In this document: positions 1-64,000 of the stretch, piece after piece
How positions within the stretch are numbered: the stretch's first letter is position 1
How the letters are laid out: every line of letters starts with the position of its first letter
Source: Hoyosella subflava DQS3-9A1
GTDB lineage: Bacteria; Actinomycetota; Actinomycetes; Mycobacteriales; Mycobacteriaceae
Length of the DNA stretch: 64,000 nucleotides
Direction: 5' to 3'
Assembly: GCF_000214175.1 (NCBI RefSeq)
Contig: NC_015564.1
Span: 2,294,001-2,358,000 of the forward strand
The notes under the pieces: model-generated
Seen by the model: the letters and a program-made list of their open reading frames with translations, nothing else
Databases searched by the model: none
Told to the model about the DNA's origin: nothing
Made by a program: the position numbers and the translations under genes

Positions 1-150
1 TTCCGGGTCGTCCAGATCAGCGCGATGCAGGCCTGATCCGGCGAGCATCTTCATAGACGCGACGCCGTACTCCTCGCCGAGATCGACCAGGATGCGAGCG
101 GCAGTCGCGGTGCGGGTGTGATCCCACCACGGCGCAGATGGCGTTTTCAT
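1..150 (-). CDS. AraC-family transcriptional regulator, N-terminal part (cut by window edge)
   Basis: Fifty codons are visible, starting at the ATG at 150 and running off the window. The residues (MKTPSAPWWDHTRTATAARI, then LVDLGEEYG and LLAGSGL-like MLAGSGL at about 38-44) match the opening of the arabinose-binding-like N-terminal domain common in actinobacterial AraC regulators of the VirS/OruR type, where an LLxGTGL stretch is usual. The DNA-binding domain is outside the window. It is divergent from the monooxygenase operon starting at 248, with about 100 bp between, so it is probably that operon's activator. The family call rests on a short segment and is moderate. Confidence 0.6.
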   Translation of the reverse strand, partial: MKTPSAPWWDHTRTATAARILVDLGEEYGVASMKMLAGSGLHRADLDDPE

Positions 151-247
151 GAGTCCGGAAATGACATTACACCGTCCGATATGCACATAGTTCACCAGAC
201 GCAGCACCCATACCTTCATGTGACCAGCACAAACAGGAGGTATGAAC

Positions 248-1771
248 ATGGTTACGACGCCCGCATCGGCCCCGCAGAAGCGGGCACCTCGCATCGCGAT
301 CATCGGCGCCGGCATGTCAGGCGTCGGCATGGCGATTAGGCTCCGGCAGGCCGGAATCGACTCTTTTCACATCTACGAACGGCGCAGCGATCTCGGTGGA
401 ACGTGGTTTGCGAACACCTACCCAGGCCTCGCCTGCGATGTGCCCTCACGTAACTATCAGTACACCTTCGCGCCTAACCCGGACTGGTCGCAGCTCCATT
501 GCTCGGGCTCGGAAATCTGGCAATACTTCGACGATCTAGGCGAGAAATACCGACTTCGCGATTCGGCGTCATTCGACACCGAGGTCACAGAAGCGCGCTG
601 GGAAGATGGCCGCTGGATCGTGATGACCGACCGCGGAGATGTCGCCGAGTACGACTTCGTCATTTCCGCGACCGGCGTCCTGGTCCGTACTCGAACACCG
701 CACATTCCCGGACTCGAAACCTTCGCCGGCGACCGATTCCACTCCGCCGAATGGGACCACTCCGTGGATGTCGCAGGCAAGCGTATCGGCGTCATCGGAA
801 CCGGGTCGACCGGCTTGCAGCTGACGAAAGCCCTTGCGCCAATAGCATCCTCGTTCGAGTTGTATCAACGCACACCGCAGTGGATCCTGCCGTGGAAGAA
901 CTTCACCTACCCGAAGGTCATTCGAGCGATCCACCGACGTTGGCCCGAGCTTTTCAAGTTCGAGGGCCGTGCTTGGGACCAGATCACGGTAAAGCCATAC
1001 GGAAATGCCATGATTCGCGACGGCTGGCAGCGCCGAATGATCAGTGGCGCCTGCCGTTTGCATCTGCGAACCATCCGCGATCCCGAGTTGCGCAAACGTT
1101 TCACCCCCGACTATCAGCCCGGATGCAAGCGGCTGGTGATCGGTAGCGGCTTCTACAAGCTGTTCCAGCGCGACAACGTCGATCTCGTCGATACCGCCAT
1201 CGTGCGGATCGAGCCCGACGGGATCGTCACTGCCGACGGCAAGCTCCACGAACTCGACGTTCTCGTGATGGCAACCGGGTTCGACACCCAGCTGTATCTG
1301 CGTCCGATGGAGCTCATCGGCGCCGACGGCACCAAACTCTCCCAACTCTGGGACTCGCGGGTTCACGGGTACCGATCGGTAGCACTTCCCGGCTTTCCGA
1401 ACCTCTTCACCCTCATCGGCCCGCAGTCACCCTTCGGGAACCAGTCCCTGTTCGGAGTCGCCGAAACACAGATCGAGTTCGCGATGAACCGCATCCACGA
1501 ATGGACCGAGGGACTGTTCGACTCGATGTCGCCCACCACCGACGCCACCGAGAGGTTCAACCAGGAAGTTCGCAAAGCAATGCCCGAAACCATCTGGGTG
1601 ACCGGGGGATGCGACAGCTGGTACATGGGCCCGGATGGAACGCCCACCATCTGGCCGTGGAGCATCGCCCGCCATAAGGAGATGCTTGCCGCGATCGATC
1701 ACAGCGACTGGGCCATTGACCGCGAGACGTCGGTTAACGGCGCGAAATCCACAGCATCGGATCGACTGTGA
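248..1771 (+). CDS. Flavin-containing (Baeyer-Villiger-type) monooxygenase
   Basis: About 507 residues, the usual size for a class B flavoprotein monooxygenase. These enzymes use FAD and NADPH to insert one oxygen into a ketone, giving an ester or lactone. Visible motifs are the N-terminal FAD Rossmann motif GAGMSG, a GGTW stretch after the ERR segment, the fingerprint FxGxxxHxxxW (FAGDRFHSAEW) near residue 160 and a second nucleotide site GTGSTG about 20 residues later. Two ATGs are close together: AGGAGG at 235-240 abuts the one at 242 but is seven bases from the one at 248, so 248 is preferred. The stop overlaps the next gene's GTG by four bases. First gene of a six-gene operon. Substrate unknown; a hydroxylating FMO is the alternative. 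Confidence 0.88.
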   Translation: MVTTPASAPQKRAPRIAIIGAGMSGVGMAIRLRQAGIDSFHIYERRSDLGGTWFANTYPGLACDVPSRNYQYTFAPNPDWSQLHCSGSEIWQYFDDLGEKYRLRDSASFDTEVTEARWEDGRWIVMTDRGDVAEYDFVISATGVLVRTRTPHIPGLETFAGDRFHSAEWDHSVDVAGKRIGVIGTGSTGLQLTKALAPIASSFELYQRTPQWILPWKNFTYPKVIRAIHRRWPELFKFEGRAWDQITVKPYGNAMIRDGWQRRMISGACRLHLRTIRDPELRKRFTPDYQPGCKRLVIGSGFYKLFQRDNVDLVDTAIVRIEPDGIVTADGKLHELDVLVMATGFDTQLYLRPMELIGADGTKLSQLWDSRVHGYRSVALPGFPNLFTLIGPQSPFGNQSLFGVAETQIEFAMNRIHEWTEGLFDSMSPTTDATERFNQEVRKAMPETIWVTGGCDSWYMGPDGTPTIWPWSIARHKEMLAAIDHSDWAIDRETSVNGAKSTASDRL

Positions 1772-2580
1772 CCACGTTGACTTACACGCGCTGCGGCGAG
1801 GGTGACCCACTCGTTCTTATTCACGGCACTGGCGGCCGACTCGGAGTGTGGGACCCGATCGCTCCGGCTTTGGCGAATCACTTTGACGTCATTGCCATCG
1901 ACTTGCCCGGGTGCGGTGGGACACCGGCCCTATCGAATCCGTCCATTCAATCGCTGACTGACTCAGTCGCCGAGTTCATCGCAGAACTCGGGGTGGACGC
2001 GCATATTGCCGGAAACTCGATCGGCGGATCCATCGCGTTGGAATTAGGCAGACGAGGGCTAGCTCGATCGGTAACTGCGTTCTCACCGGCCGGATTCTGG
2101 TCCTTCCCTGGTGACGTGTGGTTTCAAGCGGCCATGCGCAGCCTTCACGCACTCGGCGCGGCGCTCCGACCAGGACTGCCGGCCCTACTGCGTGCGGTCC
2201 CCACGCGTTCGCTCCTGTTCGGACTCGTGATCGGAAGACCGGGACAGCTGGACCCCCGTGTTGCTCTCGACGACGCGGAGGCCGTGCTGGACACTGTCGG
2301 ATTCTCGACGCTGATGACCTCACTGCGTGGGTATCGCCAGCACCCACAGTATGTCGCCGACAGAATCCCGGTGACTATTGCATGGGGAAGCCGTGATCGG
2401 TTGCTCATCTACCGACCGCAGAGTCGCCGAGCGCAACGACAACTACCGCACGCGCAGCACGTCGTCCTCGACAAGTGCGGGCACATCCCCTTCAACGACG
2501 ATCCCGCTCGCTGCGCAGCACCGATTCTCAACCAGCTCGTGTCCAGCGAGACGAGCAGTCCCCTAGCGAAGAAAGACTGA
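1768..2580 (+). CDS. Alpha/beta hydrolase (probable esterase)
   Basis: 270 residues, a typical single-domain alpha/beta hydrolase. The oxyanion-hole region LIHGTGG is at about residue 17, the nucleophile elbow GNSIGG (Gly-x-Ser-x-Gly) near 87 and the likely catalytic histidine in CGHIPF near 240. It starts with GTG inside the stop of the monooxygenase (GTGA overlap), so the two are probably translationally coupled. A hydrolase directly behind a Baeyer-Villiger-type enzyme is a familiar arrangement in which the ester or lactone product is cleaved. That role is inference from context; the family is clear. Confidence 0.85.
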   Translation: MTTLTYTRCGEGDPLVLIHGTGGRLGVWDPIAPALANHFDVIAIDLPGCGGTPALSNPSIQSLTDSVAEFIAELGVDAHIAGNSIGGSIALELGRRGLARSVTAFSPAGFWSFPGDVWFQAAMRSLHALGAALRPGLPALLRAVPTRSLLFGLVIGRPGQLDPRVALDDAEAVLDTVGFSTLMTSLRGYRQHPQYVADRIPVTIAWGSRDRLLIYRPQSRRAQRQLPHAQHVVLDKCGHIPFNDDPARCAAPILNQLVSSETSSPLAKKD

Positions 2581-2583
2581 CCA

Positions 2584-4167
2584 ATGGTCATACAGATGCC
2601 TACGATACAGCGCGGAGTCGCTCCACACGCTCCGCATCGCCCGCCCGAGATCGTGATCGAGCGGCTGACCCGCCATGGTGGCAGCGGCCCGACGGTGAAA
2701 AAGTTTGCGCCCGGAACCGGGGCGGAATATGCCCGCCTCCGACATGCGACGGCCGACGACGTCGAAGGCGCGTTTGTCACAGCAAGACAAGCGCAAAAGG
2801 CATGGGCTGCCACTCCCGCGAAGGAACGCGTCAAACCGTTCATCCGGTTTCACGACCGTGTGCTGCAGGACGAAGTCGTACTCGATCTCATCCAGACCGA
2901 GAACGGTAAGGCGCGGAGCTCGGCCTTCGAGGAAGTACTCGACGTGGCGGGTGTGGCGCTGTACTACGCGCGCCGCGCTCCCAAGATTCTCGAACCGCAT
3001 AAGCGTTCGGGTGCGGTCCCACTAGCAACGCGGACGACCGAACGGCGCCATCCGAAAGGCGTCGTCGGTGTGATCTCGCCGTGGAACGCTCCCCTCGCCC
3101 TGGGCATCTGCGACATCATCCCGGCCCTGCTCGCCGGCAATGCCGTGGTGCATAAGCCGGATTCGCAGACGGCATTGACGGCGCTCTACGCACGGGAACT
3201 CTTGGTGTCGTCGGGCTTGGATCCCGCGTTGTGGCAAATCATTGTGGGCGACTCCGGAACGGTGGGTGCCCCGCTGATAGATCGAGCGGACCACATTTGC
3301 TTCACCGGCTCGACTGCGGGGGGACGCAAAATCGCCGCGGGCGCGGCACAGCGCCTCATCAGCTGCACGCTTGAACTGGGTGGCAAGAACCCGATGATCG
3401 TGCTCGGCGACGCGGATATCGCCAAGGCCGCAGCAGGTGCTGTCCGGGCGTGCTTCGGGCACGGCGGACAGCTCTGCCTCGCGATCGAACGGATCTACGT
3501 TTCTTCGGCCAAGTACCAGGAATTCGTCGAGAACTTCGTCCGCAATACTGCCGAACTCCGACTCGGCGACGCGCTGGATTTCTCCTTCGACATCGGTAGC
3601 TTGACCAACCAGAGCCAACTCGATACCGCCAAACGTCACGTCGCCGACGCTGTCGCCAAGGGTGCCCGCATTCTCAGCGGCGGTAGGACCCGTCCCGATC
3701 TCGGGCCGTACTTCTTCGAACCGACCATCCTGGAAAACGTCACACCCGAGATGGACGTGTGCGCCGAGGAGACCTTTGGACCGGTCGTCTCGGTCTATCC
3801 GTTCGACACCGAGGAAGACGCGATCGGGCTCGCCAACGCCACGGAGTTCGGCCTCAACGCGAGCGTATGGAGCCGTGATATCAAGCGCGCCAACGAAGTT
3901 GGTTCGCGGGTGATGGCCGGGACAGTCAATGTCAACGAAGGGTACGGGTCGGCATACGCGTCGGCTGATGCACCGATGGGCGGGATGAAGGCGTCGGGTC
4001 TCGGTCGGCGCCACGGTGAACACGGATTGCTCGAATACACCGAGGCCCAGACGATTGCCAGCCAGCACGTCATTGGTTTCGACAAGCCACCGTTCCTGAC
4101 CGCCCGCCAAAACGTCAAGCTCCTCACGCGCACGTACCAACTCATGAAAGCGCTTCGAATCAAATGA
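2584..4167 (+). CDS. NAD(P)-dependent aldehyde dehydrogenase (succinate-semialdehyde-dehydrogenase-like)
   Basis: 527 residues of the aldehyde dehydrogenase superfamily, oxidising an aldehyde to an acid with NAD(P)+. The segment GVVGVISPWNAP is the cofactor-binding entry, ELGGKNP carries the general-base glutamate (about 263) and GHGGQLCLAIERI the catalytic cysteine (about 299). The ending GGMKASGLGRRHG is the usual C-terminal GxxxSGxGRxxG. It lies three bases after the hydrolase stop and overlaps the following SDR by four bases. In context it would oxidise the aldehyde made from the alcohol or aldehyde released upstream. The substrate class cannot be read from sequence; several actinobacterial GabD2-type enzymes look like this. 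Confidence 0.88.
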   Translation: MVIQMPTIQRGVAPHAPHRPPEIVIERLTRHGGSGPTVKKFAPGTGAEYARLRHATADDVEGAFVTARQAQKAWAATPAKERVKPFIRFHDRVLQDEVVLDLIQTENGKARSSAFEEVLDVAGVALYYARRAPKILEPHKRSGAVPLATRTTERRHPKGVVGVISPWNAPLALGICDIIPALLAGNAVVHKPDSQTALTALYARELLVSSGLDPALWQIIVGDSGTVGAPLIDRADHICFTGSTAGGRKIAAGAAQRLISCTLELGGKNPMIVLGDADIAKAAAGAVRACFGHGGQLCLAIERIYVSSAKYQEFVENFVRNTAELRLGDALDFSFDIGSLTNQSQLDTAKRHVADAVAKGARILSGGRTRPDLGPYFFEPTILENVTPEMDVCAEETFGPVVSVYPFDTEEDAIGLANATEFGLNASVWSRDIKRANEVGSRVMAGTVNVNEGYGSAYASADAPMGGMKASGLGRRHGEHGLLEYTEAQTIASQHVIGFDKPPFLTARQNVKLLTRTYQLMKALRIK

Positions 4168-5027
4168 CATCACTTCATGGACAAACCATCGCCATCACGG
4201 GGGCGGCACGTGGGATTGGATTCGCCACCGCACGGGCGTTGCTCCTCAGTGGCGCCAAGGTCGCAATCAGCGATATCGATGAGGCCGAGCTCAAACGTGC
4301 CGCAACCGAACTCGGTGTCACCTGCTACGCCCGCCTAGACGTGACTGATGCGGACGCCTTCGCGGCCTTCCTCGACTACGCCGAATCGGAGCTCGGGCCC
4401 ATCACCGGGATCGTCAACAATGCCGGGATCATGCCGACAGGCGGTCTACTCGAAGAGCAGGCGAGCCTCGCCCGACGGGTTCTCGAGATCAACACACTCG
4501 GTGTCATCAACGGCACGAAGGCTGCTCTGCAGCGGATGGTTCCACGTCGACGCGGTCATGTCGTGAACATGGCGTCCACGATGGGCGAAGCCCCGGTGCC
4601 CGGCCTAGCTACCTACAACGCGAGCAAGGCCGCGGCCATCATTTTCACCGACGCGGCACGACTGGAGTTCAGATCCAGTGGCATCAAGTTCTCCACGGTC
4701 CTTCCTGGTGGCGTCAACACCGGTCTAGCCGACGGCGTCGACGCGAGCATCTCGGTGCCTCTTCCGTTCGGACGCAGCATCCCCATCGTGAAACATGTCG
4801 AGCCGGAAGAGGTTGCCCGCGCGGTCGTGCGCGCGCTGGCTTCCGGAAAATCGCATCGGCGAATCCACGTTCCTCGGTCCTTCGGAGTACTCCTGCGTTC
4901 GGGCGGACTGCTACCCATTTGCATGAACGAAGCGCTTCAACGATCCCTCGGTGCGCACAAGAAGATTCTCCAAAGTTCCGACCCAGCCAAGCGTGCGCGT
5001 TACCTCGCCCGTGTGCGGTCGACGTAA
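4164..5027 (+). CDS. Short-chain dehydrogenase/reductase (SDR)
   Basis: 287 residues, classical SDR. The cofactor motif TGAARGIG (TGxxxGxG) starts near residue 13, NNAG follows near 90, and the catalytic set is Ser in NMAST plus YNASK near 155. The acidic residue after beta-strand 2 (SDID) suggests NAD+ preference. The long C-terminal tail after LPGG is like that of mycobacterial SDRs found with lipid and oxygenase genes. Its ATG overlaps the dehydrogenase stop (ATGA). It resembles the SDR at 40817 (shared NNAGIMP, VNxAST, TPVPG/APVPG), suggesting related tasks in two modules. Substrate is probably the alcohol freed by the hydrolase (inference). Confidence 0.87.
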   Translation: MTSLHGQTIAITGAARGIGFATARALLLSGAKVAISDIDEAELKRAATELGVTCYARLDVTDADAFAAFLDYAESELGPITGIVNNAGIMPTGGLLEEQASLARRVLEINTLGVINGTKAALQRMVPRRRGHVVNMASTMGEAPVPGLATYNASKAAAIIFTDAARLEFRSSGIKFSTVLPGGVNTGLADGVDASISVPLPFGRSIPIVKHVEPEEVARAVVRALASGKSHRRIHVPRSFGVLLRSGGLLPICMNEALQRSLGAHKKILQSSDPAKRARYLARVRST

Positions 5028-5075
5028 TCACCAACCAAGGTCAAAAACCAAGATCAATCAGAGAGAACCAGACCC

Positions 5076-6875
5076 ATGACCACTACACTTTGCGACGCCT
5101 TTCAGCGCACCGCCATCGTCGACCCGCACGCCGTCGCACTCCGCACTCCCGGCGACACTGCGACTCTGACCTGGGGCCAATACGCCGCACAGGTCCGTGA
5201 CATCTCCGCTGGACTCGCCGGTTTGGGAATCGGCCGCGGGGACACGGTCGCACTCATGATGTCCAACCGGATCGAGTTCTATCCGATCGAGGTCGGCGCG
5301 CAGCATGTCGGCGCCACCAGCTTCTCGGTGTACAACTCTCTTGCCGCCGAGCAACTCACCTACATCTTCAACAACGCCGGCAACCGAATCGTATTCTGCG
5401 AAGAGCAGTACATCGAACGCATCCAGGCTAGTGGTGCCCCTATAGACCACATCGTGTGCATCGATGCAGACGTACCGGGCACTCTGTCGCTGTCCGAGAT
5501 GGTCGGCAATGCGCCGACCGATTTCGATTTCGAAACCACCTGGCGGACCGTGCAACCCGATGATGTCGCCACCCTCATCTACACATCCGGAACAACGGGC
5601 AATCCCAAGGGCGTCGAAACTACGCATGCGAACCTCATGTACGAGGCTCGCGCATTCAGCGAGGTGCTCGATATTGGCTTCGGGGATCGGATCACATCGT
5701 TTCTTCCCTCGGCCCACATTGCCGACCGGTTCACGGCTCTATACCTACAGGAGACTGCCGGCACTCAAATAACGGTCGTCGCAGACCCGAAGGCCATCGC
5801 CGCCGCCCTTCCCGATTGCCGCCCTACCATCTGGGGCGCGGTCCCAAGAGTGTGGGAAAAGCTCAAAGCAGCAATCGAATTCGGAGTCGCCAACGAGGTC
5901 GACGCCACTAAGCGGAACGCTCTGCAATGGGCGCTGTCGGTCGCACATCGAAAGGCCGACGCAGAGTTGGCGGGTGAGCCGATTTCCGCAGAGCTCGCCA
6001 CGGAGTGGGCCCGAGCCGATGAACTCGTACTGTCCAAGCTGCGTGCAAAGATCGGCCTTGATCAGGTGCGATGGGCACTGTCGGGCGCTGCGCCGATTCC
6101 CGCGGCCACGCTCGCCTTCTTCACGGGATTGGGCATCCCGATCGCTGAGATCTGGGGAATGTCCGAGTTGAGCTGCGTGTGTACCGTCAGCCATCCACGG
6201 GATGCGAAGCTCGGGACCGTCGGAAAAATCCTGCCCGGCATGGAGTTCCGTATCGCCGATGACGGCGAGTTTCTCGTTCGAGGACCTCTGGTGATGAAGG
6301 GCTACCGGAAGGAACCGGAGAAGACTGCCGAGGCGATCGACGGCGACGGCTGGCTGCACACCGGAGACATCCTCACCGTCGACGACGACGGGTATTTCCG
6401 GGTGGTTGATCGTAAGAAAGAGATCATCATCAACGCCGCGGGTAAGAACATGTCTCCCGCGAACATCGAGAACACCATCAAAGCGAACACTCCCCTGGCC
6501 GGCGTCGTGGCCGCCATCGGCGACGGCCGACCATTCAACACAGCACTGATCGTTCTCGACATTGAGACAGCCGCCGCATACGCGGCTCAACGCGGAATCG
6601 ATGGGTCCGCAGCATCGCTCGCCACGGACCCCGACGTCGTCGCGAAGGTCAGCGTCGGCGTCCAAGCAGCCAACTCGAAACTGTCGAGAGTCGAACAGAT
6701 CAAACGGTTCCGCATCCTGCCCAGATTCTGGGAGCCGGGCGGCGACGAGGTGACCCTGACGATGAAGTTGCGGCGCAAGCCCGTGGCCGAACGCTACGCG
6801 GCGGAAATCGACGAAATGTACGCCGGCGCGGTACCCACGCACGTGTTGCAGGCACAAACGCCAGTGACCGCGTAG
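5076..6875 (+). CDS. Long-chain acyl-CoA synthetase (FadD family, AMP-forming)
   Basis: 599 residues, the length of FadD15-type long-chain acyl-CoA ligases. It activates a carboxylic acid to acyl-AMP and then acyl-CoA. The P-loop-like core YTSGTTGNPKG is near residue 170, the adenine-binding region includes WGMSELS near 358, and the hinge/C-terminal core DGWLHTGD followed by VDRKKEIIINAAGKN is near 425-465. It starts 49 bp after the SDR stop, behind a purine-rich AGAGAGAACC. In this operon it would activate the acid made by the aldehyde dehydrogenase and so supply the WS/DGAT that follows. Family is certain; chain-length preference is not. Confidence 0.9.
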   Translation: MTTTLCDAFQRTAIVDPHAVALRTPGDTATLTWGQYAAQVRDISAGLAGLGIGRGDTVALMMSNRIEFYPIEVGAQHVGATSFSVYNSLAAEQLTYIFNNAGNRIVFCEEQYIERIQASGAPIDHIVCIDADVPGTLSLSEMVGNAPTDFDFETTWRTVQPDDVATLIYTSGTTGNPKGVETTHANLMYEARAFSEVLDIGFGDRITSFLPSAHIADRFTALYLQETAGTQITVVADPKAIAAALPDCRPTIWGAVPRVWEKLKAAIEFGVANEVDATKRNALQWALSVAHRKADAELAGEPISAELATEWARADELVLSKLRAKIGLDQVRWALSGAAPIPAATLAFFTGLGIPIAEIWGMSELSCVCTVSHPRDAKLGTVGKILPGMEFRIADDGEFLVRGPLVMKGYRKEPEKTAEAIDGDGWLHTGDILTVDDDGYFRVVDRKKEIIINAAGKNMSPANIENTIKANTPLAGVVAAIGDGRPFNTALIVLDIETAAAYAAQRGIDGSAASLATDPDVVAKVSVGVQAANSKLSRVEQIKRFRILPRFWEPGGDEVTLTMKLRRKPVAERYAAEIDEMYAGAVPTHVLQAQTPVTA

Positions 6876-6908
6876 TTCAACGGTCGGACAGAAAGAAGAG
6901 ACGCAACC

Positions 6909-8324
6909 ATGCCAAAAGCCAATCTCGCAGATCGAGTTTTCCTCACCGCCGACAGTGAAGAGACTCCCCAGCATGTGGCCTGCCTCGCCACCTTCATAAT
7001 CCCCGACGACGCGCCCGGCGACTACGTCCGCCGGCTCGCCGACCGCCTCCGAGCGCAGGCAACATTTGCCAGTCCCTTCAACTACAGACTTCGACGAGTT
7101 GCCCTCCGAAAGGTTGCCCCTACCTGGCAGATCGTGCCCGATGACCAGATCGACATCGACTACCACTTCAGGCATTCGGCGCTGCCCGCGCCGGGTGGAG
7201 AGCGCGAATTGGGGGTGCTGATCTCACGTCTGCATTCCAGACCACTGGACCCGACACGACCGCTCTGGGAGTACCACCTGATCGAGGGACTGGATCGAAA
7301 CCGGTTCGCACTCTATTTCAAGGTGCACCATGCGCTCATCGACGGAGTCGGGGGTGTCAAGCGCATGCAGCAAACACTTACCAGTGACCCCAGATCGGAC
7401 GAGGCGCCGGCATTGTGGACGATCGGACCGAGAGTGCGGAATCCACGCGCGGCGGCCAATGCCGCACGTGGACAGCGCATTCGCCGCGCCATGCGAGCCA
7501 CTCGCGAAGGCGCTCTCACCGCGGCAGGGCTGGCGAAGGCCGCTGTGCGGCTCGTGGCGCTGGCACAGAGAAACTCCGAGTCGGATGTTGCTGTGCCGTT
7601 CGTCGCTCCCCAGTCGGTGATCAACCGGAGAATCGGCCGGCAACGTCGGGTCGCGACCCAACTCATCGAATTCGACCTGGTCCGCCAGATCGCTTCCGCG
7701 AGTGGGGTCAAGATCAACGACGTTTTTCTCGCTGCGTGCGCCGGAGGGCTACGCCGCTACCTTCACGAACTCGACGCATTGCCCGACAAGTCACTTACCG
7801 CGGGGACACCGGTCAACATTCGAATCGACGGTGACGATACGACCACCAACGCGTTCAGCATGGTCGTCGTGAAGCTTGGCACCGAAATTGCCGACCCGCT
7901 TGTCAGATTGCGGGCCATCGCCCGTTCGAACGACGCCGCAAAAGACGAACTGCGACGGTTACCCAAGACGTTGCAGAAACTCTATCCATCGCTGTTCATG
8001 GCGCCGTTCGTCGGACAGAATCTGGTCGGAATCGGGGGCCGCACCAACCCGCCGTACAACGTCTCGATTTCGAACGTGCCCGGACCGCTCGAACCGAAGT
8101 ACCTCGCTGGCGCGCGGATGGAAGCGATGTACCCGCTGGCGCTGCTGTACCACGGCGTCGGACTGTTTGTCGCACTGTTCGCCGCGTCCGGACGATTGGG
8201 CGTCGGCTTTGTCGGAGACCGAGACGGCCTCCCCCATCTGCAGCGCCTGGCCGTTTACACCGGGGACGCGATGGACGAGCTCGCAGACGCGGTCGGGGTC
8301 ACCGCACGGGCCCTGACTCGGTGA
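6909..8324 (+). CDS. Wax ester synthase / diacylglycerol acyltransferase (WS/DGAT)
   Basis: 471 residues, the usual length for the bacterial WS/DGAT family. These enzymes transfer an acyl group from acyl-CoA to a fatty alcohol or diacylglycerol, producing wax esters or triacylglycerol. The catalytic motif HHxxxDG appears as VHHALIDGVGG near residue 138-147. The conserved PLW stretch (RPLWEYHLIEGL) precedes it, and ND (KINDVFLAACAG) and the C-terminal SNVPGP motif follow. A good AAGAAGAG ribosome-binding site lies upstream. Last gene of the operon beginning at 248, directly after a FadD, which makes acyl-CoA its likely substrate. A second member is at 39025. Some family members have little activity, so storage is inferred. 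Confidence 0.9.
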   Translation: MPKANLADRVFLTADSEETPQHVACLATFIIPDDAPGDYVRRLADRLRAQATFASPFNYRLRRVALRKVAPTWQIVPDDQIDIDYHFRHSALPAPGGERELGVLISRLHSRPLDPTRPLWEYHLIEGLDRNRFALYFKVHHALIDGVGGVKRMQQTLTSDPRSDEAPALWTIGPRVRNPRAAANAARGQRIRRAMRATREGALTAAGLAKAAVRLVALAQRNSESDVAVPFVAPQSVINRRIGRQRRVATQLIEFDLVRQIASASGVKINDVFLAACAGGLRRYLHELDALPDKSLTAGTPVNIRIDGDDTTTNAFSMVVVKLGTEIADPLVRLRAIARSNDAAKDELRRLPKTLQKLYPSLFMAPFVGQNLVGIGGRTNPPYNVSISNVPGPLEPKYLAGARMEAMYPLALLYHGVGLFVALFAASGRLGVGFVGDRDGLPHLQRLAVYTGDAMDELADAVGVTARALTR

Positions 8325-8751
8325 GCCGTGGCAACAGACCTAAGCCCGCCTTGCGTTCCCGGTGATAGGCACGGTGTGCCCGGCCTCGGCCAGCGCGGCC
8401 CGCCGCAGCTCGTCCAGTTCATGAAGGTCGTCCTCGGGCGGCGCAAGGTGCTGTTCGGGGACGGCTACCTCATGATTCGGCCCGCGCACGCCTCACGACG
8501 GTATGGACGGCCTTGGCCTTGACGACGAGACCTGCAGGCTGTATTTGGGTGGGTCACGAGGCGGTGCCAAGAGCCCCTGCCGTCAGGCGCATGCGCTAAT
8601 TGGTGCACTCTGTAACATCGAATCGAGGGCGATCAGACTAGAGAACGTCGGCATCAGGACTTCTTCACCGAGGTCGGGGAACCAATGTCCGCGCTAATCG
8701 TCCCGAAACAACTCCCCCAAGATTGAGCTAGGGCGATCAAAACTGTTGGTG
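8325..8751. other. Intergenic stretch with one weak orphan reading frame
   Basis: About 430 bp between the WS/DGAT gene and the arabinose operon, which end tail to tail. On the minus strand 8340-8489 holds a 49-codon frame starting with GTG (VRGPNHEVAVPEQHLAPPED onward, ending ITGNARRA). It has coding-like composition, but I cannot assign it. It may be the tail of a lost gene. The remainder, including 8590-8750, shows nothing I recognise: no strong hairpin, RNA gene or transposase. Confidence 0.3.
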
Positions 8752-9681
8752 TCACGTGTTCGGCCAGAAGGAACCCTCAATTCTGAACCGGAGGGTGTGG
8801 TGATCTCCCGACTCAAGCACGATCAGATCATCCTTGGAATTAAATGCATCCGGTGGACACGTCATGGGTTCGACAGCTATCCCGCGGCGGCCAAGTCTGT
8901 CGCCGGTGTAGATCTGCAGCCATGGTGCCGTCGCCGTCAGCCGGGCGGATAGCCCCGCACCGGGGTGACGGAGCACCACCTCCCATTCGTCACGGGGCAG
9001 GCCTCCGAAGGCGTGGTCGATCTGTAGGGGGCCCACCGCCCGGGCCTCACGGAAGTCGAGATCCACTTCCCCACCCGGGACCGTTCCGGTTGGCAGCAGC
9101 CGATCGTCCACCGTCACGACGCGCTCCGCCGGAACAGTGAGTATGCACTCGTCGACAGGGGCGAGGCCGCACGTCAAGTACGGATGGGATGACGCGCCGT
9201 AGGGGGCGGGAGACGCCCCGACGTTGGTGGAGGTGATCTCGGTACATAGCCCGCGGTCGGCGGTGAGGCGATAGGTGACCTCAGTTATCAGGTGGAACGG
9301 GTACCCGTATCGGGGCAGGCAGTGCAATCGGAACGTGGCTTCGCATGAGTTCAGCTCGACCGTTTCCCAGTTCACCCAGCAGCCGAAGCCGTGTAAGGCG
9401 CTGTTCGTGGCGTGCTCGTTGATGGGTAGCTCGTGTGTTCTGTCACGGAAGGAGTACCGGCCGTCCGCGATGCGGTTCGGCCAGGGCACGAGCGTCTTCC
9501 CCTCATATGCGATGGGGATCTCCGACGCCGTGACTGGAACGACGATGTCGTGTCCGCGCCAGATTAACCGCCCCAGCGCCGCACCCGAGGAAAAGACCGT
9601 CGCGCGGTAGTCGCCGGCGGCCAGAGTGTGAACCGTACCGTTTGCGGCGTCGTACGTGTCCGCAGACGGATACTCCACCAC
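8752..9681 (-). CDS. Aldose 1-epimerase family protein (mutarotase-like)
   Basis: About 309 residues of the galactose-mutarotase-like fold, interconverting alpha and beta anomers of sugars. Visible features are the N-terminal strand-rich region with WRGHDIV, the substrate-binding stretch LVPWPNRIADGRYSF (PNR is typical), INEHATNSALHGF with the conserved His, a later ASSHPYL with the second His, and EPMTCPPDAF containing the catalytic-type Glu near the C-terminus. Start choice is uncertain: tandem GTG codons at 9681 and 9678 follow a GGGGGA, while a TTG at 9717 would overlap the araA stop. Last gene of the araB-araD-araA operon, so it probably acts on arabinose anomers. Confidence 0.85.
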   Translation of the reverse strand: MVEYPSADTYDAANGTVHTLAAGDYRATVFSSGAALGRLIWRGHDIVVPVTASEIPIAYEGKTLVPWPNRIADGRYSFRDRTHELPINEHATNSALHGFGCWVNWETVELNSCEATFRLHCLPRYGYPFHLITEVTYRLTADRGLCTEITSTNVGASPAPYGASSHPYLTCGLAPVDECILTVPAERVVTVDDRLLPTGTVPGGEVDLDFREARAVGPLQIDHAFGGLPRDEWEVVLRHPGAGLSARLTATAPWLQIYTGDRLGRRGIAVEPMTCPPDAFNSKDDLIVLESGDHHTLRFRIEGSFWPNT

Positions 9682-9713
9682 TCCCCCGAGGCTGCGCCGG
9701 GCGCCGATGGCGC

Positions 9714-11222
9714 TCAAAGGCCTTGAGCCAGTCTGTAGTAAGCGTGGTTCAGCTTGAGGTCCCGGTTGAACTGCCGGGCTGTCGTCGTCTCGTCGATGAC
9801 CGCCAGCTCTATCCCTGCGATGTCCGCGAGGTCCTCGAACACCTCCAGGCCCACCGCGGTGGTGAGGACGGTGTGGTGAGCCGCACCGGCGGTGAGCCAG
9901 CATTCGGCCGAGGTAGGGAGATCCGGTTGCGGCCTCCAGACGGCTCGGGCGACGGGCAAGTTGGGCAGTGGTTCGTCTGGGGGGACGACATCGACGACAT
10001 TGGCTGTGAGCCGGAACCTCTCGCGCAGGTCGGACATCGACACGACGACGCCTTCCCCGGGTTCCGTGTCGAAGACGAGCCGGACAGGGTCCTCGCGCCC
10101 GCCGATCCCCAGCGGGTGGATCTCCAGCCGCGGCCGGCCAGTGGTCAGGGTCGGGCAGATCTCGAGCATATGGGCACCGAGGATCTTTTCCCGCCCAGGT
10201 GTCAGATCGTAGGTGTAGTCCTCCATGAGCGACGCTCCACCTGGCAGCCCGTAGCCCATGACCTTGGCCGCCCGAACCAGAATTGCAGTCTTCCAATCAC
10301 CCTCGGCGCCAAAACCGTACCCGTCCGCCATCAGCCGTTGGACCGCAAGTCCGGGCAGCTGGCGCAGGCCGCCGAGATCCTCGAAATTGGTGGTGAAAGC
10401 GGCGAACCCGCCGTCCTCGAGGAACCTGCGCAAACCGAGCTCGATACGGGCGCCGTAGCGCAACGAATCGTGGCGGTCCCCGCCGGGACGGAGCTCCGGG
10501 GCGACCGCGTATGCCTCCTGGTACTCGGCCACAAGGTTGTCGACATCCGAGCTGGTAGCGGCGTCCACTGCCTCGACCAGATCATTGACGCCCCAGGTGT
10601 TAACCGACACGCCGAGACGGATCTCTGCTTCCGTCTTGTCGCCTTCGGTGACGGCGACGTTGCGCATGTTGTCGCCGAAGCGAGCCAGCCGCAGCTCGTG
10701 CATTGCAGCCCAGCCGGCGGCAGCGCGTGCCCACGTACCGACCTTAGCCTGGACGACGGCATTGCTCGCATGGCCCACCACGGTCTTCCGTGTGACCCCG
10801 AGACGGGTGGCGATGTAGCCGAACTCTCGGTCGCCGTGGGCAGCCTGGTTGAGGTTCATGAAGTCCATGTCGATCTCGCCCCACGGCAATGCGACATTGG
10901 CCTGAGTGTGAAGGTGCAGCATCGGCTTGGTCAGGGCGTCAAGGCCCAGGATCCACATCTTCGCCGGTGAGAAGGTGTGCATCCATGTGATAACGCCCAG
11001 GCACTCGTCGTCGGCGTTGGCCTCCAGGGCGGCCCGGCGAATGGCCTCGCGGTCCTTGAGGACCGGCTTCCAAACCACGCGGACAGGGATACCGGAGGCG
11101 TCGTCGAGCGTAGCGGCGATGGTCCGCGATTGCTCAGCCACCTGCCGTAGGGTCGCCTCGCCGTAGAGGTCCTGGCTGCCCGTTAGGAACCAGATTGCCT
11201 TGCCGTCAAAGGGGTTCTTCAT
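9714..11222 (-). CDS. araA: L-arabinose isomerase
   Basis: 502 residues, exactly the expected size for AraA, which converts L-arabinose to L-ribulose in the cytoplasm with Mn2+. Diagnostic stretches are [11 protein letters not shown] at the N-terminus, [18 protein letters not shown] near 75-92, [13 protein letters not shown], then [19 protein letters not shown] near 310 and [11 protein letters not shown]. The C-terminal part with HHTVLTTAV fits too. It lies 14 bp after araD (stop at 11237) and ahead of the epimerase. Part of the LacI-regulated arabinose operon whose candidate operator is at 13743. Identification is secure. Confidence 0.97.
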
Positions 11223-11236
11223 CAGTGGTGCTCTTC

Positions 11237-11950
11237 CTACTGCGTGGTGCGTTGGCCATAAACGTTCTGGTAGCGGTCATAGAGACGATCGATGTCTGCT
11301 TGCGGGATACGGTCAGGGGCGCCGAGCTGGCGGGAGATGTGGACGGTGCGGGCGACTTCTTCGCACATCACGGCCGCCTTAACGGCCGCCCGCGCGTCCT
11401 TGCCGATGGTGAAGGGGCCGTGGTTGCGCATGAGCACTGCTGGCGAGCGGGACTCCTGCAGGGTCTCCACGATGCCCCGGCCGATGGAATCGTCACCGAT
11501 GAGGGCGAATGGTCCCACGGGGATAACCCCTCCGAATTCGTCGGCCATCATCGTGAGCGCGCACGGGACCGGTTCGCCGCGAGCGGCCCAAGCGGTGGCG
11601 TAGGTGGAGTGGGTGTGCACGACCCCGCCGACATCGGACATGTGCTGGTAGACGTAGGCGTGGGCAGCCGTGTCCGATGATGGCTGGAGGTGGGCGGGGG
11701 TCCCGTCGTCGATCTTCTTCCCGTCGAGCGTGCAGACGACCATCATCTCGGCGCTGAGGGCGTCATAGGAGACGCCAGAGGGCTTGATGACAAATAGGTC
11801 CGAGTCGGGCACGCGTTCGGAGACGTTGCCGGCCGTCCACACCACGAGTTCGTATCGGGTTAGCTCGGCGTGCAGGGCTGCCACCCGTTCTCGGGTCTCA
11901 GCGACAGAGGCCTGCACCTCAGGGGGCAACTCAGTCAGCGCAATATTCAC
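11237..11950 (-). CDS. araD: L-ribulose-5-phosphate 4-epimerase
   Basis: 237 residues, class II aldolase/adducin fold. It epimerises L-ribulose 5-phosphate to D-xylulose 5-phosphate, the last step before the pentose phosphate pathway. Visible are [10 protein letters not shown] (phosphate-binding Asn-Val-Ser), KPSGVSYD near 77-84, the metal-binding [14 protein letters not shown] with two His near 110, and RNHGPFTIG with a further His near 175. It starts with a GTG inside the araB stop codon (overlap 11947-11950), so AraB and AraD translation is coupled. Fuculose-phosphate aldolases share the fold, but the araB and araA neighbours decide the call. Confidence 0.95.
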
Positions 11951-13707
11951 GAGAAGACCCCCGCCGCGTACGCCGGGCTTACAGTCCGGTCGGTCTCTAT
12001 GGTGGGCCGCTCAGGCGGCACCGGCTTGCGCTGCATGGTCAGGGCCTCCCGCCGGATTCTCTTGAGCTGGTGCATGACGTCGTTGCCTCCCCTGCCGAAG
12101 TAGTCGTGCAGCACTTTGTACTCGGCGTAAAGCGCGTCATACCGCTGGGCGGCGATCTCATCAGGAATGTAGGCGCCTACGACACGGCGGCCCATCGCCT
12201 GGGCGGCGACACGCACATTGGGGTAGGCCCCCGCGGCGACTGCGGCGTGAATGGCCGAGCCCAGTGCCGGGCCTTGTTCGGAGGCGATGGCGGACAGCGG
12301 CAGATGAGTGACGTCGGCATACATCTGCATAAGGAAGGCGTTCTTGAGCAGGCCACCGGCCACGACCAGTTCAGTGACGGGCACCCCGGCATCGTCAAAG
12401 GCTTCCACAATGGCGCGGGTCCCGAAGGCGGTTGCCTCCAGGAGCGCCCGGTAGACGTCCTCGGGGCGTGTCGTCAGTGTCTGCCCAACCACCAGTCCGG
12501 AGAGCTCGTGGTCCACCAGCACCGACCGGTTGCCCGAGTGCCAGTCCAGGGCGATCAGACCGTGCTCTCCGACCTGCTGGTCCGCGGCCCGCTCCGTGAG
12601 CAGTTCGTGGACAGAGATTCCCCGCCGATCAGCCTCCTCCGTGTATTCACCTGGTACCTGATTAGCCACGTACGAGGCAAAGATGTCACCGACACCGGAC
12701 TGACCGGCCTCGTAGCCCCACGAACCCTCGACGATCCCGCCGTGGACGACGCCACACATGCCGGGGACCTCGGCCAGGGTTTCCCCGTTCATCACGTGGC
12801 AGGTGGACGTCCCCATGATCGCCATCATCTGCCCGGCCTCGAGCGCGTTCGCCGCCGGAGCGCTCACGTGAGCGTCGACGTTGCCCACGGCGACCGCGAT
12901 GCCCTTGTTCAGCCCTGTCCAGGCGGCGGCCTCTGCCGACAAGGCGCCCGCGCGGTGGCCGAGTTGGCCGACCTCGTGATCTAGCTTCTCCCGCACAAAC
13001 CGGGCGAAGTCGGGGTTCAGGGCTTCGAGGAATTCCTCTGAAGGATAGGCACCGTCCTGGTAGATGCCCTTGTACCCAGCTGTGCAGGCGTTGCGGACGT
13101 AGCGGCCGGTCAGCTGCCACACGATCCAATCGGCTGCTTCGACCCAGTGGTCCATCGCCGCGTAGATCTCGGGATCCTCCTCGAGCAGCTGCAGTCCCTT
13201 GGCGAACTCCCACTCCGAGGAGATGAACCCTCCATACCGGTTGATCCACTTCTCCCCCCGCTCGTGAGCAAGAGCATTGATCCGGTCCGCTTGCCCCTGA
13301 GCCGCATGGTGTTTCCACAGCTTCACGTAGGCGTGGGGACGGCCGACGAACTGCTCCAGCTCGCACAACGGCGTCCCATCAGCGGTGGTGGGCACCATAG
13401 TGCACGCCGTGAAGTCGGTCCCGATCCCGATGACATCGGCCGGGTCCACACCCGCAGCCGTTATAGCCGCCGGCACCGCATTCTTCAGCACGTCGATATA
13501 GTCGGCGGGCACCTGCAACGCCCAGTCTGGAGGCAGCACCTCACCGGCGTGGGCGTCGAGCGTCCGGTCCATTACGGCGTGCTTGTACTCGTGCATCGCG
13601 CTGCCCAGTTCCGCGCCGTCATGAACCCTCACCACGACGGCCCGGCCGGACAGTGTTCCGTAATCGACTCCTACGACGACAGCTGATCCTTGATGGGCCA
13701 TTCCCAT
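11947..13707 (-). CDS. araB: Ribulokinase
   Basis: About 586 residues of the FGGY carbohydrate-kinase family at the length of AraB. It phosphorylates L-ribulose with ATP. The N-terminal phosphate motif is VGVDYGTLSGRAVVV. GIGTDFTACTMVP lies near 115-127, the family signature region GIAVAVGNVDAHVSAPAAN near 285, MAIMGTSTCHVMNG near 308, and the C-terminal ATP-site stretch VVAGGLLKNAFLMQMYAD near 460. The ribosome-binding site AAAGGTGAG leaves ATG 13707 or ATG 13701 as start; a GTG at 13710 is also in frame. First gene of the operon, with a LacI-type operator about 40 bp upstream. Confidence 0.95.
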   Translation of the reverse strand: MGMAHQGSAVVVGVDYGTLSGRAVVVRVHDGAELGSAMHEYKHAVMDRTLDAHAGEVLPPDWALQVPADYIDVLKNAVPAAITAAGVDPADVIGIGTDFTACTMVPTTADGTPLCELEQFVGRPHAYVKLWKHHAAQGQADRINALAHERGEKWINRYGGFISSEWEFAKGLQLLEEDPEIYAAMDHWVEAADWIVWQLTGRYVRNACTAGYKGIYQDGAYPSEEFLEALNPDFARFVREKLDHEVGQLGHRAGALSAEAAAWTGLNKGIAVAVGNVDAHVSAPAANALEAGQMMAIMGTSTCHVMNGETLAEVPGMCGVVHGGIVEGSWGYEAGQSGVGDIFASYVANQVPGEYTEEADRRGISVHELLTERAADQQVGEHGLIALDWHSGNRSVLVDHELSGLVVGQTLTTRPEDVYRALLEATAFGTRAIVEAFDDAGVPVTELVVAGGLLKNAFLMQMYADVTHLPLSAIASEQGPALGSAIHAAVAAGAYPNVRVAAQAMGRRVVGAYIPDEIAAQRYDALYAEYKVLHDYFGRGGNDVMHQLKRIRREALTMQRKPVPPERPTIETDRTVSPAYAAGVFS

Positions 13708-13742
13708 CACTCACCTTTCACATAGTAAATAGTCCGTATTAA

Positions 13743-13756
13743 TGAGAGCGCTAACA
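13743..13756. promoter_or_regulatory. Candidate LacI operator upstream of araB
   Basis: TGAGAGCGCTAACA matches the palindrome TGTTAGCGCTAACA at 12 of 14 positions, with the AGCGCT core at 13747-13752. It lies about 36 bp upstream of the araB start and between araB and the repressor gene. It is one of four related sites in the sugar region. Confidence 0.75.
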
Positions 13757-13766
13757 TTTATGGTCC

Positions 13767-13803
13767 AAAAAAATGGGCTTAGGCGGTAGCTAGCCCAATT
13801 TTT
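13767..13803 (-). terminator. Rho-independent terminator after the lacI-type gene
   Basis: Read on the minus strand, a stem of about 11 of 12 pairs (TTGGGCT with AAGCCCA, extended by A/T pairs) closes a short loop and ends in a run of T residues. It sits about 20 bp after the stop of the repressor gene. It separates the transporter/lacI unit from araB, which therefore needs its own promoter. Confidence 0.8.
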
Positions 13804-13821
13804 CGGTCTTGGAACGAGCAA

Positions 13822-14847
13822 TTACGACTTTTCGTGTCGAGCTGTGCTCGCCCGCGGGATAAGGTACGGAGCGACGACGGGCTGGCTGAAGTACTCGCCG
13901 TGCCGGATAAGGTTGATCACCCGGTCCACGCAACGTCGGCCGACCTCGTCGAAGTCCAGGCGCATGGTTGTGAGGGAGGGACAGAAGTACTGCGACTCGG
14001 GGATATCGTCGAAGCCGACGACGCTCAGCGCCTCCGGGACACGAATCCCCAGTTCTGCTGCTGCTTTCAGCAGGCCGAGGGCCATCTGATCGTTGGCCAC
14101 GAAGACGGCGGTGGGTTTGTCCTGCTGCAGAAGGCCGAGGCCCACTGTGTAGCCGGAGGCTGCGCTCCAGTCCCCCCGCCTCGGTTCCACGGCCGCCTTC
14201 CCCGCGGCACCCAGCGTGGTGCGCCAACCCTCGATCCGCGCCTCGGATGCGAGCCAGCCAGTGGGACCGGCGAGATGGTGCACGGTGGGATGGCCGAGAT
14301 CCACAAGATGCTGGGTTGCGGTGCAGGCACCCAGCATCTCGTCGTGGGAGACGGTGTGGAGACCGTCTACCGCACCTGGCTGGAACATCACTAAGGGCAC
14401 CCGAGCGTCCAGAGACTCGGACGCATCGGCGGCCGCCGCGGTCGGCGCGAGGATGATGATCCCGTCGACCCCGTCAGCGAGGAGATGGTCAAGCGCCTGC
14501 CGCATGTTCGCACGGTTGGCGTCATCGAGGCTCACCAGACTGGTGGCATAACCCCGGCTCCGGGCTTGCAGTGCAACGCCGAACAAGGCGCGGGAAGGAC
14601 CGTATTGCGCCGTTCCGACCGTGATGACGCCCAGATGCATAGTCTCGTTGGTGACGAGCGCACGAGCCGACTTGTTCCGGCGATAGCCTAGGTGTCGAAC
14701 AGCCTGCTCGACTCGCTCCCGTAGCTCCTCCGACACGTATACGTTGCCGTTGAGTACGCGAGAGACGGTCTGCTGCGAGACGCCAGCCAATCGTGCGACA
14801 TCGATCATCCGTGGTGCCTGCGCAGACCCGTTAATCTTGTCTCGCAT
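13822..14847 (-). CDS. LacI-family transcriptional regulator (sugar regulon repressor)
   Basis: 341 residues. The LacI helix-turn-helix MIDVARLAGVSQQTVSRVLN is at about 14-33, followed by the hinge helix region NKSARALVT. The rest is a periplasmic-binding-protein-like effector domain with VFVANDQMALGLL near 245 and VVGFDDIPESQYFCPSLTTM near 273. It starts 21 bp after the Gfo/Idh/MocA gene and is probably the last gene of the transporter operon, since a terminator follows. The recurring TGTTAGCGCTAACA palindrome is typical of LacI/GalR operators and is found before the transporter, araB and GMC units. The effector is probably arabinose or a related sugar (inference). Confidence 0.92.
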   Translation of the reverse strand: MRDKINGSAQAPRMIDVARLAGVSQQTVSRVLNGNVYVSEELRERVEQAVRHLGYRRNKSARALVTNETMHLGVITVGTAQYGPSRALFGVALQARSRGYATSLVSLDDANRANMRQALDHLLADGVDGIIILAPTAAAADASESLDARVPLVMFQPGAVDGLHTVSHDEMLGACTATQHLVDLGHPTVHHLAGPTGWLASEARIEGWRTTLGAAGKAAVEPRRGDWSAASGYTVGLGLLQQDKPTAVFVANDQMALGLLKAAAELGIRVPEALSVVGFDDIPESQYFCPSLTTMRLDFDEVGRRCVDRVINLIRHGEYFSQPVVAPYLIPRASTARHEKS

Positions 14848-14868
14848 GCCTCCGTCCTCTCTGCTCCC

Positions 14869-15858
14869 TCAAGCCCGCACTGGCGCGGGGCGGCGCGATT
14901 TGAGCGATTCTTCAACAGCAAATAGCAATTCGACGGTCGAGCGATTGTCGGCCACGTCGGTTTCTGCAACCTCGTGCCCGTCCACAGCCTGGTGGAAGCT
15001 CTGGAACACAGCGCGGAGGTCGTCGGTTTCGTTGGGAATTCGTTGTGGTAGCAGGGCGGCGGTTGGGTCGCCGTTGAGCGCGACCTTGTCCTCGGCGACC
15101 TCGAGCACGCCGTGCTCGCCGTGGAAGACGAACTCGCCGTCCCAGGAGGTCTCCGGCCCTCTCCCAGCCCATGTACCGGAATAATTAACCATGGTGCCGT
15201 CATCGAGTGTGATGAGAGCTTCGAGTCCCGGCATCCCGGAGTAGCGGCTCCACGGCGCGCGGTGCTGGATGGCGAACACTTCGACAGCTTCGCGTCCGGT
15301 GAGGTAGCGCACGAGGTCGAGATGATGGATGCACATATCTTCCAGGAGAGGAGCCTGCAGCTGGTCCCGCCCACCTTCGAGGATCTCCGCCTTACTGAAT
15401 CTTATGGAGATATGCCGGACTTCTCCGAGGATACCGCTTGCGATTTGCTGTCGCGCTCGCCGCGCCCATGGCCGGTGGCGGTAGTTCTGCGACACGACGA
15501 CCTGGATGTCAGGGCGCCCCGACCGGGCTGACAGGACAGCGGCGAGATCTTGTCGTGTGCCCACGAGAGGCTTCTCGACGAGAACGTGCATCCCGGCCTC
15601 AATTGCCCGTGTGATGGCCTCCGCATGAAGGCGGACCGGAAGCGTTATTATCACGGCGTCGGCCGGGCAGCGATCCAAAGCCTCTGAGAAACTGCGGTAG
15701 TGACAGTAGGAGTCCGTCTTGGGAAGCCTGTCGGCCGCGACCCGAACCCTTCCTCCAGCGGTGCCCGAGAGTGCAACTCCCGGGATGTCTGCCAGCGCCT
15801 CCAGCCATCGGTTTCCCCACCGACCCATGCCGAGAACTAGCACCCTGATGGGGCTCAT
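14869..15858 (-). CDS. Gfo/Idh/MocA-family NAD(P)-dependent oxidoreductase
   Basis: 329 residues. The N-terminal Rossmann motif is VLGMGRWGNRW near residues 8-18. The family signature EKPLVGT (Glu-Lys-Pro) lies near 95, and EDMCIHHLDLVRYLTG near 175-190 carries the histidine-containing segment usual in this family, whose members oxidise sugars, inositols or sugar acids. It sits between the nitrilase-like gene and the LacI gene in the transporter operon and lacks a palindromic operator of its own. Exact substrate unknown; context suggests an imported sugar. Confidence 0.85.
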   Translation of the reverse strand: MSPIRVLVLGMGRWGNRWLEALADIPGVALSGTAGGRVRVAADRLPKTDSYCHYRSFSEALDRCPADAVIITLPVRLHAEAITRAIEAGMHVLVEKPLVGTRQDLAAVLSARSGRPDIQVVVSQNYRHRPWARRARQQIASGILGEVRHISIRFSKAEILEGGRDQLQAPLLEDMCIHHLDLVRYLTGREAVEVFAIQHRAPWSRYSGMPGLEALITLDDGTMVNYSGTWAGRGPETSWDGEFVFHGEHGVLEVAEDKVALNGDPTAALLPQRIPNETDDLRAVFQSFHQAVDGHEVAETDVADNRSTVELLFAVEESLKSRRPAPVRA

Positions 15859-15973
15859 TATTTACCTCTTCTATGTTTCAGAATCCGGACTTGGCCGACT
15901 GTGATTGACGGCATTGGGAGGATGGTTGCGCAGCAGACTGTGATGCGCCTGCTACGCACCCATCCCATCTGGA

Positions 15974-17137
15974 TCAGGATCCGCTGACCTCAGACCTCGC
16001 CTCGATCACTGAGGACTCCTTCGCGAACCCGTTCGTCTGGTAGCCAGTGGGAGGTGTGATCACACCCCGCTTGATGAGCGTCTGGATGTTGCGTGCCCTG
16101 GTGGCCTCCTCGCGGGCGAGCCAGTCCTCCGTTGGCGGAGCATCGAGGTACTGGTTCTTGGGGTAGATGGGCTGGTCGTAGATGGCACGGTATTGTTCGG
16201 TGCGCATGTCCTTGAACTGGTTGTACAGTCCGTTGGCGACCCGAGCCCGCCGTAGCGCCTCAATATCGATCGTGGTGCAGACGAAGGAGTCCCCGGACGT
16301 CCAGCCGTTCTGCTGGGCGACTATCTGCCCTCGTGGGTTGACGATCATCGACTGGCCGCCGAAGAGATCCTGGATGCCGCCGTCGTCCCTGATCTCCGGA
16401 CCGAGGTTCGGAGCGACGACATAGGCGGAGTTGAACAGTGCGTGTGCCTTGTTCTGGATCTCCCACATGCCGTTCATCACAGCCGGCTCGATAAGAGTGG
16501 GCCGGACGATGATTTCAGCACCGTTCATCGCGAGACCGCGGACGACCTCGGGGTACACACCCTCGTGGCAGATCGCGATGCCGATGTTGCCGATTTCGGT
16601 GCGGGCGACCGGGAAGATCGCGTCCATCACGTTCCCGTTACCCTTCTTGGCGATCCACTCGTCCCACACGTCGTGCGGGTTCATATTGCCGAGCATCCCG
16701 CCCTCGTAGGCATCGCTGGTCGCCTTGTACCGCTTGTAGACGACTTCCCCGGCTGGATCGATGATGAACGCGACGTTGAAATAGCGGTCAGGGAAGTCGT
16801 CGTCCTTGACCATGTAGAGTTCGGCGGCGATGTAGGTGTTGAGCTGCCGCGCCTTCTTGGCGAGTTCGTCGGTCTCAGGACCGGGGATGGTGACCGCGAA
16901 GTGGGCTTCCTTCTCGCGGTTGCCTGGGGTGTTCGCGATCATGCCCTGAATGGCCATCTCAGGGATGACGACGAGCCGGACCGGGGCGCCCTCCCAGGCG
17001 CCGACCATCACGGCCGTGTCCATGAACTCGTTGATCCGCTTGACGTTCTTGACCCCGTCCTCACGCTCCTTGACCTGGAAGGTGCGGGGCGAGAGCGCTA
17101 CGACAGAAAACGGTTCGATCACTGTGGTCTCCTTCAA
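15974..17137 (-). CDS. Nitrilase-superfamily amidase/carbon-nitrogen hydrolase
   Basis: 387 residues. The catalytic triad of the nitrilase fold can be placed: Glu about 60 in VVIPEMAI, Lys about 135 in VVYKRYKAT and Cys 190 in IAICHEGVYPE. CHEGVYPE followed by GAEIIVRPT resembles aliphatic-amidase-like and N-carbamoyl-hydrolase-like branches more than true nitrilases. The protein is longer than the 260-300 residues of simple branches, with a C-terminal extension. It lies 111 bp after the sugar-binding protein gene, on the same strand. A C-N hydrolase in a sugar operon hints that the imported compound or its glycone carries an amide, but that is speculation. Confidence 0.83.
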   Translation of the reverse strand: MKETTVIEPFSVVALSPRTFQVKEREDGVKNVKRINEFMDTAVMVGAWEGAPVRLVVIPEMAIQGMIANTPGNREKEAHFAVTIPGPETDELAKKARQLNTYIAAELYMVKDDDFPDRYFNVAFIIDPAGEVVYKRYKATSDAYEGGMLGNMNPHDVWDEWIAKKGNGNVMDAIFPVARTEIGNIGIAICHEGVYPEVVRGLAMNGAEIIVRPTLIEPAVMNGMWEIQNKAHALFNSAYVVAPNLGPEIRDDGGIQDLFGGQSMIVNPRGQIVAQQNGWTSGDSFVCTTIDIEALRRARVANGLYNQFKDMRTEQYRAIYDQPIYPKNQYLDAPPTEDWLAREEATRARNIQTLIKRGVITPPTGYQTNGFAKESSVIEARSEVSGS

Positions 17138-17248
17138 TCGTGTGAGCGGGTGTCCGGCTCACAGTTTCTTGTGCTTGGTTTTCGGGTTGATGGTGTACAC
17201 AGCATGTTCCCGTGCACGCCGCTCGTGGGTGGTGGGTCGGTGACCCAA

Positions 17249-18289
17249 TTAGAACTGCCGCTGCGGGTCGTGGTGCTCCTCGGCGTTTTCTGGCGTCGCT
17301 AGGAACGTGTCGATGAAGAACTCGCCGCCGGGGCACACCTCATCCTGAGACTCGCCGCGGGCCGCAGCCACCGCCATCTCGACGGCCGTCTGCCCCTGCT
17401 TGTATGGTTCGTTGGAGGCGTTGACCTGGACCGGGCCGTCAGGGTTTTCCATCATTTTCCTGAGCACGGCCATCTGGCCGTCGTAGGTGCCGATAAGCAC
17501 CTGGTTGAGAGCACCGGCGTCCCGAAGACCTCGCTCGATGCCAGGGAGCATGACGTCGCTCAGGCTGAACACGATGTCGATGTCGGGATTCGCCGTGGCG
17601 ACATCGCGTGTAGGCGTGAGGGCCCGGTCGGGCAGCCATTCGCCGTACCGGATGGGCAGGTAGGTGATCTCAGGCGCGTCCTCGACGCTCGCGTATCCCT
17701 CGACGACGCCCTTGTGCCGCAGGTTAGTGATCGTCTCACCGCTGTACCCCCCGATCACCACAGCGGTGACGGGCTCGTCACCCCAGCGCTCCGAGGCCTT
17801 CTCGGCGATTGCCGCGCCGAGCCGAGCGGCAACCCCAATCTGATCCTCGGCGACGTAACAGAATTGATGTGGAGCCAGCTCGTCAGAGAGGCTGCCGTTG
17901 ACGACCACGAGAGGCACATCGTCCCGGACCGTGGTGGTGACCGCACTGGCGAGGCCGGTGGGATCGTGCGGATTGAGGATGATGGCATCGACCCCGCGGG
18001 TGAGAAGAGTCTGCACATCGGAATTCTGCTTGACGGTGTCACCGCCTGCGTCTGTGACGATGATCTTCGCACCAAGTTCCGCGGCTTTGTCCTCGGCGCC
18101 TTGCAGAAGTGTGGCCCACCAGTCGCTGCCGGCAAGGCGTCGCTGGGAGAATCCGATTGTGATCGACTCACCGTCGGCTTTGGAGGCCGTGGTGCCGTCC
18201 CTCGTGCCGCCTTCTGAGCCGCATGCGGTGAGCGCGAGGCCGGCGGTAAGTGCGGCGACAGTGGCAATCCCTGTGGTAGCACGCATCAT
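17249..18289 (-). CDS. Sugar ABC transporter substrate-binding lipoprotein (RbsB-like)
   Basis: 346 residues. The N-terminus is a lipoprotein signal: a hydrophobic run (ATVAALTAGLALTACGSEGG) with lipobox LTAC, so the mature protein would be anchored outside the membrane through Cys 22 or so. The mature part is a type I periplasmic-binding protein: SQRRLAGSDWWATLL, then DAGGDTVKQNSDVQTLLTRGVDAIILNPHD, as in ribose/xylose/galactose binders. Its tandem ATGs overlap the permease stop (ATGA). With the permease and ATPase it forms a complete ribose-type importer. The ligand cannot be read off; the neighbours suggest arabinose, an arabinoside or a related sugar. Confidence 0.92.
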   Translation of the reverse strand: MMRATTGIATVAALTAGLALTACGSEGGTRDGTTASKADGESITIGFSQRRLAGSDWWATLLQGAEDKAAELGAKIIVTDAGGDTVKQNSDVQTLLTRGVDAIILNPHDPTGLASAVTTTVRDDVPLVVVNGSLSDELAPHQFCYVAEDQIGVAARLGAAIAEKASERWGDEPVTAVVIGGYSGETITNLRHKGVVEGYASVEDAPEITYLPIRYGEWLPDRALTPTRDVATANPDIDIVFSLSDVMLPGIERGLRDAGALNQVLIGTYDGQMAVLRKMMENPDGPVQVNASNEPYKQGQTAVEMAVAAARGESQDEVCPGGEFFIDTFLATPENAEEHHDPQRQF

Positions 18290-19464
18290 GGGTTTCCTTC
18301 CGTGTTGTTGGACTGACGATTGGGACCCGAGGAGTCGACTCCCTGTTCAAGATCTGGGCGACGCGAAATCGGTACATCCTCGGGTGACGAGGCAGGTGTG
18401 CTGTCGGAGACCCCGTTTCGCTTCGGGCGCAGCTTTGACAGGGCCGCGCGTATCCGCTGGATGCCTCCTCCGGATGTGAGGAAGACCGCGAGGAGGATGA
18501 CGATTCCGAGGATGACCATCTGGGGCTCGGACTGGATCCCCGCGAGGTTCATAATGTTGCCGATCATGCCGATGATCAGCGCACCGAGAACCGTGCTGAT
18601 CGGGTCGCCTGTGCCGCCGAAGAGTGACGTGCCGCCGACGACGGCTGCCGCGATGGAATCCAGTTCATAGCCCTGGCCGACGAGGGAGCTTCCCTGGGAC
18701 AGCCGTCCTGCCAGCATGAGGCCGGCTAGACCGGCCAGTGCGCCGCTCGTCGTGTAAGCCATCACCTGGTCGCGCTTGACTGGCAGGCCGGAAAGCCGGG
18801 CGGCTTCCGGGTTGCCCCCGAGAGCGTAGAGCCGTCGGCCCACAGATCCGAACCGCATGACGAATGCTGCGATGAGCGTGACGGCTAGGGCGATGATCAC
18901 GACGTTGGGAATCGAACCGGTGTTGCCACCGAAGATGGTCAGGAACGTCCGGTCGCTGATGACGATCAGCGTGCCGACCTGCACGAGGAACGCCACACCT
19001 CGGGCAATGCTCATCATCGCCAGCGTTGCAACGAATGGCGCGATCCGCGCGTAGACCACGAGGATCCCGTTGATCAGTCCCGCCAGAGAGCAAGCGGCGA
19101 TCGTGACTATGACCGTGATGAAGACCCCGTGGCCTTGTTGCAGCATCACTGCTGCGATGACAGTGGACAGCGCTGCCACTGATCCCACCGAAAGGTCGAT
19201 GCCTCGTGTGACGATGACGATAAACTGTGCGACACCGAGCACCGCGACGACGGATGCCGCGACGGCGATGTTCTCAAGATTTCGCATGGTCAGGAAGTGC
19301 GGTGACACCAGCGAGCCGATGATCGCCACCAGCACAAAGACGCCGATCAGATAGCCGGGCGGACCGATCTTGAACCGCCGTCGCACCTCCCCGTTGACCT
19401 TTGCGCCGTCGGGCCGTTCCTTCGGCGCATATGCGGGTGGAGCGCCGCGTGTAAATACTGACAT
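18286..19464 (-). CDS. Sugar ABC transporter permease (RbsC-like)
   Basis: 392 residues with eight to ten hydrophobic segments, beginning with YLIGVFVLVAIIGSLVSPHF near 40. The family hallmark QFIVIVTRGIDLSVGS is near 90-105, and GGNPEAARLSGLPV near 220 marks the ATPase-coupling loop. The C-terminal 40-odd residues (after RPKRNG) are polar and probably cytoplasmic, longer than usual. It lies between the ATPase and binding-protein genes and overlaps the latter by four bases. It probably forms a homodimeric channel, as in ribose-type importers. Confidence 0.92.
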   Translation of the reverse strand: MSVFTRGAPPAYAPKERPDGAKVNGEVRRRFKIGPPGYLIGVFVLVAIIGSLVSPHFLTMRNLENIAVAASVVAVLGVAQFIVIVTRGIDLSVGSVAALSTVIAAVMLQQGHGVFITVIVTIAACSLAGLINGILVVYARIAPFVATLAMMSIARGVAFLVQVGTLIVISDRTFLTIFGGNTGSIPNVVIIALAVTLIAAFVMRFGSVGRRLYALGGNPEAARLSGLPVKRDQVMAYTTSGALAGLAGLMLAGRLSQGSSLVGQGYELDSIAAAVVGGTSLFGGTGDPISTVLGALIIGMIGNIMNLAGIQSEPQMVILGIVILLAVFLTSGGGIQRIRAALSKLRPKRNGVSDSTPASSPEDVPISRRPDLEQGVDSSGPNRQSNNTEGNP

Positions 19465-19494
19465 GGGTTCCTCCAGGTGGGTAGGCCGTGGTGG

Positions 19495-21012
19495 TCATCG
19501 AAGATGGGTCAGAAGATCCTGTTGCTGGGACCGGATCTCCTCGTGGGTGGCCTCCGCGACGACCCTGCCGCCGGTGAGAACCAGTACTCGGTCGCACAGG
19601 GCCGCCTCGGCGACCTCGGAGGTGACGATGATCGCTGCCCCGCCATCACGGAGGTAGTCGCGAATGAGGCGGTAGATCTCCTCCTTCGCGGCAACGTCAA
19701 CTCCCCGGGTCGGTTCGGCAAGGATCAGCACCTTGCTGTTCTTGGTGAGCCAGCGCGCCAGGAGCACTTTCTGCTGGTTGCCGCCGCTCATCGTGCCGAC
19801 GGTCTGATGGACCGAGCTGCATTTGATGTTGAGTTCTCGCACCTGCTCGCGCCCGTGCTGCACCTCCTTGCGGTGGTCCAGCACTCCCTTACGGGCGAAA
19901 GACGTCAGCGAAGCCAGCGTTATGTTCTTGTTGGCGCTCATGCCCAGGACCAGACCCTGCGACTTCCGGTCTTCAGGGATCAGGCCCAGCCCAGCTGAGA
20001 TCGCCTCACGCGGAGTTCGGATCCGTACCGGTCGACCGTCCACGCTGATGGTGCCGTCCGTAGCCTCCCGGATACCAAACAAGCATTCGGCGAGCTCGGT
20101 CTGACCAGCGCCCAGGAGTCCGGTGATACCTAGCACCTCACCGCGCCGCAGGTCGAAGGTCGCAGGTGCAACACGGTTCCCGTCGGTGAGCTCCCGAACC
20201 TCGAGGACGACCTCGTCACCAGCTATGCCACCCAGATATCCCTCTGCGTTTTCGGCTGCTGCCGCCGCCAAGGAATTCTCGTAGCGGTCGCCCATCATCG
20301 CCTTGACGATCTCGTGATGGTCCGGCACGAGATCAAAGTGCGCGACGCGCCGACCGTCACGCAGCACATCGACGGCATCACAGACCTCCGTCACCTCATC
20401 AAGGCGGTGTGAGATGAAGATCAGGCCCACACCCGACGCCGCCAATTCCCGCATCAGCTTGAGCAAGGAACTCACATCACGCGGCGGGAGGGTGGTCGTC
20501 GGCTCATCCAGCAGCAACACGCGGGGTTGCGACTTCAGGGCCTTGGCGATTTCAACGAACTGCTGCTTGCCGAGCGGAAGCGACCCAACGGGGTCATTGA
20601 CATTCACGCTGAGGCCAAGGCGGTCCATGAGCTCGCGCGCCTGCCTCTCCATCTTCGAGCGGCGGAACAGCCCGCCACGTGCGAAGTCATCGAGGAAGAT
20701 GTTCTCGACCACCGACATCGCCGGTACGAGGCTCATCTCCTGATAGATCGTGTAGATGCCGGCCTGACGAGCAGCGTGTGGGCTCTCCAGCTTCACTTCC
20801 TTCCCGTCAATCCAGATACGGCCCGTATCCGGTTGTTCTGCGCCGGAAAGGATCTTCACCAGCGTTGATTTGCCCGCACCGTTGGCCCCTGACAGAGACA
20901 GAACCTGTCCAGGCTTGACCTCGAGATCAACCCCGGCGAGAGCAGTCACGCCCGGGTAGTGCTTCGTCAAACCCGAAACACGCAACGCTGGCGCAGTTGA
21001 GTTATCAGCCAT
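19495..21012 (-). CDS. Sugar ABC transporter ATP-binding protein, two nucleotide-binding domains (RbsA-like)
   Basis: About 505 residues with two ABC domains in tandem, the layout of RbsA/XylG/AraG. Domain 1 has Walker A GANGAGKST near 40, the Q-loop IYQEMSLV, a signature-like SLPLGKQQ and Walker B VLLLDEPTTTL. Domain 2 has a degenerate Walker A (GLLGAGQTE), signature MSGGNQQK and Walker B VLILAEPTRGV. The altered second Walker A is normal in this family. GTG at 21027 is also in frame, but ATG at 21012 gives MADNSTAP and a better-placed GGGTGAT upstream. First gene of the transporter unit, just downstream of the operator at 21077. Confidence 0.93.
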   Translation of the reverse strand: MADNSTAPALRVSGLTKHYPGVTALAGVDLEVKPGQVLSLSGANGAGKSTLVKILSGAEQPDTGRIWIDGKEVKLESPHAARQAGIYTIYQEMSLVPAMSVVENIFLDDFARGGLFRRSKMERQARELMDRLGLSVNVNDPVGSLPLGKQQFVEIAKALKSQPRVLLLDEPTTTLPPRDVSSLLKLMRELAASGVGLIFISHRLDEVTEVCDAVDVLRDGRRVAHFDLVPDHHEIVKAMMGDRYENSLAAAAAENAEGYLGGIAGDEVVLEVRELTDGNRVAPATFDLRRGEVLGITGLLGAGQTELAECLFGIREATDGTISVDGRPVRIRTPREAISAGLGLIPEDRKSQGLVLGMSANKNITLASLTSFARKGVLDHRKEVQHGREQVRELNIKCSSVHQTVGTMSGGNQQKVLLARWLTKNSKVLILAEPTRGVDVAAKEEIYRLIRDYLRDGGAAIIVTSEVAEAALCDRVLVLTGGRVVAEATHEEIRSQQQDLLTHLR

Positions 21013-21076
21013 TTCTGGATCACCCACTCACTCGGAGAGCATTCCGGCCGGACATGGCAAAACAAACCAGAATGTG

Positions 21077-21090
21077 TGTTAGCGCTATCA
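21077..21090. promoter_or_regulatory. Candidate LacI operator upstream of the ABC transporter operon
   Basis: TGTTAGCGCTATCA, one mismatch from the perfect TGTTAGCGCTAACA palindrome. It lies 65 bp upstream of the chosen ATPase start and directly after the stop codon of the aldo/keto reductase. The transporter unit probably has its own promoter here. Confidence 0.78.
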
Positions 21091-22044
21091 TTAAAGAGTT
21101 TGTGAAGAGTATTCTTCTATGCCGCTGCGGCCCACTCGGGCGAGTTCATCGAGCGCCGACCATAGTTCGGCTGGGATCTGCGTGTCCGCGAGGGCCAGCG
21201 TTTGGTCGAGGCGCTTCGGAGTGGACATGCCGACGATTGTCGATGCGATGGCCGACTCGCGGAGGGAGAACTGCAGAGCTGCGGCTGCGAGGGGCAGGCC
21301 GAACTGCCGACAGGCGTCCTGCATCCGTCGTACCCGATCTTTCGTGGCTTCGCTTGCCGGGCTGTAGCAGTAGTTCGGGTGCTGGTCTGGACCCTTGACG
21401 AGCATCCCTCCGCCGTACGGCGCGCCGTTGATGAACGCCATATCCCGGTTTTCCGTTGCGTCGATCAAGGGTCGGGCGGACTGGTCAACCAGGGTGTAGC
21501 GGTTGTGGCTGATGACGGCTTGGAAGACCCCGAGATCGACATAGCGCAGCATGAGGTCGATGGGTCCCCCGGCGACGCCGATGTGGTCGATGAGGCCCTC
21601 CTGCTGCATGGCGACCATCGCCTCGACGACGCCTCCGGGCCCGGTGGCCGCATCGAAGTCGTGAAGTTCCGGGTCGTGGATGAAGACGAGCTGCAAGTGG
21701 TCCAGTCCGAGCCGGTTGAGGCTCTCCTCGACCGAGGCCCGGGCGCGGGCGCCAGAAAGGTCGGTGCTCCCAGGCTCGGGATCGACCTTGGTGGCGAGCA
21801 CGAAGTCCTGCGGGAGACCACCGCGCTTCCCCAGTGCGATGCCGATCCTGCGCTCCGCATCGAAGTAGTTGTTGGAGGTGTCGATGAAGTTCAGAGGCCC
21901 CTCGAGGATCCGCAGGATAGTGTCCACCGCCTGCGTCTCACCGACCTCGTAGCCGTACTGCGCCGGGAAGTTCCCCAGCGGACTGGTGCCCTCGCAGATC
22001 GGGGTGACGGACAGACCCGTGCTGCCGAGCGGACGCTTCTGCAT
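21091..22044 (-). CDS. Aldo/keto reductase (aldose dehydrogenase-like)
   Basis: 317 residues of the aldo/keto reductase fold. The catalytic tetrad can be placed: Asp and Tyr in FIDTSNNYFDAE near 54-62, Lys in LATKVDPE near 85 and His in LVFIHDPELHDF near 124. The FIDTSxxY pattern and GxSxPKRLDQTL near the end match the D-threo-aldose / L-fucose / L-galactose dehydrogenase branch, which oxidises free aldoses to lactones with NAD(P)+. It follows the GMC gene by 12 bp and is probably the last gene of that unit. The sugar is inferred from context only. Confidence 0.87.
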   Translation of the reverse strand: MQKRPLGSTGLSVTPICEGTSPLGNFPAQYGYEVGETQAVDTILRILEGPLNFIDTSNNYFDAERRIGIALGKRGGLPQDFVLATKVDPEPGSTDLSGARARASVEESLNRLGLDHLQLVFIHDPELHDFDAATGPGGVVEAMVAMQQEGLIDHIGVAGGPIDLMLRYVDLGVFQAVISHNRYTLVDQSARPLIDATENRDMAFINGAPYGGGMLVKGPDQHPNYCYSPASEATKDRVRRMQDACRQFGLPLAAAALQFSLRESAIASTIVGMSTPKRLDQTLALADTQIPAELWSALDELARVGRSGIEEYSSQTL

Positions 22045-22056
22045 GTGCTGTTCTCC

Positions 22057-23805
22057 TCAGTGGGTGCGGACGGAGCTAGTGTGGGCCGCCGCCGATGTCG
22101 GTGCCGAGCGCCCGATTATGTGATCGGACGTCATGTAGGCCATGGCCCAGATGGTCTCGGTGGGGTTGTAGCCGTGGTAACTGGGGAACTGCCCCCCACC
22201 GACGACGAACAAGTTTTCGCACTCGTGGGAGCGCCCATAGATGTCGACGACGGACGTTGCGGGGTCCTCGCCCATGCGATGGGTCCCCACCTCGTGCGTG
22301 GACAGATGGTAGTCGGGTTTCGACGTCTCCTCCCACCAGTACGTCAGGCCCATCTCCCGGGCGATCTTGCGCTTGATGCCGAGCAGGAAATCAACCATGT
22401 GCTGGTCCCACTCACCCCACCCGTGCGTCATGCGCAGCGCCGGCTGCCCCCACGGGTCCTTGCGGCGGGGATCGAGGTCCACGTAGGTGTCGTAGGTGGG
22501 GATGTTGGCGGTCTGGGAGTACATGGACCACACGTGCGCGTAGTTGTCGCGCATCCAGTCGCGGAATCCGGCACCCCAGCGCGGCGCACCGGGCGGCATG
22601 GCATGTGCGATCTCGATCGGCTGGTAGTCGCCGGGCCAGCTGATGATGGGAGCGCCCCACAGGACGGTGGGATCGTACTCGTGCACGAGTTCGCCGCTGA
22701 AGTCCTCGATCGAGGTGGAGGCGACGAGTGTGCCCATGTACGGGTTCGACGGTTCCTTGGTGAGCCCCATGAAGAAGCCGAAGGCGTGGGTCATCATGTG
22801 CTTGCCGACCTGCCCGTTGGCATTGATGCCGGAGGCCAGAAGCAGCCGGGCGTTCTCGAGTGCGTAGCACGCGAGAACCACCTTGTCGGCCTCGAGGTCG
22901 ACGGATCGGCCGTCTGCGTCGAAGTACGAGACCCCGGTCACGCGCTTGCCGTCGTTGGAGCGGTTGAGCCGGTAGACGCGGCAGTAGTCACGCACCTCCA
23001 GGTTCCCGCTGGCCTCGCCGTAGGGCAGGGCCGCGACGTGAGTGGACGTCTTCGCGTCCACATGGCAGGGGTAGCCGTGGCAGAAGCCGCAGTAGGTGCA
23101 TCCGGACCGCCCCTTGAACGGCTCGGAAGCGATCGCCGCAGCGGTGCGGAAAGGATGGTAACCGAGCCGCTCACATGCCTGGCCGAAATCGATGTCTGCG
23201 GCGCTCTGGCGCAGCGGCGGCATGGGATAGTCCCGCTGGCGTGGGGCCTCCCACGGGTTCTCATTGAGATCCGGGCGCCCAGCCACGTTGCTGCCTCGGC
23301 CTGAGATGCCGAGTTCCCACTCCGTTTTGTCGTAGTAGGGCTCCAGGTCGGCGTAGCTTATGGGCCAGTCGACGAGAGTGTTCCCGTCCGGGAGCGCGTC
23401 CTTGCCCAGACGGTTCTCGATCTCGGTCTTCATGCGGAACTCAGTCTCCCGAAAGCGCCAGCACGCACCGCCCCAGTGGATGGTTCCACCACCGGCACCC
23501 AGGGAGGGCGGCAGGTGCAGCGGATTCGCAGTGCCCAACGGTCCGGCCGCCCATGGAGCCAGCTCCCCGTCTCCATCAGCGCTGGTTTCACGCCACGTTA
23601 TGGGATCAGTGTCCATGCCGGGTACGAGCGATCCGCGGGCGTAGTAGCGGATCTCGTCCTGCTTCAGGCGGAAGTCTTCAGTGGTGTGCTTCGGCCCCTT
23701 ATCGAGACAGACGACTTTCATGTTGGCTTTCGCAAGCTCGGAGGCGATGACCGCTCCCGAAGCGCCCGCGCCGACCACGATGACATCGATCTTTTCTCCA
23801 CCCAT
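22057..23805 (-). CDS. GMC-family FAD oxidoreductase (gluconate/sugar dehydrogenase large subunit-like)
   Basis: About 582 residues. The N-terminus is the FAD motif DVIVVGAGASGAVIASELA, and the C-terminus has the conserved block HRMGEDPATSVVD then FVVGGGQFPSYHGYNPTETI, where the catalytic His/Asn of GMC enzymes lie. A cysteine-rich stretch GCTYCGFCHGYPCHV near 240 resembles the flavoprotein subunit of gluconate 2-dehydrogenase and related membrane sugar dehydrogenases. ATG 23805 follows GAGGAGAA and lies two bases after the stop of the small-subunit gene. No cytochrome c subunit is encoded nearby, so the electron acceptor is open. Confidence 0.9.
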   Translation of the reverse strand: MGGEKIDVIVVGAGASGAVIASELAKANMKVVCLDKGPKHTTEDFRLKQDEIRYYARGSLVPGMDTDPITWRETSADGDGELAPWAAGPLGTANPLHLPPSLGAGGGTIHWGGACWRFRETEFRMKTEIENRLGKDALPDGNTLVDWPISYADLEPYYDKTEWELGISGRGSNVAGRPDLNENPWEAPRQRDYPMPPLRQSAADIDFGQACERLGYHPFRTAAAIASEPFKGRSGCTYCGFCHGYPCHVDAKTSTHVAALPYGEASGNLEVRDYCRVYRLNRSNDGKRVTGVSYFDADGRSVDLEADKVVLACYALENARLLLASGINANGQVGKHMMTHAFGFFMGLTKEPSNPYMGTLVASTSIEDFSGELVHEYDPTVLWGAPIISWPGDYQPIEIAHAMPPGAPRWGAGFRDWMRDNYAHVWSMYSQTANIPTYDTYVDLDPRRKDPWGQPALRMTHGWGEWDQHMVDFLLGIKRKIAREMGLTYWWEETSKPDYHLSTHEVGTHRMGEDPATSVVDIYGRSHECENLFVVGGGQFPSYHGYNPTETIWAMAYMTSDHIIGRSAPTSAAAHTSSVRTH

Positions 23806-23807
23806 TT

Positions 23808-24464
23808 TCAGTTCTCCTCGTTGCGGTAGAAGGTTGCGTTGTCGGGCAGGTTCTTGGCCCTCAGCTGGGTCCTTAGGTCGGACAGGGTCATGATCGGTAG
23901 GCTGCGTCCATCGAAGTCGCGGCCCATCTGCTCGGCCGTATAGCCCCAGTACGCGCCCGGGAACCCGACCAGCTTCCACCCGACGGCGTCGCGGTTTCCG
24001 CCGTACGTCGGATCGCAGAAGAAACCCTCAATGGCATGCTCGCGGACCACGGCGAACAGGCGACGCAGCGTGGGCAGGTCGGCGCTCTCTCCGTGTTCCC
24101 CGGCCTCGTCGCCGTGCATGATCGGTGTCGAGCCCTCCTCGGGCACGGCCGGACCCAGGAAGCGCTGGATCACCTCGTCCTGGATGTCGACGGGCAGGTC
24201 GGCGAACTCGGCCGCGTGCTGAGCGGCGCAGTACTTCGCCAGCGCCCGGAGACCGGTGCGATACACGTGCTGGAGGTTCTGACTGACGCCGCTCAGGGCC
24301 CTGTCGATGTAGTAGACCACGCCGGCCTGCGTCGCCCCGGCCCCGTCGCCTCCGTCGGGGATGATCCGTTCGGCGATCACCTCGACCGTTCGCGCCTCCG
24401 CATCGTTCAGGTACGTAAGGGCGATGGATTCTTCGGCCGGTTGGGCTTGTCGATTGTCTGGCAT
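23808..24464 (-). CDS. Gluconate 2-dehydrogenase subunit 3-like protein
   Basis: 218 residues. The pattern LNDAEARTVEVIAERIIPDGGDGAGATQAGVVYYIDRAL near 16-55, followed by a GFFCDPTYGGNRDAVGWKLVGFPG segment near 150, is typical of the subunit-3 family that partners GMC-type sugar dehydrogenases. Most family members have a twin-arginine signal; this one starts MPDNRQAQPAEES with no such signal or hydrophobic segment, so the complex may be cytoplasmic. It is the first gene of the GMC/AKR unit, ending two bases before the GMC start. Two palindromic operators lie upstream. Confidence 0.85.
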   Translation of the reverse strand: MPDNRQAQPAEESIALTYLNDAEARTVEVIAERIIPDGGDGAGATQAGVVYYIDRALSGVSQNLQHVYRTGLRALAKYCAAQHAAEFADLPVDIQDEVIQRFLGPAVPEEGSTPIMHGDEAGEHGESADLPTLRRLFAVVREHAIEGFFCDPTYGGNRDAVGWKLVGFPGAYWGYTAEQMGRDFDGRSLPIMTLSDLRTQLRAKNLPDNATFYRNEEN

Positions 24465-24603
24465 ATCTGGTCCTCTCTGCGTCCGGCGACCTGGTCGGCG
24501 CTGCAGATCCCCGATCGGATCGGGCCCCTTCTTCTGCGGGACCGCGCGGTAGCACGGATATCTGAAACTGTGAGTTGAGCCACTCTGCTGTGCGCTGCTT
24601 CTA

Positions 24604-24619
24604 GTGTTAGCGCTAACAC
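24604..24619. promoter_or_regulatory. LacI operator, perfect 16-bp palindrome, upstream of the GMC unit
   Basis: GTGTTAGCGCTAACAC is a perfect inverted repeat about 140 bp upstream of the subunit-3-like gene. It is the best copy of the motif in the window and serves as its consensus. Confidence 0.82.
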
Positions 24620-24680
24620 AGGATGTGTCAACCCCTGACCACGCAATATGTTGTACGGATGTGAAAATTGTATGAGGGGC

Positions 24681-24694
24681 GAGGTAGCGCTAAC
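24681..24694. promoter_or_regulatory. Second LacI-type operator upstream of the GMC unit
   Basis: AGGTAGCGCTAACA matches the palindrome at 12 of 14 positions. Its centre is about 76 bp from the perfect site at 24604, a spacing compatible with a repressor loop, although looping is not shown by sequence. Confidence 0.65.
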
Positions 24695-25420
24695 ATGGCA
24701 TGCTTCGGGAGTCATGCCGAGATGGGGGATCCGCCAAGGGCACTCGGCGCGAGACTCAACTGCTACACCGCCCGGTGCTGACACCCAGCAGCGAGGCGGT
24801 GATAGCGGATCAGGCGCCGGGCCAACTCCTGCGCGCCGGGTGCGGAGTTCTTCCCTGCGGCATCGACCTACACTCTTAACCTCGATCCGGTAGCCCAGCT
24901 GTGCTATGTGATCCGGTTCGCCCTGTTCGGCGGTCGGTCAGGTCGTGGCGGGGATTGCTGGGCTGTATCCGGGCGTTGCGCCCGGAAACAGGCTCGGGCA
25001 AGTCGTCATCCCCCTTACCGCCGGGGCTGTCGCCGGTTCCACGGGCGCGGACGGCGTCTTCACCCTCGCCAGCGGACTGTTAGCAGGAGCCGCCGCATCG
25101 ACCTGGAGTGCACTCAGACGTCCACCGCCCAGCGAAAACAACCCATAACGCACACCTCCCACCGGACAGGTCGAACGCTGCTTGCCCGCCTCTCAGCGAC
25201 ATTGAGGAACCTCCCCGCCGATCCGGGCGAATGCTGATCCGTCCCCCAGTTAGTCCCGACGTGCTCAAAGCGCCCCCCAAAAAAAAGGATCTCCGTCGTG
25301 GCCGAACCCTTACGCGCGGAACCGCACCCTCAAACAATGTCGCTGAGGGGTGTCCGAGGCCGCGGTTGTCGGCCCGCAGAGTGCGGGTGAAAGCTATATC
25401 CTGCCCCTCACTGAAAACTG
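24695..25420. other. Intergenic stretch without a recognisable gene
   Basis: About 730 bp between the sugar regulon and the amino-acid unit. A 67-codon plus-strand frame at 24945-25148 (MAGIAGLYPGVAPGNRLGQ onward) is hydrophobic and alanine/glycine rich, but I cannot place it in a family and it lacks a convincing ribosome-binding site. A GTG at 25291 with AAGGATCT upstream opens a frame of only about 30 codons. The region could be gene debris. Confidence 0.3.
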
Positions 25421-25477
25421 TTGACAGATGACAAGCTGTATTCGTATTGTCGACAGTAGACGAAAATCGTCGACAAT
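25421..25477 (+). promoter_or_regulatory. Sigma-70-type promoter overlapped by an inverted repeat (candidate GntR operator)
   Basis: TTGACA at 25421-25426 and TATTGT at 25445-25450 are 18 bp apart. The -10 box overlaps the left arm of an inverted repeat, ATTGTCGAC at 25446-25454 and GTCGACAAT at 25469-25477, with 14 bp between. The repeat lies 32 bp before the HAD gene. The GntR regulator at 31015, the last gene of the unit, is the obvious candidate to bind here. Confidence 0.7.
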
Positions 25478-25508
25478 CGACAGAACCGCAAAGCAGTGGA
25501 GAAGTTTC

Positions 25509-26195
25509 ATGGCATTCGAACCCACACCCAAGTTCGCCACGTTCGATATGAACGGAACGCTGATCCGGTTCCGGATCAATGACGCCATCCGTGAGGTCTT
25601 AGGCGATCGGCTGCCAGCCGAAATCGCAGATGACTTCCTCACGCTCTGCAAGGCGTACCGAATTGACGAGTGCATGGGCGACTACAAGCCGTTCCATCAG
25701 ATCGTCGCTCGATCCATGGAACGCGCGGCACGCAGGTTTGGCCTAAAGTTTCGTGAGGCCGACGCGCGGGCGGTGTATGACCACGTCCCCACTTGGGGGC
25801 CATACCCGGGCGTCACCGAGTCGCTGCGTCGCCTGGCTGAGGCAGTCCCATTGGTAATTATCACGAACAGTGACGACGCACATGCAGCACAGCTTGTCCA
25901 GAACCTGCAGGCGCCGTTCGACGTCGTGATCACAGCCGAGCAGATGGGTGTCTATAAACCACGTCTGCGTGCCTTTGAATATATGTTCGACAAGCTGGGC
26001 GCGGCACCCGAGGAAATCGTGCACGTTTCCGCAAGCCCGATGTACGACCTACGCTCCGCGGCCACCATGGGGATCAAGAACAAGGTGTACGTGGACAGGG
26101 GCTTCGAGCACGACGAGCACTGGCTCGGCTACGAACGGATTACCGACATCGCCGACCTCCCTGTCCTCTTTGGCCTGCCGCGGCCTGCCGCTTGA
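25509..26195 (+). CDS. HAD-superfamily hydrolase (haloacid dehalogenase type)
   Basis: 228 residues. Motif I is FDMNGTLI near 12-19: the nucleophile Asp is present and the second Asp is Asn, a variation seen in haloacid-dehalogenase-like branches that have FDAYGTL. Motif II is IITNSDD near 118 (Ser/Asn), the motif III Lys is in YKPRLRAFEYM near 155 and the motif IV region is VHVSASPMYDLRSA near 180. GGAGAAG precedes the ATG at 25509, which is preferred over an upstream in-frame start. First gene of the unit. A dehalogenase is possible, but so is a phosphatase of unknown substrate. Confidence 0.85.
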   Translation: MAFEPTPKFATFDMNGTLIRFRINDAIREVLGDRLPAEIADDFLTLCKAYRIDECMGDYKPFHQIVARSMERAARRFGLKFREADARAVYDHVPTWGPYPGVTESLRRLAEAVPLVIITNSDDAHAAQLVQNLQAPFDVVITAEQMGVYKPRLRAFEYMFDKLGAAPEEIVHVSASPMYDLRSAATMGIKNKVYVDRGFEHDEHWLGYERITDIADLPVLFGLPRPAA

Positions 26196-26237
26196 TCGGA
26201 GAACTGTGATGGTCATCCACGCCAGGACGGTCGCGGC

Positions 26238-26723
26238 ATGACTCTGCCAGTGCCTCAAACCGCCAAGGGTGACTCGGCTTCGGACCGGCTCCGAGCCTTG
26301 GGGCTGGAGCTTCCCGACCTCGCGCGCAACGCGTACTACGTGGACCACCGGGCGGTGGGCTCCAGCATCCATATCTCTGGCCAACTGCCTTTCAAGGACG
26401 GTGTGCTGCTGGGTCAGGGCGTTGTCGGCCGGGACGTGAAGCTGGAGACTGCGCAAGAGCTCGCGCGCCATGCCGCGCTCAACTGCCTTGCCGCCGCCGT
26501 GCAGGCGGTGGGAGATCTGAACCGGGTCCGGATGGTACAGATGCTGGTCTTCGTGGCGAGTACGCCGGACTTCGGTCTGCAGTCGCGGGTCGCCAACGCG
26601 GCCAGTGAATTGCTCATCGAGGTGTTGGGTGAGAACGGACGGCACGCTCGCACCGCGATCGGAGTCGCCGGGCTACCGCTCAACACCCCTGTAGAGATCC
26701 AGATGGTGTGCACCGCCGTTTAG
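26238..26723 (+). CDS. RidA/YjgF-family protein (enamine/imine deaminase-like)
   Basis: 161 residues, somewhat longer than the 130 of classical RidA. Members hydrolyse reactive enamines and imines formed by PLP enzymes or amino-acid oxidases. The strand IHISGQLPFKDG near 45-56, the helix LETAQELARHAALNCLAAA near 73-92 and the arginine in GRHARTAIGVAGLPLNTPVEI near 137 (counterpart of the catalytic Arg) fit the family. It lies 42 bp after the HAD gene, among oxidase and PLP-enzyme genes, where removal of imine products makes sense. The long N-terminus suggests a RidA subgroup rather than RidA itself. Confidence 0.85.
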   Translation: MTLPVPQTAKGDSASDRLRALGLELPDLARNAYYVDHRAVGSSIHISGQLPFKDGVLLGQGVVGRDVKLETAQELARHAALNCLAAAVQAVGDLNRVRMVQMLVFVASTPDFGLQSRVANAASELLIEVLGENGRHARTAIGVAGLPLNTPVEIQMVCTAV

Positions 26724-26826
26724 TCGGCACGCGGGCGCCGTTGTTCGGGACCCGCTGATGCGGGTCTCGAACACGCAGTAAGCACGCTCGCCGTAACCAT
26801 CCACACACAGATACGCGAGGAACAGC

Positions 26827-27933
26827 GTGAACCGCCTCCAGCGAGCACTCGACGCGATAGTCGAGCGGGTCGATACTCCGGCACCGATTGTGCTGGCCGA
26901 CGTGATGCAGGACAACATCGACCGGATGCAGAGCTTCGCCGCCCAGCACAACCTAGACGTCAGGCCGCATGTGAAGACACATAAATGTGTGGAGATCGGC
27001 CGGCGGCAGGTCGACGCAGGCGCGATCGGCATCACCGCGGGCAACGTGGGCGAGGCCGAGGTCTTCGCCGCGGCAGGATTCGACGACATATTTATCGCCT
27101 ACCCAGTCTGGCCCACCGGAAGGAAGGGTGCGCGAATCCGCCGGCTCGCCGAAACCACCCGGCTGCGGTTAGGGGTCGACAACTTCGCCGCAATCGATGC
27201 CATCGCGGACGCAATGGAAGACGACGCGGGCCGACTGCAAGTCGTCGTCGAAGTCGACTGTGGTGCTCGCCGCTCCGGGGCGCCGCCTGATGCCGCGGGA
27301 GACCTCGCCACCCTCGCCCGCAAGCGCGGACTGGTGCCGGTGGGCGTCTTCACCTATCCAGGGCACGGCAGCGCCAGCCCTGATGCTCGCAAGCGTGCCG
27401 CGCACGACCAGGAGGCAGCGCTCACGGCCGCTGTGCACAGCCTCAACGCAGCGGGTATCAGTACGGCGGTGGTCAGCGCTGGTTCGACCCCCACCGTCGA
27501 GTTCTCCACGAGCAGCGTGATCACCGAGATCCGTCCCGGCGAGTACGTGTTCAACGATCTGAACAATAGTCGGCTTGGCGCGTGCACCGAAGATCAAATC
27601 GCGTTGTTCGTCGCGGGCGCGGTCGTCAGCGACTGGGTCTCCGATCAGCGCATTCTTGACGTAGGTACCAAAGCGCTCAGCCGCGAAGGCAATCTCGAAA
27701 TCGGCTACGGTGCCGTCGCGGGTACGAGCGCCGTTCTGTCCAAACTCAACGAATACCACGGATTTCTCCCGCTGCCTGCAGGCGATTTCCGTCCCAGCGT
27801 CGGCACGGTCATTCCTGTAGTGCCGAACCATGTCTGCCCTGTGGTCATCAATTTCGAGGAACTCATCGTCACCGACAGCACGGGTGCATCGCTGCAGCGC
27901 TGGCCGGTCGACGCACGCGGGTTCCTCAACTAA
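26827..27933 (+). CDS. PLP-dependent D-threonine-aldolase / D-serine-dehydratase-like enzyme
   Basis: 368 residues, GTG start. The fold is the alanine-racemase-like barrel of eukaryotic-type D-serine dehydratase, D-threonine aldolase and D-3-hydroxyaspartate aldolase. The PLP lysine is in VRPHVKTHKCVE near 50-57. EVDCGARRSG lies near 142, YPGHGSAS near 180 and SAGSTPTVE near 223. A metal-binding pair is visible in PNHVCPVV near 338 (His-x-Cys), as in metal-dependent members. Likely reaction: cleavage or dehydration of a D-beta-hydroxy amino acid. Which one cannot be told. Confidence 0.87.
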   Translation: MNRLQRALDAIVERVDTPAPIVLADVMQDNIDRMQSFAAQHNLDVRPHVKTHKCVEIGRRQVDAGAIGITAGNVGEAEVFAAAGFDDIFIAYPVWPTGRKGARIRRLAETTRLRLGVDNFAAIDAIADAMEDDAGRLQVVVEVDCGARRSGAPPDAAGDLATLARKRGLVPVGVFTYPGHGSASPDARKRAAHDQEAALTAAVHSLNAAGISTAVVSAGSTPTVEFSTSSVITEIRPGEYVFNDLNNSRLGACTEDQIALFVAGAVVSDWVSDQRILDVGTKALSREGNLEIGYGAVAGTSAVLSKLNEYHGFLPLPAGDFRPSVGTVIPVVPNHVCPVVINFEELIVTDSTGASLQRWPVDARGFLN

Positions 27934-27959
27934 CCCCTCCCCGACGAAAGAGTTCTGCA

Positions 27960-28694
27960 ATGAGACTTGATAAGGCAACAGCTCTGGTCACGGGCGCCAG
28001 CAGCGGGATCGGCGAGGCAGTGAGCAGCCATTTTCGTCGCGAGGGCGCGCGTCTGTTACTCACCGGCCGCAAGCAGCGAATCGACAACGCTCAACCGGAA
28101 GACTTGTACGTCCCCGGCGATCTCAATGACGAGGCGTTCGTTGCGGACCTAGCCCGTCAGGCCGCCGAAACGTTCGGCACCGTCGATGTCGTCGTCCTCA
28201 ACCACGGGCTGCAGGCCAGCAGTCCGCTAGCGGACATGGCTTACGACGACGCGAGGGATGTGCTCCACAGCAACCTGCTGAGTGCCTTCTTGGTGATGAA
28301 ATACTTCGCACCCCTGATGCCCGCCGCGGGCGGTGCCTTTGTGTGTGTTAGTTCCCGTCTCGGCATGGTGGGCAAGCCCAATGAAGTTCTGTACTCCGCT
28401 GCAAAAGGCGGTCTCATCATGCTCGCAAAGGGCGCAGCGATTGAATGGGCCGAACGCAACATCCGCGTCAACGTCGTCGCGCCCGGACTAACCGCGACGC
28501 CGATCATCGAAGCATCGTTCCAGCGCAAGGGTGACCCCGAAGCCCAGCGGCGGCAGCGCGAAGCCCAGATACCGCTTCAACGCCTCGCAACCCCCGACGA
28601 GGTCGCCGACGCGGTGCTTTTCCTGGCATCGTCCGAATCGTCCTACATCACCGGCGCGGTGCTCCCCGTCGACGGTGGGTATACAGCCTTCTAA
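27960..28694 (+). CDS. Short-chain dehydrogenase/reductase
   Basis: 244 residues, FabG-like length. Cofactor motif TGASSGIG near 11-18, LNHG in place of NNAG near 81, catalytic Ser in VSSRLG and YSAAK near 145-149, and the typical C-terminal FLASSESSYITGAVLPVDGGY. It begins 26 bp after the aldolase-like gene and probably belongs to the same transcript. It may act on the hydroxyl or carbonyl group of the aldolase substrate or product (inference). Confidence 0.87.
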   Translation: MRLDKATALVTGASSGIGEAVSSHFRREGARLLLTGRKQRIDNAQPEDLYVPGDLNDEAFVADLARQAAETFGTVDVVVLNHGLQASSPLADMAYDDARDVLHSNLLSAFLVMKYFAPLMPAAGGAFVCVSSRLGMVGKPNEVLYSAAKGGLIMLAKGAAIEWAERNIRVNVVAPGLTATPIIEASFQRKGDPEAQRRQREAQIPLQRLATPDEVADAVLFLASSESSYITGAVLPVDGGYTAF

Positions 28695-28716
28695 CCACCA
28701 AACGAAAGCCAAGAAG

Positions 28717-29763
28717 ATGAAAGCTCCCGCGGCTACACCCCGGGCGGATCAGCACAAAGGTGGCGCCCTTACCGCCGCGCACACGCGGGCGGGGCTAGGC
28801 GGACTCATCGCCCGCCGTGAAGCCGATCTGAAATACGGGGTAAACGCATCCGATGTACAACTGCTTGCGCGGGACGAGTTTCAGCGCGAAATCAACGTGG
28901 CCACCGTGTATGGCGGGCTCTACTACAGGCACTGCCCGCGACTGCATCCGGGCGAGCTCGTCCATGGCCTCGCCGCGACGCTCACCGACATGGGCGTCCG
29001 CATCTACGAAGGCAGCCGCGTCGACAAGATCGACGGCTCCACGCTCACCCTCAACGGCGGACGGGTATCCGCAGCGAAAACCTTCATCTGCACCGAAGGG
29101 TATTCGTCGGAGTTGCTTGGTCGCCGGACACTGATACCGATCAATTCCTCGATGATCGTGACCCAGCCACTGCCAGAAGAAGCGTGGTAACAGATTGGCT
29201 GGAACGGACGCCAGTGCCTCAGCGACTCCGCGCATACGTTCATCTACGCCCAGCGAACATCGGACGGCCGTATCGCGATCGGCGGACGCGGTGTGCCATA
29301 CCGTTACGCGTCTGGCACAGGCGGCACCGGCGCCACTGCACAGCCCACAATCAATCTCATCTCCCGTAAGCTCGCTACCTTTTTTCCCGGCATCAGTTTC
29401 GAAGTGGCCCACGCCTGGTCGGGAGTTCTTGGGGTCACGCGTGACTGGAACGGCAGGGTGCACTGGGACCCAGCATCTGGGGTCGGATCATCCACCGGCT
29501 ATGCGGGACACGGTGTGACGGCGGCCTACGTGGGTGGGCGCACTCTTGCGGAACTGGCTTTCGAAAAAGAAACCGAACGGACGGTCCTACCGTGGGTCGG
29601 CTACCGTGCACGGAAATGGGAACCCGAACCCATCCGGTGGCTTGGGGTACACGGAATGTACCGGCTCTTCGGTCTCGCTGACCGATGGGAGGAGCGGCGG
29701 GATTCCCAAAAGACCTCGATCCTGGCCAGATTCGGAAGCAGACTCGCTGGCCTTCACGAATAG
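28717..29763 (+). pseudogene. Degenerate FAD-dependent amine/amino-acid oxidase (DAO, PuuB-like)
   Basis: The reading frame continues for about 158 codons from an ATG at 28717, meets a TAA at 29188-29190 and then continues in the same frame to 29763. Text on both sides matches a DAO-type FAD oxidase: LHPGELVHGLAATLTDMGVR before the stop, and a later TSDGRIAIGGRGVPYRY, FEVAHAWSGVLGVTRD and YAGHGVTAAYVGGRTLAEL with the C-terminal FAD contact GHGV. The N-terminal roughly 130-150 residues, including the GxGxxG site, are absent. Two lesions, a 5' deletion and a nonsense codon, argue for a pseudogene rather than stop readthrough. Confidence 0.82.
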
Positions 29764-29806
29764 CTCGTCCAAAGATGTAGGAACTCGCGAATTCCTGGAA
29801 GAGGCA

Positions 29807-30949
29807 ATGAAGATCATGGATGGACAACTCGCCGTCATAGGTCTGGGCAGTGTCGGAAGTATGGCACTGTGGCAGGCGTCGCACCTGACCGATTCCGTCC
29901 ACGGATTCGAGGCCCACTCCCCCGGCCACGCCCGCAGTGCGGTCGGCGGGGACACCCGCCTATTTCGCATGGTGTATCGCGGCAATCCCAGCCTCTACCC
30001 CATGCTGGAACGCTCACGGGACCTCTGGGGCGAACTGGAAGCCGAGACGGGACAGGTCTTACTGACGAACTGCGGTGGCCTCTCCATTGGAACCGCCGAC
30101 GGAACCTACATCCGCAGCCTGCTCGAAACCACCCGAGCCAACGGGGCCGCGCACGAAGTCTTTACACCCTGCGAAATGGCCGCCCGGTACCCCCAGCACA
30201 ACCTGCGCTCTGACGACATCGCAGTTTACGATCCCAACGCAGGGGTGCTGCGCACAGACCGTGCCGTTACCGCAGCCGTCGCTGCAGCCCAGAGCAATGG
30301 TGCAACGGTCCACATCAACACACCTATCGACTCCATCCAAGAGGATGCACACGGTGTTGTCGTGACTTCGGGCGAGAAATCGTGGACCTTCGAGAACGTC
30401 ATCGTCGCTAGCGGCGGATGGTCTCGGCGTCTCATGCCCGCTTCCCTGAGGACTGCCACCGAAACCAAGCGGTTGATCCTGACCTGGTTTGTCGCGCGCG
30501 ACCCAGGCCAGTTCACGCCGGAGAAGTTCCCCACTTTTAGCCGGATCTATGACGACCGCATGATGTACGGGGCACCCGCCGTCGACGATGTCACGGTAAA
30601 GGCCACCCTCGACGGCCGTGGGCGCGCAACCCCCGACCCTGGCAGCGTCCCCAGAGAACTCACCCCTGAGGAGATCGCTGAAACCACCGAAACAGTGTCG
30701 GAATTTCTCCCCGGCCTGGTTCCAACGATCGTCCGCTCCGACGCCTTCCCGGAGCTCTACACCGAGGACCGAAACCCGGTTGTGGGGCGGCTCAGTAAGT
30801 CACGCGGGATCTATTACGTCACCGGCTTCTCCGGCGGTGGATTCAAAACTGCCACCGGGCACGGCCACATCGCTGCGTATGAGGCGCTCGACAAACAGTC
30901 ATTCGACGGGCTGGAATTCTTACGTCCGCAACGGTTCAAGACGAGCTAG
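29807..30949 (+). CDS. FAD-dependent oxidase of the monomeric sarcosine / N-methyltryptophan oxidase family
   Basis: 380 residues, the size of SoxA/MTOX. The N-terminal FAD motif is AVIGLGSVGSMALW near 8-21, then HSPGHARSAVGGDTRLFRMVY near 41-60, a region that carries the Ser/Arg/Thr contacts in this family. GGWSRRLMP lies near 204 and the C-terminal block RNPVVGRLSKSRGIYYVTGFSGGGFKTATGHG near 323. The covalent-FAD cysteine expected before GFSG-type sequence is not obvious here. Family enzymes oxidise N-methyl or secondary amines to imines with release of H2O2. GGAAGAGG precedes the ATG. Adjacent RidA would hydrolyse the imine. Confidence 0.86.
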   Translation: MKIMDGQLAVIGLGSVGSMALWQASHLTDSVHGFEAHSPGHARSAVGGDTRLFRMVYRGNPSLYPMLERSRDLWGELEAETGQVLLTNCGGLSIGTADGTYIRSLLETTRANGAAHEVFTPCEMAARYPQHNLRSDDIAVYDPNAGVLRTDRAVTAAVAAAQSNGATVHINTPIDSIQEDAHGVVVTSGEKSWTFENVIVASGGWSRRLMPASLRTATETKRLILTWFVARDPGQFTPEKFPTFSRIYDDRMMYGAPAVDDVTVKATLDGRGRATPDPGSVPRELTPEEIAETTETVSEFLPGLVPTIVRSDAFPELYTEDRNPVVGRLSKSRGIYYVTGFSGGGFKTATGHGHIAAYEALDKQSFDGLEFLRPQRFKTS

Positions 30950-31014
30950 ACGAAGGCGTCCGCGCGCGTTTGCGGTCCCGGTATATTCGGCAATCAACAA
31001 AGAGAGGCGGTGCT

Positions 31015-31665
31015 TTGAACCGCAAGTTCGAGTGGCAAGAGCAGCGGACGACGACGCCGGACGGTGTCTACCGTGTGCTGCGTACCGCCATTCTTGAGGG
31101 AACTGTGCCGCCAGGCGAACAGTTGCGCGAGACGCGCATTGCAGAAGACCTCGGAATAAGTCGGTCCCCGCTCCGTGAAGCGCTAACGAGACTCGAGGAA
31201 GAGGGGCTCGTCGTGAAGGTCCCTTACCGGGGGTCCTTCGTCGTGGAGGTGAGTGCGCGCGAAGTCGGCGAGATCGCATCGATCCGCGCACTCGTCGAGC
31301 CGTACGCCGCTGAACTCTCGGCCGAAACACTGCGTGGCGCGCAGCGGCCTCGGCTAACGCAGACCATCGAGGAACTGCACCGCGCCACGAACACGAACGA
31401 TGTCCCGGCCAGCATCGATGCTCATCTTCGCTTCCATAGGCTCTTCTACGACTTCTCGGGTAATTCTGTTCTGAAGAGTCTCTGGAATGGCTGGGAGACC
31501 AAACTGCGCCTCTACCTCGCAGTCGATCATCGCACTTACAGTGACCTGCACGAACTCGCCGTTGAGCACGAGCGATTGGCCACGTTTGCGCTGGAAGGTG
31601 ATATCGAGGGATTCCGCCGGGAACTGGTCAGTCAAATGAAATCTGCGCTCCGAGCTCAACAGTGA
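31015..31665 (+). CDS. GntR-family transcriptional regulator (FCD/FadR subfamily)
   Basis: 216 residues from a TTG start placed behind AGAGGCGG; an ATG at 30970 would also be in frame but lacks a site. The winged helix includes VYRVLRTAILEGTVPPGEQL, then ETRIAEDLGISRSPLREALT near 35-55 and the wing VPYRGSFVVEV. The C-terminal all-helical FCD domain has metal-ligand-like residues in ASIDAHLRFHRLFYDFSG near 130-145 and EHERLATFALEGD near 180. It ends the amino-acid unit 65 bp after the oxidase and probably controls the promoter at 25421. Confidence 0.9.
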   Translation: MNRKFEWQEQRTTTPDGVYRVLRTAILEGTVPPGEQLRETRIAEDLGISRSPLREALTRLEEEGLVVKVPYRGSFVVEVSAREVGEIASIRALVEPYAAELSAETLRGAQRPRLTQTIEELHRATNTNDVPASIDAHLRFHRLFYDFSGNSVLKSLWNGWETKLRLYLAVDHRTYSDLHELAVEHERLATFALEGDIEGFRRELVSQMKSALRAQQ

Positions 31666-32380
31666 GTGGGGGCTGAAATCACGGGTCTGGCTCAGACAGT
31701 GGCTTAGCCAGGCGGTCAGGCTGCAGAACCTCGTTAACTTCGCTGGCAGCAAGCAGACCACTTTCCACGACGAGGGAGGTGACACTGCGGCCGCTCGAAA
31801 GTGCCTGCCGCGCAATTGACGTCGCGGCCTCATAACTTGCACGATCGGATGGTCACTGCCTGTATCGCTGCGACATCCTCGCTCCGGAATACCCACCTCA
31901 GCCGGGCTCGTCGCACACTCTGGGCAGCCACGATCTCGCTCCTGCCCATACTGGGGGTAGCCACGTGGTGGGCCTTGCGGCGCCGCCGTCGCGTCACCAC
32001 CCGAGCGAATACGCCAAACCCCTGAAACGACCCGACCCTTCGGTCATTTCGCCCGCGAATAATGCGGAATCGAATATGCAGGGTTATCAGTAACCCTTTT
32101 TGTTCTGCCGCCCGGCCTTGGCCACCTAACCCTGCCGCCTTCCCTCTGCAACCGCCACGCCGCGCACAGCCTGAGCACGGTCACGGGGAATTCCGGTCGG
32201 CTATTGGGGGCGCGGACCTAGCACACCCGCTGAGGGCGATCACTTCGGACCAGTCTTGTGGGACTAGACACTTCCCTGTCAAGCCCCACGTTGCGGTCGA
32301 GGTAACCGTGCAACGAGCGGGCGCTAAGCCCCACTTGTGACGAGATTGAATACAAAGAGTCACCAGCAGTTGCACTTTTC
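31666..32380. other. Intergenic stretch; one possible small membrane protein on plus strand at 31849-32025
   Basis: No full gene is visible. The only frame of note runs from ATG 31849 to 32025 (58 codons) and contains one hydrophobic segment, LWAATISLLPILGVATWWAL, followed by five arginines and one threonine-rich end, a topology with the C-terminus inside. It resembles the tail of small phospholipase-D-N-like membrane proteins, but the match is too weak to name. 32040-32380 holds nothing I recognise. Confidence 0.28.
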
Positions 32381-32422
32381 GCACTAGTGCCACTAGTCTT
32401 ACCGGTCGTACCCGGATATCCT
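32381..32422 (+). promoter_or_regulatory. Probable autoregulated promoter of the toxin-antitoxin pair
   Basis: GCACTAGTGC at 32381-32390 is a perfect palindrome, and ACTAGT recurs at 32392-32397, giving two ACTAGT palindromes nine bases apart. TATCCT at 32417-32422 could be the -10 box. That would put transcription start within a base or two of the antitoxin ATG at 32430, i.e. a leaderless message. Antitoxins of this type usually bind palindromes over their own promoter. Confidence 0.55.
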
Positions 32423-32429
32423 GGTACCT

Positions 32430-32666
32430 ATGAGGATGATCAGCAGCACCGAGGCTAAGACGAAACTCAACGCACTCCTGGCCGAGGTCGAGGCGACCGG
32501 GCAACCTGTGACGATCACCAGCCACGGTCGGCCCGTGGCGATCCTGTCGCCATCGGCGCCGACACCGCGCACATTCGGTCAACTCATCGGGAAGATCACC
32601 GTTCCCGACGACTTCGACGCACCGCTCGACGAATCTGAGCTCGGGCTCTGGGAAGGTCACGAGTGA
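32430..32666 (+). CDS. Type II antitoxin, Phd/YefM-like (VapB role)
   Basis: 78 residues. The N-terminal MRMISSTEAKTKLNALLAEVE, then GQPVTITSHGRPVAIL, is the Phd/YefM fold: a DNA-binding N-terminal part followed by a disordered toxin-neutralising tail (DDFDAPLDESELGLWEGHE). The tail ends in acidic and aromatic residues, as is usual. Its stop overlaps the toxin's GTG by four bases, which couples translation and keeps the antitoxin in excess. It should neutralise the PIN toxin and repress the operon. No clear ribosome-binding site precedes the ATG, in line with a leaderless start. Confidence 0.9.
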   Translation: MRMISSTEAKTKLNALLAEVEATGQPVTITSHGRPVAILSPSAPTPRTFGQLIGKITVPDDFDAPLDESELGLWEGHE

Positions 32667-33076
32667 TCACGCGCACCGTATTGCTGGACACGAACGCCTT
32701 GCTCTGGCTGACCGCAGCGCCAAACAAGATGTCGCCACAGGTACTCGAACTCCTCGCCACACCGTCGACCGAACTCGTGGTATCGGCCGCGTCCGCGTGG
32801 GAAGTATCGATCAAGACCAACACCGGAAAACTCCCCGGCGGGCAAGCCTTGTTATCTGTCTGGGACGAAACCATCAGCAACCTCCGCGCGGAAACCATCG
32901 CGATCGACAGCGCGGACGCGATCATGGCGGGCGCACTCCCCTGGCCCCACCGAGACCCCTTCGACCGCATGCTCATTACGCAAGCCGCCCGACGAGCGCT
33001 CACCCTCGCTACAAGCGACCCCATCATGATCCAAGGTGCACTCTCGCCGACGATCGACACCAGACGCGATACCTGA
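32663..33076 (+). CDS. vapC: PIN-domain ribonuclease toxin (VapC family)
   Basis: 137 residues, GTG start overlapping the antitoxin stop. The PIN-domain acidic residues can be placed: Asp 9 in LLDTNALLWL, Glu about 47 in SAASAWEVSIK and Asp about 98 in WPHRDPFDRMLITQA, with a further Asp near 116 in LATSDPIM. This is the Mg2+-dependent active site of VapC RNases that cleave tRNA or rRNA. The subgroup with WEVSIK and PHRDPFDRML pairs with Phd-type antitoxins. All catalytic residues are present, so the toxin looks functional. Confidence 0.92.
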   Translation: MITRTVLLDTNALLWLTAAPNKMSPQVLELLATPSTELVVSAASAWEVSIKTNTGKLPGGQALLSVWDETISNLRAETIAIDSADAIMAGALPWPHRDPFDRMLITQAARRALTLATSDPIMIQGALSPTIDTRRDT

Positions 33077-33176
33077 ACCAGTGGCACACCACATTTGTGC
33101 TGCCGAGGAAAAGCGCCGCCAGGGCGTCAGATGAACTTTGGTTTTCGACTTCCAGGGAGATTGCCAGCGCCGATCC

Positions 33177-33427
33177 TCAGGCGGACAGGTGTTCGGCGTA
33201 GGACAGGAAGTACGCTTCCCGGCTGGCGATGCTGTTCTTGACGATGCCGGTCGTCGCGGGTGCCTCGTAGTTGCCGCCGGAGATCTCCAGGAGGTCGATT
33301 CCCGCGGCCTCGAGGGCAAGAGCAACGTCCAACGACTCCTCCGAAGTGAAGCCGCCGTTCTCGAAGTCCGCCGAGTTGACCTTGACTGATAGGACCTTGT
33401 CGTGACCGATCGCAGCACGGACGGCCG
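33177..33427 (-). pseudogene. Fragment of an OYE-family NADH:flavin oxidoreductase
   Basis: An approximately 250-bp piece alignable by eye, without gaps of note, to the interior of the gene at 51576-52781. The minus-strand frame reads VLSVKVNSADFENGGFTSEE and later IDLLEISGGNYEAPATTGIV, then SREAYFLSYAE and stops at 33177. Nothing of the N-terminal half or the C-terminus remains. Divergence from the full copy at many third positions suggests an old duplication or remnant of a related gene rather than a recent partial copy. Confidence 0.85.
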
Positions 33428-33462
33428 AAGCTGATTGTTGCGTTCCGTCGGTCAGTGCCCTG

Positions 33463-33575
33463 GTGCAGAGAAACGCATCTATTCTCTCCAGATCTGACCT
33501 GCATTCTTCTGCACGTGTGGAGAAGCGCGGCGCCCAATTGACGCCCGCGCACGTTCACACCCAAGCAGGTCCAGA
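33463..33575. repeat. Dispersed repeat, copy 1 (hairpin-containing, about 113 bp)
   Basis: Matches 56591-56702 with about 14 mismatches and one single-base gap by eye. The first half can fold: GTGCAGA at the left end is complementary to TCTGCAC about 45 bp later, and the stem can be extended by GAAACGCA with TGCATTC. It lies beside the OYE fragment. No reading frame is shared between copies. Confidence 0.75.
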
Positions 33576-33695
33576 CCACACCAGCTGCTCACGTGGTTGG
33601 TTGCGTGATTCTCGCGCTAGGTCCGCGTCCATCGGTCGCAGCGCCTTTGGCCAAGATTAAAGAAGTCGATATCGTATTCCTCCGGCGCCGCCCGG

Positions 33696-34322
33696 TCACT
33701 GCCTGCTGATTTCTGTCATCCGGTCGACGAGGCGACGCAGTTCCGCAGCCCGCTGCTCATCAGCGCGACCGTCGTTCGCGTGGTCGGTGTAGGCCGCGGA
33801 GAGCGAGCTGTACCACCAGAGCTGATCCTCCACGCCAGCATTGAATCGGTCCCACATTGAGGGCCCATCAGCCTCGAGATCGCTGACAGTCGAGCGCGCG
33901 TTATGGACCTTGTCGGCCAGGGAGACGCGCACTGTCGCCGGGTCGCGGGTGGCGGTCAGGTGATCGAGGTAGTTCTGCTTACGAGTCCGGAAATCCGGGA
34001 TCTCTTCCTTCTTGGCACCGGAGCACCCGATCACGATATCGCGGACCCGCATACCGAATCTTTGCTCGAGCTCGTCGGCCCCATCTTCATCGACGTCCTC
34101 GATGTAGTCGTGCAGCAAGCCCGCAATTGCCTCATCAGTGTCACCGCCATCTTCGATCACCATTCCGGATACAGCCATCAAGTGACTGATATACGGAATT
34201 CGCGGCCGCCCATCCCCTTCGGCGCGCTTGCGGGTCTGGTCACTGTGCTTGTCGGCAGCAAATGCCACCGCCTCGGCCAATCGCACTGGATCGATCTTCA
34301 TGGTCTGCTCGGTCAATATCAT
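33696..34322 (-). CDS. HD-domain metal-dependent phosphohydrolase
   Basis: 208 residues. The HD metal site is visible as RIPYISHLMAVSGMVIE (His about 43), then AGLLHDYIEDVDED with the His-Asp pair near 65-66 and a DYIED continuation, and a later SLADKVHNARST with Asp about 139. The order resembles the RelA/SpoT-type HD hydrolase without the synthetase or TGS domains, so a small alarmone or nucleotide hydrolase is possible. ATG 34322 follows AGAAGGGTG closely; ATG 34301 is an alternative. It stands alone between two remnants. Substrate unknown. Confidence 0.82.
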   Translation of the reverse strand: MILTEQTMKIDPVRLAEAVAFAADKHSDQTRKRAEGDGRPRIPYISHLMAVSGMVIEDGGDTDEAIAGLLHDYIEDVDEDGADELEQRFGMRVRDIVIGCSGAKKEEIPDFRTRKQNYLDHLTATRDPATVRVSLADKVHNARSTVSDLEADGPSMWDRFNAGVEDQLWWYSSLSAAYTDHANDGRADEQRAAELRRLVDRMTEISRQ

Positions 34323-34466
34323 CACCCTTCTCTGGATGGTTCGATGTCGAGAAGAACGAGATCTAACACTGGTGTGTGTGGCCTCCAAATAAACGAGGTC
34401 CCTCGCGGACACCCGCTCCAGACACAGGAGTAATCCGCCACGCAGGGGGCGGCAATCACAAGGCTA

Positions 34467-34830
34467 TCAGGTGCCACTCACCGCAACCGCCGGTTCGGGC
34501 TTCTGCGCGGCTGATCTGGCCGCGACCCGCTCGGCCCGGATCCGGATACCGCTCAAGTGTGACATGCCGACCAGCCGCTCGACATCAGCCGGATCGCTCG
34601 AGGCCAGTTCGTTGATGTTGGCCCCGCCCTCCTGATTGGCCCGCCTCCACGTGCCGGTGCCCTTGTGTCCCCCACCATGCGGCACCGCCACCACCCGCGA
34701 CTGAGGTCCTCGGTGAGACGGACCGGCAGTTCAATCGCGCCGGTCCTCGACACCAGCCTCACCAGACCGTTGTGCACCAAGCCGAGTTCAGCGGCGTCGT
34801 CGGGATGGATCCGCGACTCGTGCGGTTCGC
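34467..34830 (-). pseudogene. C-terminal remnant of a molybdopterin oxidoreductase
   Basis: Two minus-strand frames together give the molybdopterin-dinucleotide-binding C-terminal domain: SRIHPDDAAELGLVHNGLVR and LVSRTGAIELPVRLTEDLSR in one frame, then VAVPHGGGHKG, RRANQEGGANINELASSDPA and VERLVGMSHLSGIRI in another. The join at about 34700 needs one extra base (GGGTGG where GGGGTGG is expected), so it is a one-base deletion. The upstream catalytic domains are missing and the TetR gene abuts it at 34851. Family resemblance is to formate-dehydrogenase/nitrate-reductase-like enzymes. Confidence 0.75.
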
Positions 34831-34850
34831 GTGTCCGTCGATGCGATGGA

Positions 34851-35411
34851 TTAGGACACTGCGCGGTCTGTCACCCGGCGCAAGACCATTCGCTCGAGTT
34901 CATCGAAGAGGAGGTTGTAGTCGCGGGTTGTCACCGGCGACCGCCATTGTTGGAGGCCGACCAGCATGGTCATGCCAATCACCGCAAGCTTGCTGGCCTC
35001 GCGTTTGGAGCCGACGATAGGTGCGAACACCTCAGTCAACGCTTGCTGGCGCCGCTCGTCGACTCGTTTCTGTACTTCCTCGACTGCTGGATTGGTGTGG
35101 GCCCAGCTACGAATTGCGGCCTCGGCCTCATGCGGTAGCCGGGCGCCAAGCTTCTTCAGCTGACGTACCCGATCGGCAGGATCGGGAGGCACGTTCGACA
35201 GTTGCACGATGCGTTCAGTCTGTGTGTCCTCCCAGTACTTCAGAAAGTCTGTGACAAACCCGTCGAAGCTGCCGAAATAGCCATAGAAGGAACCGGTCGT
35301 CACCCCCAGTGCTTTACATAGCGGAGCTATCTTGAGCTTGCCGGCCCCCTTGGTTGCCAGCAGCTTCATGGCCGCGGCGAAGTAGTCCTCGCGTGTGACC
35401 AGCAAGCGCAT
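34851..35411 (-). CDS. TetR-family transcriptional regulator
   Basis: 186 residues from the ATG at 35411, which follows AGGAAGG; a longer frame from 35453 is open but less likely. The helix-turn-helix region is LVTREDYFAAAMKLLATKG then KIAPLCKALGVTTGSFYGYF near 5-43. It is clearly related to the regulator at 41685 (shared VTREDYF, LCxALGVTTGSFYxYFGS and RLPHEAE). It lies 280 bp downstream of the P450 gene with its own upstream region, in which TTACCTAATGTAA at about 35492-35504 could be an operator. It probably controls the P450/Rieske/WS-DGAT operon. Confidence 0.88.
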   Translation of the reverse strand: MRLLVTREDYFAAAMKLLATKGAGKLKIAPLCKALGVTTGSFYGYFGSFDGFVTDFLKYWEDTQTERIVQLSNVPPDPADRVRQLKKLGARLPHEAEAAIRSWAHTNPAVEEVQKRVDERRQQALTEVFAPIVGSKREASKLAVIGMTMLVGLQQWRSPVTTRDYNLLFDELERMVLRRVTDRAVS

Positions 35412-35690
35412 GCCACAAACTTCCTTCCTGGATGTCGATTGCCATGACGGCAATCGGTTGAGCGTCCGATTGTTCCGGGCAAGGTCCGCACTTACCTAAT
35501 GTAATCAATATTGCATCCAGCATCTGACGTGCGCATCCGCAGACGCCCGAAAATCGGGTAGATCAACCGGAGCCTCATCAGGGTGGGGTTATGTATGGGC
35601 GAAGGTTCATGGATGCACGGGGTTGACCTCGAATTAGTTGAGAACGTGAGTGGGCCAAGGCGCCGCGGCTGGACGCCTTGGCCGAACGGG

Positions 35691-36935
35691 CTACTGCAGG
35701 CGTGTACCGGGAGTGAACGTGACGGGCATGGACGTCAATTCGTTGGAGAAGCTCGACACCAGCCGGTCAATCGGTCCGGCGAACTGCATGTCCGGGACGC
35801 GCTTGATCAGTTCCTCGAACAGGACTTTCAGTTCGAGCCGGGCGAGCTGGTTCCCGAGGCAGAAGTGCGCTCCTCCCCCACCGAATGCCAAGTGCGGGGT
35901 CTTTTCGCGCGATACATCGAAGCGCGTCGGCTCGGCAACGAGTTCTGGATCGCGAGACCCTGCGGAGTACCACATGACGACCCGCTCGCCGGCTTTCACC
36001 GTATGGCCCCCAACGGTGGCATCTTGCGTAGCGACGCGTGCGAAGTAGATGACGGGGTTGACCCAACGCAGCATCTCCTCGACCGCATTCGGGATCGTGG
36101 CGGTTCCGTCGACGAGTTTTTGCCGTTCACCTGGATTCTCGATCAGGGCGCGCATGCCGCCAGCGGCGGTGTTGCGGGTGGTGTCGTTACCGGCGAACAT
36201 CAGCAGCCCGAAGAACAATGCCACCTCCTGTTCGGTGAGCTTCTCGCCGTCTACTTCGGCATGAACGAGGCGGGACACCAGGTCATCGCCGGGATTCGCC
36301 TTGCGTGCAGCGGTGATTCCGGTGAGGTAGCCACCGATCTCCATGAGGGCACCGAGGCCGAGTTCCGGGTCGGAGGTGGCTGCTGCTTGTGAAAGTCGGT
36401 TGGTCCATTCGAAGAGCTGGCGGCGATCTTCCAGCGGCACGCCGAGCATGTCGGCAATGACAAGTAATGGGAGTTCGACTGCGATTTCCTCGACGAAGTC
36501 GCACTCCCCCCTCTCAATGATGTTGTCTATCAGACGGTTGACGGTTTCCCGGATGGCGATCTCCTTCTGGCGGATCAGCTTCGGGGTGAACACGGCCTGC
36601 ACGACGTTGCGCTGCTGGGTGTGGCGGGGCGGGTCCATGCCCAGGATGACCTCGCGCAGGACCTCGACGGGAGCCGCGCCACGCAAGGTAGCGAAAACCC
36701 CGCCCACTGCCGAAGAGAACGTTCCGGAATCGCGGCTGATGGCCTGAATATCCGCTGCACGGGTGAATGACCAGAATCCGGGTTGATCACCACCGGACAG
36801 CGCGTTCCAGTGCGGGTTGGCCTCCTTGCGCATGCGGGCGAACAGCTCGTGCGGCGGGCCGTCTTGGAAGTAGGACAGGTCGGTCAAGTCGACGGTCGAC
36901 AGGTCGATGTCGGTGAATTGTGCTGCAGTTGTCAT
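35691..36935 (-). CDS. Cytochrome P450
   Basis: 414 residues, standard bacterial P450. The I-helix oxygen-binding motif is LLMFAGNDTTRN near 245 (AGxDTT), the K-helix ExxR is EEMLRW near 290, and the haem ligand is in HLAFGGGGAHFCLGNQLARLE near 350-358. The haem-loop sequence AFGGGGxHFCLG is typical of the CYP123/124/125/142 groups of mycobacteria and rhodococci, which hydroxylate lipids and sterols. It is last in a four-gene operon with a WS/DGAT, an oxygenase reductase and a Rieske protein. The reductase at 38021 could serve it too. Substrate undetermined. Confidence 0.93.
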   Translation of the reverse strand: MTTAAQFTDIDLSTVDLTDLSYFQDGPPHELFARMRKEANPHWNALSGGDQPGFWSFTRAADIQAISRDSGTFSSAVGGVFATLRGAAPVEVLREVILGMDPPRHTQQRNVVQAVFTPKLIRQKEIAIRETVNRLIDNIIERGECDFVEEIAVELPLLVIADMLGVPLEDRRQLFEWTNRLSQAAATSDPELGLGALMEIGGYLTGITAARKANPGDDLVSRLVHAEVDGEKLTEQEVALFFGLLMFAGNDTTRNTAAGGMRALIENPGERQKLVDGTATIPNAVEEMLRWVNPVIYFARVATQDATVGGHTVKAGERVVMWYSAGSRDPELVAEPTRFDVSREKTPHLAFGGGGAHFCLGNQLARLELKVLFEELIKRVPDMQFAGPIDRLVSSFSNELTSMPVTFTPGTRLQ

Positions 36936-36947
36936 GGTGGAACTCCT

Positions 36948-38024
36948 TCAGGGCCGGATGGTGGTGGTGATGGACTGCGTTTTGAGTGCCGAGCTGAAAC
37001 CCGGGCGAAGGGGCGAGCGCCCCGATTCTTTGGCACGCATCACGGACACGATGCGGCGGGCGTGCAAGGCGGCGGCGTCGCCGGCGAATTCGACGCTGGC
37101 TCGCCACCCGTTGTAACCGACACGGGTAGTAGCCATCTCGACGATCTTTCGGTCGCGCTCGATGAGGTCCGACGCAAAACCCCCAAGGATCTCGGCTACC
37201 GTCGCGTCGTCGATGCCGTAGTTGTAGGAGGCCTGCATGAACACATGCGTGGAATCCTCGGTTTCGGGCGTGATTGCGTGCGTGCGACGGTTGGAGTAGG
37301 CGCGGTCGCCGGCGTCGATCTCCCAGCTTTGGATGTGTAGGGCGGGAGACGCGAACAGGCCGCTTTCCCGTCGCCCGTAGACCGCAGCAGGATCCAGTCC
37401 CGTGGCTTCGGCTTCCCACGGCGCCAGCGGGACCGCAGGAAAGTGGCGACGGTACGCCACCGTGGTCTCCGTGACCTCGATGGCGTCGACCGGGGGTATC
37501 TGGTCGATCCCGCGGGGCAGCTCGTCGCGGTGGAGCACGGGTGCGTACGAGAAGTCCAGGTAGTGCTCGTGGACCATCATGTAGTGCGCCTGCTCGGTCC
37601 AGTTCTCTTCCAAGCTCGTCCAATCCCGGCTGGTGAGCCATGGCGTACGTGGTGGTCTGCTTCCGAGGGACGCGGCTGGCGACCCAAGCCAGATCCAGAT
37701 ATATGGTCCTTCTTCGAAGGTCGGGTACGAGCGCACCGACATCCCCGTCGGGACTTCGGGCTGGGTCGGGACGGAGACGCAGCGACCGGAATGGTCGTAG
37801 GTACATCCGTGATATCCGCAGATCAGTCGGTCGCCCTCGGGCCGTCCATGGGAGAGCGGGAAGCCCCTGTGTGCGCAGCGGTCGTCGAACGCAACGACGT
37901 TGCCGACGCTGGACCGCCACAGCACGATGTCCTGTCCGAGCAGTCGCCGACCGAGGGGTGCTGCGCCCAGCTCCCGCGTGGTCGCGGCAACGTACCAGCA
38001 CTTCGTGGGGAAATTCGTGTTCAT
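36948..38024 (-). CDS. Rieske non-haem iron oxygenase, alpha subunit (VanA-like)
   Basis: 358 residues. The Rieske 2Fe-2S ligands are in DDRCAHRGFPLSHG (Cys-x-His, near 48-50) and LICGYHGCTYD (Cys-x2-His, near 69-72). The catalytic domain has EENWTEQAHYMMVHEHYLDF near 145-165, the place of the mononuclear-iron histidines and the bridging Asp. Length and the partner reductase fit the vanillate-demethylase / phthalate-type class IA oxygenases, which demethylate or hydroxylate aromatic and other cyclic compounds. Its ATG overlaps the reductase stop. Substrate is not predictable from this. Confidence 0.9.
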   Translation of the reverse strand: MNTNFPTKCWYVAATTRELGAAPLGRRLLGQDIVLWRSSVGNVVAFDDRCAHRGFPLSHGRPEGDRLICGYHGCTYDHSGRCVSVPTQPEVPTGMSVRSYPTFEEGPYIWIWLGSPAASLGSRPPRTPWLTSRDWTSLEENWTEQAHYMMVHEHYLDFSYAPVLHRDELPRGIDQIPPVDAIEVTETTVAYRRHFPAVPLAPWEAEATGLDPAAVYGRRESGLFASPALHIQSWEIDAGDRAYSNRRTHAITPETEDSTHVFMQASYNYGIDDATVAEILGGFASDLIERDRKIVEMATTRVGYNGWRASVEFAGDAAALHARRIVSVMRAKESGRSPLRPGFSSALKTQSITTTIRP

Positions 38025-39028
38025 AGGTCAAGCACCAGCTTCTCGGTCCTGGATCGGGATACGCACGGGAGAATGACGCTGCCCGAGGCACGTTCGGCCG
38101 CGTTGAGCAGTGAGTCACGGTGGTCTGGGGTACCTTCGAGCACCCGCGTTTGGCAGGTGCCACACACGCCATCGAGGCACGAGGACAGGATCGGTACGTC
38201 GGCGTCTTCGAGAGCTTCGAGCATCGAGATGCCTGGTTCGACTGCGACGGTGATACCGGAGCGCTGACAGACAACTTGGTAGCTGTCGAGCCCGGCTGCG
38301 GCTTCCTCTCCCGTCTGCTTTCTCGCCGCGAAGCGCTCGAGATGGAGGCTGCCTTCGGGCCAATGACTGCAGAGTTTCTCGACGGCGTCCATCAGGGGCC
38401 CCGGGCCGCAGCAGTACACCTCCGTCTCGGTGCGCGGCGTTTGCAGGCTGCCCTGCAGATCGAACATCGCGCCGCGTTCGTCGTCGGCCCACACAGTGAC
38501 CTTGTCTCCATACATCTGGAGTAGGTCGTCGGAGAACGCCATCGTCGTTCGGCTTCGGCCAAGATAGAGAAGCGACCAGTCAGCCCCTGCACGGTCTGCT
38601 GCTGCGATCATCGGCATCATCGGCGTGATCCCGATTCCACCTGCGATGAACTGGTAGCGCGGTGAGTCAACGAGCTCAAAGTGATTGCGTGGCCCTCGGA
38701 CGGTGACCGTCGCGCCCTCGCACAACTGCTCGTGCACATGTTGTGAGCCACCGCGACTGTTCGGGTCGCGGAGCACCCCGATGTGCCACCTGTCCGAAGA
38801 CCGGGGGTCGCCACACAATGAATACTGGCGAACCAGGCCCTCCGCGAGAAGCAAGTCGACATGCGCACCTGGCTCCCAGGCGGGTAAGTCATCTCCCTCG
38901 GAGTGCACCAACTCGAGAGCCACAACCGCATCGGCGACCTGGCGTCTGATCGCAACAGTCAGTTCGGTGGTGAATTCGTGGAGTGAGGGCCCTGATGTGA
39001 CGGTGGGAACCGCTGATCCGGGTGTCAT
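38021..39028 (-). CDS. Oxygenase reductase (FMN/NAD/2Fe-2S, VanB-like)
   Basis: 335 residues in the phthalate-dioxygenase-reductase layout. The flavin motif RQYSLCG is near 92, the NAD-binding GGIGITPMMPM near 136, the cofactor-domain end YCCGPGPLMDAVEKL near 225, and a C-terminal plant-type ferredoxin domain has SSCLDGVCGTC near 282-292 and the fourth cysteine in ILPCVSRS near 324. It would pass electrons from NADH to the Rieske oxygenase encoded next, and perhaps to the P450. It overlaps both neighbours by four bases, so the operon is translationally coupled. Confidence 0.92.
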   Translation of the reverse strand: MTPGSAVPTVTSGPSLHEFTTELTVAIRRQVADAVVALELVHSEGDDLPAWEPGAHVDLLLAEGLVRQYSLCGDPRSSDRWHIGVLRDPNSRGGSQHVHEQLCEGATVTVRGPRNHFELVDSPRYQFIAGGIGITPMMPMIAAADRAGADWSLLYLGRSRTTMAFSDDLLQMYGDKVTVWADDERGAMFDLQGSLQTPRTETEVYCCGPGPLMDAVEKLCSHWPEGSLHLERFAARKQTGEEAAAGLDSYQVVCQRSGITVAVEPGISMLEALEDADVPILSSCLDGVCGTCQTRVLEGTPDHRDSLLNAAERASGSVILPCVSRSRTEKLVLDL

Positions 39029-40443
39029 TTTTCGGTCCTTCCATTGCTGTGGGTGAGTGCCGCCAAGTCGGCGAGTTCGCGATGAAAATCCTCGACGAGG
39101 TTCCAGCCGTCAGGCAGTGCCACGGCGTCGCCGACGATCCCGATGTCGAGGTTCTTCTGGTAGCTGACGACGGTGATGTTGAGGGCGAATGAATCGAAGA
39201 CGACGCTGAGCGGGAACGACCCGACCAGCGGTGCGCCGCCGATGGTCAGCTCCTTCGGCGATCCGGCGACGTTGGAGATGATCAGATTTACCGGCGGGCG
39301 GATGAACCGTGTCGAGATGAGATCCATCAGTCCCTTGGCTGCGATGCCGAAAATCGGAGTCGGAATCGGATCGTTGACGTCCGAGAGAAGACTTGGCGGA
39401 GCTTGTTGAGTCCGGCGCTTCGCGGATTTCAGATTGTCGTGCGCGAAGCTGAGCCGCTCGGAGAGGTCATCGAGGTGCGTCGGGATCGGCGCGATGATCG
39501 AGGTGATTGCGTTACCGAACCGATCCGGCGCATCCGGCAGGCGAGTTGAGACCGGGATGTAGGCAACAAGGGGCGCTGCAGGCAAGTCGCCAGTAGCGAG
39601 AAGACGCCGCCGCAACGCACCGGCACACAAGGCGATGACCACGTCATTGACCGTGAATCCGAACTGGTTCTTCACCGACTTGATGACGTCAAGCGAGACG
39701 GTGCCGAACGCGACCGACCGGCCTGGTGAGAGCTTGGTGGTGAAGCGGGTTCTCGGCGCATCCAGCCGCAGGGCGCCAGTGTCTCCGCGCAAACGGCTGG
39801 CGAGCGTGTGCACGCCTGGTAGCGCGCGAAGCGCAGGGACTTGATCGAGATGCGCGAGTGTGTCCGGGGCCGCCCGGAGGGCTCGAATCCAGCGGCCCGG
39901 TAGCGAAGCCAGGCCCGATCGCGCCAACTCGGAACGCTGGGGGTATGGCTTCGATTCGCGAGCAGCAGCGGGGTCGACCACCCGGTCTGCGTCGACGAGC
40001 GCGGAGAGGATTTCGTTCGCCGCGATTCCATCGGCCATCGCATGGTGAACGGTGATCACGATCGCGGTTCGGCCCGGCAGGCCGTGGAAGACATGCAGTC
40101 GCCACAGCGGCCGGCTTCGGTCGAGCTTCGTCGCCAGGATCTGCGCGGCTGCTATCGACAGTGACTTGTCGTCGTGACTGTCCAATGTCGACTCGGTGAC
40201 GTGGTCATCGAGATTAACGTCGGCTTCGACGACGACCGGGTGGTCGAGGTTGAACGGAACCTCGACCACCTTCCAGTGGAGTGGCGGGCACGTCGGGAGA
40301 GCACGTTCGAGGCGCTCACGCATCACGGTCGCGTCGATGACGTGCTCGGACGTGTCGAAGATCGCCAGGCCACAGTACTGGGACCCGAAGTTCCCACTCT
40401 CCGCCGCCAGGAATTGGGCGTCGAGGCTTGATAGTCGTTTCAT
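39025..40443 (-). CDS. Wax ester synthase / diacylglycerol acyltransferase (second copy)
   Basis: About 472 residues from ATG 40443, where MKRLSSLDAQFL is the standard opening of the family; a TTG upstream is in frame but unneeded. The catalytic motif is TVHHAMADGIAA near 140, RPLWRLHVFHGL lies before it, and INLIISNVAGSP-like LIISNVAGSPKEL is near 385. It is the first gene of the operon with the reductase, Rieske oxygenase and P450. Coupling a WS/DGAT to oxygenases parallels the operon at 248-8324. Its acyl acceptor may be an unusual alcohol, but that is inference. Confidence 0.9.
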   Translation of the reverse strand: MKRLSSLDAQFLAAESGNFGSQYCGLAIFDTSEHVIDATVMRERLERALPTCPPLHWKVVEVPFNLDHPVVVEADVNLDDHVTESTLDSHDDKSLSIAAAQILATKLDRSRPLWRLHVFHGLPGRTAIVITVHHAMADGIAANEILSALVDADRVVDPAAARESKPYPQRSELARSGLASLPGRWIRALRAAPDTLAHLDQVPALRALPGVHTLASRLRGDTGALRLDAPRTRFTTKLSPGRSVAFGTVSLDVIKSVKNQFGFTVNDVVIALCAGALRRRLLATGDLPAAPLVAYIPVSTRLPDAPDRFGNAITSIIAPIPTHLDDLSERLSFAHDNLKSAKRRTQQAPPSLLSDVNDPIPTPIFGIAAKGLMDLISTRFIRPPVNLIISNVAGSPKELTIGGAPLVGSFPLSVVFDSFALNITVVSYQKNLDIGIVGDAVALPDGWNLVEDFHRELADLAALTHSNGRTEK

Positions 40444-40505
40444 GTGGCAGAAGACCTTCCGCAATGAGCTTTCACAGCCGCGTCACTGTCGCCGTAACGC
40501 TTGCG

Positions 40506-40526
40506 TATAACATAATCCATGTTATA
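40506..40526. promoter_or_regulatory. Perfect inverted repeat upstream of the WS/DGAT-oxygenase operon
   Basis: TATAACAT and ATGTTATA, each 8 bp, separated by AATCC, lie 63 bp upstream of the WS/DGAT start. Size and symmetry suit a TetR dimer. It differs from the AAAGATA-type motif nearby, so it may be the site of the other TetR (34851). Confidence 0.68.
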
Positions 40527-40711
40527 TCTGATGCCATGCAAGAGCTAGGGGTTGGAGTGGAATTTCTTGAAACCCTTTTGGGGCCGTATGAGTGCGACGG
40601 GCAGTTCGCCGTCACTCGTTGAGCCCGGGTGCCCATTGGGCATGGGGGCCTTCCCCCGAAAGAGGCGAACTTGTGGACGTTTAGAAAGGGAAAGCCCTTG
40701 CCAGCTAAGCA

Positions 40712-40730
40712 AAGATAGATTACGTTATGT
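40712..40730. promoter_or_regulatory. Candidate TetR operator upstream of the SDR gene
   Basis: AAAGATAGATTACGTTATG matches, at about 15 of 19 positions, the reverse complement of the site at 43941-43960 upstream of the acyl-CoA ligase. It lies about 90 bp before the SDR GTG start. Confidence 0.55.
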
Positions 40731-40816
40731 TCCACGCGCAGACAATGGAAGTCCCTTCGCACCACGGCCGGGCAGCCAAGTGGATGCGCTTTCCACCACA
40801 GCAAAGGAGCGTCATC

Positions 40817-41641
40817 GTGGGCACAACGTCGTTGCAGGGCCGTCGAATCGTGATCACTGGAGCGGGTCGCGGAATCGGACTTGCCACCGCAAAAGAACTA
40901 CACACCCGCGGAGCCACGGTCATCATCGGCGACGTGGACGAGCGATCTGCGCTCGCCGCAGCCAAAAGCATCGGATCGAACGCCGAGGGCTATGCCGTCG
41001 ATGTTTCTGGCTACGACTCCTTTGCCGCCTTCCACCAGAAGGCCACCGCCAACGGAATAATCGACGTCCTGATCAACAACGCGGGCATCATGCCAATCGG
41101 CAGGTTCCTCGATCAGTCGGCCGACACCCATCGTCGCGCAGTGCAGATCAATGTTCTCGGCGCCATCAACGGGATGCACCTCACCCTTCCGGCGATGGTG
41201 GCGCGTGGAAGCGGACACATCATCAACGTCGCCTCCACCGCTGGCAAGACTCCCGTGCCAGGTGGCCTCACGTACTGCGGCACGAAGTCAGCGGTCATCG
41301 CCATCACCGAGACCGCACGAGTTGAGTACAAAGGCAGCGGAATCGACTTCACGTGCGTGATGCCCAGCTTCACCAATACCGAACTGATCGCTGGCACCAC
41401 CGCCACGAAACTGATCCCCGTCGTCGAACCGGAAGACGTGGCCCGTGCGATCGCCGATGCCATCGAGCGTCCGAAGCCCGACGTCTTCGTCCCCCGCATC
41501 GTCGGACCGCTGCTATGGCCACAGCCACTGCTCGGCCGCCGGATACGTGACCTGTTCAACCACAGCCTCGGGGCCGACAGATCGTTCCTCGACTTCGACC
41601 CGAAGGCTCGGTCCGGTTACGACAAGCGAATCGGTAAGTAG
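40817..41641 (+). CDS. Short-chain dehydrogenase/reductase
   Basis: 274 residues from a GTG at 40817 with AAGGAGCG upstream; the open frame extends further upstream but without a good site. Cofactor motif TGAGRGIG near 13-20 with GDVDE after strand 2, NNAGIMP near 86, catalytic Ser in VASTAG and Tyr-Lys in YCGTK near 150. It is a relative of the SDR at 4164, including the long tail after the substrate loop. It is divergent from the WS/DGAT operon, with two palindromic elements between. Probably oxidises an alcohol made by the oxygenases (inference). Confidence 0.87.
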   Translation: MGTTSLQGRRIVITGAGRGIGLATAKELHTRGATVIIGDVDERSALAAAKSIGSNAEGYAVDVSGYDSFAAFHQKATANGIIDVLINNAGIMPIGRFLDQSADTHRRAVQINVLGAINGMHLTLPAMVARGSGHIINVASTAGKTPVPGGLTYCGTKSAVIAITETARVEYKGSGIDFTCVMPSFTNTELIAGTTATKLIPVVEPEDVARAIADAIERPKPDVFVPRIVGPLLWPQPLLGRRIRDLFNHSLGADRSFLDFDPKARSGYDKRIGK

Positions 41642-41684
41642 CTCACCGCGCCCCGGGAACGCCGGGTTTCTTGGATTTCGCTAT

Positions 41685-42296
41685 TCATTCACAAGTTGAA
41701 GGAACCCTCATGCTGTTTGTCGGTTCCTTCGGGGAGGTCGATTCGTCCGGACTCGCGCCCTGTCCGCGAATCAGGTCTTCAAATGCATCAAACACGCGGT
41801 GCCGTTCGTCGCGGTCGACCGGTTCCCGAAGAGATTGAACACCAACAAGCAAACTGATGCCGATCAGGGCCAGTAGATCGGCAGTGTTCGAATCTGGGAC
41901 CAGGCCTAGAATCACCGACCGGAGCGCTTGGATGCGCTCCTCGTCCACCCGTTGCTGGAATACCGCGACGACCGGATCGCTATTGCTCCATGCGCGGATC
42001 GCGACTTCGGCCTCGTGAGGCAACCGGGTCGCAAGTTCTTTCATCGTGAACATGCGCGCTATCGGGTCATCCGACTGGTTGGACAGCTCTTCGATCCGGA
42101 GGGTCTGTTCCTTTTCCCAATAGGTCAGCAACTGTGGCGCAAAAGCATCCCAGCTACCGAAATAGTTGTAGAACGACCCGGTCGTGACTCCGAGCGCTGA
42201 GCACAACGAGGTCATCTTCAGGCCCAGATACCCATTCGCGGCGAGTATTTTCATCGCGGCTTCGAAGTAGTCCTCCCGTGTGACAGACAAATGCAT
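41685..42296 (-). CDS. TetR-family transcriptional regulator
   Basis: 203 residues from the ATG at 42296, behind GAGGCGGAG. N-terminal DNA-binding domain: SVTREDYFEAAMKILAANG then KMTSLCSALGVTTGSFYNYF. The rest is the variable ligand-binding part, with a short polar tail. It is a paralogue of the regulator at 34851. It converges with the SDR at 40817 and lies 288 bp from the acyl-CoA dehydrogenase, also on the minus strand. A motif upstream of it recurs before the SDR, acyl-CoA dehydrogenase and acyl-CoA ligase genes, so it is the likely local repressor. Confidence 0.88.
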   Translation of the reverse strand: MHLSVTREDYFEAAMKILAANGYLGLKMTSLCSALGVTTGSFYNYFGSWDAFAPQLLTYWEKEQTLRIEELSNQSDDPIARMFTMKELATRLPHEAEVAIRAWSNSDPVVAVFQQRVDEERIQALRSVILGLVPDSNTADLLALIGISLLVGVQSLREPVDRDERHRVFDAFEDLIRGQGASPDESTSPKEPTNSMRVPSTCE

Positions 42297-42338
42297 GTGA
42301 CTCCGCCTCCTCGCAGGTCCGTCGCCCAGCAGCAATGT

Positions 42339-42355
42339 AAGCTACCTTATCTTTG
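42339..42355. promoter_or_regulatory. Candidate TetR autoregulatory site
   Basis: AAGCTACCTTATCTTTG, about 45 bp upstream of the TetR gene, matches AACCTAAGTTATCTTTG before the acyl-CoA ligase at 14 of 17 positions. Confidence 0.55.
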
Positions 42356-42584
42356 ATGCCGTTTCGACTCGGGAAGCGGTCCGCTCCTCCTACGCACTAC
42401 CAAGAGTGCGACGGCCTCTGACAGCGCTATGTCGACAGTTGCCGTGCTGGCTGGGTTGGCAGGATTGTGCGGACGCGTCGGTGTGGAAGAACCGACCGCT
42501 TCCACAGAAACCTGACTCCCCGTCGGATCAGATCGACAAGACATGAAGTCACGCCGAGCAAGCTTTGAGCGACTAGTTGCGAAG

Positions 42585-43820
42585 TCAGCCGGTGACGTCG
42601 CGACCGATCAAGTGGCGAGCGATCGACCACTGCATGAGTTCGTTGGCGCCCTCGAAAATTTCGAGAATCTTGGCGTCGCGGTAGAGCTCCTCGAGCCGCA
42701 CCGATTCGCCAGTTTCTGAGACTTGACGCGCGAAGCCGTAGCCGCCGTGGATTTGCAACGCATCACGAACGGTGTCGACTGCGGTCCGGGTCGCGAATGC
42801 CTTGGCCATCGCAGCTTCTGGCTCGACGAGCTTTTCCCCGCGGTCGAGCCTGGTTGCAGCTTTCTGATAGAGCATTCGGCCGCACTCGATCTCGGTCGCG
42901 CGTTCGGCCATCTTGAACTGCCAGTACTGCATTCGCCCCAGGGGTCCGCCGAACAGCTGGCGGGTACGCAAACGATGCACGGCAAGGTCGACCGCTGCTT
43001 GGGCGACGCCGACACCAGCTGCGGCAATTCCGATCCGGCCCCGAGTGAGGCAGGAAAGCGCCACTGAGAGCCCTGATCCTGGTTGCCCGAGGACATGCTC
43101 AGGAGGGACGACCACATTTTCGAACACGATGTCGGCGGTCAATTGTCCGCGGTGACCCATCTTCAGATCTGGTGAGCCCACACGAACCCCGGGCGAACTG
43201 AGGTCGATCACGAGCATCGTCATCTTCGATCCGGTCCGGCACAGCACCGCCGCCCAGTGAGCGACCACCGAGTTGGTGATCCAGCGCTTGCGTCCATTGA
43301 CAAGAAAATCGCCGGATTCGTTTTGCTCAGCGGTCGTGACCATCGCTTCCGCAGACAGGTCGCTGCTCGCGTCTGGTTCCGTCGTAGCAAAGGAGAACGC
43401 CTCATCTCCCGCGACCAGCGCCGGAATGAGTCGGGCCCGCAGCTCTGGGCGAGCGAACGACAGCGCCTGTGGAACAAGGATGCACTGACCGTCGTAGACG
43501 CCAGCCATCGAGGATGATTCGTAGGCGATCTCCTCGGTTACGGTGCAAGTCGCCAGCATGGGATGTGCCAGGCCGCGCCCGAAATCCGAGCCGAATGGCA
43601 CTCCGAATAGTCCAGCAGTTGCCAGCCCTCGAAACGGCTCCCACGGGAAAGAGTCCACCGACTCTTCACGTTGACCGATCTCGCGTGCATGTGGGGCGAG
43701 CACTCGTTGAATTGCGCTACGCGCCTCGGTACGAATCTGCACCGTTTCTTCGGGCAGCCAGACGTCATGGGACATGCGATCTTGAGTGCGCTCGACGGGT
43801 GAATTCAGGTGTTGTGACAT
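42585..43820 (-). CDS. Acyl-CoA dehydrogenase
   Basis: 411 residues of the FAD acyl-CoA dehydrogenase family, introducing an alpha-beta double bond into an acyl-CoA. Flavin contacts are in FATTEPDASSDLS near 145 and GRKRWITNS near 177. RTRQLFGGPLGRMQYWQFKMAE is near 290, and the signature DALQIHGGYGFARQ near 352 is followed by RDAKILEIFEGANELMQ, where the catalytic Glu of many members sits (EGANE). AGGATAG precedes its ATG. It is divergent from the acyl-CoA ligase, with two shared operator-like motifs between, so both are likely co-regulated. Confidence 0.92.
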   Translation of the reverse strand: MSQHLNSPVERTQDRMSHDVWLPEETVQIRTEARSAIQRVLAPHAREIGQREESVDSFPWEPFRGLATAGLFGVPFGSDFGRGLAHPMLATCTVTEEIAYESSSMAGVYDGQCILVPQALSFARPELRARLIPALVAGDEAFSFATTEPDASSDLSAEAMVTTAEQNESGDFLVNGRKRWITNSVVAHWAAVLCRTGSKMTMLVIDLSSPGVRVGSPDLKMGHRGQLTADIVFENVVVPPEHVLGQPGSGLSVALSCLTRGRIGIAAAGVGVAQAAVDLAVHRLRTRQLFGGPLGRMQYWQFKMAERATEIECGRMLYQKAATRLDRGEKLVEPEAAMAKAFATRTAVDTVRDALQIHGGYGFARQVSETGESVRLEELYRDAKILEIFEGANELMQWSIARHLIGRDVTG

Positions 43821-43844
43821 TAGCTATCCTTAGTCTGGTTCGAA

Positions 43845-43870
43845 CCTAAGCTAAGTTATCTTACCTTAGG
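43845..43870. promoter_or_regulatory. Candidate TetR operator upstream of the acyl-CoA dehydrogenase
   Basis: CCTAAG and CTTAGG form the ends of a 26-bp imperfect inverted repeat. Inside, CTAAGTTATCTT at 43851-43862 is repeated exactly at 43947-43958. The site is about 25 bp upstream of the dehydrogenase start. Confidence 0.68.
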
Positions 43871-43940
43871 CTCAGGGGCAAGACTCCTTTCCCCAGGTCG
43901 ACGCTTTGACGGAAATTTGCTTGAACCCCTGTACTTCAAA

Positions 43941-43960
43941 CCTAACCTAAGTTATCTTTG
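43941..43960. promoter_or_regulatory. Candidate TetR operator upstream of the acyl-CoA ligase
   Basis: CCTAACCTAAGTTATCTTTG contains the 12-bp CTAAGTTATCTT also found at 43851-43862. It ends about 29 bp before the ligase GTG start, a repressor-like position. Confidence 0.65.
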
Positions 43961-43988
43961 GTTTACGTTCTCAGCGCAAGGAGTTCCC

Positions 43989-45533
43989 GTGTACTTGACC
44001 CAAGGCCTGCATCGGTGGGCAACCGCAACCCCCGGACGAGTTGCCACTATCTGCGGCGATCGTTCTCGTACCTACGCCGAGCTCTCCGATCGAGTGTCTC
44101 GACTCGCCAGCGGACTGCGTGGCATCGATATCAAAGATGGCGACCGCGTCGGCGTTTTGGCGCTGAATTCTGACCGCTACATCGAGAGCCTCTTCGCGGT
44201 TCCGTGGGCAAACGCAGTGCTGAACCCAGTGAACATCCGTTGGAGCCCAGCCGAAATCGCGTACTCACTCGAGGACTCCCAGACACGAGTACTGATCGTC
44301 GACGACGTGTTCGCGCCGGCAGTGCCAGCGGTGCAGCAGATCTACCCGGCTCTAACAACAGTGATCCATGCAGGAGACGGCCCGACGCCCGATTTCGCGA
44401 TCTCCTACGAGCAGCTCATAGCCGAATCCGACCCGATCGCCGATGCGCGCCGATCAGGTGACGAACTAGCGGGCGTCTTCTATACGGGAGGAACCACGGG
44501 CGCCCCGAAGGGCGTGATGCTCAGTCACACCAACCTGGTCAGTGCGGCACTGGGCGGGCTCGCCTCTGGAAACTTCTTCCGCCATGGGGCAACGCCACGG
44601 TCGTTGCACGTCGCCCCGATGTTTCATTTGGCTGACTTCGCGTTCTTCCTGATGACCAGCATCGCCGGCGGAACGAACATCGCCGTCCCGATGTTCGATC
44701 CTCAGAAGGTTCTCGGTCTGATTGGCACCCATGAGGTCACCGATACCTTGCTCGTGCCGACGATGATCCAGATGCTTGCTGATCACCCCTCCGCACCGTC
44801 CTTCGATGTCAGTCACCTTCGCACCATCGCGTACGGGGCGTCACCGATCTCACCGGCCCTCCTCGGACGCGCGAAGAAGGTCTGGCCGGGCGTCGATTTC
44901 GTGCAGGCCTACGGGATGACTGAATTGTCAGCGCTGGCCACGATTCTCCCCGCGGCCGACCACTCGATCGAGACGCGACAACGGTCCGCTGGCGCCACGT
45001 CGCCGACTTCCGAGATCCGCATCGCAGCCGAAGACGGCACCGATGCCCCGCGCGGAGCGGTGGGCGAGATCCTCGTCCGCGGACCGCAGGTCATGCGCGG
45101 TTATTGGCAGAAGCCCGAGGAAACTGAGGAAGCACTGCGGGACGGCTGGATGCACACCGGCGATGCCGGATACCTCGATGACGACGGCTACCTATACATC
45201 GTCGACCGTCTCAAAGACATGATCATCACCGGCGGTGAGAACGTCTACTCGAGCGAGGTCGAGAATGCACTCGCTCAGCACCCCGCCGTCGCGGCCTGCG
45301 CAGTGATCGGCCTACCTGATGAGCGTTGGGGAGAGCGTGTGCACGCCGTCGTCGTCCCCGCGCCGCAGACAACTGTCACTGCCGACGAACTACAGGAACA
45401 CACGCGGGCTCTGATCGCCGGATACAAAGTCCCACGTTCGGTCAGCTTCGCTGAATCCTTGCCTATCTCCGGTGCCGGGAAGATCCTCAAACGGAGCTTG
45501 CGAGACACCGTTCAACAGCAGCCCAGTGCCTGA
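43989..45533 (+). CDS. Acyl-CoA synthetase (AMP-forming, FadD-like)
   Basis: 514 residues from GTG 43989, which has AAGGAG eight bases upstream; the frame opens further upstream through the operator and is not needed. AMP-binding core YTGGTTGAPKGV near 172, VQAYGMTELS near 305, and the C-terminal DGWMHTGDAGYLDDDGYLYI, VDRLKDMIITGGENV and GKILKRSLRD, whose Lys is the adenylation lysine. This is a medium- or long-chain/aromatic acid ligase of FadD3/FadD13 size. It probably activates the acid made by the aldehyde dehydrogenase downstream, feeding the dehydrogenase encoded divergently. Confidence 0.92.
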   Translation: MYLTQGLHRWATATPGRVATICGDRSRTYAELSDRVSRLASGLRGIDIKDGDRVGVLALNSDRYIESLFAVPWANAVLNPVNIRWSPAEIAYSLEDSQTRVLIVDDVFAPAVPAVQQIYPALTTVIHAGDGPTPDFAISYEQLIAESDPIADARRSGDELAGVFYTGGTTGAPKGVMLSHTNLVSAALGGLASGNFFRHGATPRSLHVAPMFHLADFAFFLMTSIAGGTNIAVPMFDPQKVLGLIGTHEVTDTLLVPTMIQMLADHPSAPSFDVSHLRTIAYGASPISPALLGRAKKVWPGVDFVQAYGMTELSALATILPAADHSIETRQRSAGATSPTSEIRIAAEDGTDAPRGAVGEILVRGPQVMRGYWQKPEETEEALRDGWMHTGDAGYLDDDGYLYIVDRLKDMIITGGENVYSSEVENALAQHPAVAACAVIGLPDERWGERVHAVVVPAPQTTVTADELQEHTRALIAGYKVPRSVSFAESLPISGAGKILKRSLRDTVQQQPSA

Positions 45534-45568
45534 TCTGTGCACAACACATCTTGCAAGGAGCCACAACC

Positions 45569-46990
45569 ATGACCGAGCCATCTTCGCCGATACCCGCGGA
45601 AGTCGTCGCCATGCCGAACGCAGCAACCGAAACGATTCCGGCCGTCGTTGAGCGACTGCGTGCCACGTTCGCCTCAGGTCGCACCCGCAGTGTGACCTGG
45701 CGACGCTCTCAGCTCGCTGCCCTCGAGCGACTGCTCGCCGAGCACGAGAAGGACTTTGCAGCAGCGCTCGCTAAGGACCTCGGCCGATCCGCTACTGACG
45801 CCTGGCTCGCTGACCTCGCACCAGTGGCGGCAGAGGCCCGCCACGCCCGCAAGAACGTCGAGAAATGGATGCGCCCCAAGCGCGTCGGCGTTCCGCTGTC
45901 GGCGATGCCGGCGCGCGCATGGTACGAATACGAGCCACTCGGGGTGACGCTCATCATCGGTCCATGGAACTACCCCGTGTTCCTGGCTCTGTCACCGCTC
46001 GTAGGCTCACTCGCTGCCGGCAACTGCGCCATAGTCAAACCCTCCGAACACACCCCGACAGTGTCGGCGGTTCTGGCTGAACTGCTCCCCCAGTACCTCG
46101 ACGCCGATGCAATCGCGGTCGTCGAAGGCGCCGCCGACGAGACGCAGGCACTGCTCGCTCAAGGCCTCGATCACGCCTTCTTCACGGGCGGCCCAGAAAT
46201 TGGCAAAGCCGTGATGACTGCCGCCGCAGCACATTTGACGCCGGTCACCCTGGAACTCGGTGGGAAGAGCCCGGCGATCGTCACCGCCAATGCCAACATC
46301 CGTTCTGCGGCGCGTCGCGTTGCCTGGACCAAGATGCTCAATTCCGGCCAGACCTGTGTGGCTCCGGACTACGTGCTTGTCGAATCGAGTGTTCGAGACG
46401 AATTCCTCGCTCAGCTCCAGAAGGCTCTCGACACCTTCCTCAAGGATTCGCCGAAGCTTTTGCCGTTGGTCCACTCGCGGCATGCGGGACGAATCGAGCA
46501 GCTGCTCAAAAAGTCCGGCGGGCGGATCGTGCGCGGCGGAAACGTCGACGTCGACGGTGCTGCCGCCGAACTCTCCGTCGTGCTGGACCCCGCGCTGAAT
46601 TCATCGTTGATGACCGAAGAGATCTTCGGCCCGATCCTTCCAGTGGTCACGATCGATTCGTTCGACGCCGCGATCTCACATGTGCAACGCGGGCCTAAGC
46701 CACTCGCCGTCTACCTGTTCACCGACAACCGCAAAGAGCAACGCCGCGTCCTGGACGAAGTGAGCAATGGCGGAACCGTGATCAACCACCTGATGTTCCA
46801 GGTACTCGTCCAGGAACTTCCGTTCGGTGGGGTCGGAAATTCGGGTATGGGCACTTACCACGGCAAATGGGGGTTCGAAACCTTCAGCCATCGAAAGTCA
46901 GTTGTCCGCAAAGCAACCTGGCCCGATCCGGATGCGCTGTACCCGCCGTACACATTATTCAAGAAATGGCTGCTGCGGCGCGTGTTCTGA
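45569..46990 (+). CDS. Aldehyde dehydrogenase, class 3 (fatty-aldehyde) type
   Basis: 473 residues from ATG 45569 behind AAGGAG. The short form without the N-terminal extension and the motif IIGPWNYPVFLALSPL near 131 place it with ALDH3/coniferyl-aldehyde-dehydrogenase-like enzymes. General base Glu is in LELGGKSPAIV near 230, catalytic Cys in NSGQTCVAPDYV near 264, and the conserved EEIFGPILPV is near 350. The end (YTLFKKWLLRRVF) is basic and aromatic and might touch the membrane, as in fatty aldehyde dehydrogenases. Second gene of the ligase operon. Confidence 0.92.
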   Translation: MTEPSSPIPAEVVAMPNAATETIPAVVERLRATFASGRTRSVTWRRSQLAALERLLAEHEKDFAAALAKDLGRSATDAWLADLAPVAAEARHARKNVEKWMRPKRVGVPLSAMPARAWYEYEPLGVTLIIGPWNYPVFLALSPLVGSLAAGNCAIVKPSEHTPTVSAVLAELLPQYLDADAIAVVEGAADETQALLAQGLDHAFFTGGPEIGKAVMTAAAAHLTPVTLELGGKSPAIVTANANIRSAARRVAWTKMLNSGQTCVAPDYVLVESSVRDEFLAQLQKALDTFLKDSPKLLPLVHSRHAGRIEQLLKKSGGRIVRGGNVDVDGAAAELSVVLDPALNSSLMTEEIFGPILPVVTIDSFDAAISHVQRGPKPLAVYLFTDNRKEQRRVLDEVSNGGTVINHLMFQVLVQELPFGGVGNSGMGTYHGKWGFETFSHRKSVVRKATWPDPDALYPPYTLFKKWLLRRVF

Positions 46991-47030
46991 GCTGCCCGAA
47001 TCAAACGTATCGATCCCAAAGGAAACAAAG

Positions 47031-47873
47031 ATGACGCTCCCACGGAGGAAGCCACTCGCTGAACAGACAATGATCATGTCCGGCGGAAGTCGAGGCATCG
47101 GACTCGCAATTGGAATCGCAGCCGCCCGCCTCGGGGCCAACGTTGTACTCCTGGCAAAGACCGACAAGCCGGACCCGCGGCTGCCCGGCACCGTCCACAC
47201 AGCAGCCGCAGAGATTGAGGCAGCCGGAGGCAAAGCTCTGGCAGTTGTCGGTGACGTACGCGACGAGCAGTCCGTCGACATGGCCGTCGCGGCCGCCGTC
47301 GAACGGTTCGGCGGCATCGATATTTGTGTTAACAACGCCAGCGCACTTGATCTTTCGGGAACCGAATCACTTGCCGTGAAGCGATTCGATCTGATGCAAC
47401 AAATTCAGTTGCGGGGTACGTTCCTGCTCACCCGGGCGTGCCTGCCGCATCTGCGTACGAGCGACAACCCGCATATTCTCAGCCTTTCCCCGCCATTGAA
47501 CCTCGATCCGAAATGGCTGGGTGCGCATCCGGGCTACACCCTGGCCAAGTACGGCATGTCATTGCTGACGCTCGGTTGGGCGGCAGAATTCGCCGATGCC
47601 GGAATTGCGGCCAACACACTCTGGCCGGAATCGATGATTGCCACCGCAGCCGTGGCGAACCTTCTGGGTGGCGATGACGCACTTTCCCGGTCCCGCAGCC
47701 CACAGATCATGGCTGACGCCGCGATCGTGATTCTCACGAAGGACGCGCGCACAAACTCCGGTGCATCGCACATCGATGTCGATGTGCTGCGTGCAGCCGG
47801 CGTGAGCGACCTCTCTGGGTATGGCGGAGGGCCGAAAATGGAATATGACCTGTTCGTCGATCCGCCTGCCTGA
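47031..47873 (+). CDS. SDR of the HSDL2-like group
   Basis: 280 residues from ATG 47031 behind AAAGGAAAC. Cofactor motif SGGSRGIG near 17-24, then LLAKTDKPDPRLPGTVHTAA near 42-61, a signature of the hydroxysteroid-dehydrogenase-like 2 group. NNASAL is near 101. At the active site the Ser is in LSPPLN and the pair is Tyr-Lys in YTLAKYGMS near 165. Members act on lipid-derived substrates, and their exact reactions are poorly known. Third gene of the ligase operon, with a decayed FadB-like segment immediately behind. Confidence 0.87.
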   Translation: MTLPRRKPLAEQTMIMSGGSRGIGLAIGIAAARLGANVVLLAKTDKPDPRLPGTVHTAAAEIEAAGGKALAVVGDVRDEQSVDMAVAAAVERFGGIDICVNNASALDLSGTESLAVKRFDLMQQIQLRGTFLLTRACLPHLRTSDNPHILSLSPPLNLDPKWLGAHPGYTLAKYGMSLLTLGWAAEFADAGIAANTLWPESMIATAAVANLLGGDDALSRSRSPQIMADAAIVILTKDARTNSGASHIDVDVLRAAGVSDLSGYGGGPKMEYDLFVDPPA

Positions 47874-48120
47874 TCCGGATTCGATCAGCAAGGGCGCGAG
47901 CCGGCCGGAAGGTTTCCCGGTTCGCAAACCCAAGGAGGTTCTTGTTCTCGGCGCCGGGCGTGATGGGCGCAGGGATCACCTACCTCCAGGCGATGGCCGG
48001 GATGGAGGTCGTCCTCAAGGACGCATTGCGAACTGTCGATTGGTCTTCTGTGCCCTCGCTACCAGCGATGGTGCCCGGACTACTACGAGAAGCACTGGAC
48101 AGCCGGGAGGCCTTCACTGA
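47874..48120 (+). pseudogene. Fragment of a FadB-type 3-hydroxyacyl-CoA dehydrogenase
   Basis: Directly after the SDR the sequence reads SISKGASRPEGFPVRKPKE then VLVLGAG, and in a shifted frame VMGAGITYLQAMAGMEVVLK. This is the junction between the hydratase and the NAD-binding domain of multifunctional fatty-acid oxidation proteins, with the GxGxxG motif broken by one inserted C at about 47959. The similarity fades after about 48020. Both domains around it are missing. Confidence 0.8.
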
Positions 48121-48219
48121 CTCATGTCGTCCTTTGCCGCACACCGAAAGTGCACTGGGGGCCGGGTATCCGCCGGGAACACCGGCCCTCGAATGGTCGC
48201 TCGATGCAGTGCCTGGCGC

Positions 48220-48627
48220 TCAACTCGGCAGGGGCACGTTCTGCAGCCGCACCTGGCCGCGCGCGACTGCCTTGCCCGTGTTTGTTTCCGTCACGGTGAC
48301 CAGCCACAGCTGTTGCACACGACCCTGCTGCAGGGGTTCGGCGACGATGTCCACCCGGCCCGACTTCGCTGCTCGCAGGAAGTCGGTCGCGTTGTGCACG
48401 CCGACAGCGAATTGGTGCTGATCCTCGACAGCGAGGCTTGCGCCGAGGCTTGCGGCGCTTTCCACGGCGCTGGTGTAGACACCACCGTGGACCACCCCCC
48501 AGGGGGTGTGGTGGTGGGGCCCGAGGTCGATGTGCCCCGCAACGCGTTTGCCCGTCGCCTCCGTGACGGTGAGTCCCACCCCCTGGACGAAGCGGCTGAA
48601 GTTATTCGGATCCAAGTGTGGTTGCAT
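48220..48627 (-). CDS. Hotdog-fold thioesterase (PaaI-like)
   Basis: 135 residues, complete for the family. The hotdog signature is HHHTPWGVVHGGVYTSAVESAAS near 38-60, where HGG and the following acidic residue (Glu of AVES) form the usual active site. LRAAKSGRVDIVAEP near 84 is the second conserved strand. It hydrolyses an acyl- or aryl-CoA thioester; the substrate is unknown. It is divergent from the HxlR regulator at 48674, with 46 bp between, so the two probably form a regulated pair. Confidence 0.88.
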   Translation of the reverse strand: MQPHLDPNNFSRFVQGVGLTVTEATGKRVAGHIDLGPHHHTPWGVVHGGVYTSAVESAASLGASLAVEDQHQFAVGVHNATDFLRAAKSGRVDIVAEPLQQGRVQQLWLVTVTETNTGKAVARGQVRLQNVPLPS

Positions 48628-48667
48628 ATCCTAAATGCTAGCTGTGAAGTCAGCAGTTAGCTAGGAT
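48628..48667. promoter_or_regulatory. Imperfect inverted repeat between thioesterase and HxlR genes
   Basis: ATCCTA at 48628 and TAGGAT at 48662-48667 bound a 40-bp region with internal CTAGCT and AGCTAG elements. It fills the whole gap between the divergent genes and could be the HxlR binding site. The match between arms is incomplete. Confidence 0.45.
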
Positions 48668-48673
48668 CTGAGT

Positions 48674-49138
48674 ATGGAATGGCTCGAGACGAGCACCTCG
48701 AACTGCTCGGTGCAGCGAACACTCGACGTAATCGGTGAAAAATGGACGCTTCTTGTGTTGCGGGAAGCCTTCAACGGCGTACGCCGCTTCGATGACATGC
48801 GCAGGCATATGGGTGTCTCGGAACCGATTCTCGCCGACCGCCTCCGCAAACTCGTCGCGGCGGACATCTTGCGGACAGAGCCGTATCGCGAGGATGGCCG
48901 GCGCACTCGCTTGCAGTACCGGTTGACCGAGAAGGGGCTTGATCTGTTCCCGGTCTTGATCTCGTTGCTGCAGTGGGGCGATCGCTACTGCGCGGATGGT
49001 GAGCCGGCTTTGCTCGTGCACGAACGGTCGTCTGGGAGTCGGGTCGAAGCGGTCGTGCTGCCCGTCGGCGCTGGCCCGGCGCTCAGCGCACGGGAGACGG
49101 TTTCTGTCGTCGGACCCGGGGCGCGTCGGGCGGGATGA
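48674..49138 (+). CDS. HxlR-family transcriptional regulator
   Basis: 154 residues. The winged-helix core is NCSVQRTLDVIGEKWTLLVL near 9-28, then REAFNGVRRFDDMRRHMGVS and LADRLRKLVAADIL, the hallmark of HxlR with an N-terminal cysteine (Cys 10) that in some members senses thiols or electrophiles. A C-terminal extension after LQWGDRY has no recognisable domain. Divergent from the thioesterase. A second, similar regulator is at 57787. Confidence 0.9.
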   Translation: MEWLETSTSNCSVQRTLDVIGEKWTLLVLREAFNGVRRFDDMRRHMGVSEPILADRLRKLVAADILRTEPYREDGRRTRLQYRLTEKGLDLFPVLISLLQWGDRYCADGEPALLVHERSSGSRVEAVVLPVGAGPALSARETVSVVGPGARRAG

Positions 49139-49229
49139 GTACGAACCTCGCCGGGAGCCGCTGAGTCAGCGAATTCGAACCTTGCCCGGGTCAGCAAAAT
49201 GTGGCCGTCGACGTTCCTTCCCTCGATGC

Positions 49230-49753
49230 GGCAGTGAACTCAATACCAAGGCTGGACCGCGTTTGGTCGAGACGATGACCTGGATGGTCCAGTGCGCGTT
49301 GCCGGGCGGATTGGAGCGATTCGGTGAGGGGTTCACCTCTACCGGTACATGGGCCATCTGATGGGAGTTCCGACCGAACTGCAGGTGACCGGCCTCCGCG
49401 ACACGGTCCGTTTGCTGGTCATGATCCAGGGCGCGGAAATGGGCATGGACGTCATCGGCCGGAAACTCACGGTCGCCATGCACGACTCCATTCCGACCGT
49501 GCACGGCCTGCACACCACCGGTTGGCGCGCGCCCGCACTGCGATGGGCTTACCGGCACTTCCACTCCGATCTAGCCCGACTCGTGCTCGGTAATCGCTAT
49601 GCCGACGCGGCAGGCGTGGACAGACTCAGCCCGATGGCAGTGGCGCGGAACGTGGGCGACACCAGGCTCGACGGCGCTCCCCCGCGTCGGCGACCTCTTC
49701 GACCACCTGCCCAGATCGGCACTCGCGTAGTACTGCAACGGCGTTCGGGGTGA
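49230..49753 (+). pseudogene. Broken DUF2236 (MpaB/Lcp-type oxygenase) gene
   Basis: One frame gives RLVETMTWMVQCALPGGLER then FGEGF, and another, from about 49340, gives HLYRYMGHLMGVPTELQVTG, then VRLLVMIQ and WRAPALRWAYRHFHSDLARL. Both match parts of the haem-containing DUF2236 family, to which fungal MpaB and latex clearing protein belong. In a normal member about 60 residues, including conserved histidines, lie between these pieces. Here they are joined almost directly and out of frame, so an internal deletion has inactivated the gene. The N-terminus is also missing. Confidence 0.7.
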
Positions 49754-50014
49754 GTGGAAGCATCGTCGACACGGTGTAACTCAAATCAAATCAGGGGTTG
49801 GTTTCGGATTCTTGCCGGGGTGTCGACAGGAGGGGCGCGGGACGTGCCCCGAACTCGGTGGCGATCCGGCGATGAGCGCCGATCTGGCCTGCCGACCGAG
49901 GCATTGCACCGCACCTAAGTATGTGTAACAGTATATCTCAGTTAGTTGGTCGGTGCTGACCTCGGAACGTTGCTTCCGGCCGGGCGTCCGCCAAGTCAGA
50001 GGAGCTGGTGACAA

Positions 50015-51367
50015 ATGTCGGAGATCGAATTCGACGTCGCGATCGTGGGCGGGCGATGCGCCGGAGCGACCTTGGGCGCCATACTCGCGCAACGAGGCCT
50101 GCGGGTGTGCGTGCTAGACAAGGCGACCTTTCCCAGTGAGGCGTTGTCGACCTGCGCTTTCCAGTCCAACGGCGTCGACGTCTTGCGGCGGATCGGTGTG
50201 CTTGACGAGATCCTCGCCGCCGGTGCCCATGTTCTGCGGCGGGCAACGGTTACCAGCACGCACGAGAAGTTCACGGTGGATATGGATCCGGCGGTCTACG
50301 GTCAGGCGCTGGGTATGCGCAGGTCGACAATGGATGCGATCCTGATCGAGCATGCCGCTCGTGCTGGCGCCGACGTGCGCGCGGGTTGTCCGGTGGAAGG
50401 TGCGATCGTCGAGAAGGGGCAGGTGCGCGGGGTGAGGACCCGTTCCGGGCAGATCCGCGCACGGGTCGTTATCGGCGCGGACGGTCGGCTGTCCACCGTG
50501 GCGCGGGCGGTCGGGGCGAAGGAATACTGCACGCGCCCCGGGGGGCGGGTGCCGCTGTGGGCGTTCTACGACGGTGTCGACCCCGGGCACGGCTTTTTCT
50601 TCGGTGCGGTCGGCGGGGCTCAGACGGGATCAACGGCGTTTCTCGGACTGCCCCTCGACGGCCAGTTCCTCGCTACGGTTGGCGTGTCGGCCGACGAGGC
50701 GCTCGGGGTCCTCAAAGACCGTTACAACCAGTTCGATGCGCGGCTGCGCCTGTTCCCGGAGCTGGCCGCCGCAGTCGAGGGCGCGACGCGTGTCGGGCCG
50801 ATCCGTGTATTACAGAAGTGGCACAGCTATTTCCGGGAATCAGCCGGACCCGGATGGGCACTGGTTGGTGATGCGGGACATTTCAAGGACTATTCGCTGG
50901 GGCAGGGACAGTCCGACGCCTTCCGGCAGGCCGAATACCTCGCCGACCGACTGACCCATGGACTGGCTCCTGGCGCAGACCTCGATCGCGAGCTGGCCCG
51001 CTGGTGGCGATGGCGCGATCGAGATGCCTGGCAAATGTACTGGGCCAATTCCCTTCTCGGCGAACCGCACCTGCCCGACGCACTGGCAGACGGCCTGTTC
51101 GGGCTCGCCGCGCGCGACACCACTGTGGCCACGGACTTCGCTCACATCTTCAACAAGAAGGTCAGCCCGCTGCGAGCCGCCGCAACGCCGACCCGAGTCG
51201 CGCGCATAGCACCGGGCATCGCCCGATCCGTGCTCGGACCCGGCGACCTACTTCGCAGCACCCGCGCTACCGCGGAATTCGCCGCATTCACCGCGAAACT
51301 GTTGGCGCAGCACCCGCGATCCCCTCTGTGCCGCCGATACCCCCAACCCAGCGGCACGCGTTCATGA
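50015..51367 (+). CDS. FAD-dependent oxidoreductase, geranylgeranyl-reductase/PHBH-like
   Basis: 450 residues. N-terminal FAD motif DVAIVGGRCAGATLGAILA near 7-25 (GGxCAG as in geranylgeranyl reductases and some halogenases), then VVIGADGRLSTVARAVGA near 150 (the DG motif), and GWALVGDAGHFKDYSLGQG near 288-306 (the second FAD contact GDAGH). It has GAGGAG upstream of its ATG. It stands alone, converging on the OYE operon. It may reduce prenyl chains or hydroxylate, which this sequence does not decide. The C-terminal region after residue 390 is basic and atypical. Confidence 0.85.
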   Translation: MSEIEFDVAIVGGRCAGATLGAILAQRGLRVCVLDKATFPSEALSTCAFQSNGVDVLRRIGVLDEILAAGAHVLRRATVTSTHEKFTVDMDPAVYGQALGMRRSTMDAILIEHAARAGADVRAGCPVEGAIVEKGQVRGVRTRSGQIRARVVIGADGRLSTVARAVGAKEYCTRPGGRVPLWAFYDGVDPGHGFFFGAVGGAQTGSTAFLGLPLDGQFLATVGVSADEALGVLKDRYNQFDARLRLFPELAAAVEGATRVGPIRVLQKWHSYFRESAGPGWALVGDAGHFKDYSLGQGQSDAFRQAEYLADRLTHGLAPGADLDRELARWWRWRDRDAWQMYWANSLLGEPHLPDALADGLFGLAARDTTVATDFAHIFNKKVSPLRAAATPTRVARIAPGIARSVLGPGDLLRSTRATAEFAAFTAKLLAQHPRSPLCRRYPQPSGTRS

Positions 51368-51430
51368 GCGGACATCACCGAGTGCATCGGTGGCGGCGCC
51401 TATGAGTAGCCGCAAGCGAATCCACCATCG

Positions 51431-51535
51431 GTGAGGGTCTGCCACACTCTGTTGGTCGAGACCATCGACGCCGGTTTGGTATTGATCGACACCGCGGCTC
51501 CCATCTTCGAGTCTGTGAAACCACACCCGGGACGT
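51431..51535 (+). pseudogene. Possible N-terminal fragment of a metallo-beta-lactamase-fold gene
   Basis: A short frame reads VCHTLLVETIDAGLVLIDTA, which looks like the start of an MBL-fold hydrolase (first strands up to the IDTA/VDTG turn). It then loses similarity within about 20 residues. No HxHxDH motif is present. It fills the gap between the flavoprotein and the converging OYE gene. Weak call. Confidence 0.35.
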
Positions 51536-51575
51536 ACCGGCGGCCAGAAACCCAGCGGCCGTGCGAGGTCGAAGA

Positions 51576-52781
51576 TCACTGGGTCAGGGCCTTTCGGGAG
51601 ATCGTCACGGTCGCCTTGGTCAGCCCCCTGATCAGGCCAGGGGTAACGGGCTTCTGCGAACCGTTGGCGATGCGTTCGAAGTTGGCGGCGTGCCAGGCGA
51701 GCTGCATCCAGGCGTCGAGCGGACCGAAATCTGCGCGCGGTGCGGCGGGCAACCTTTCCGGCGCGGTACCGGCAAGCAATCTGTCTGGGTAATCAGCGTG
51801 AATCGCCATCGGTCGTCCGAGGCCGATGACGTCTACTGCTCCCGAACCGAGCACTTCGTTCATGAATTCGGCGGTGCGTACTCCCCCGGTCAGCATCAAA
51901 GGAACCTTGCTGAGCTCACGCAGTCCTTCGGCGTAGGACAAGAAGTACGCTTCCCGGCTGGCCGTGCTGTTTTTGACGATGCCGGTCATCGCTGGTGCCT
52001 CGTAGTTGCCGCCGGAAATCTCCAGAAGGTCGATTCCTGCGGCCTCGAGAGCCAGAGCAACATCGACCGATTCTTCTGTTGTGAAACCGCCCTTCTCGAA
52101 GTCCGCCGAGTTGAGCTTGACTGCCAGGACCTTGGCGGAGCCGATCGCCGCACGGACGGCCTCGACCACTTCGAGGAGCAGGGCCATCCGGCGTTTCGGA
52201 TCGCCCCCGTACTCGTCGTCGCGATTGTTCGCTTTCGGGCTGAGGAACTGCGAGAGCAGGTAGCCGTGGGCGGCATGGACTTGAACGCCGTCGAATCCTG
52301 TGTCCACGGCAAGCTTCGCGGTGCGCGCGTACCGCGCGATCAGGTCTTTGACTTCCGTCTCCGACAGCGCGCGCGGCTTGCGCAGGTTGTAGCCGAGTTG
52401 ACCGGGACGAATCGCCGACGGTCCGACCGGCTGACGCAACAGCGGCAGGACCGGAACTCGTCCTGGGTGGTTGATCTGCATGATCATGGCCGCACCGTGA
52501 GCTTTTCCAGCCCGAGCCCAACGGGAGATGTGTTCGAGGTGCTTGTCGTCTTCGAGAATCGCGTTGCGGGGCTCGACCAGCGCGTTGTGGTCGATCATGA
52601 CGTTGCCGGTCAGCAGCATGCCGGCGCCGCCGCGGCCCCAATTCGCGTAGAGGCGGATGAGCTTCTCCGAGGGTGCGCCGTTGGCCTGCGCGATCTGCTC
52701 GCTCATGGCCGCTTTGGCGAGGCGGTTGTTGAGCGTGACTCCGCACGGCAGCGTGAGCGGGCTGGCGATGGTGACTGGCAT
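51576..52781 (-). CDS. NADH:flavin oxidoreductase, old yellow enzyme family
   Basis: 401 residues, TIM-barrel FMN enzyme. FMN-region start LPCGVTLNNRLAKAAMSE near 10-27, MQINHPGR near 97 and the active-site pair VQVHAAHGYLLSQFLSPKAN near 175-195 (His-x-x-His) are clear, and GGVRTAEFMNE near 318 is the phosphate loop. It lacks the extra C-terminal FAD/NAD domains of dienoyl-CoA reductases. OYE enzymes reduce activated C=C bonds. Its ATG overlaps the stop of the decarboxylase-like gene (TGATG). A remnant of a homologue is at 33177. Confidence 0.92.
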   Translation of the reverse strand: MPVTIASPLTLPCGVTLNNRLAKAAMSEQIAQANGAPSEKLIRLYANWGRGGAGMLLTGNVMIDHNALVEPRNAILEDDKHLEHISRWARAGKAHGAAMIMQINHPGRVPVLPLLRQPVGPSAIRPGQLGYNLRKPRALSETEVKDLIARYARTAKLAVDTGFDGVQVHAAHGYLLSQFLSPKANNRDDEYGGDPKRRMALLLEVVEAVRAAIGSAKVLAVKLNSADFEKGGFTTEESVDVALALEAAGIDLLEISGGNYEAPAMTGIVKNSTASREAYFLSYAEGLRELSKVPLMLTGGVRTAEFMNEVLGSGAVDVIGLGRPMAIHADYPDRLLAGTAPERLPAAPRADFGPLDAWMQLAWHAANFERIANGSQKPVTPGLIRGLTKATVTISRKALTQ

Positions 52782-53527
52782 CAGAAGATTCTTCCGTTGA
52801 GGCGGGATGTGGTGAAGGTCGGCAGAACCGGCCGGATAGGTACGGGCGGCGACCCCGCGGAGAGGTTGACCCGATGTAAGCGGGATTCGATGACTTGCCC
52901 AACTCCCATGTCCTGCAGCGGATCGCGCTCGGAATTGCCTACCGAGACGTCGAGGTTTGCGCGTCGAACTTCGATGACGTGCTCGCCCGGAGTGAACGCG
53001 ACGAGGTACGGAAGGACGCTGCCCACAACGTTGCGGTGCGGACGGCCGAGAATCGGTGGTGCGTCGTCGATGACGTCGCCGAGGGCGCCGCGCATCTCGA
53101 TGAGGGTCGCTCCTCGGCGCGTGGCCGTCGCATTGATCGCGTCACCCTCGATCGACCAGTCGATGGCGCCGAGTTTCTTCGGGTAACCGAGCACCTCACG
53201 TCCGAGGATGAGCGCGGCGTCGTCGTCGAGGATCATCCACGGACAGTGGACACCCATCGTGGCGAACGGACCGATACCGGTCTTGATGTGCACGAGAAGG
53301 CCCGCCTCGTGATACACCGAGCCGTAGTTGCAATCGGGGAACCAGGCGCAAAACAGGTCTGCCGTGGCCGGACCTGTAAGGGTGACGCCCGCAGGCAGCC
53401 ACGGTTGCATCTTGTCGGAGTCGATCTCGACAACCGCGGTCAGATAGTGCGCATCGCGGTAGATGTATCCACGATCCGGTAGTGCCGCTATCCCGATTGC
53501 ATGTTTCAGTCCGTCGATCGTGTTCAC
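52781..53527 (-). CDS. Acetoacetate decarboxylase-family protein
   Basis: 248 residues. VTLTGPATADLFCAWFPDCN near 48-67 and REVLGYPKKLGAIDW near 112-126 are the hallmark of the ADC fold, with GYPKK providing the Schiff-base lysine region. The upstream EAGLLVHI stretch also fits. GTG start overlaps the stop of the FMO-SDR gene. Many actinobacterial members sit in steroid or lipid clusters and probably do not act on acetoacetate itself. They may decarboxylate or hydrolyse larger beta-keto acids. Exact reaction unknown. Confidence 0.87.
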   Translation of the reverse strand: MNTIDGLKHAIGIAALPDRGYIYRDAHYLTAVVEIDSDKMQPWLPAGVTLTGPATADLFCAWFPDCNYGSVYHEAGLLVHIKTGIGPFATMGVHCPWMILDDDAALILGREVLGYPKKLGAIDWSIEGDAINATATRRGATLIEMRGALGDVIDDAPPILGRPHRNVVGSVLPYLVAFTPGEHVIEVRRANLDVSVGNSERDPLQDMGVGQVIESRLHRVNLSAGSPPVPIRPVLPTFTTSRLNGRIF

Positions 53528-55641
53528 GACAGCCGTCCGTAGACCATGCGCAGGATCGGGTTCGACACACTGCTGGGTGTGAGAGCCGCGCCGACGGTCT
53601 GAGCCTTGGCGAACAACCCGGGCACAATGCGGCGCCTGCCGTCGGCGAGTCCGTCGATTGCGGTCTTGGCCGCCTCCTCAGCATCGACCCAGAGGAAATC
53701 GGGAAGCATTTTTTCGAGCGACGGGATGCTGGCGGCTTCGGCGAACTCGGTGTGCACGGGTCCGGGCGCGAGCAGTGAGCAGGTCACTCCGGTACCGGCG
53801 AGTTCACCATGCAGCGATTCGGCGAACATGTTCGCGAACGCCTTGCTCGCGGAGTAGGTCGCGTTGTTGGGGCTCGGCTGATTTCCGGCCGTCGATCCGG
53901 TGATGAGGATGGCCCCGCTGCGACGCGCGATCATCCCCGGAAGAACGGCGACGGTGAGATCGTGGACGGCGTTGACATTGAGCGACACCTGATTGCGTTC
54001 GGCATCGGCGTCCAGATCAACGAGTGGCCCATAGGTGGCCGAGCCTGCGTTGTTGCAGAGAATCGCGATCTCCCGACTGGCAAGTTCGGCAGCGAGCTTC
54101 GCGCGCGATTCGGCATCGGACAGGTCGCATGACATCACTTCGACGTTGACGCCGTGGTCGGTGACCAGGCGCGCGGCGAGCTCGGCGAGGCGCTGTTTGC
54201 GGCGTGCCACAAGGATCAGCGAGTAGCCACGTGCCGCGAGGTTCTCGGCGAGGGCTGCGCCGATTCCCGAGGATGCGCCGGTGACCACGGCAGGCCGGGC
54301 GGGATTGGGCTTGGGCAGAGACATCTTTTCCTCCGTCAAAGGATTTCGTGGAAGTACGGGGACCGCCTGGCTGGGAAGCCCACGTGAGATCCGGTCGACA
54401 CTCACGTAGGTGTTGATGAGGCGGCGAAGCACGGCAACGTCGAGGAGGATCTCGGATTGTCCCGCGAGCATCGTCGACTGTGGCTTGCGGATCTTCGCGA
54501 GCAGGTTCGACAACGGAACCGGAACCTCGCCCTGAATCAGCGCGATTTTGGTGATGAGCCGAGCTCCCTCGGTGATGAGCTTGCCGGCGCCGGCTCGCGG
54601 CGCGACGTTTCCGAAGAAGTAAAGGTTCGCGAGCTTTGGTGGTACGACGTGCGCGAACAGCCCGGGCTGACCGTTTTCCCACTCGAGCAGGTCAGGCTGG
54701 AGGAACGGGAAAGCGGTCCGGAATCCGGTGGCCCAGAGGATCGTGTCGTATTCGCCGGTCGAGCCGTCGACGAAGTGCACAGCCTGACCGTCGAACCGTT
54801 TGATCTCCGGCCGGGGCTTCACCTTCCCGTGGAGAACCGCGTACGGCATCGTGCTGTTGACGGTGACGTCTTTGTCGAACAAGTCATGGCCGGGCTTGGG
54901 CAGACCGTAGCGCTGATACGGACCGAAGGTCAGCATGAGCCCGGCCTTGAAGACAGCTTTCTGAACAGATCGCGGCGCCCAGATCTGGTCCAAAGCGGAG
55001 ACCGGGACGCCCCACATCGTCTTGGGGATGAACCAGTAGCCGGTGCGCATGGACAGATCCGCGGAGCCGAACGCGTTTGCGGATTCAACCGCCAAATCGC
55101 ACCCGGAATTGCCCGCGCCGACAACCAGCACCCGCCTGCCCTCGACATCGGAGGGGTTCCGGTACTGCTTGGAATGGATCTGCTTTCCCGTGAACTGACC
55201 CGGATACGTCGGGATGTTGAGCGCCCAGTAATGCCCGTTCGCGACCACGACGGCGGCGTACTGCCGTACTTCGCCGGAAGAAAGGCGCACTGCCCAACCC
55301 GCCATACCCGTGGCATCGATCGGGGTGACCTCGGTGACTTCGGTGTTGAACGTGATGCGCGGGGTGACGCCGAAATGGTCGGCGTAATCCTGCAGGTAGG
55401 CGCGCATCTGCGCGGCCGAGCAGAACATCGGATAGTCGTCGGGCATCGAGTAATCCGAGTACGCCGAGGCCTGCTTCGAGCTGATCATCGTCGTTGAGTC
55501 GTAAACGCCGTGAGCCCAGTTGCCGCCGACGTGGTCCGTCGCTTCGAAGTGGTCGTAGTCGAGCCCGGCGTCGACGAACGCCTTCGCAATTCCGAGGCCG
55601 GCGTATCCGGCACCGATAACGCAGTACCGACGTTCGCGCAT
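53524..55641 (-). CDS. Flavin monooxygenase fused to a short-chain dehydrogenase
   Basis: 705 codons in one frame. Residues 1 to about 425 are a class B flavin monooxygenase: FAD motif CVIGAGYAGLGIA, FTGKQIHSKQY (FxGxxxHxxxY) near 165 and NADPH motif VVGAGNSGCD near 190. Residues 440-705 are a complete classical SDR: TGASSGIG, NNAG near 540, Ser in ITGSTAG and YSASK near 610. Between them NPLTEEKMSLPK contains an ATG at 54324 preceded by GGAGGAAAAG, a strong ribosome-binding site, so a separate 266-residue SDR is probably also made. First gene of an overlapping operon with the decarboxylase-like and OYE genes. Confidence 0.88.
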   Translation of the reverse strand: MRERRYCVIGAGYAGLGIAKAFVDAGLDYDHFEATDHVGGNWAHGVYDSTTMISSKQASAYSDYSMPDDYPMFCSAAQMRAYLQDYADHFGVTPRITFNTEVTEVTPIDATGMAGWAVRLSSGEVRQYAAVVVANGHYWALNIPTYPGQFTGKQIHSKQYRNPSDVEGRRVLVVGAGNSGCDLAVESANAFGSADLSMRTGYWFIPKTMWGVPVSALDQIWAPRSVQKAVFKAGLMLTFGPYQRYGLPKPGHDLFDKDVTVNSTMPYAVLHGKVKPRPEIKRFDGQAVHFVDGSTGEYDTILWATGFRTAFPFLQPDLLEWENGQPGLFAHVVPPKLANLYFFGNVAPRAGAGKLITEGARLITKIALIQGEVPVPLSNLLAKIRKPQSTMLAGQSEILLDVAVLRRLINTYVSVDRISRGLPSQAVPVLPRNPLTEEKMSLPKPNPARPAVVTGASSGIGAALAENLAARGYSLILVARRKQRLAELAARLVTDHGVNVEVMSCDLSDAESRAKLAAELASREIAILCNNAGSATYGPLVDLDADAERNQVSLNVNAVHDLTVAVLPGMIARRSGAILITGSTAGNQPSPNNATYSASKAFANMFAESLHGELAGTGVTCSLLAPGPVHTEFAEAASIPSLEKMLPDFLWVDAEEAAKTAIDGLADGRRRIVPGLFAKAQTVGAALTPSSVSNPILRMVYGRLS
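54322..54340 (-). promoter_or_regulatory. Internal ribosome-binding site and start for a free SDR
   Basis: On the minus strand GGAGGAAAAG directly precedes ATG (top base 54324) within the fused frame. This is a better site than many true starts in the window, so the SDR part (53524-54324) is probably translated on its own as well as in the fusion. Confidence 0.6.
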
Positions 55642-55660
55642 CGATTGCTCCTTCTAAATT

Positions 55661-55676
55661 GCTACACCAATGTAGC
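55661..55676. promoter_or_regulatory. Perfect inverted repeat GCTACA-CCAA-TGTAGC, candidate TetR operator
   Basis: A 16-bp palindrome with a 4-bp spacer, 20 bp upstream of the FMO-SDR start and 58 bp before the small leader frame of the TetR gene. It sits in the divergent promoter region, where the TetR at 55851 would repress both sides. Confidence 0.75.
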
Positions 55677-55733
55677 TGCAGTCCTGTATATTGGTTGCCA
55701 GGCGTCGATATGTCAAGACCTGATTGGGGACTG

Positions 55734-55847
55734 ATGACTACCGTGCAGGCGCGCAGCAAACTCCCGTTGCTCGATAAGCTGGCAGAACAGCCCTACGCGG
55801 AGCTAGAAGACGAGATGACTTGCCTGCGAGCGCAGATGAAGGAGTGA
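55734..55847 (+). CDS. Possible 37-residue leader peptide before the TetR gene
   Basis: ATG 55734 opens a 38-codon frame (MTTVQARSKLPLLDKLAEQP onward, ending CLRAQMKE), rich in charged residues and predicted helical. Its stop overlaps the TetR ribosome-binding site (AAGGAGTGA), so its translation would run straight into that of the regulator. I do not recognise it. It could be chance, a leader that couples translation, or a small protein. Confidence 0.4.
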   Translation: MTTVQARSKLPLLDKLAEQPYAELEDEMTCLRAQMKE

Positions 55848-55850
55848 CAA

Positions 55851-56483
55851 ATGACATCAGGCGCCACCCGGAGCGGCTCAAAGAAGCGGCCTTACGCTCC
55901 CCGCATGGCACCTGAAGAGCGACGCGAGCAGATCCTCGATGCCGCTCTCGATGTCATCGTCGAGCACGGCGTGGGACGGGTGACCGTCGATGGTCTCGCC
56001 AAAGCGATCGGCGTGACCCGGCCCGTGATTCACAGCCAGTTCACTGACAGTAACGACATCCTCCGGACGGTTCTTAAACGCGAAGAAGCCCGCGCACTTG
56101 CCCAGTTGACCGAAGTGTTCGAATCGGTCGGTCAGATTCCGACCCCAGAGAACATCGCCGAGATGATCCGGGCCTATCTCCGTGCGGTTCTCGCTGAACC
56201 GAAACGTTGGCGGGCGATTCTGCTGCCAGCCGGGTACCCGCCTGCGTTCCGCAAGCGGTTGCAGCGCGGGCAGAAACTGATCACCGACATCTTCGAGCAG
56301 ATCGCACGCGCGTCGATGCCACCAAACACCGACGTCGAAATGTTGGCAAAGGCTCTACTGGCCCTGCTTCTCGATGCGGGCCGCATCGCGCTCGAGGAAC
56401 CGGACGACTTTCCGCCAGAACGAATCGCATCGTTCACGGCCTCAATGGCGGCACGGGTCCTCAGCCACGACCAGCAAGTTTGA
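55851..56483 (+). CDS. TetR-family transcriptional regulator
   Basis: 210 residues. The helix-turn-helix is RREQILDAALDVIVEHGVGR followed by VTVDGLAKAIGVTRPVIHSQ near 28-62. VIHSQF replaces the usual LYRHF/LYYHF. A basic N-terminus (SGSKKRPYAPRM) precedes it. The C-terminal part is the variable ligand domain. AAGGAG lies upstream. Divergent from the FMO-SDR/decarboxylase/OYE operon, with a perfect inverted repeat between, so it probably represses that operon in response to its substrate. Confidence 0.9.
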   Translation: MTSGATRSGSKKRPYAPRMAPEERREQILDAALDVIVEHGVGRVTVDGLAKAIGVTRPVIHSQFTDSNDILRTVLKREEARALAQLTEVFESVGQIPTPENIAEMIRAYLRAVLAEPKRWRAILLPAGYPPAFRKRLQRGQKLITDIFEQIARASMPPNTDVEMLAKALLALLLDAGRIALEEPDDFPPERIASFTASMAARVLSHDQQV

Positions 56484-56590
56484 CGACCCCATCGCCACGC
56501 TTTCAAAAGATCAGTCAGCCACTCGATGCACCAAGACGCGCGAGCCAGTCAGCCGGTTGCCCCGCTCCTGATTCGAATGTGCTCGCACTT

Positions 56591-56702
56591 GTGCAGAGAA
56601 ACGCATCTCTTTCTCCAAAACTGACGTGCATTCTTCTGCACATGCGGAGAACCGCAGCGCCCAATTGAGGCCCACGCAAGTTCACACCCGAGCAGGTTCA
56701 GA
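56591..56702. repeat. Dispersed repeat, copy 2 (hairpin-containing, about 112 bp)
   Basis: Second copy of the element at 33463-33575, in the same orientation. GTGCAGAGAAACGCA and TGCATTCTTCTGCAC can pair, giving a stem with a 20-odd-base loop. It fills the gap between the TetR gene and the converging quinone oxidoreductase gene. No target-site duplication is obvious. Confidence 0.75.
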
Positions 56703-56735
56703 CGCGTGGCCCTCTGAGAGCATTGCGCTGCGCCG

Positions 56736-57701
56736 CTAGTCGCGGACTTGCAGCACGAGTTTGCCGCGGGTGCGGAAGGTTCGGCTCTTACGGTGCGCCT
56801 CGGCCGCCTCGGCTAGGGGGTAGACACTGTCGACCACGGATCGGATATGGCCTTGCGCCATGAGCTCGGCGAGGGCGCTCAACTCCTGGCCTCGAGCCTT
56901 CACTGCAATAACCGATGCGCGTTGGCCGCCGAGGACGCGGGAGCGCAGGCTGGTCTGCGCCCATCGCGCGAAGGTGGCGAGGTTGGGCACCGTCGTGATG
57001 TAGAGCCCGTCGCGGGCCAGTACATTGCGGCAGCTGTCCAGGCTCTCCCTGCCGAGGGTGTCGAAGACAAGGTCTTGGCCACTGACGACGTCGGTGAACC
57101 GCTCCTCGGTGTAATCAACGACCGCAGCTGCTCCGAGGCCGCGGACGAACTCGGCGTTGGCTGCGCTGCACACGGCGGTGACGTGTGCTCCGGCATGGCT
57201 GGCGAGCTGGACCGCGTAGTGCCCCACCCCGCCGGACGCGCCCACCACAACGACTTTGGAGCCCGCCGAGATGCGGGCTATACCAAATAGGCTCTGCCAG
57301 GCGGTGAGTCCCGCCACCGGCACTGCAGCTGCTTCGATATGGCTGATCGCCGGTGGCTTCAGCGCCACGCACGAGGCATTGACCGCCATGTACTGTGCGT
57401 AACCGCCCATGTGGCCGAGTTGGCTTTGCATAGAGAAGACTTCATCGCCGACCGCGAAGTCCTCGACCTTAGCCCCTACCTCGACGACCACGCCGGATAC
57501 GTCGCTTCCGGGGATGATCGGTGGGCGGCCTACTAGGTATCGGCCGACGTAGGTTCCTTGCCGCAGCATCCAGTCACGTGGGTTGACGCCGACCGCGTGC
57601 ACCTCAATGAGGACCTGGTTCGGCCCTGGCCGAGGAGTGGGCCGCTGCCCGTAGCGCAGGACCTCTGGTCCCCCGTGCCGCTCGAAGTAGACCGCTTCCA
57701 T
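56736..57701 (-). CDS. Zinc-independent quinone oxidoreductase (MDR superfamily)
   Basis: 321 residues, quinone oxidoreductase/zeta-crystallin type. The entry YFERHGGPEVLRYG near 5-18, NPRDWMLRQG near 40, PGSDVSGVVVEVG near 63-76 and the NADPH site VVVVGASGGVGHYAVQLA near 150-166 are clear. The cysteine ligands of zinc enzymes are absent. It reduces quinones or enones with NADPH. It is divergent from the HxlR regulator at 57787, with two palindromic sites between, a common arrangement in which the regulator responds to electrophiles or quinones. Confidence 0.9.
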   Translation of the reverse strand: MEAVYFERHGGPEVLRYGQRPTPRPGPNQVLIEVHAVGVNPRDWMLRQGTYVGRYLVGRPPIIPGSDVSGVVVEVGAKVEDFAVGDEVFSMQSQLGHMGGYAQYMAVNASCVALKPPAISHIEAAAVPVAGLTAWQSLFGIARISAGSKVVVVGASGGVGHYAVQLASHAGAHVTAVCSAANAEFVRGLGAAAVVDYTEERFTDVVSGQDLVFDTLGRESLDSCRNVLARDGLYITTVPNLATFARWAQTSLRSRVLGGQRASVIAVKARGQELSALAELMAQGHIRSVVDSVYPLAEAAEAHRKSRTFRTRGKLVLQVRD

Positions 57702-57720
57702 CGTGTCCTCTTCTTCCCTT

Positions 57721-57766
57721 AGTCTCGTTTTGAGACTGACGCTAGCACTAGTCTCGTTTTGAAACT
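57721..57766. promoter_or_regulatory. Two tandem palindromic HxlR operator sites
   Basis: AGTCTCGTTTTGAGACT at 57721-57737 is an inverted repeat (AGTCTC/GAGACT, 5-bp spacer). AGTCTCGTTTTGAAACT at 57750-57766 is the same with one change. Centres are 29 bp apart. Both lie within the 85-bp gap between the quinone oxidoreductase and HxlR genes and probably block both promoters. Confidence 0.82.
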
Positions 57767-57786
57767 AACCGGGGTAAGATCGATGC

Positions 57787-58275
57787 ATGCGCTATGACGA
57801 TCTCGCCGACTTCCCGTGCTCGATCACCCGCCCGCTGGTGATCCTCGGCGACCGCTGGACGCTGCTGGTGCTGAAAACATCGTTCACCGGCATCCGGCGA
57901 TTCAACGAGTTCCAGCGCGCGCTCGGTGTGTCTCGTAGTCGGCTGCAGGACCGCCTCGACAGGCTGGTCGACCACGCGATCCTGGCCAAGCAGAAGACTC
58001 CCGGCAGCGCTCATGAGGAGTACCGACTCACCGAGAAGGGACACGACCTCTACCCGATTCTCATGGCGATCAAGGACTGGGGCGACGTCTACATGGCGCC
58101 GGAGGGTCCGCCCGTGCACTACCAGCACCGCGGTTGCTCCGGCGAAGCGCACGTGCGGCTCGAATGCGATTGCTGCGGAAGCGGTCTCACCGCACGCGAT
58201 ATTGAGCTGGCGCCGGGACCGGGCCTGCTGACCGAGGACGGCGACCGCAGCAGGCCGGACCGCGCGAAGACGTGA
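57787..58275 (+). CDS. HxlR-family transcriptional regulator
   Basis: 162 residues. DNA-binding core DDLADFPCSITRPLVILGDR then WTLLVLKTSFTGIRRFNEFQ, with the conserved N-terminal Cys 12, and VSRSRLQDRLDRLVDHAIL as the recognition part. The C-terminal region has extra cysteines (HRGCSG, ECDCCGSGL near 118-137) forming a CxCC cluster that could bind metal or sense redox state, a feature of longer HxlR/YybR-like proteins. Divergent from the quinone oxidoreductase. Confidence 0.9.
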   Translation: MRYDDLADFPCSITRPLVILGDRWTLLVLKTSFTGIRRFNEFQRALGVSRSRLQDRLDRLVDHAILAKQKTPGSAHEEYRLTEKGHDLYPILMAIKDWGDVYMAPEGPPVHYQHRGCSGEAHVRLECDCCGSGLTARDIELAPGPGLLTEDGDRSRPDRAKT

Positions 58276-58314
58276 GAGGGGCGGCCCCGGAACCTATCCG
58301 GGACGGAGCGGAGC

Positions 58315-59100
58315 TTATACGCGCGCAAAATCACGCAGGTGCCGGCAAACCTCGTCAATGGCTCGCCTCGCCTGCGCGAATACATTTACCTCCGTGAAGA
58401 ATCCGTGAAAGACGCCGGTATACCTGATCAGCGAGACGGATACGCCGTCGTGGCGCAGCCGCGCCGCGTACGCTTCGGCGTCGTCGCGGATCGGATCGAC
58501 CTCAGCGGTCAGAATCAGCGCAGGCGGCAGGCCGCGAAGTGACTGGGCACGCATGGGTGCCGCGAGGTGGTCGTCCACTCGGCATCCTCGGCCAACGTAT
58601 TGATCCCAGAGCCAGCGCGCATCCGCGGCGCCCAAGAACGGCGAGTCGGCGAACTCCGACCATGATGGCGCGGTGAACGTCCCGTCGACTGCGGGGTAAG
58701 CGAGCACCTGAGTCACAGGGAGGGGGCGGTCTTCGTCCCGTCGGCTCAGACACAGGGCGGCGGCAAGATTGCCACCCGCGGCGTCGCCCCCGACCGCGAT
58801 ACGGTTCGGATCGATGCCGTACTTCGGCGCTGTGCGTAAAAGCCACGCGTAGGCATCGAGGCAGTCTTCAAGCGCTGCCGGGTACGGGTTCTCGGGAGCT
58901 AGACGGTAGTCCAGGGACACGACTGTCCAGCCGGACCCGGCAGCGATCGCACGGCACACATCGTCGGCTCCGTCCAGGGTTCCCAGGACGAAACCGCCGC
59001 CATGCAGGTAGACCAGGGCTGGACTGTTGCCGTCGGCACCGTCATGCCGATCTCATCAGCGGTTTCGTACACCACCCTATCCACCAGAGTCTCCGATTCT
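58315..59100 (-). pseudogene. Frameshifted HSL-type alpha/beta hydrolase (esterase/lipase)
   Basis: The C-terminal two thirds are intact: ALVYLHGGGFVLGTL (oxyanion HGGG), WTVVSLDYRLAPENPYPAAL, then the nucleophile region GGDAAGGNLAAAL, which has Ala where the serine of GDSAGG belongs, ILTAEVDPIRDDAE (acid) and GVFHGFFT (His). In the HGGG frame two stops lie just upstream, and the N-terminal part (DRVVYETADEIGMTV) is in another frame. With the HGGG motif outside any start-bearing frame and the catalytic Ser replaced, this is very probably inactive. Confidence 0.75.
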
Positions 59101-59115
59101 CACACCTTGGCCACT

Positions 59116-59505
59116 GTGTCTGGCGTGCGGGACGAATGGCCGGCTCACGGTCTATCCACGAAGCCTGCCGACCGACCCTCCACAGAGTCCGCCGTCGCCG
59201 TGCTCTACCGGCGAGTGGGCTTCAATGAACCGAAGTTCATCTGGGTGCCCTCTCCCCCGGCGGCACTGCAGTTATTTGCCGTTGAAGATTTACCGGCCCC
59301 TCCGTTAACCTTCGGAAAGCCTGTACATCCTTCGGCGGCGATCGCCGCGCTCTGCTCCACGTCCCGTGCCCGGATGGACAACCATCTACGTCGGCGGCAT
59401 CAGCAAGATCCGCTGGCCCCTACGATGGGCGACATCGGTACTCATACGGCATCTTCGCTTCTGGCTGATCGAACTTCCTGGCCGTCACGACTTTTGGGCG
59501 ATTAG
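59116..59505 (+). pseudogene. N-terminal fragment of a DUF6745-like protein
   Basis: A plus-strand frame of 129 codons starting at GTG 59116 reads VRDEWPAHGLSTKPADRPST, then VLYRRVGFNEPKFIWVPSPP. The pattern W...GLST.PADR...E.....LY...G...P.F.W..SP recalls the start of an actinobacterial family of unknown function that I believe is DUF6745. Family members are much longer, so only the N-terminus is kept. It overlaps the end of the methyltransferase on the other strand. Family name from memory. Confidence 0.4.
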
Positions 59506-60144
59506 GTAGGCCTGCGGGGTGGACTCGAACCCGTCGTTTGCGGGTTCGCGGACGAGTTCGGCATACCTGCGCAGGCCAGTCCGCTCAAGCCTGCGACTGA
59601 TATCGTCGGGCTGGCGGCGGAAAAACGTCAATTCGATCTGCTGGCCGAATGCCTCCTGGAGAACTCGGGGCTGGTCTCCGACTTGGAACGCCAATAGAGC
59701 CATGCCACCGGGGGCCAGGACGCGAACGAACTCGTCGAACACGCGATCCAGGTGTCCATCGGGGATGTGGATGATCGAATACCAAGCGCAAACGCCGCCG
59801 ACGCTGGCGTCGGGAATGTCGAGGCTGGTCATCGATCCGACCTCGAAGATGAGGTCCGGATTGAGGCGTTGAGCATGGTCGATCATTTTGGGTGACAGGT
59901 CAATGCCGAATGCCTCGACTCCGTGGTCATGGAGGATCTTCGTGGTCGCCCCAGTGCCGCAGCCGACGTCGATGACCTGCTTGTTTTCCGTCGCTGCAAC
60001 GAGTTCAGCAAAAGCGCCGAGCATCGCGCGATCCAGGGGTTTGTCATCGAGGTGAGTGTGGAAGCGCTCGGCGTATCGGCCTGCAGTGCGGTCGTAGCCG
60101 GTGCGTGTCCCCGTGAGGAAATCGTGGTCATCCACGGTTCCCAT
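59485..60144 (-). CDS. Class I SAM-dependent methyltransferase
   Basis: 219 residues. Motif I is VIDVGCGTGATTK near 56-68, the acidic residue after strand 2 is in FGIDLSPKMIDHA near 78-90, motif post-I/II is VGSMTSLDIPDASVGGVCAW near 102-121 and the motif III area VLAPGGMALLAFQVG near 143-157. GAGGAGA lies just before its ATG. This is the UbiE/tellurite-resistance-like methyltransferase_11 type, acting on a small molecule that cannot be inferred. It stands among gene fragments. Confidence 0.87.
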   Translation of the reverse strand: MGTVDDHDFLTGTRTGYDRTAGRYAERFHTHLDDKPLDRAMLGAFAELVAATENKQVIDVGCGTGATTKILHDHGVEAFGIDLSPKMIDHAQRLNPDLIFEVGSMTSLDIPDASVGGVCAWYSIIHIPDGHLDRVFDEFVRVLAPGGMALLAFQVGDQPRVLQEAFGQQIELTFFRRQPDDISRRLERTGLRRYAELVREPANDGFESTPQAYLIAQKS

Positions 60145-60279
60145 TATCTCCTCATCATGGGCGATAGGGTCTTAACCGACTGATTCGAGTGCGTCGGCGG
60201 CATCATCTTCGAGTTCCTGGGCGCGGCGCAGGGCGCCGTTACTGTCCAGTTTCGAGCGCCGTCGACATACGGCCCTTTG

Positions 60280-60611
60280 AATCCGCGAACAGGGAGAAGC
60301 GTGACCCCTGGAAGCGGCCGGGCGGGACCACCTTTTACTTCGTCAACGACGGCATCGAGGCCGCGCTCGACAAGGCCCGCGAGGCCGCGGGTGATCGAGA
60401 CGTCCGCATCGCGGGTGGCGGCGCAACGATACTGGAGTACGTCAACGCCGGCCTTATCGACGATTTCTCAATCGCGTTCTCACCCATGCTGTTTGGCTCC
60501 GGAGTCCGCCTGTTCGAGGGCGTCGACGCGGGCCGCGTGGCTCTGGAGCCGGTCCGCGCGGAGCCGACGCAGCGGGTGACCCACCTGACCTACGCGGTCC
60601 GGGAGCGGTAA
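60280..60611 (+). pseudogene. C-terminal part of a dihydrofolate-reductase/RibD-like gene
   Basis: The frame gives DPWKRPGGTTFYFVNDGIEA, DVRIAGGGATILEYVNAGLI and SGVRLFEGVDAGRVALEPV, which is the second half of actinobacterial DHFR-family (RibD C-terminal) proteins. The first half, with the cofactor and substrate residues near the N-terminus, is absent. The open frame extends to 60189 but the upstream residues do not look like the family. Probably a truncated, inactive gene. Confidence 0.7.
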
Positions 60612-60815
60612 CCGCCGCCCCCTCAGCGCTCCCCTGCCGAGTTCAGGAGCCGAGTGAGATCCTGTGCGCTCTGCCCCTTCGAGCTTGCGCTAGCGACCCT
60701 CGGTGTGAACTATCGCCCCCTTGGGGTCAGCATGTAACACCTTGGGTACCTGGTTGCCCGGGAGCACGGTTACAACACCGGGTTACGTACGGGATCCACA
60801 CACGAGGAGGCGACC

Positions 60816-61031
60816 ATGTTCACACGAAAGGCGATCGGGATGGCGGCGCTCGCCGGAGCCCTCTCCGCGAGTGCGCTGCTCAGCACTGCGGCAGGTGAAG
60901 CTCTCGCGAGACCCCAATCTTTTACCGAGACATGCAGAATTGGCACCAATGTGTATCCGAGCGGGTACGTCCACACGGGGCCGCTGGGAACCAAGTGGCA
61001 GTGCAGCGACGGTTACTGGGTCGCGTACTAG
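60816..61031 (+). CDS. Small secreted protein of unknown function
   Basis: 71 residues with AGGAGG ahead of the ATG. The N-terminus is a Sec signal peptide: MFTRKAIGMAALAGALSASA then LLSTAAGEALARP, with a likely cut after ALA. The mature peptide of about 40 residues has two cysteines (ETCRIG and WQCSDG) and several Tyr, Trp and Gly, consistent with one disulphide. I do not recognise a family. It stands alone. Confidence 0.7.
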   Translation: MFTRKAIGMAALAGALSASALLSTAAGEALARPQSFTETCRIGTNVYPSGYVHTGPLGTKWQCSDGYWVAY

Positions 61032-61181
61032 TGTGATGAGTCAGTGATCCGTTGTCGATACGCCCTTACTCCTTCATGGGGACGTGACATCCTCAGTCAC
61101 GCCACCATCACGCCACCATGAGGGCATTGTGTGGGAAGCTGACGAGCATCGTCTGACACTTCGAATCGAAATGGACACTTG

Positions 61182-61715
61182 ATGCGACCGATCGCTCGTA
61201 CCGTATTCGTTGCCGCAGCGGCATTTCCGCTCGCTTTGGCGTCCCCCGGCTTTGCCGCAGCAGCCGAGCCCACCGATGTCAGCTACGCATACGCGGTGAG
61301 CGGATCGAACGTCACCAATACCATCACCAACAACTCAGGTTCAGTGCTTCAGTGCGCCACTTCCCTTGCGCCCGCGCCAGAGGGCGTCCTGCCGCCGGTG
61401 GAAGAAGTTCTTCGCGACGGTCAGACGCTTTACGCTGCCGGTGAAGTTCAGCCGGGCGGCGCTACACAAACGGTAAGCGACGTGCCGGACGGCACGTACG
61501 TCGTGCTCGCCACGTGCTCAAGCGACGACACCGACCCTGCCATGTGGGTATCCGACTACCCGGGTATCGAAGAAACACTGCAACTGTTCCCCGCCACCGC
61601 GTTCACTGTCGAGGAAGCATCGCGAGTTGTCACCATTCCTGGCGGGGCTCCGACACCTCCGGAACCCGCTGTGCCGGACCTTGTGGCTCTCCTGTTCAGC
61701 GGCAGCGCGGAATAA
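61182..61715 (+). CDS. Secreted protein of unknown function
   Basis: 177 residues from ATG 61182; the TTG just before is less likely. A signal peptide (PIARTVFVAAAAFPLALASP then GFAAAA) leads to a mature domain of about 150 residues that is strand-rich, with SGSNVTNTITNNSGSVLQCA near 40 and a second cysteine in VVLATCSSD near 110. The composition suggests an immunoglobulin-like beta-sandwich with one disulphide, secreted to the envelope or medium, as is common in mycolic-acid bacteria. No family recognised. Followed by a strong hairpin at 61754. Confidence 0.72.
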   Translation: MRPIARTVFVAAAAFPLALASPGFAAAAEPTDVSYAYAVSGSNVTNTITNNSGSVLQCATSLAPAPEGVLPPVEEVLRDGQTLYAAGEVQPGGATQTVSDVPDGTYVVLATCSSDDTDPAMWVSDYPGIEETLQLFPATAFTVEEASRVVTIPGGAPTPPEPAVPDLVALLFSGSAE

Positions 61716-61753
61716 GCAACGGCTTAGCTCCAGGTACGCGCGAGATCTCCTTA

Positions 61754-61803
61754 AGAAACCATGGATTTCCTCAGGAAGTTACCTGAGTAAATCCATGGTT
61801 TCT
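61754..61803. terminator. Long 22-bp-arm hairpin (terminator or small palindromic element)
   Basis: Arms at 61754-61775 (AGAAACCATGGATTTCCTCA plus GG) and 61782-61803 pair at 21 of 22 positions around a 6-base loop. It lies 38 bp after the secreted-protein stop and 65 bp before the converging DJ-1-like gene, so it could terminate both directions. No T-run follows, and the stem is far longer than usual terminators. Confidence 0.7.
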
Positions 61804-61867
61804 GTCGCAAATCTGTGATGCCGACGCCTGTGAGCGGTAGCAGGACGTGACCGACTGGCGGACTCGT

Positions 61868-62647
61868 TCACGCAGCTCCGCTGGACCCCCTGGCCCGGCG
61901 GCGCCCAGGGCTGTGACGGCGCGCTTTGCGCACCGCGATACGCCACGCTAGTTCTGACAGGGCGGTGGTTTCGCGGAGGAATGCGCGCGGTTCGGTCACA
62001 GCTAGCTTTTTCGCCTCCCGGCCGACGAATGCAGCGACGCCGCGTTTCGTGGCAGCAGTCGCTTTCTGCAGGCTCCCGCTGTCGTAAGGCGGCTGCGGAT
62101 CGTACTCAATTACTAGCTGCGCGGCACGGGCAACGTCGTCCCCCGCGATTCTTCCGACCAGCCATAGGGCAAGGTCGATGCCTGCTGAGACGCCGGCTCC
62201 AGTGACGATCTTTCCGGTGTGCACTATCCGCTCGTCGTTAATGGCTTGTGCCCCAAGTCCTTTGAGCACGGACATCTCCGACCAATGCGTAGTCGCGGGC
62301 TTCCCATCGAGCAGGCCGGCGGCGGCCAGCACCACCGACCCGGTGCAGACCGACGCGGTCCATTGCGTGGTTTCGTGCACACGCCGCATCCACTCCAGTA
62401 ACTGCTGGTTCTTTGCGATGGTGCCACTCGCAGCTCCGGACCCACCGATCAATACGATGTCCGGCGCGGGAGTTTCGTCGAAGGAATGCGTGGCTGCCAT
62501 GACAAAGACGCCGCTGTCGGCGATCACGGGCCCAGGCTCGGTCCATACGAAACGCAACTCAGCTCCAGGGATGCAACGTAGCACCTCGTACGGGCCGACG
62601 ATGTCAAGCGCGGTCATACCGGGGTACACCACGATCGCGATCTGCAT
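61868..62647 (-). CDS. DJ-1/PfpI-family protein (isonitrile-hydratase-like)
   Basis: 259 residues. IVVYPGMTALDIVGPYEVL near 4-22 and the nucleophile elbow SVCTGSVVLAAAGLLDGKPA near 98-117, with Cys about 100 followed by TTHW, match the GATase1-like branch that includes isonitrile hydratase and the sensor part of GlxA regulators. GAGVSAGIDLAL near 150 is also conserved. The C-terminal 50 residues are basic and extra. It follows the GlxA-type regulator gene by 9 bp on the same strand and is probably its target or partner. Its reaction is unproven. Confidence 0.85.
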   Translation of the reverse strand: MQIAIVVYPGMTALDIVGPYEVLRCIPGAELRFVWTEPGPVIADSGVFVMAATHSFDETPAPDIVLIGGSGAASGTIAKNQQLLEWMRRVHETTQWTASVCTGSVVLAAAGLLDGKPATTHWSEMSVLKGLGAQAINDERIVHTGKIVTGAGVSAGIDLALWLVGRIAGDDVARAAQLVIEYDPQPPYDSGSLQKATAATKRGVAAFVGREAKKLAVTEPRAFLRETTALSELAWRIAVRKARRHSPGRRRARGSSGAA

Positions 62648-62656
62648 GCTTGCTCC

Positions 62657-63652
62657 TCACGAAACTTTTGGTTTGGTCTGAAAGTGCTGCCGGTACCGGC
62701 CGGGTGTTGTTGCTGCGCGTCGGGCGAATGCCCGGTGCAGGGTCTCCGGGCGCCCGAACCCTACTTGGGTCGCGATCGCGGGAATAAGCAGATCGGTGGT
62801 TTCGAGAAGGACTTTCGCCGCTTCGACCCGCAACGATTCGACGAGAACCGCTGGCGTGACCCCAACTTCCTTGCGGAACAAGCGGGCGAAGTTCCGTGGG
62901 CTCATGTCTACGCGTGACGCAAGAGTTTCGACGGACAGGTCTTCCGCCAGATGATCGGGCAGCCAGCGCTGCAATTTCACCAGTGCTGGCGTGCGCGCGG
63001 GAGGATTGCGCATGTGCATACTGAACTGCGACTGCCCGCCGGGGCGGCGGAGGAAGACCACGAGCCAGCTCGCCACTTGATGTGCGATCTCAGAACCGCA
63101 GTCGTCCTCGACCAATGCCAGTGCCAGGTCAATGCCAGCGGTGACGCCAGCTGACGTCCACCGGTCGCGGTCGCGAACGTAGATGGCGTCGGCCTCGACA
63201 TCTATGGCTGGATGGTCAGTTTGTAGTTGCCCGCATACGGCCCAGTGTGTGGTCGCCCGATAACCGTCGAGCAGGCCCGCACGGGCGAGGATCGCCGCAC
63301 CTGAGCACACCGAGGTGGTGCGCCTCGTGGTGGCCGAAATAGTCTGAAGGTCTTCAATCGCGGCTGGATGATCGTCGGCGAAGGAATAAACACCGAGACC
63401 TCCGGCCACGAGTAGCGTGTCGATTCCAGACTGCTGCGATGCGTCCGTGAGCGAAGCGTCCACACCGATGCTGATGCCGCTCTCCGTCCGCACTGTCTTG
63501 CCGCTCGGCGACGCGAGCATAACCGTGTAGCCGGGGTTCGAGCCCAGCAACGATGCGGTCCTAAAGACATCCGTTGGGCCTGCGATGTCGAGCAGGTTGC
63601 AGCCGTCGAAGACAACGACAACGACCTCACGGAAATCGCGTGAACACCGCAC
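62657..63652 (-). CDS. GlxA-type AraC transcriptional regulator with DJ-1/PfpI domain
   Basis: 331 residues from a GTG. Residues 1 to about 190 are a DJ-1/PfpI-like sensor: VVVVFDGCNLLDIAGPTDVF near 10-29, and SVCSGAAILARAGLLDGYRA near 113 with Cys in place. Residues 230-325 hold two AraC helix-turn-helices: LSVETLASRVDMSPRNFARL then IPAIATQVGFGRPETLHRAF and the ending TTPGRYRQHF. It is followed closely by the DJ-1-like gene, so the pair may sense and act on a similar small molecule. Confidence 0.9.
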   Translation of the reverse strand: MRCSRDFREVVVVVFDGCNLLDIAGPTDVFRTASLLGSNPGYTVMLASPSGKTVRTESGISIGVDASLTDASQQSGIDTLLVAGGLGVYSFADDHPAAIEDLQTISATTRRTTSVCSGAAILARAGLLDGYRATTHWAVCGQLQTDHPAIDVEADAIYVRDRDRWTSAGVTAGIDLALALVEDDCGSEIAHQVASWLVVFLRRPGGQSQFSMHMRNPPARTPALVKLQRWLPDHLAEDLSVETLASRVDMSPRNFARLFRKEVGVTPAVLVESLRVEAAKVLLETTDLLIPAIATQVGFGRPETLHRAFARRAATTPGRYRQHFQTKPKVS

Positions 63653-63733
63653 TCATTGATCGTTTCCTGAAAGACGGTTGGCGGCAAGGACAAGTAACTG
63701 ACGATTTCAGCCCCAGCAGGAGGCGGGGGGTCA

Positions 63734-64000
63734 TCAAAGCACCGCGAGAATCTCGTCCGCGGTTTGGTAGCCCGAACGGACTGCGCCTTCCATATAGCCG
63801 TTCCATTCGATGGCGTGCTCTGCCCCCGCCCAGTGCAGTCGCCCGACGGGTTTGCGAAGGACCTCCCCGTAGCTGGTCCACACGCCGGGTGCGAAGTGGG
63901 CACCATAGCAGCCGCGCGTGAATTCCTCTGCACTCCAATCTTTCTCCACGTAGTCGGTTGGATCGGCGGCTTCCGGACCGAAGTACCGGACAAAGCTGTC
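63734..64000 (-). CDS. Flavin-containing amine oxidase, C-terminal part (cut by window edge)
   Basis: 88 codons are visible before the stop at 63734. The C-terminal block is clear: GVWTSYGEVLRKPVGRLHWA then GAEHAIEWNGYMEGAVRSGY and ADEIL, where the GR..W.G.E...W.GYMEGA pattern binds FAD in monoamine oxidase-type enzymes. FVRYFGPEAADPTDYVEKDW precedes it. The N-terminal FAD site is outside the window. Such enzymes oxidise primary or secondary amines to imines with H2O2 release. Its neighbours at 62657 and 61868 may be unrelated. Confidence 0.88.
   Translation of the reverse strand, partial: DSFVRYFGPEAADPTDYVEKDWSAEEFTRGCYGAHFAPGVWTSYGEVLRKPVGRLHWAGAEHAIEWNGYMEGAVRSGYQTADEILAVL

Follow-up and report, generated by a model that had tools for sequence, protein, structure and literature searches.

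Alcohol dehydrogenases or ene-reductases have been joined to Baeyer-Villiger monooxygenases (BVMOs) by protein engineering, for cascades and cofactor recycling, as described in part of PMC9354712. The gene studied here, from Hoyosella subflava DQS3-9A1, resembles the CHMO-ADH fusions of that source in that a dehydrogenase and an NADPH-using flavin monooxygenase share one polypeptide; the engineered proteins are designed and carry chosen linkers, whereas the Hoyosella fusion is natural and bears an FMO-type motif instead of the BVMO type I motif. Among flavin monooxygenases (FMOs) of solved structure, entries 8z12-8z17 (432 aa) and the reconstructed ancestral enzymes 6sem and 6sek are relatives of residues 1-391 at most of the fused protein, with E values down to 6.3e-56; these solved chains have 432-535 aa, and the match is confined to the FMO half. 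For the second half, the short-chain dehydrogenase (SDR), the closest described enzyme is the mycolate reductase CmrA / Rv2509, which belongs to the same subfamily and has in common with it GxxSGIG, the RR pair, CNNAG, the active-site S-Y-K and an aligned C terminus. Unlike CmrA, the SDR of this operon lies in a separate clade of paralogues, scores under the NCBIfam cut-off and is joined to an FMO, in a genome that has its own CmrA. The nearest relatives of the whole locus are found in Tsukamurella and other genera of the family, which have in common with Hoyosella the orthologous enzymes, a tetR gene, the partners ADC and OYE and an operator-like palindrome; there FMO and SDR are two proteins, encoded by ATGA-coupled genes or with OYE in between, whereas in Hoyosella they are one. 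No description of an FMO-SDR-ADC-OYE operon, nor of natural FMO/BVMO-SDR fusions, was found among open-licence PMC papers.

Altogether, we consider it likely that the Hoyosella gene is a lineage-specific fusion within a conserved TetR-controlled operon, derived from an ATGA-coupled gene pair through a frame change in the spacer, and that it yields a 705-aa enzyme together with some free SDR in a lipid-like or terpenoid-like pathway.

The fused gene in two Hoyosella species

The strain DQS3-9A1 was described as Amycolicicoccus subflavus and is now placed under Hoyosella. Its genome comprises 4.86 Mb in 3 contigs, and the 64-kb stretch of DNA analysed (here called the window) sits on the contig of 4,738,809 bp. 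On the minus strand, the frame 53524-55641 is a single open 705-codon ORF, whose product consists of an FMO-like class B flavin monooxygenase, a 27-residue tail and a complete SDR, in this order (Table 1).

Table 1. Features of the fused gene and its surroundings (positions in the window)
Feature	Position	Strand	Evidence
OYE, old-yellow-enzyme-type FMN oxidoreductase, 401 aa; start/ADC-stop overlap 1 nt (TGATG)	51576..52781	-	PF00724 1.5e-50
ADC, acetoacetate-decarboxylase-like protein, 248 aa, GTG start; 4-nt overlap with SDR stop (GTGA)	52781..53527	-	PF06314 6.1e-31
SDR half, residues 440-705 + stop, mycolate-reductase-like paralogue	53524..54324	-	adh_short, NF040690, tree
Internal ATG (Met440), SDR gene start in split relatives	54322..54324	-	junction comparison
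Linker, residues 413-439	54325..54405	-	tail comparison with split relatives; dN/dS 0.29
GGAGG, putative ribosome-binding site of internal start, 5 nt upstream of ATG	54330..54334	-	-9.5 kcal/mol
FMO half, residues 1-412 (predicted class B flavin monooxygenase)	54406..55641	-	Pfam FMO-like, motifs, dN/dS 0.085
AAGGAG, putative ribosome-binding site of fused gene, 5' of ATG at 55641	55648..55653	-	-7.3 kcal/mol
GCTACA-N4-TGTAGC palindrome, between tetR and fused gene	55661..55676	.	pattern search
Divergent TetR-family regulator	55851..56483	+	TetR_N 5.2e-9

Class B FMOs are marked by two Rossmann GxGxxG sites together with FxGxxxHxxx(Y/F) and ATGF, and classical SDRs by TGxxxGxG, NNAG and YxxxK. 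Pattern searches located GAGYAG at residue 10, FTGKQIHSKQY at 150, GAGNSG at 175 and LWATGF at 302, and in the second half TGASSGIG at 454, NNAG at 530 and YSASK at 596, so that the protein carries the class B FMO set (GxGxxG at 10 and 175, FxGxxxHxxxY at 150) as well as the SDR set. Pfam FMO-like covered residues 4-365 (1.2e-54, 186.2 bits against a gathering score of 22), and adh_short covered residues 451-636 (9.6e-44, 149.6 bits against 26.6). These data agree with the original prediction that both halves are complete and retain their key motifs; by profile and motifs, the first half is a predicted class B flavin monooxygenase, and F150, G152, H156 and Y160 were unchanged in 8 of 8 aligned rows. 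The fingerprint of type I BVMOs is FxGxxxHxxxW(P/D); it is absent from the FMO half, where FTGKQIHSKQY ends in Tyr instead of Trp, a motif that may leave room for ketone oxidation by FMO-type enzymes. The fused protein missed the NCBIfam equivalog cut-offs for ArsO (116.6 vs 425) and trimethylamine monooxygenase (83.8 vs 675).

The linker runs from the last well-conserved FMO helix to the SDR methionine, and the earlier figure of about 20 residues for it was a fair estimate. It matches the variable C-terminal tail of the stand-alone FMO in split relatives. The predicted structure of the fusion, obtained with an 8-row input, had a confidence (pLDDT 49.9, pTM 0.40) too low for conclusions on domain contact or channelling.

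The Hoyosella genus set comprised 3 genomes. Hoyosella altamirensis encodes the same fusion, with 90% identity over 704 aligned residues and 0 gaps. In the third genome an FMO match was absent at 1e-75; with the threshold relaxed to 1e-60, its sole match was to the SDR and grouped with CmrA. Nei-Gojobori estimates over the 704 aligned codons of the two species gave dN/dS values of 0.085 for the FMO (1-412), 0.29 for the linker (413-439) and 0.109 for the SDR (440-704); the gapless alignment and the low dN/dS of both enzymes indicate that the fused frame is maintained. The fusion is thus in frame, with both halves constrained, in more than one species, as expected of a gene fusion shared by descent.

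A sequencing or assembly error that masks a frame break between two genes is hardly credible, since the in-frame fusion is common to both species and is therefore neither such an error nor a strain-specific feature. False fusions caused by frame slips do occur: in one ATGA locus (G160), a 703-codon frame arises from a slip of the FMO frame near residue 256. When read from behind the slip, the FMO of G160 ends at the TGA of ATGA, and this locus was rejected as an additional fusion. In H. subflava, unlike G160, the correct reading frame is kept right to the end of the FMO half. Moreover, the genes of the two species, which were deposited separately, align over 704 residues with 0 gaps, and the DQS3-9A1 genome was sequenced with 454 plus Solexa reads (according to part of PMC3743902). 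The original prediction had named two findings that would speak against it, a sequencing error hiding a stop codon and split genes in all close relatives. The first is contradicted by the same gapless fusion in a second species; as to the second, one congener is fused, though 16 of the 17 non-Hoyosella loci have separate genes. Its proposal of a real fusion is supported by the two species. The fusion is true and maintained and occurs in two species of the genus to which this oil-field bacterium belongs. As an example of gene fusion it is genuine though modest, and in other respects it is an ordinary joining of operon neighbours, a kind already known.

Orthologous loci and the frame of the junction

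Residues 1-424 of the FMO were used as the query for relatives. The family search (401 genomes, with the best four candidates per genome scored) gave matches in 22 genomes at E <= 1e-75, and FMO orthologues were present in 14 of the 401 family genomes searched; the order search (397 genomes, likewise with the best four candidates scored) gave matches in 4 genomes at 1e-90. Within the genera of the matching genomes, 6 of 16 genomes matched at 1e-75, followed by 3 of 59, 6 of 150, 1 of 28 and 1 of 4 at 1e-100; these genus searches likewise scored the best first-look candidates (eleven per genome in one of them). In a phylum-wide sample of 396 genomes with the best two candidates each, a full-length match was seen, among the matches listed, in the own genome only; with the limit of two candidates for each genome, a distant fusion could be missed in this sample. 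Nine plasmid records matched, none of the nine covering 80% of the query. Loci whose best FMO piece was at least 53% identical were taken as orthologous, and matches at 45% or below were excluded. This resulted in 19 loci: 2 from Hoyosella and, by genus group, 6 from g30, 3 from g9, 6 from g23, 1 from g24 and 1 from g16.

SDR, ADC and OYE genes accompany the FMO gene in all 19 loci, that of the window included, in two gene orders: FMO, OYE, SDR, ADC in 7 loci (g16, g23) and FMO, SDR, ADC, OYE in 12. Where FMO lies next to SDR, the two genes overlap by ATGA in 9 loci and are fused in frame in 3, namely the two Hoyosella loci and one Tsukamurella-group locus (G201). Coupled pairs have been characterized, in part of PMC3711429, by an upstream stop and a downstream start lying within 10 nt in a conserved manner. 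ATGA is found in 9 of the 19 loci, G160 included, and on this basis translational coupling is predicted from sequence.

Comparison of the junctions located the change that separates the two states. In all nine ATGA loci FMO and SDR are read in different frames, and the FMO stop is the TGA of ATGA; the ribosome site has its GAG in the FMO phase, from which the SDR is offset by two bases. Between GGAG and ATG lie 11 nt in eight of these loci and 8 nt in one. Both Hoyosella genes have 6 nt here and read FMO and SDR in a single phase, which places the frame change in the spacer between the ribosome site and the ATG. Furthermore, the second SDR codon is AGY or AAY in the coupled loci vs TCN in both Hoyosella species, so the old TGA is gone, and its former position now reads TGT, out of frame. 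Simple loss of a stop codon, the recent event that had been offered as an alternative origin, is ruled out by this frame comparison and by the second codon (TCN vs AGY/AAY), as a net frame change is required.

The sequence of events would then be as follows, with its direction and the order of its steps being those we infer. FMO and SDR would have started as separate genes with an ATGA stop/start overlap; shortening of the GGAG-to-ATG spacer from 11 (or 8) to 6 nt would have put both genes in one reading frame, that of the FMO; and the variable FMO tail would have become the linker. The likely precursor is still visible in sister genera, with the ATGA overlap, the same ribosome site and phase and another spacer length. 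This points to an uncomplicated way in which coupled genes of an operon may merge into a single protein with the downstream start kept.

The opposite direction, in which the FMO-SDR-ADC-OYE order began with the fusion, made when OYE left the gap between FMO and SDR, and the ATGA genes arose by a later split, appears unlikely to us. It would fit the position of OYE between FMO and SDR in the 7 loci of the other order, and the concatenated tree, in which both fused lineages branch outside the nine coupled loci. However, the branch that sets Hoyosella apart in this tree is moderate (86/82) and G201 is on a long branch, while the SDR tree alone, unlike the concatenated one, groups Hoyosella with a coupled locus, G198 (84/77). 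This history also demands that the split produced an exact ATGA overlap together with a good ribosome site, and two fusions need no more steps. The FMO tree and the concatenated tree place Hoyosella apart from G201; a union of the two was rejected in none of three AU tests with the linker columns included (p = 0.081 for FMO, 0.406 for SDR and 0.251 for the concatenated alignment). On these trees, the three fused loci may descend from two fusions, from one shared fusion or from an early fusion later split.

The internal start and the predicted products

The ATG at 54324 is codon 440 of the fused frame and in frame encodes a 266-aa SDR; the letters 5' of it are ACGGAGGAAAAG. Shine-Dalgarno scores were calculated as the modelled pairing of the 15 nt upstream with the anti-Shine-Dalgarno core. 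When 52 internal in-frame ATGs from 8 local genes were compared, the Met440 site ranked first (the runner-up scored -6.6), and it was stronger than all 8 local gene starts, which scored -3.5 to -7.6. Its value of -9.5 kcal/mol is attained by about 1.1% of the 1662 ATGs that the window contains on its two strands. The claim of a strong ribosome-binding site at this ATG is thus well founded. Both ATG and GGAG are retained in H. subflava and H. altamirensis despite a dS of 0.46 in the FMO and 0.63 in the SDR. The H. altamirensis site keeps GGAG and is weaker (-6.6), and excess synonymous conservation around the internal start was not seen between the two species.

The retained start is probably usable for a free SDR: in coupled relatives the separate SDR gene begins at the corresponding ATG, which makes the site good enough for this purpose. 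The gene would most likely yield a 705-residue bifunctional NADP(H) enzyme. Since the old SDR start and its ribosome site survive, some free 266-residue SDR would be expected as well, made by internal initiation.

It is also quite possible, if short of probable, that only the 705-residue protein is made, the internal ATG and its ribosome site being relics tolerated as acceptable linker codons. The lack of raised synonymous conservation near the start and the weaker H. altamirensis site mean that the start may be such a relic. In G201, moreover, CTG stands where the ATG stood, with a poor site (-2.6), and nearby in-frame GTG and TTG codons score -4.1 or weaker, because of which a free SDR seems unneeded there. 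Against this reading, the site outranks the other internal ATGs and the start of the gene itself, and ATG and GGAG are kept in both species at the synonymous divergence given above. We favour production of the fusion together with some free SDR.

Identity of the SDR, operon context and chemistry

NF040690 (mycolate_SDR) was the best NCBIfam match of the SDR half and spanned the whole domain (to profile position 264 of 265), and the half shares 54.9% identity with an SDR annotated as cmrA in a plasmid record of Tsukamurella tyrosinosolvens. These observations could mean that the SDR half is the mycolate reductase of the organism and the gene a part of mycolic acid synthesis, an identity that is very improbable. 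The fused protein scored 349.8 bits, below the curated cut-off of 380, while the other copy of the genome (C3:1072991-1073794) passed it with 428.9 bits; among the CmrA-like rows, L033 alone was scored with this profile. In the tree, 14 operon SDRs and 27 CmrA-like rows were split with support of 100/100; it covered 14 of the 19 operon SDRs, five later g23 SDRs lying outside it, and 27 of the 29 CmrA-like loci L006-L034. In addition, only 14 of the 401 family genomes searched carry FMO orthologues. The cut-off and the tree rule out this identity, and with the mycolate reductase located elsewhere in the genome, the fused SDR is an operon-specific paralogue. The motifs of the wider Rv2509 family, given in part of PMC7065075 as GxxSGIG, RR, CNNAG and a C-terminal extension, are represented in the fused SDR by TGASSGIG, ARRK and CNNAG, and its RR pair agrees with the NADP(H) binding described for Rv2509 in the same part of that source.

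With regard to the reactions, the FMO and SDR families commonly use NADP(H). From the enzyme families, the SDR would most likely convert an alcohol or beta-hydroxy compound to a ketone and back, and the FMO would oxygenate the ketone or another soft centre, both reactions being steps of an inducible pathway with a lipid-like or terpenoid-like substrate. By analogy, the presence in one operon of the same kinds of enzyme as in the engineered fusions may point to reactions among alcohols, ketones and esters, with an enone or a beta-keto compound as the substrate. A more specific arrangement, which we regard as quite unlikely, would be a natural cofactor-recycling cascade: the SDR would use NADP+ to oxidize an alcohol, the resulting ketone would pass with the NADPH to the FMO, which would make an ester or lactone, the internal start would tune the ratio of free SDR to fusion, and the state would have been reached twice, in Hoyosella and G201, from a coupled pair. 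If true, the enzyme would be a natural counterpart to the engineered ADH-monooxygenase fusions, with an ene-reductase in the same operon. As the FMO and the mycolate-reductase-like SDR are tied to one operon, knowledge of the function of either part would inform on the other.

The operon recurs in several genera of the family. The SDR-ADC and ADC-OYE overlaps (GTGA and TGATG) persist in the window, which makes tight packing a property of the whole operon. A divergent tetR gene is found in 18 of the 19 loci, the window included, the exception being G201, where the contig stops some 0.9 kb beyond the FMO; the operator-like palindrome was not seen upstream of the FMO in G201. The strict form CTACA-N4/5-TGTAG occurs upstream of the FMO in 14 of the 19 loci; a further 4 have a variant that differs by one base. 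The palindrome is probably a TetR operator, and a search of the 64 kb with CTACA-N2..8-TGTAG returned a single match, the one upstream of the fused gene.

A conserved palindrome upstream of the FMO gene

Comparison of the 19 orthologous operon loci revealed a conserved palindromic sequence (CTACA-N4/5-TGTAG) between the tetR and FMO genes, upstream of the latter, in the window and in relatives L068-L072, L074, L076, L077 and L089-L093; 9 of the 19 loci carry it two or three times. This motif is probably an operator common to the operon family.

Coordinates of the features described (window or locus numbering)
Feature	Locus (genome)	Position	Strand	Remark
Palindrome	window	55661-55676		between tetR and FMO gene
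In-frame FMO-SDR fusion	L078 (G201)	about 7307-9373		
Split FMO and OYE	L079 (G160)	6035-7241 and 8882-10020		two matching pieces each, frames differing
Distant FMO	L080 (G010)	7707-5798	minus	41% identity

A further fusion and a look-alike

An in-frame FMO-SDR fusion additional to that of Hoyosella was observed in G201. It is highly diverged (53% and 52% identity), carries CTG in place of ATG at the junction, and retains an out-of-frame TGA at the junction.

A 703-codon frame in the Tsukamurella-group genome G160 was rejected as a further fusion, since it only mimics one through frame-shifted pieces; the split frames of its FMO and OYE genes reflect decay or sequencing error.

Gene order and distant neighbours

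An alternative gene order, in which the old yellow enzyme (OYE) gene lies between FMO and SDR, is seen in L074, L077 and L089-L093, which form a separate group of their own in the concatenated tree. Immediately downstream of the more distant FMO of G010, a weak SDR relative (28%) was found in a different frame; FMO-SDR adjacency may be a wider habit.
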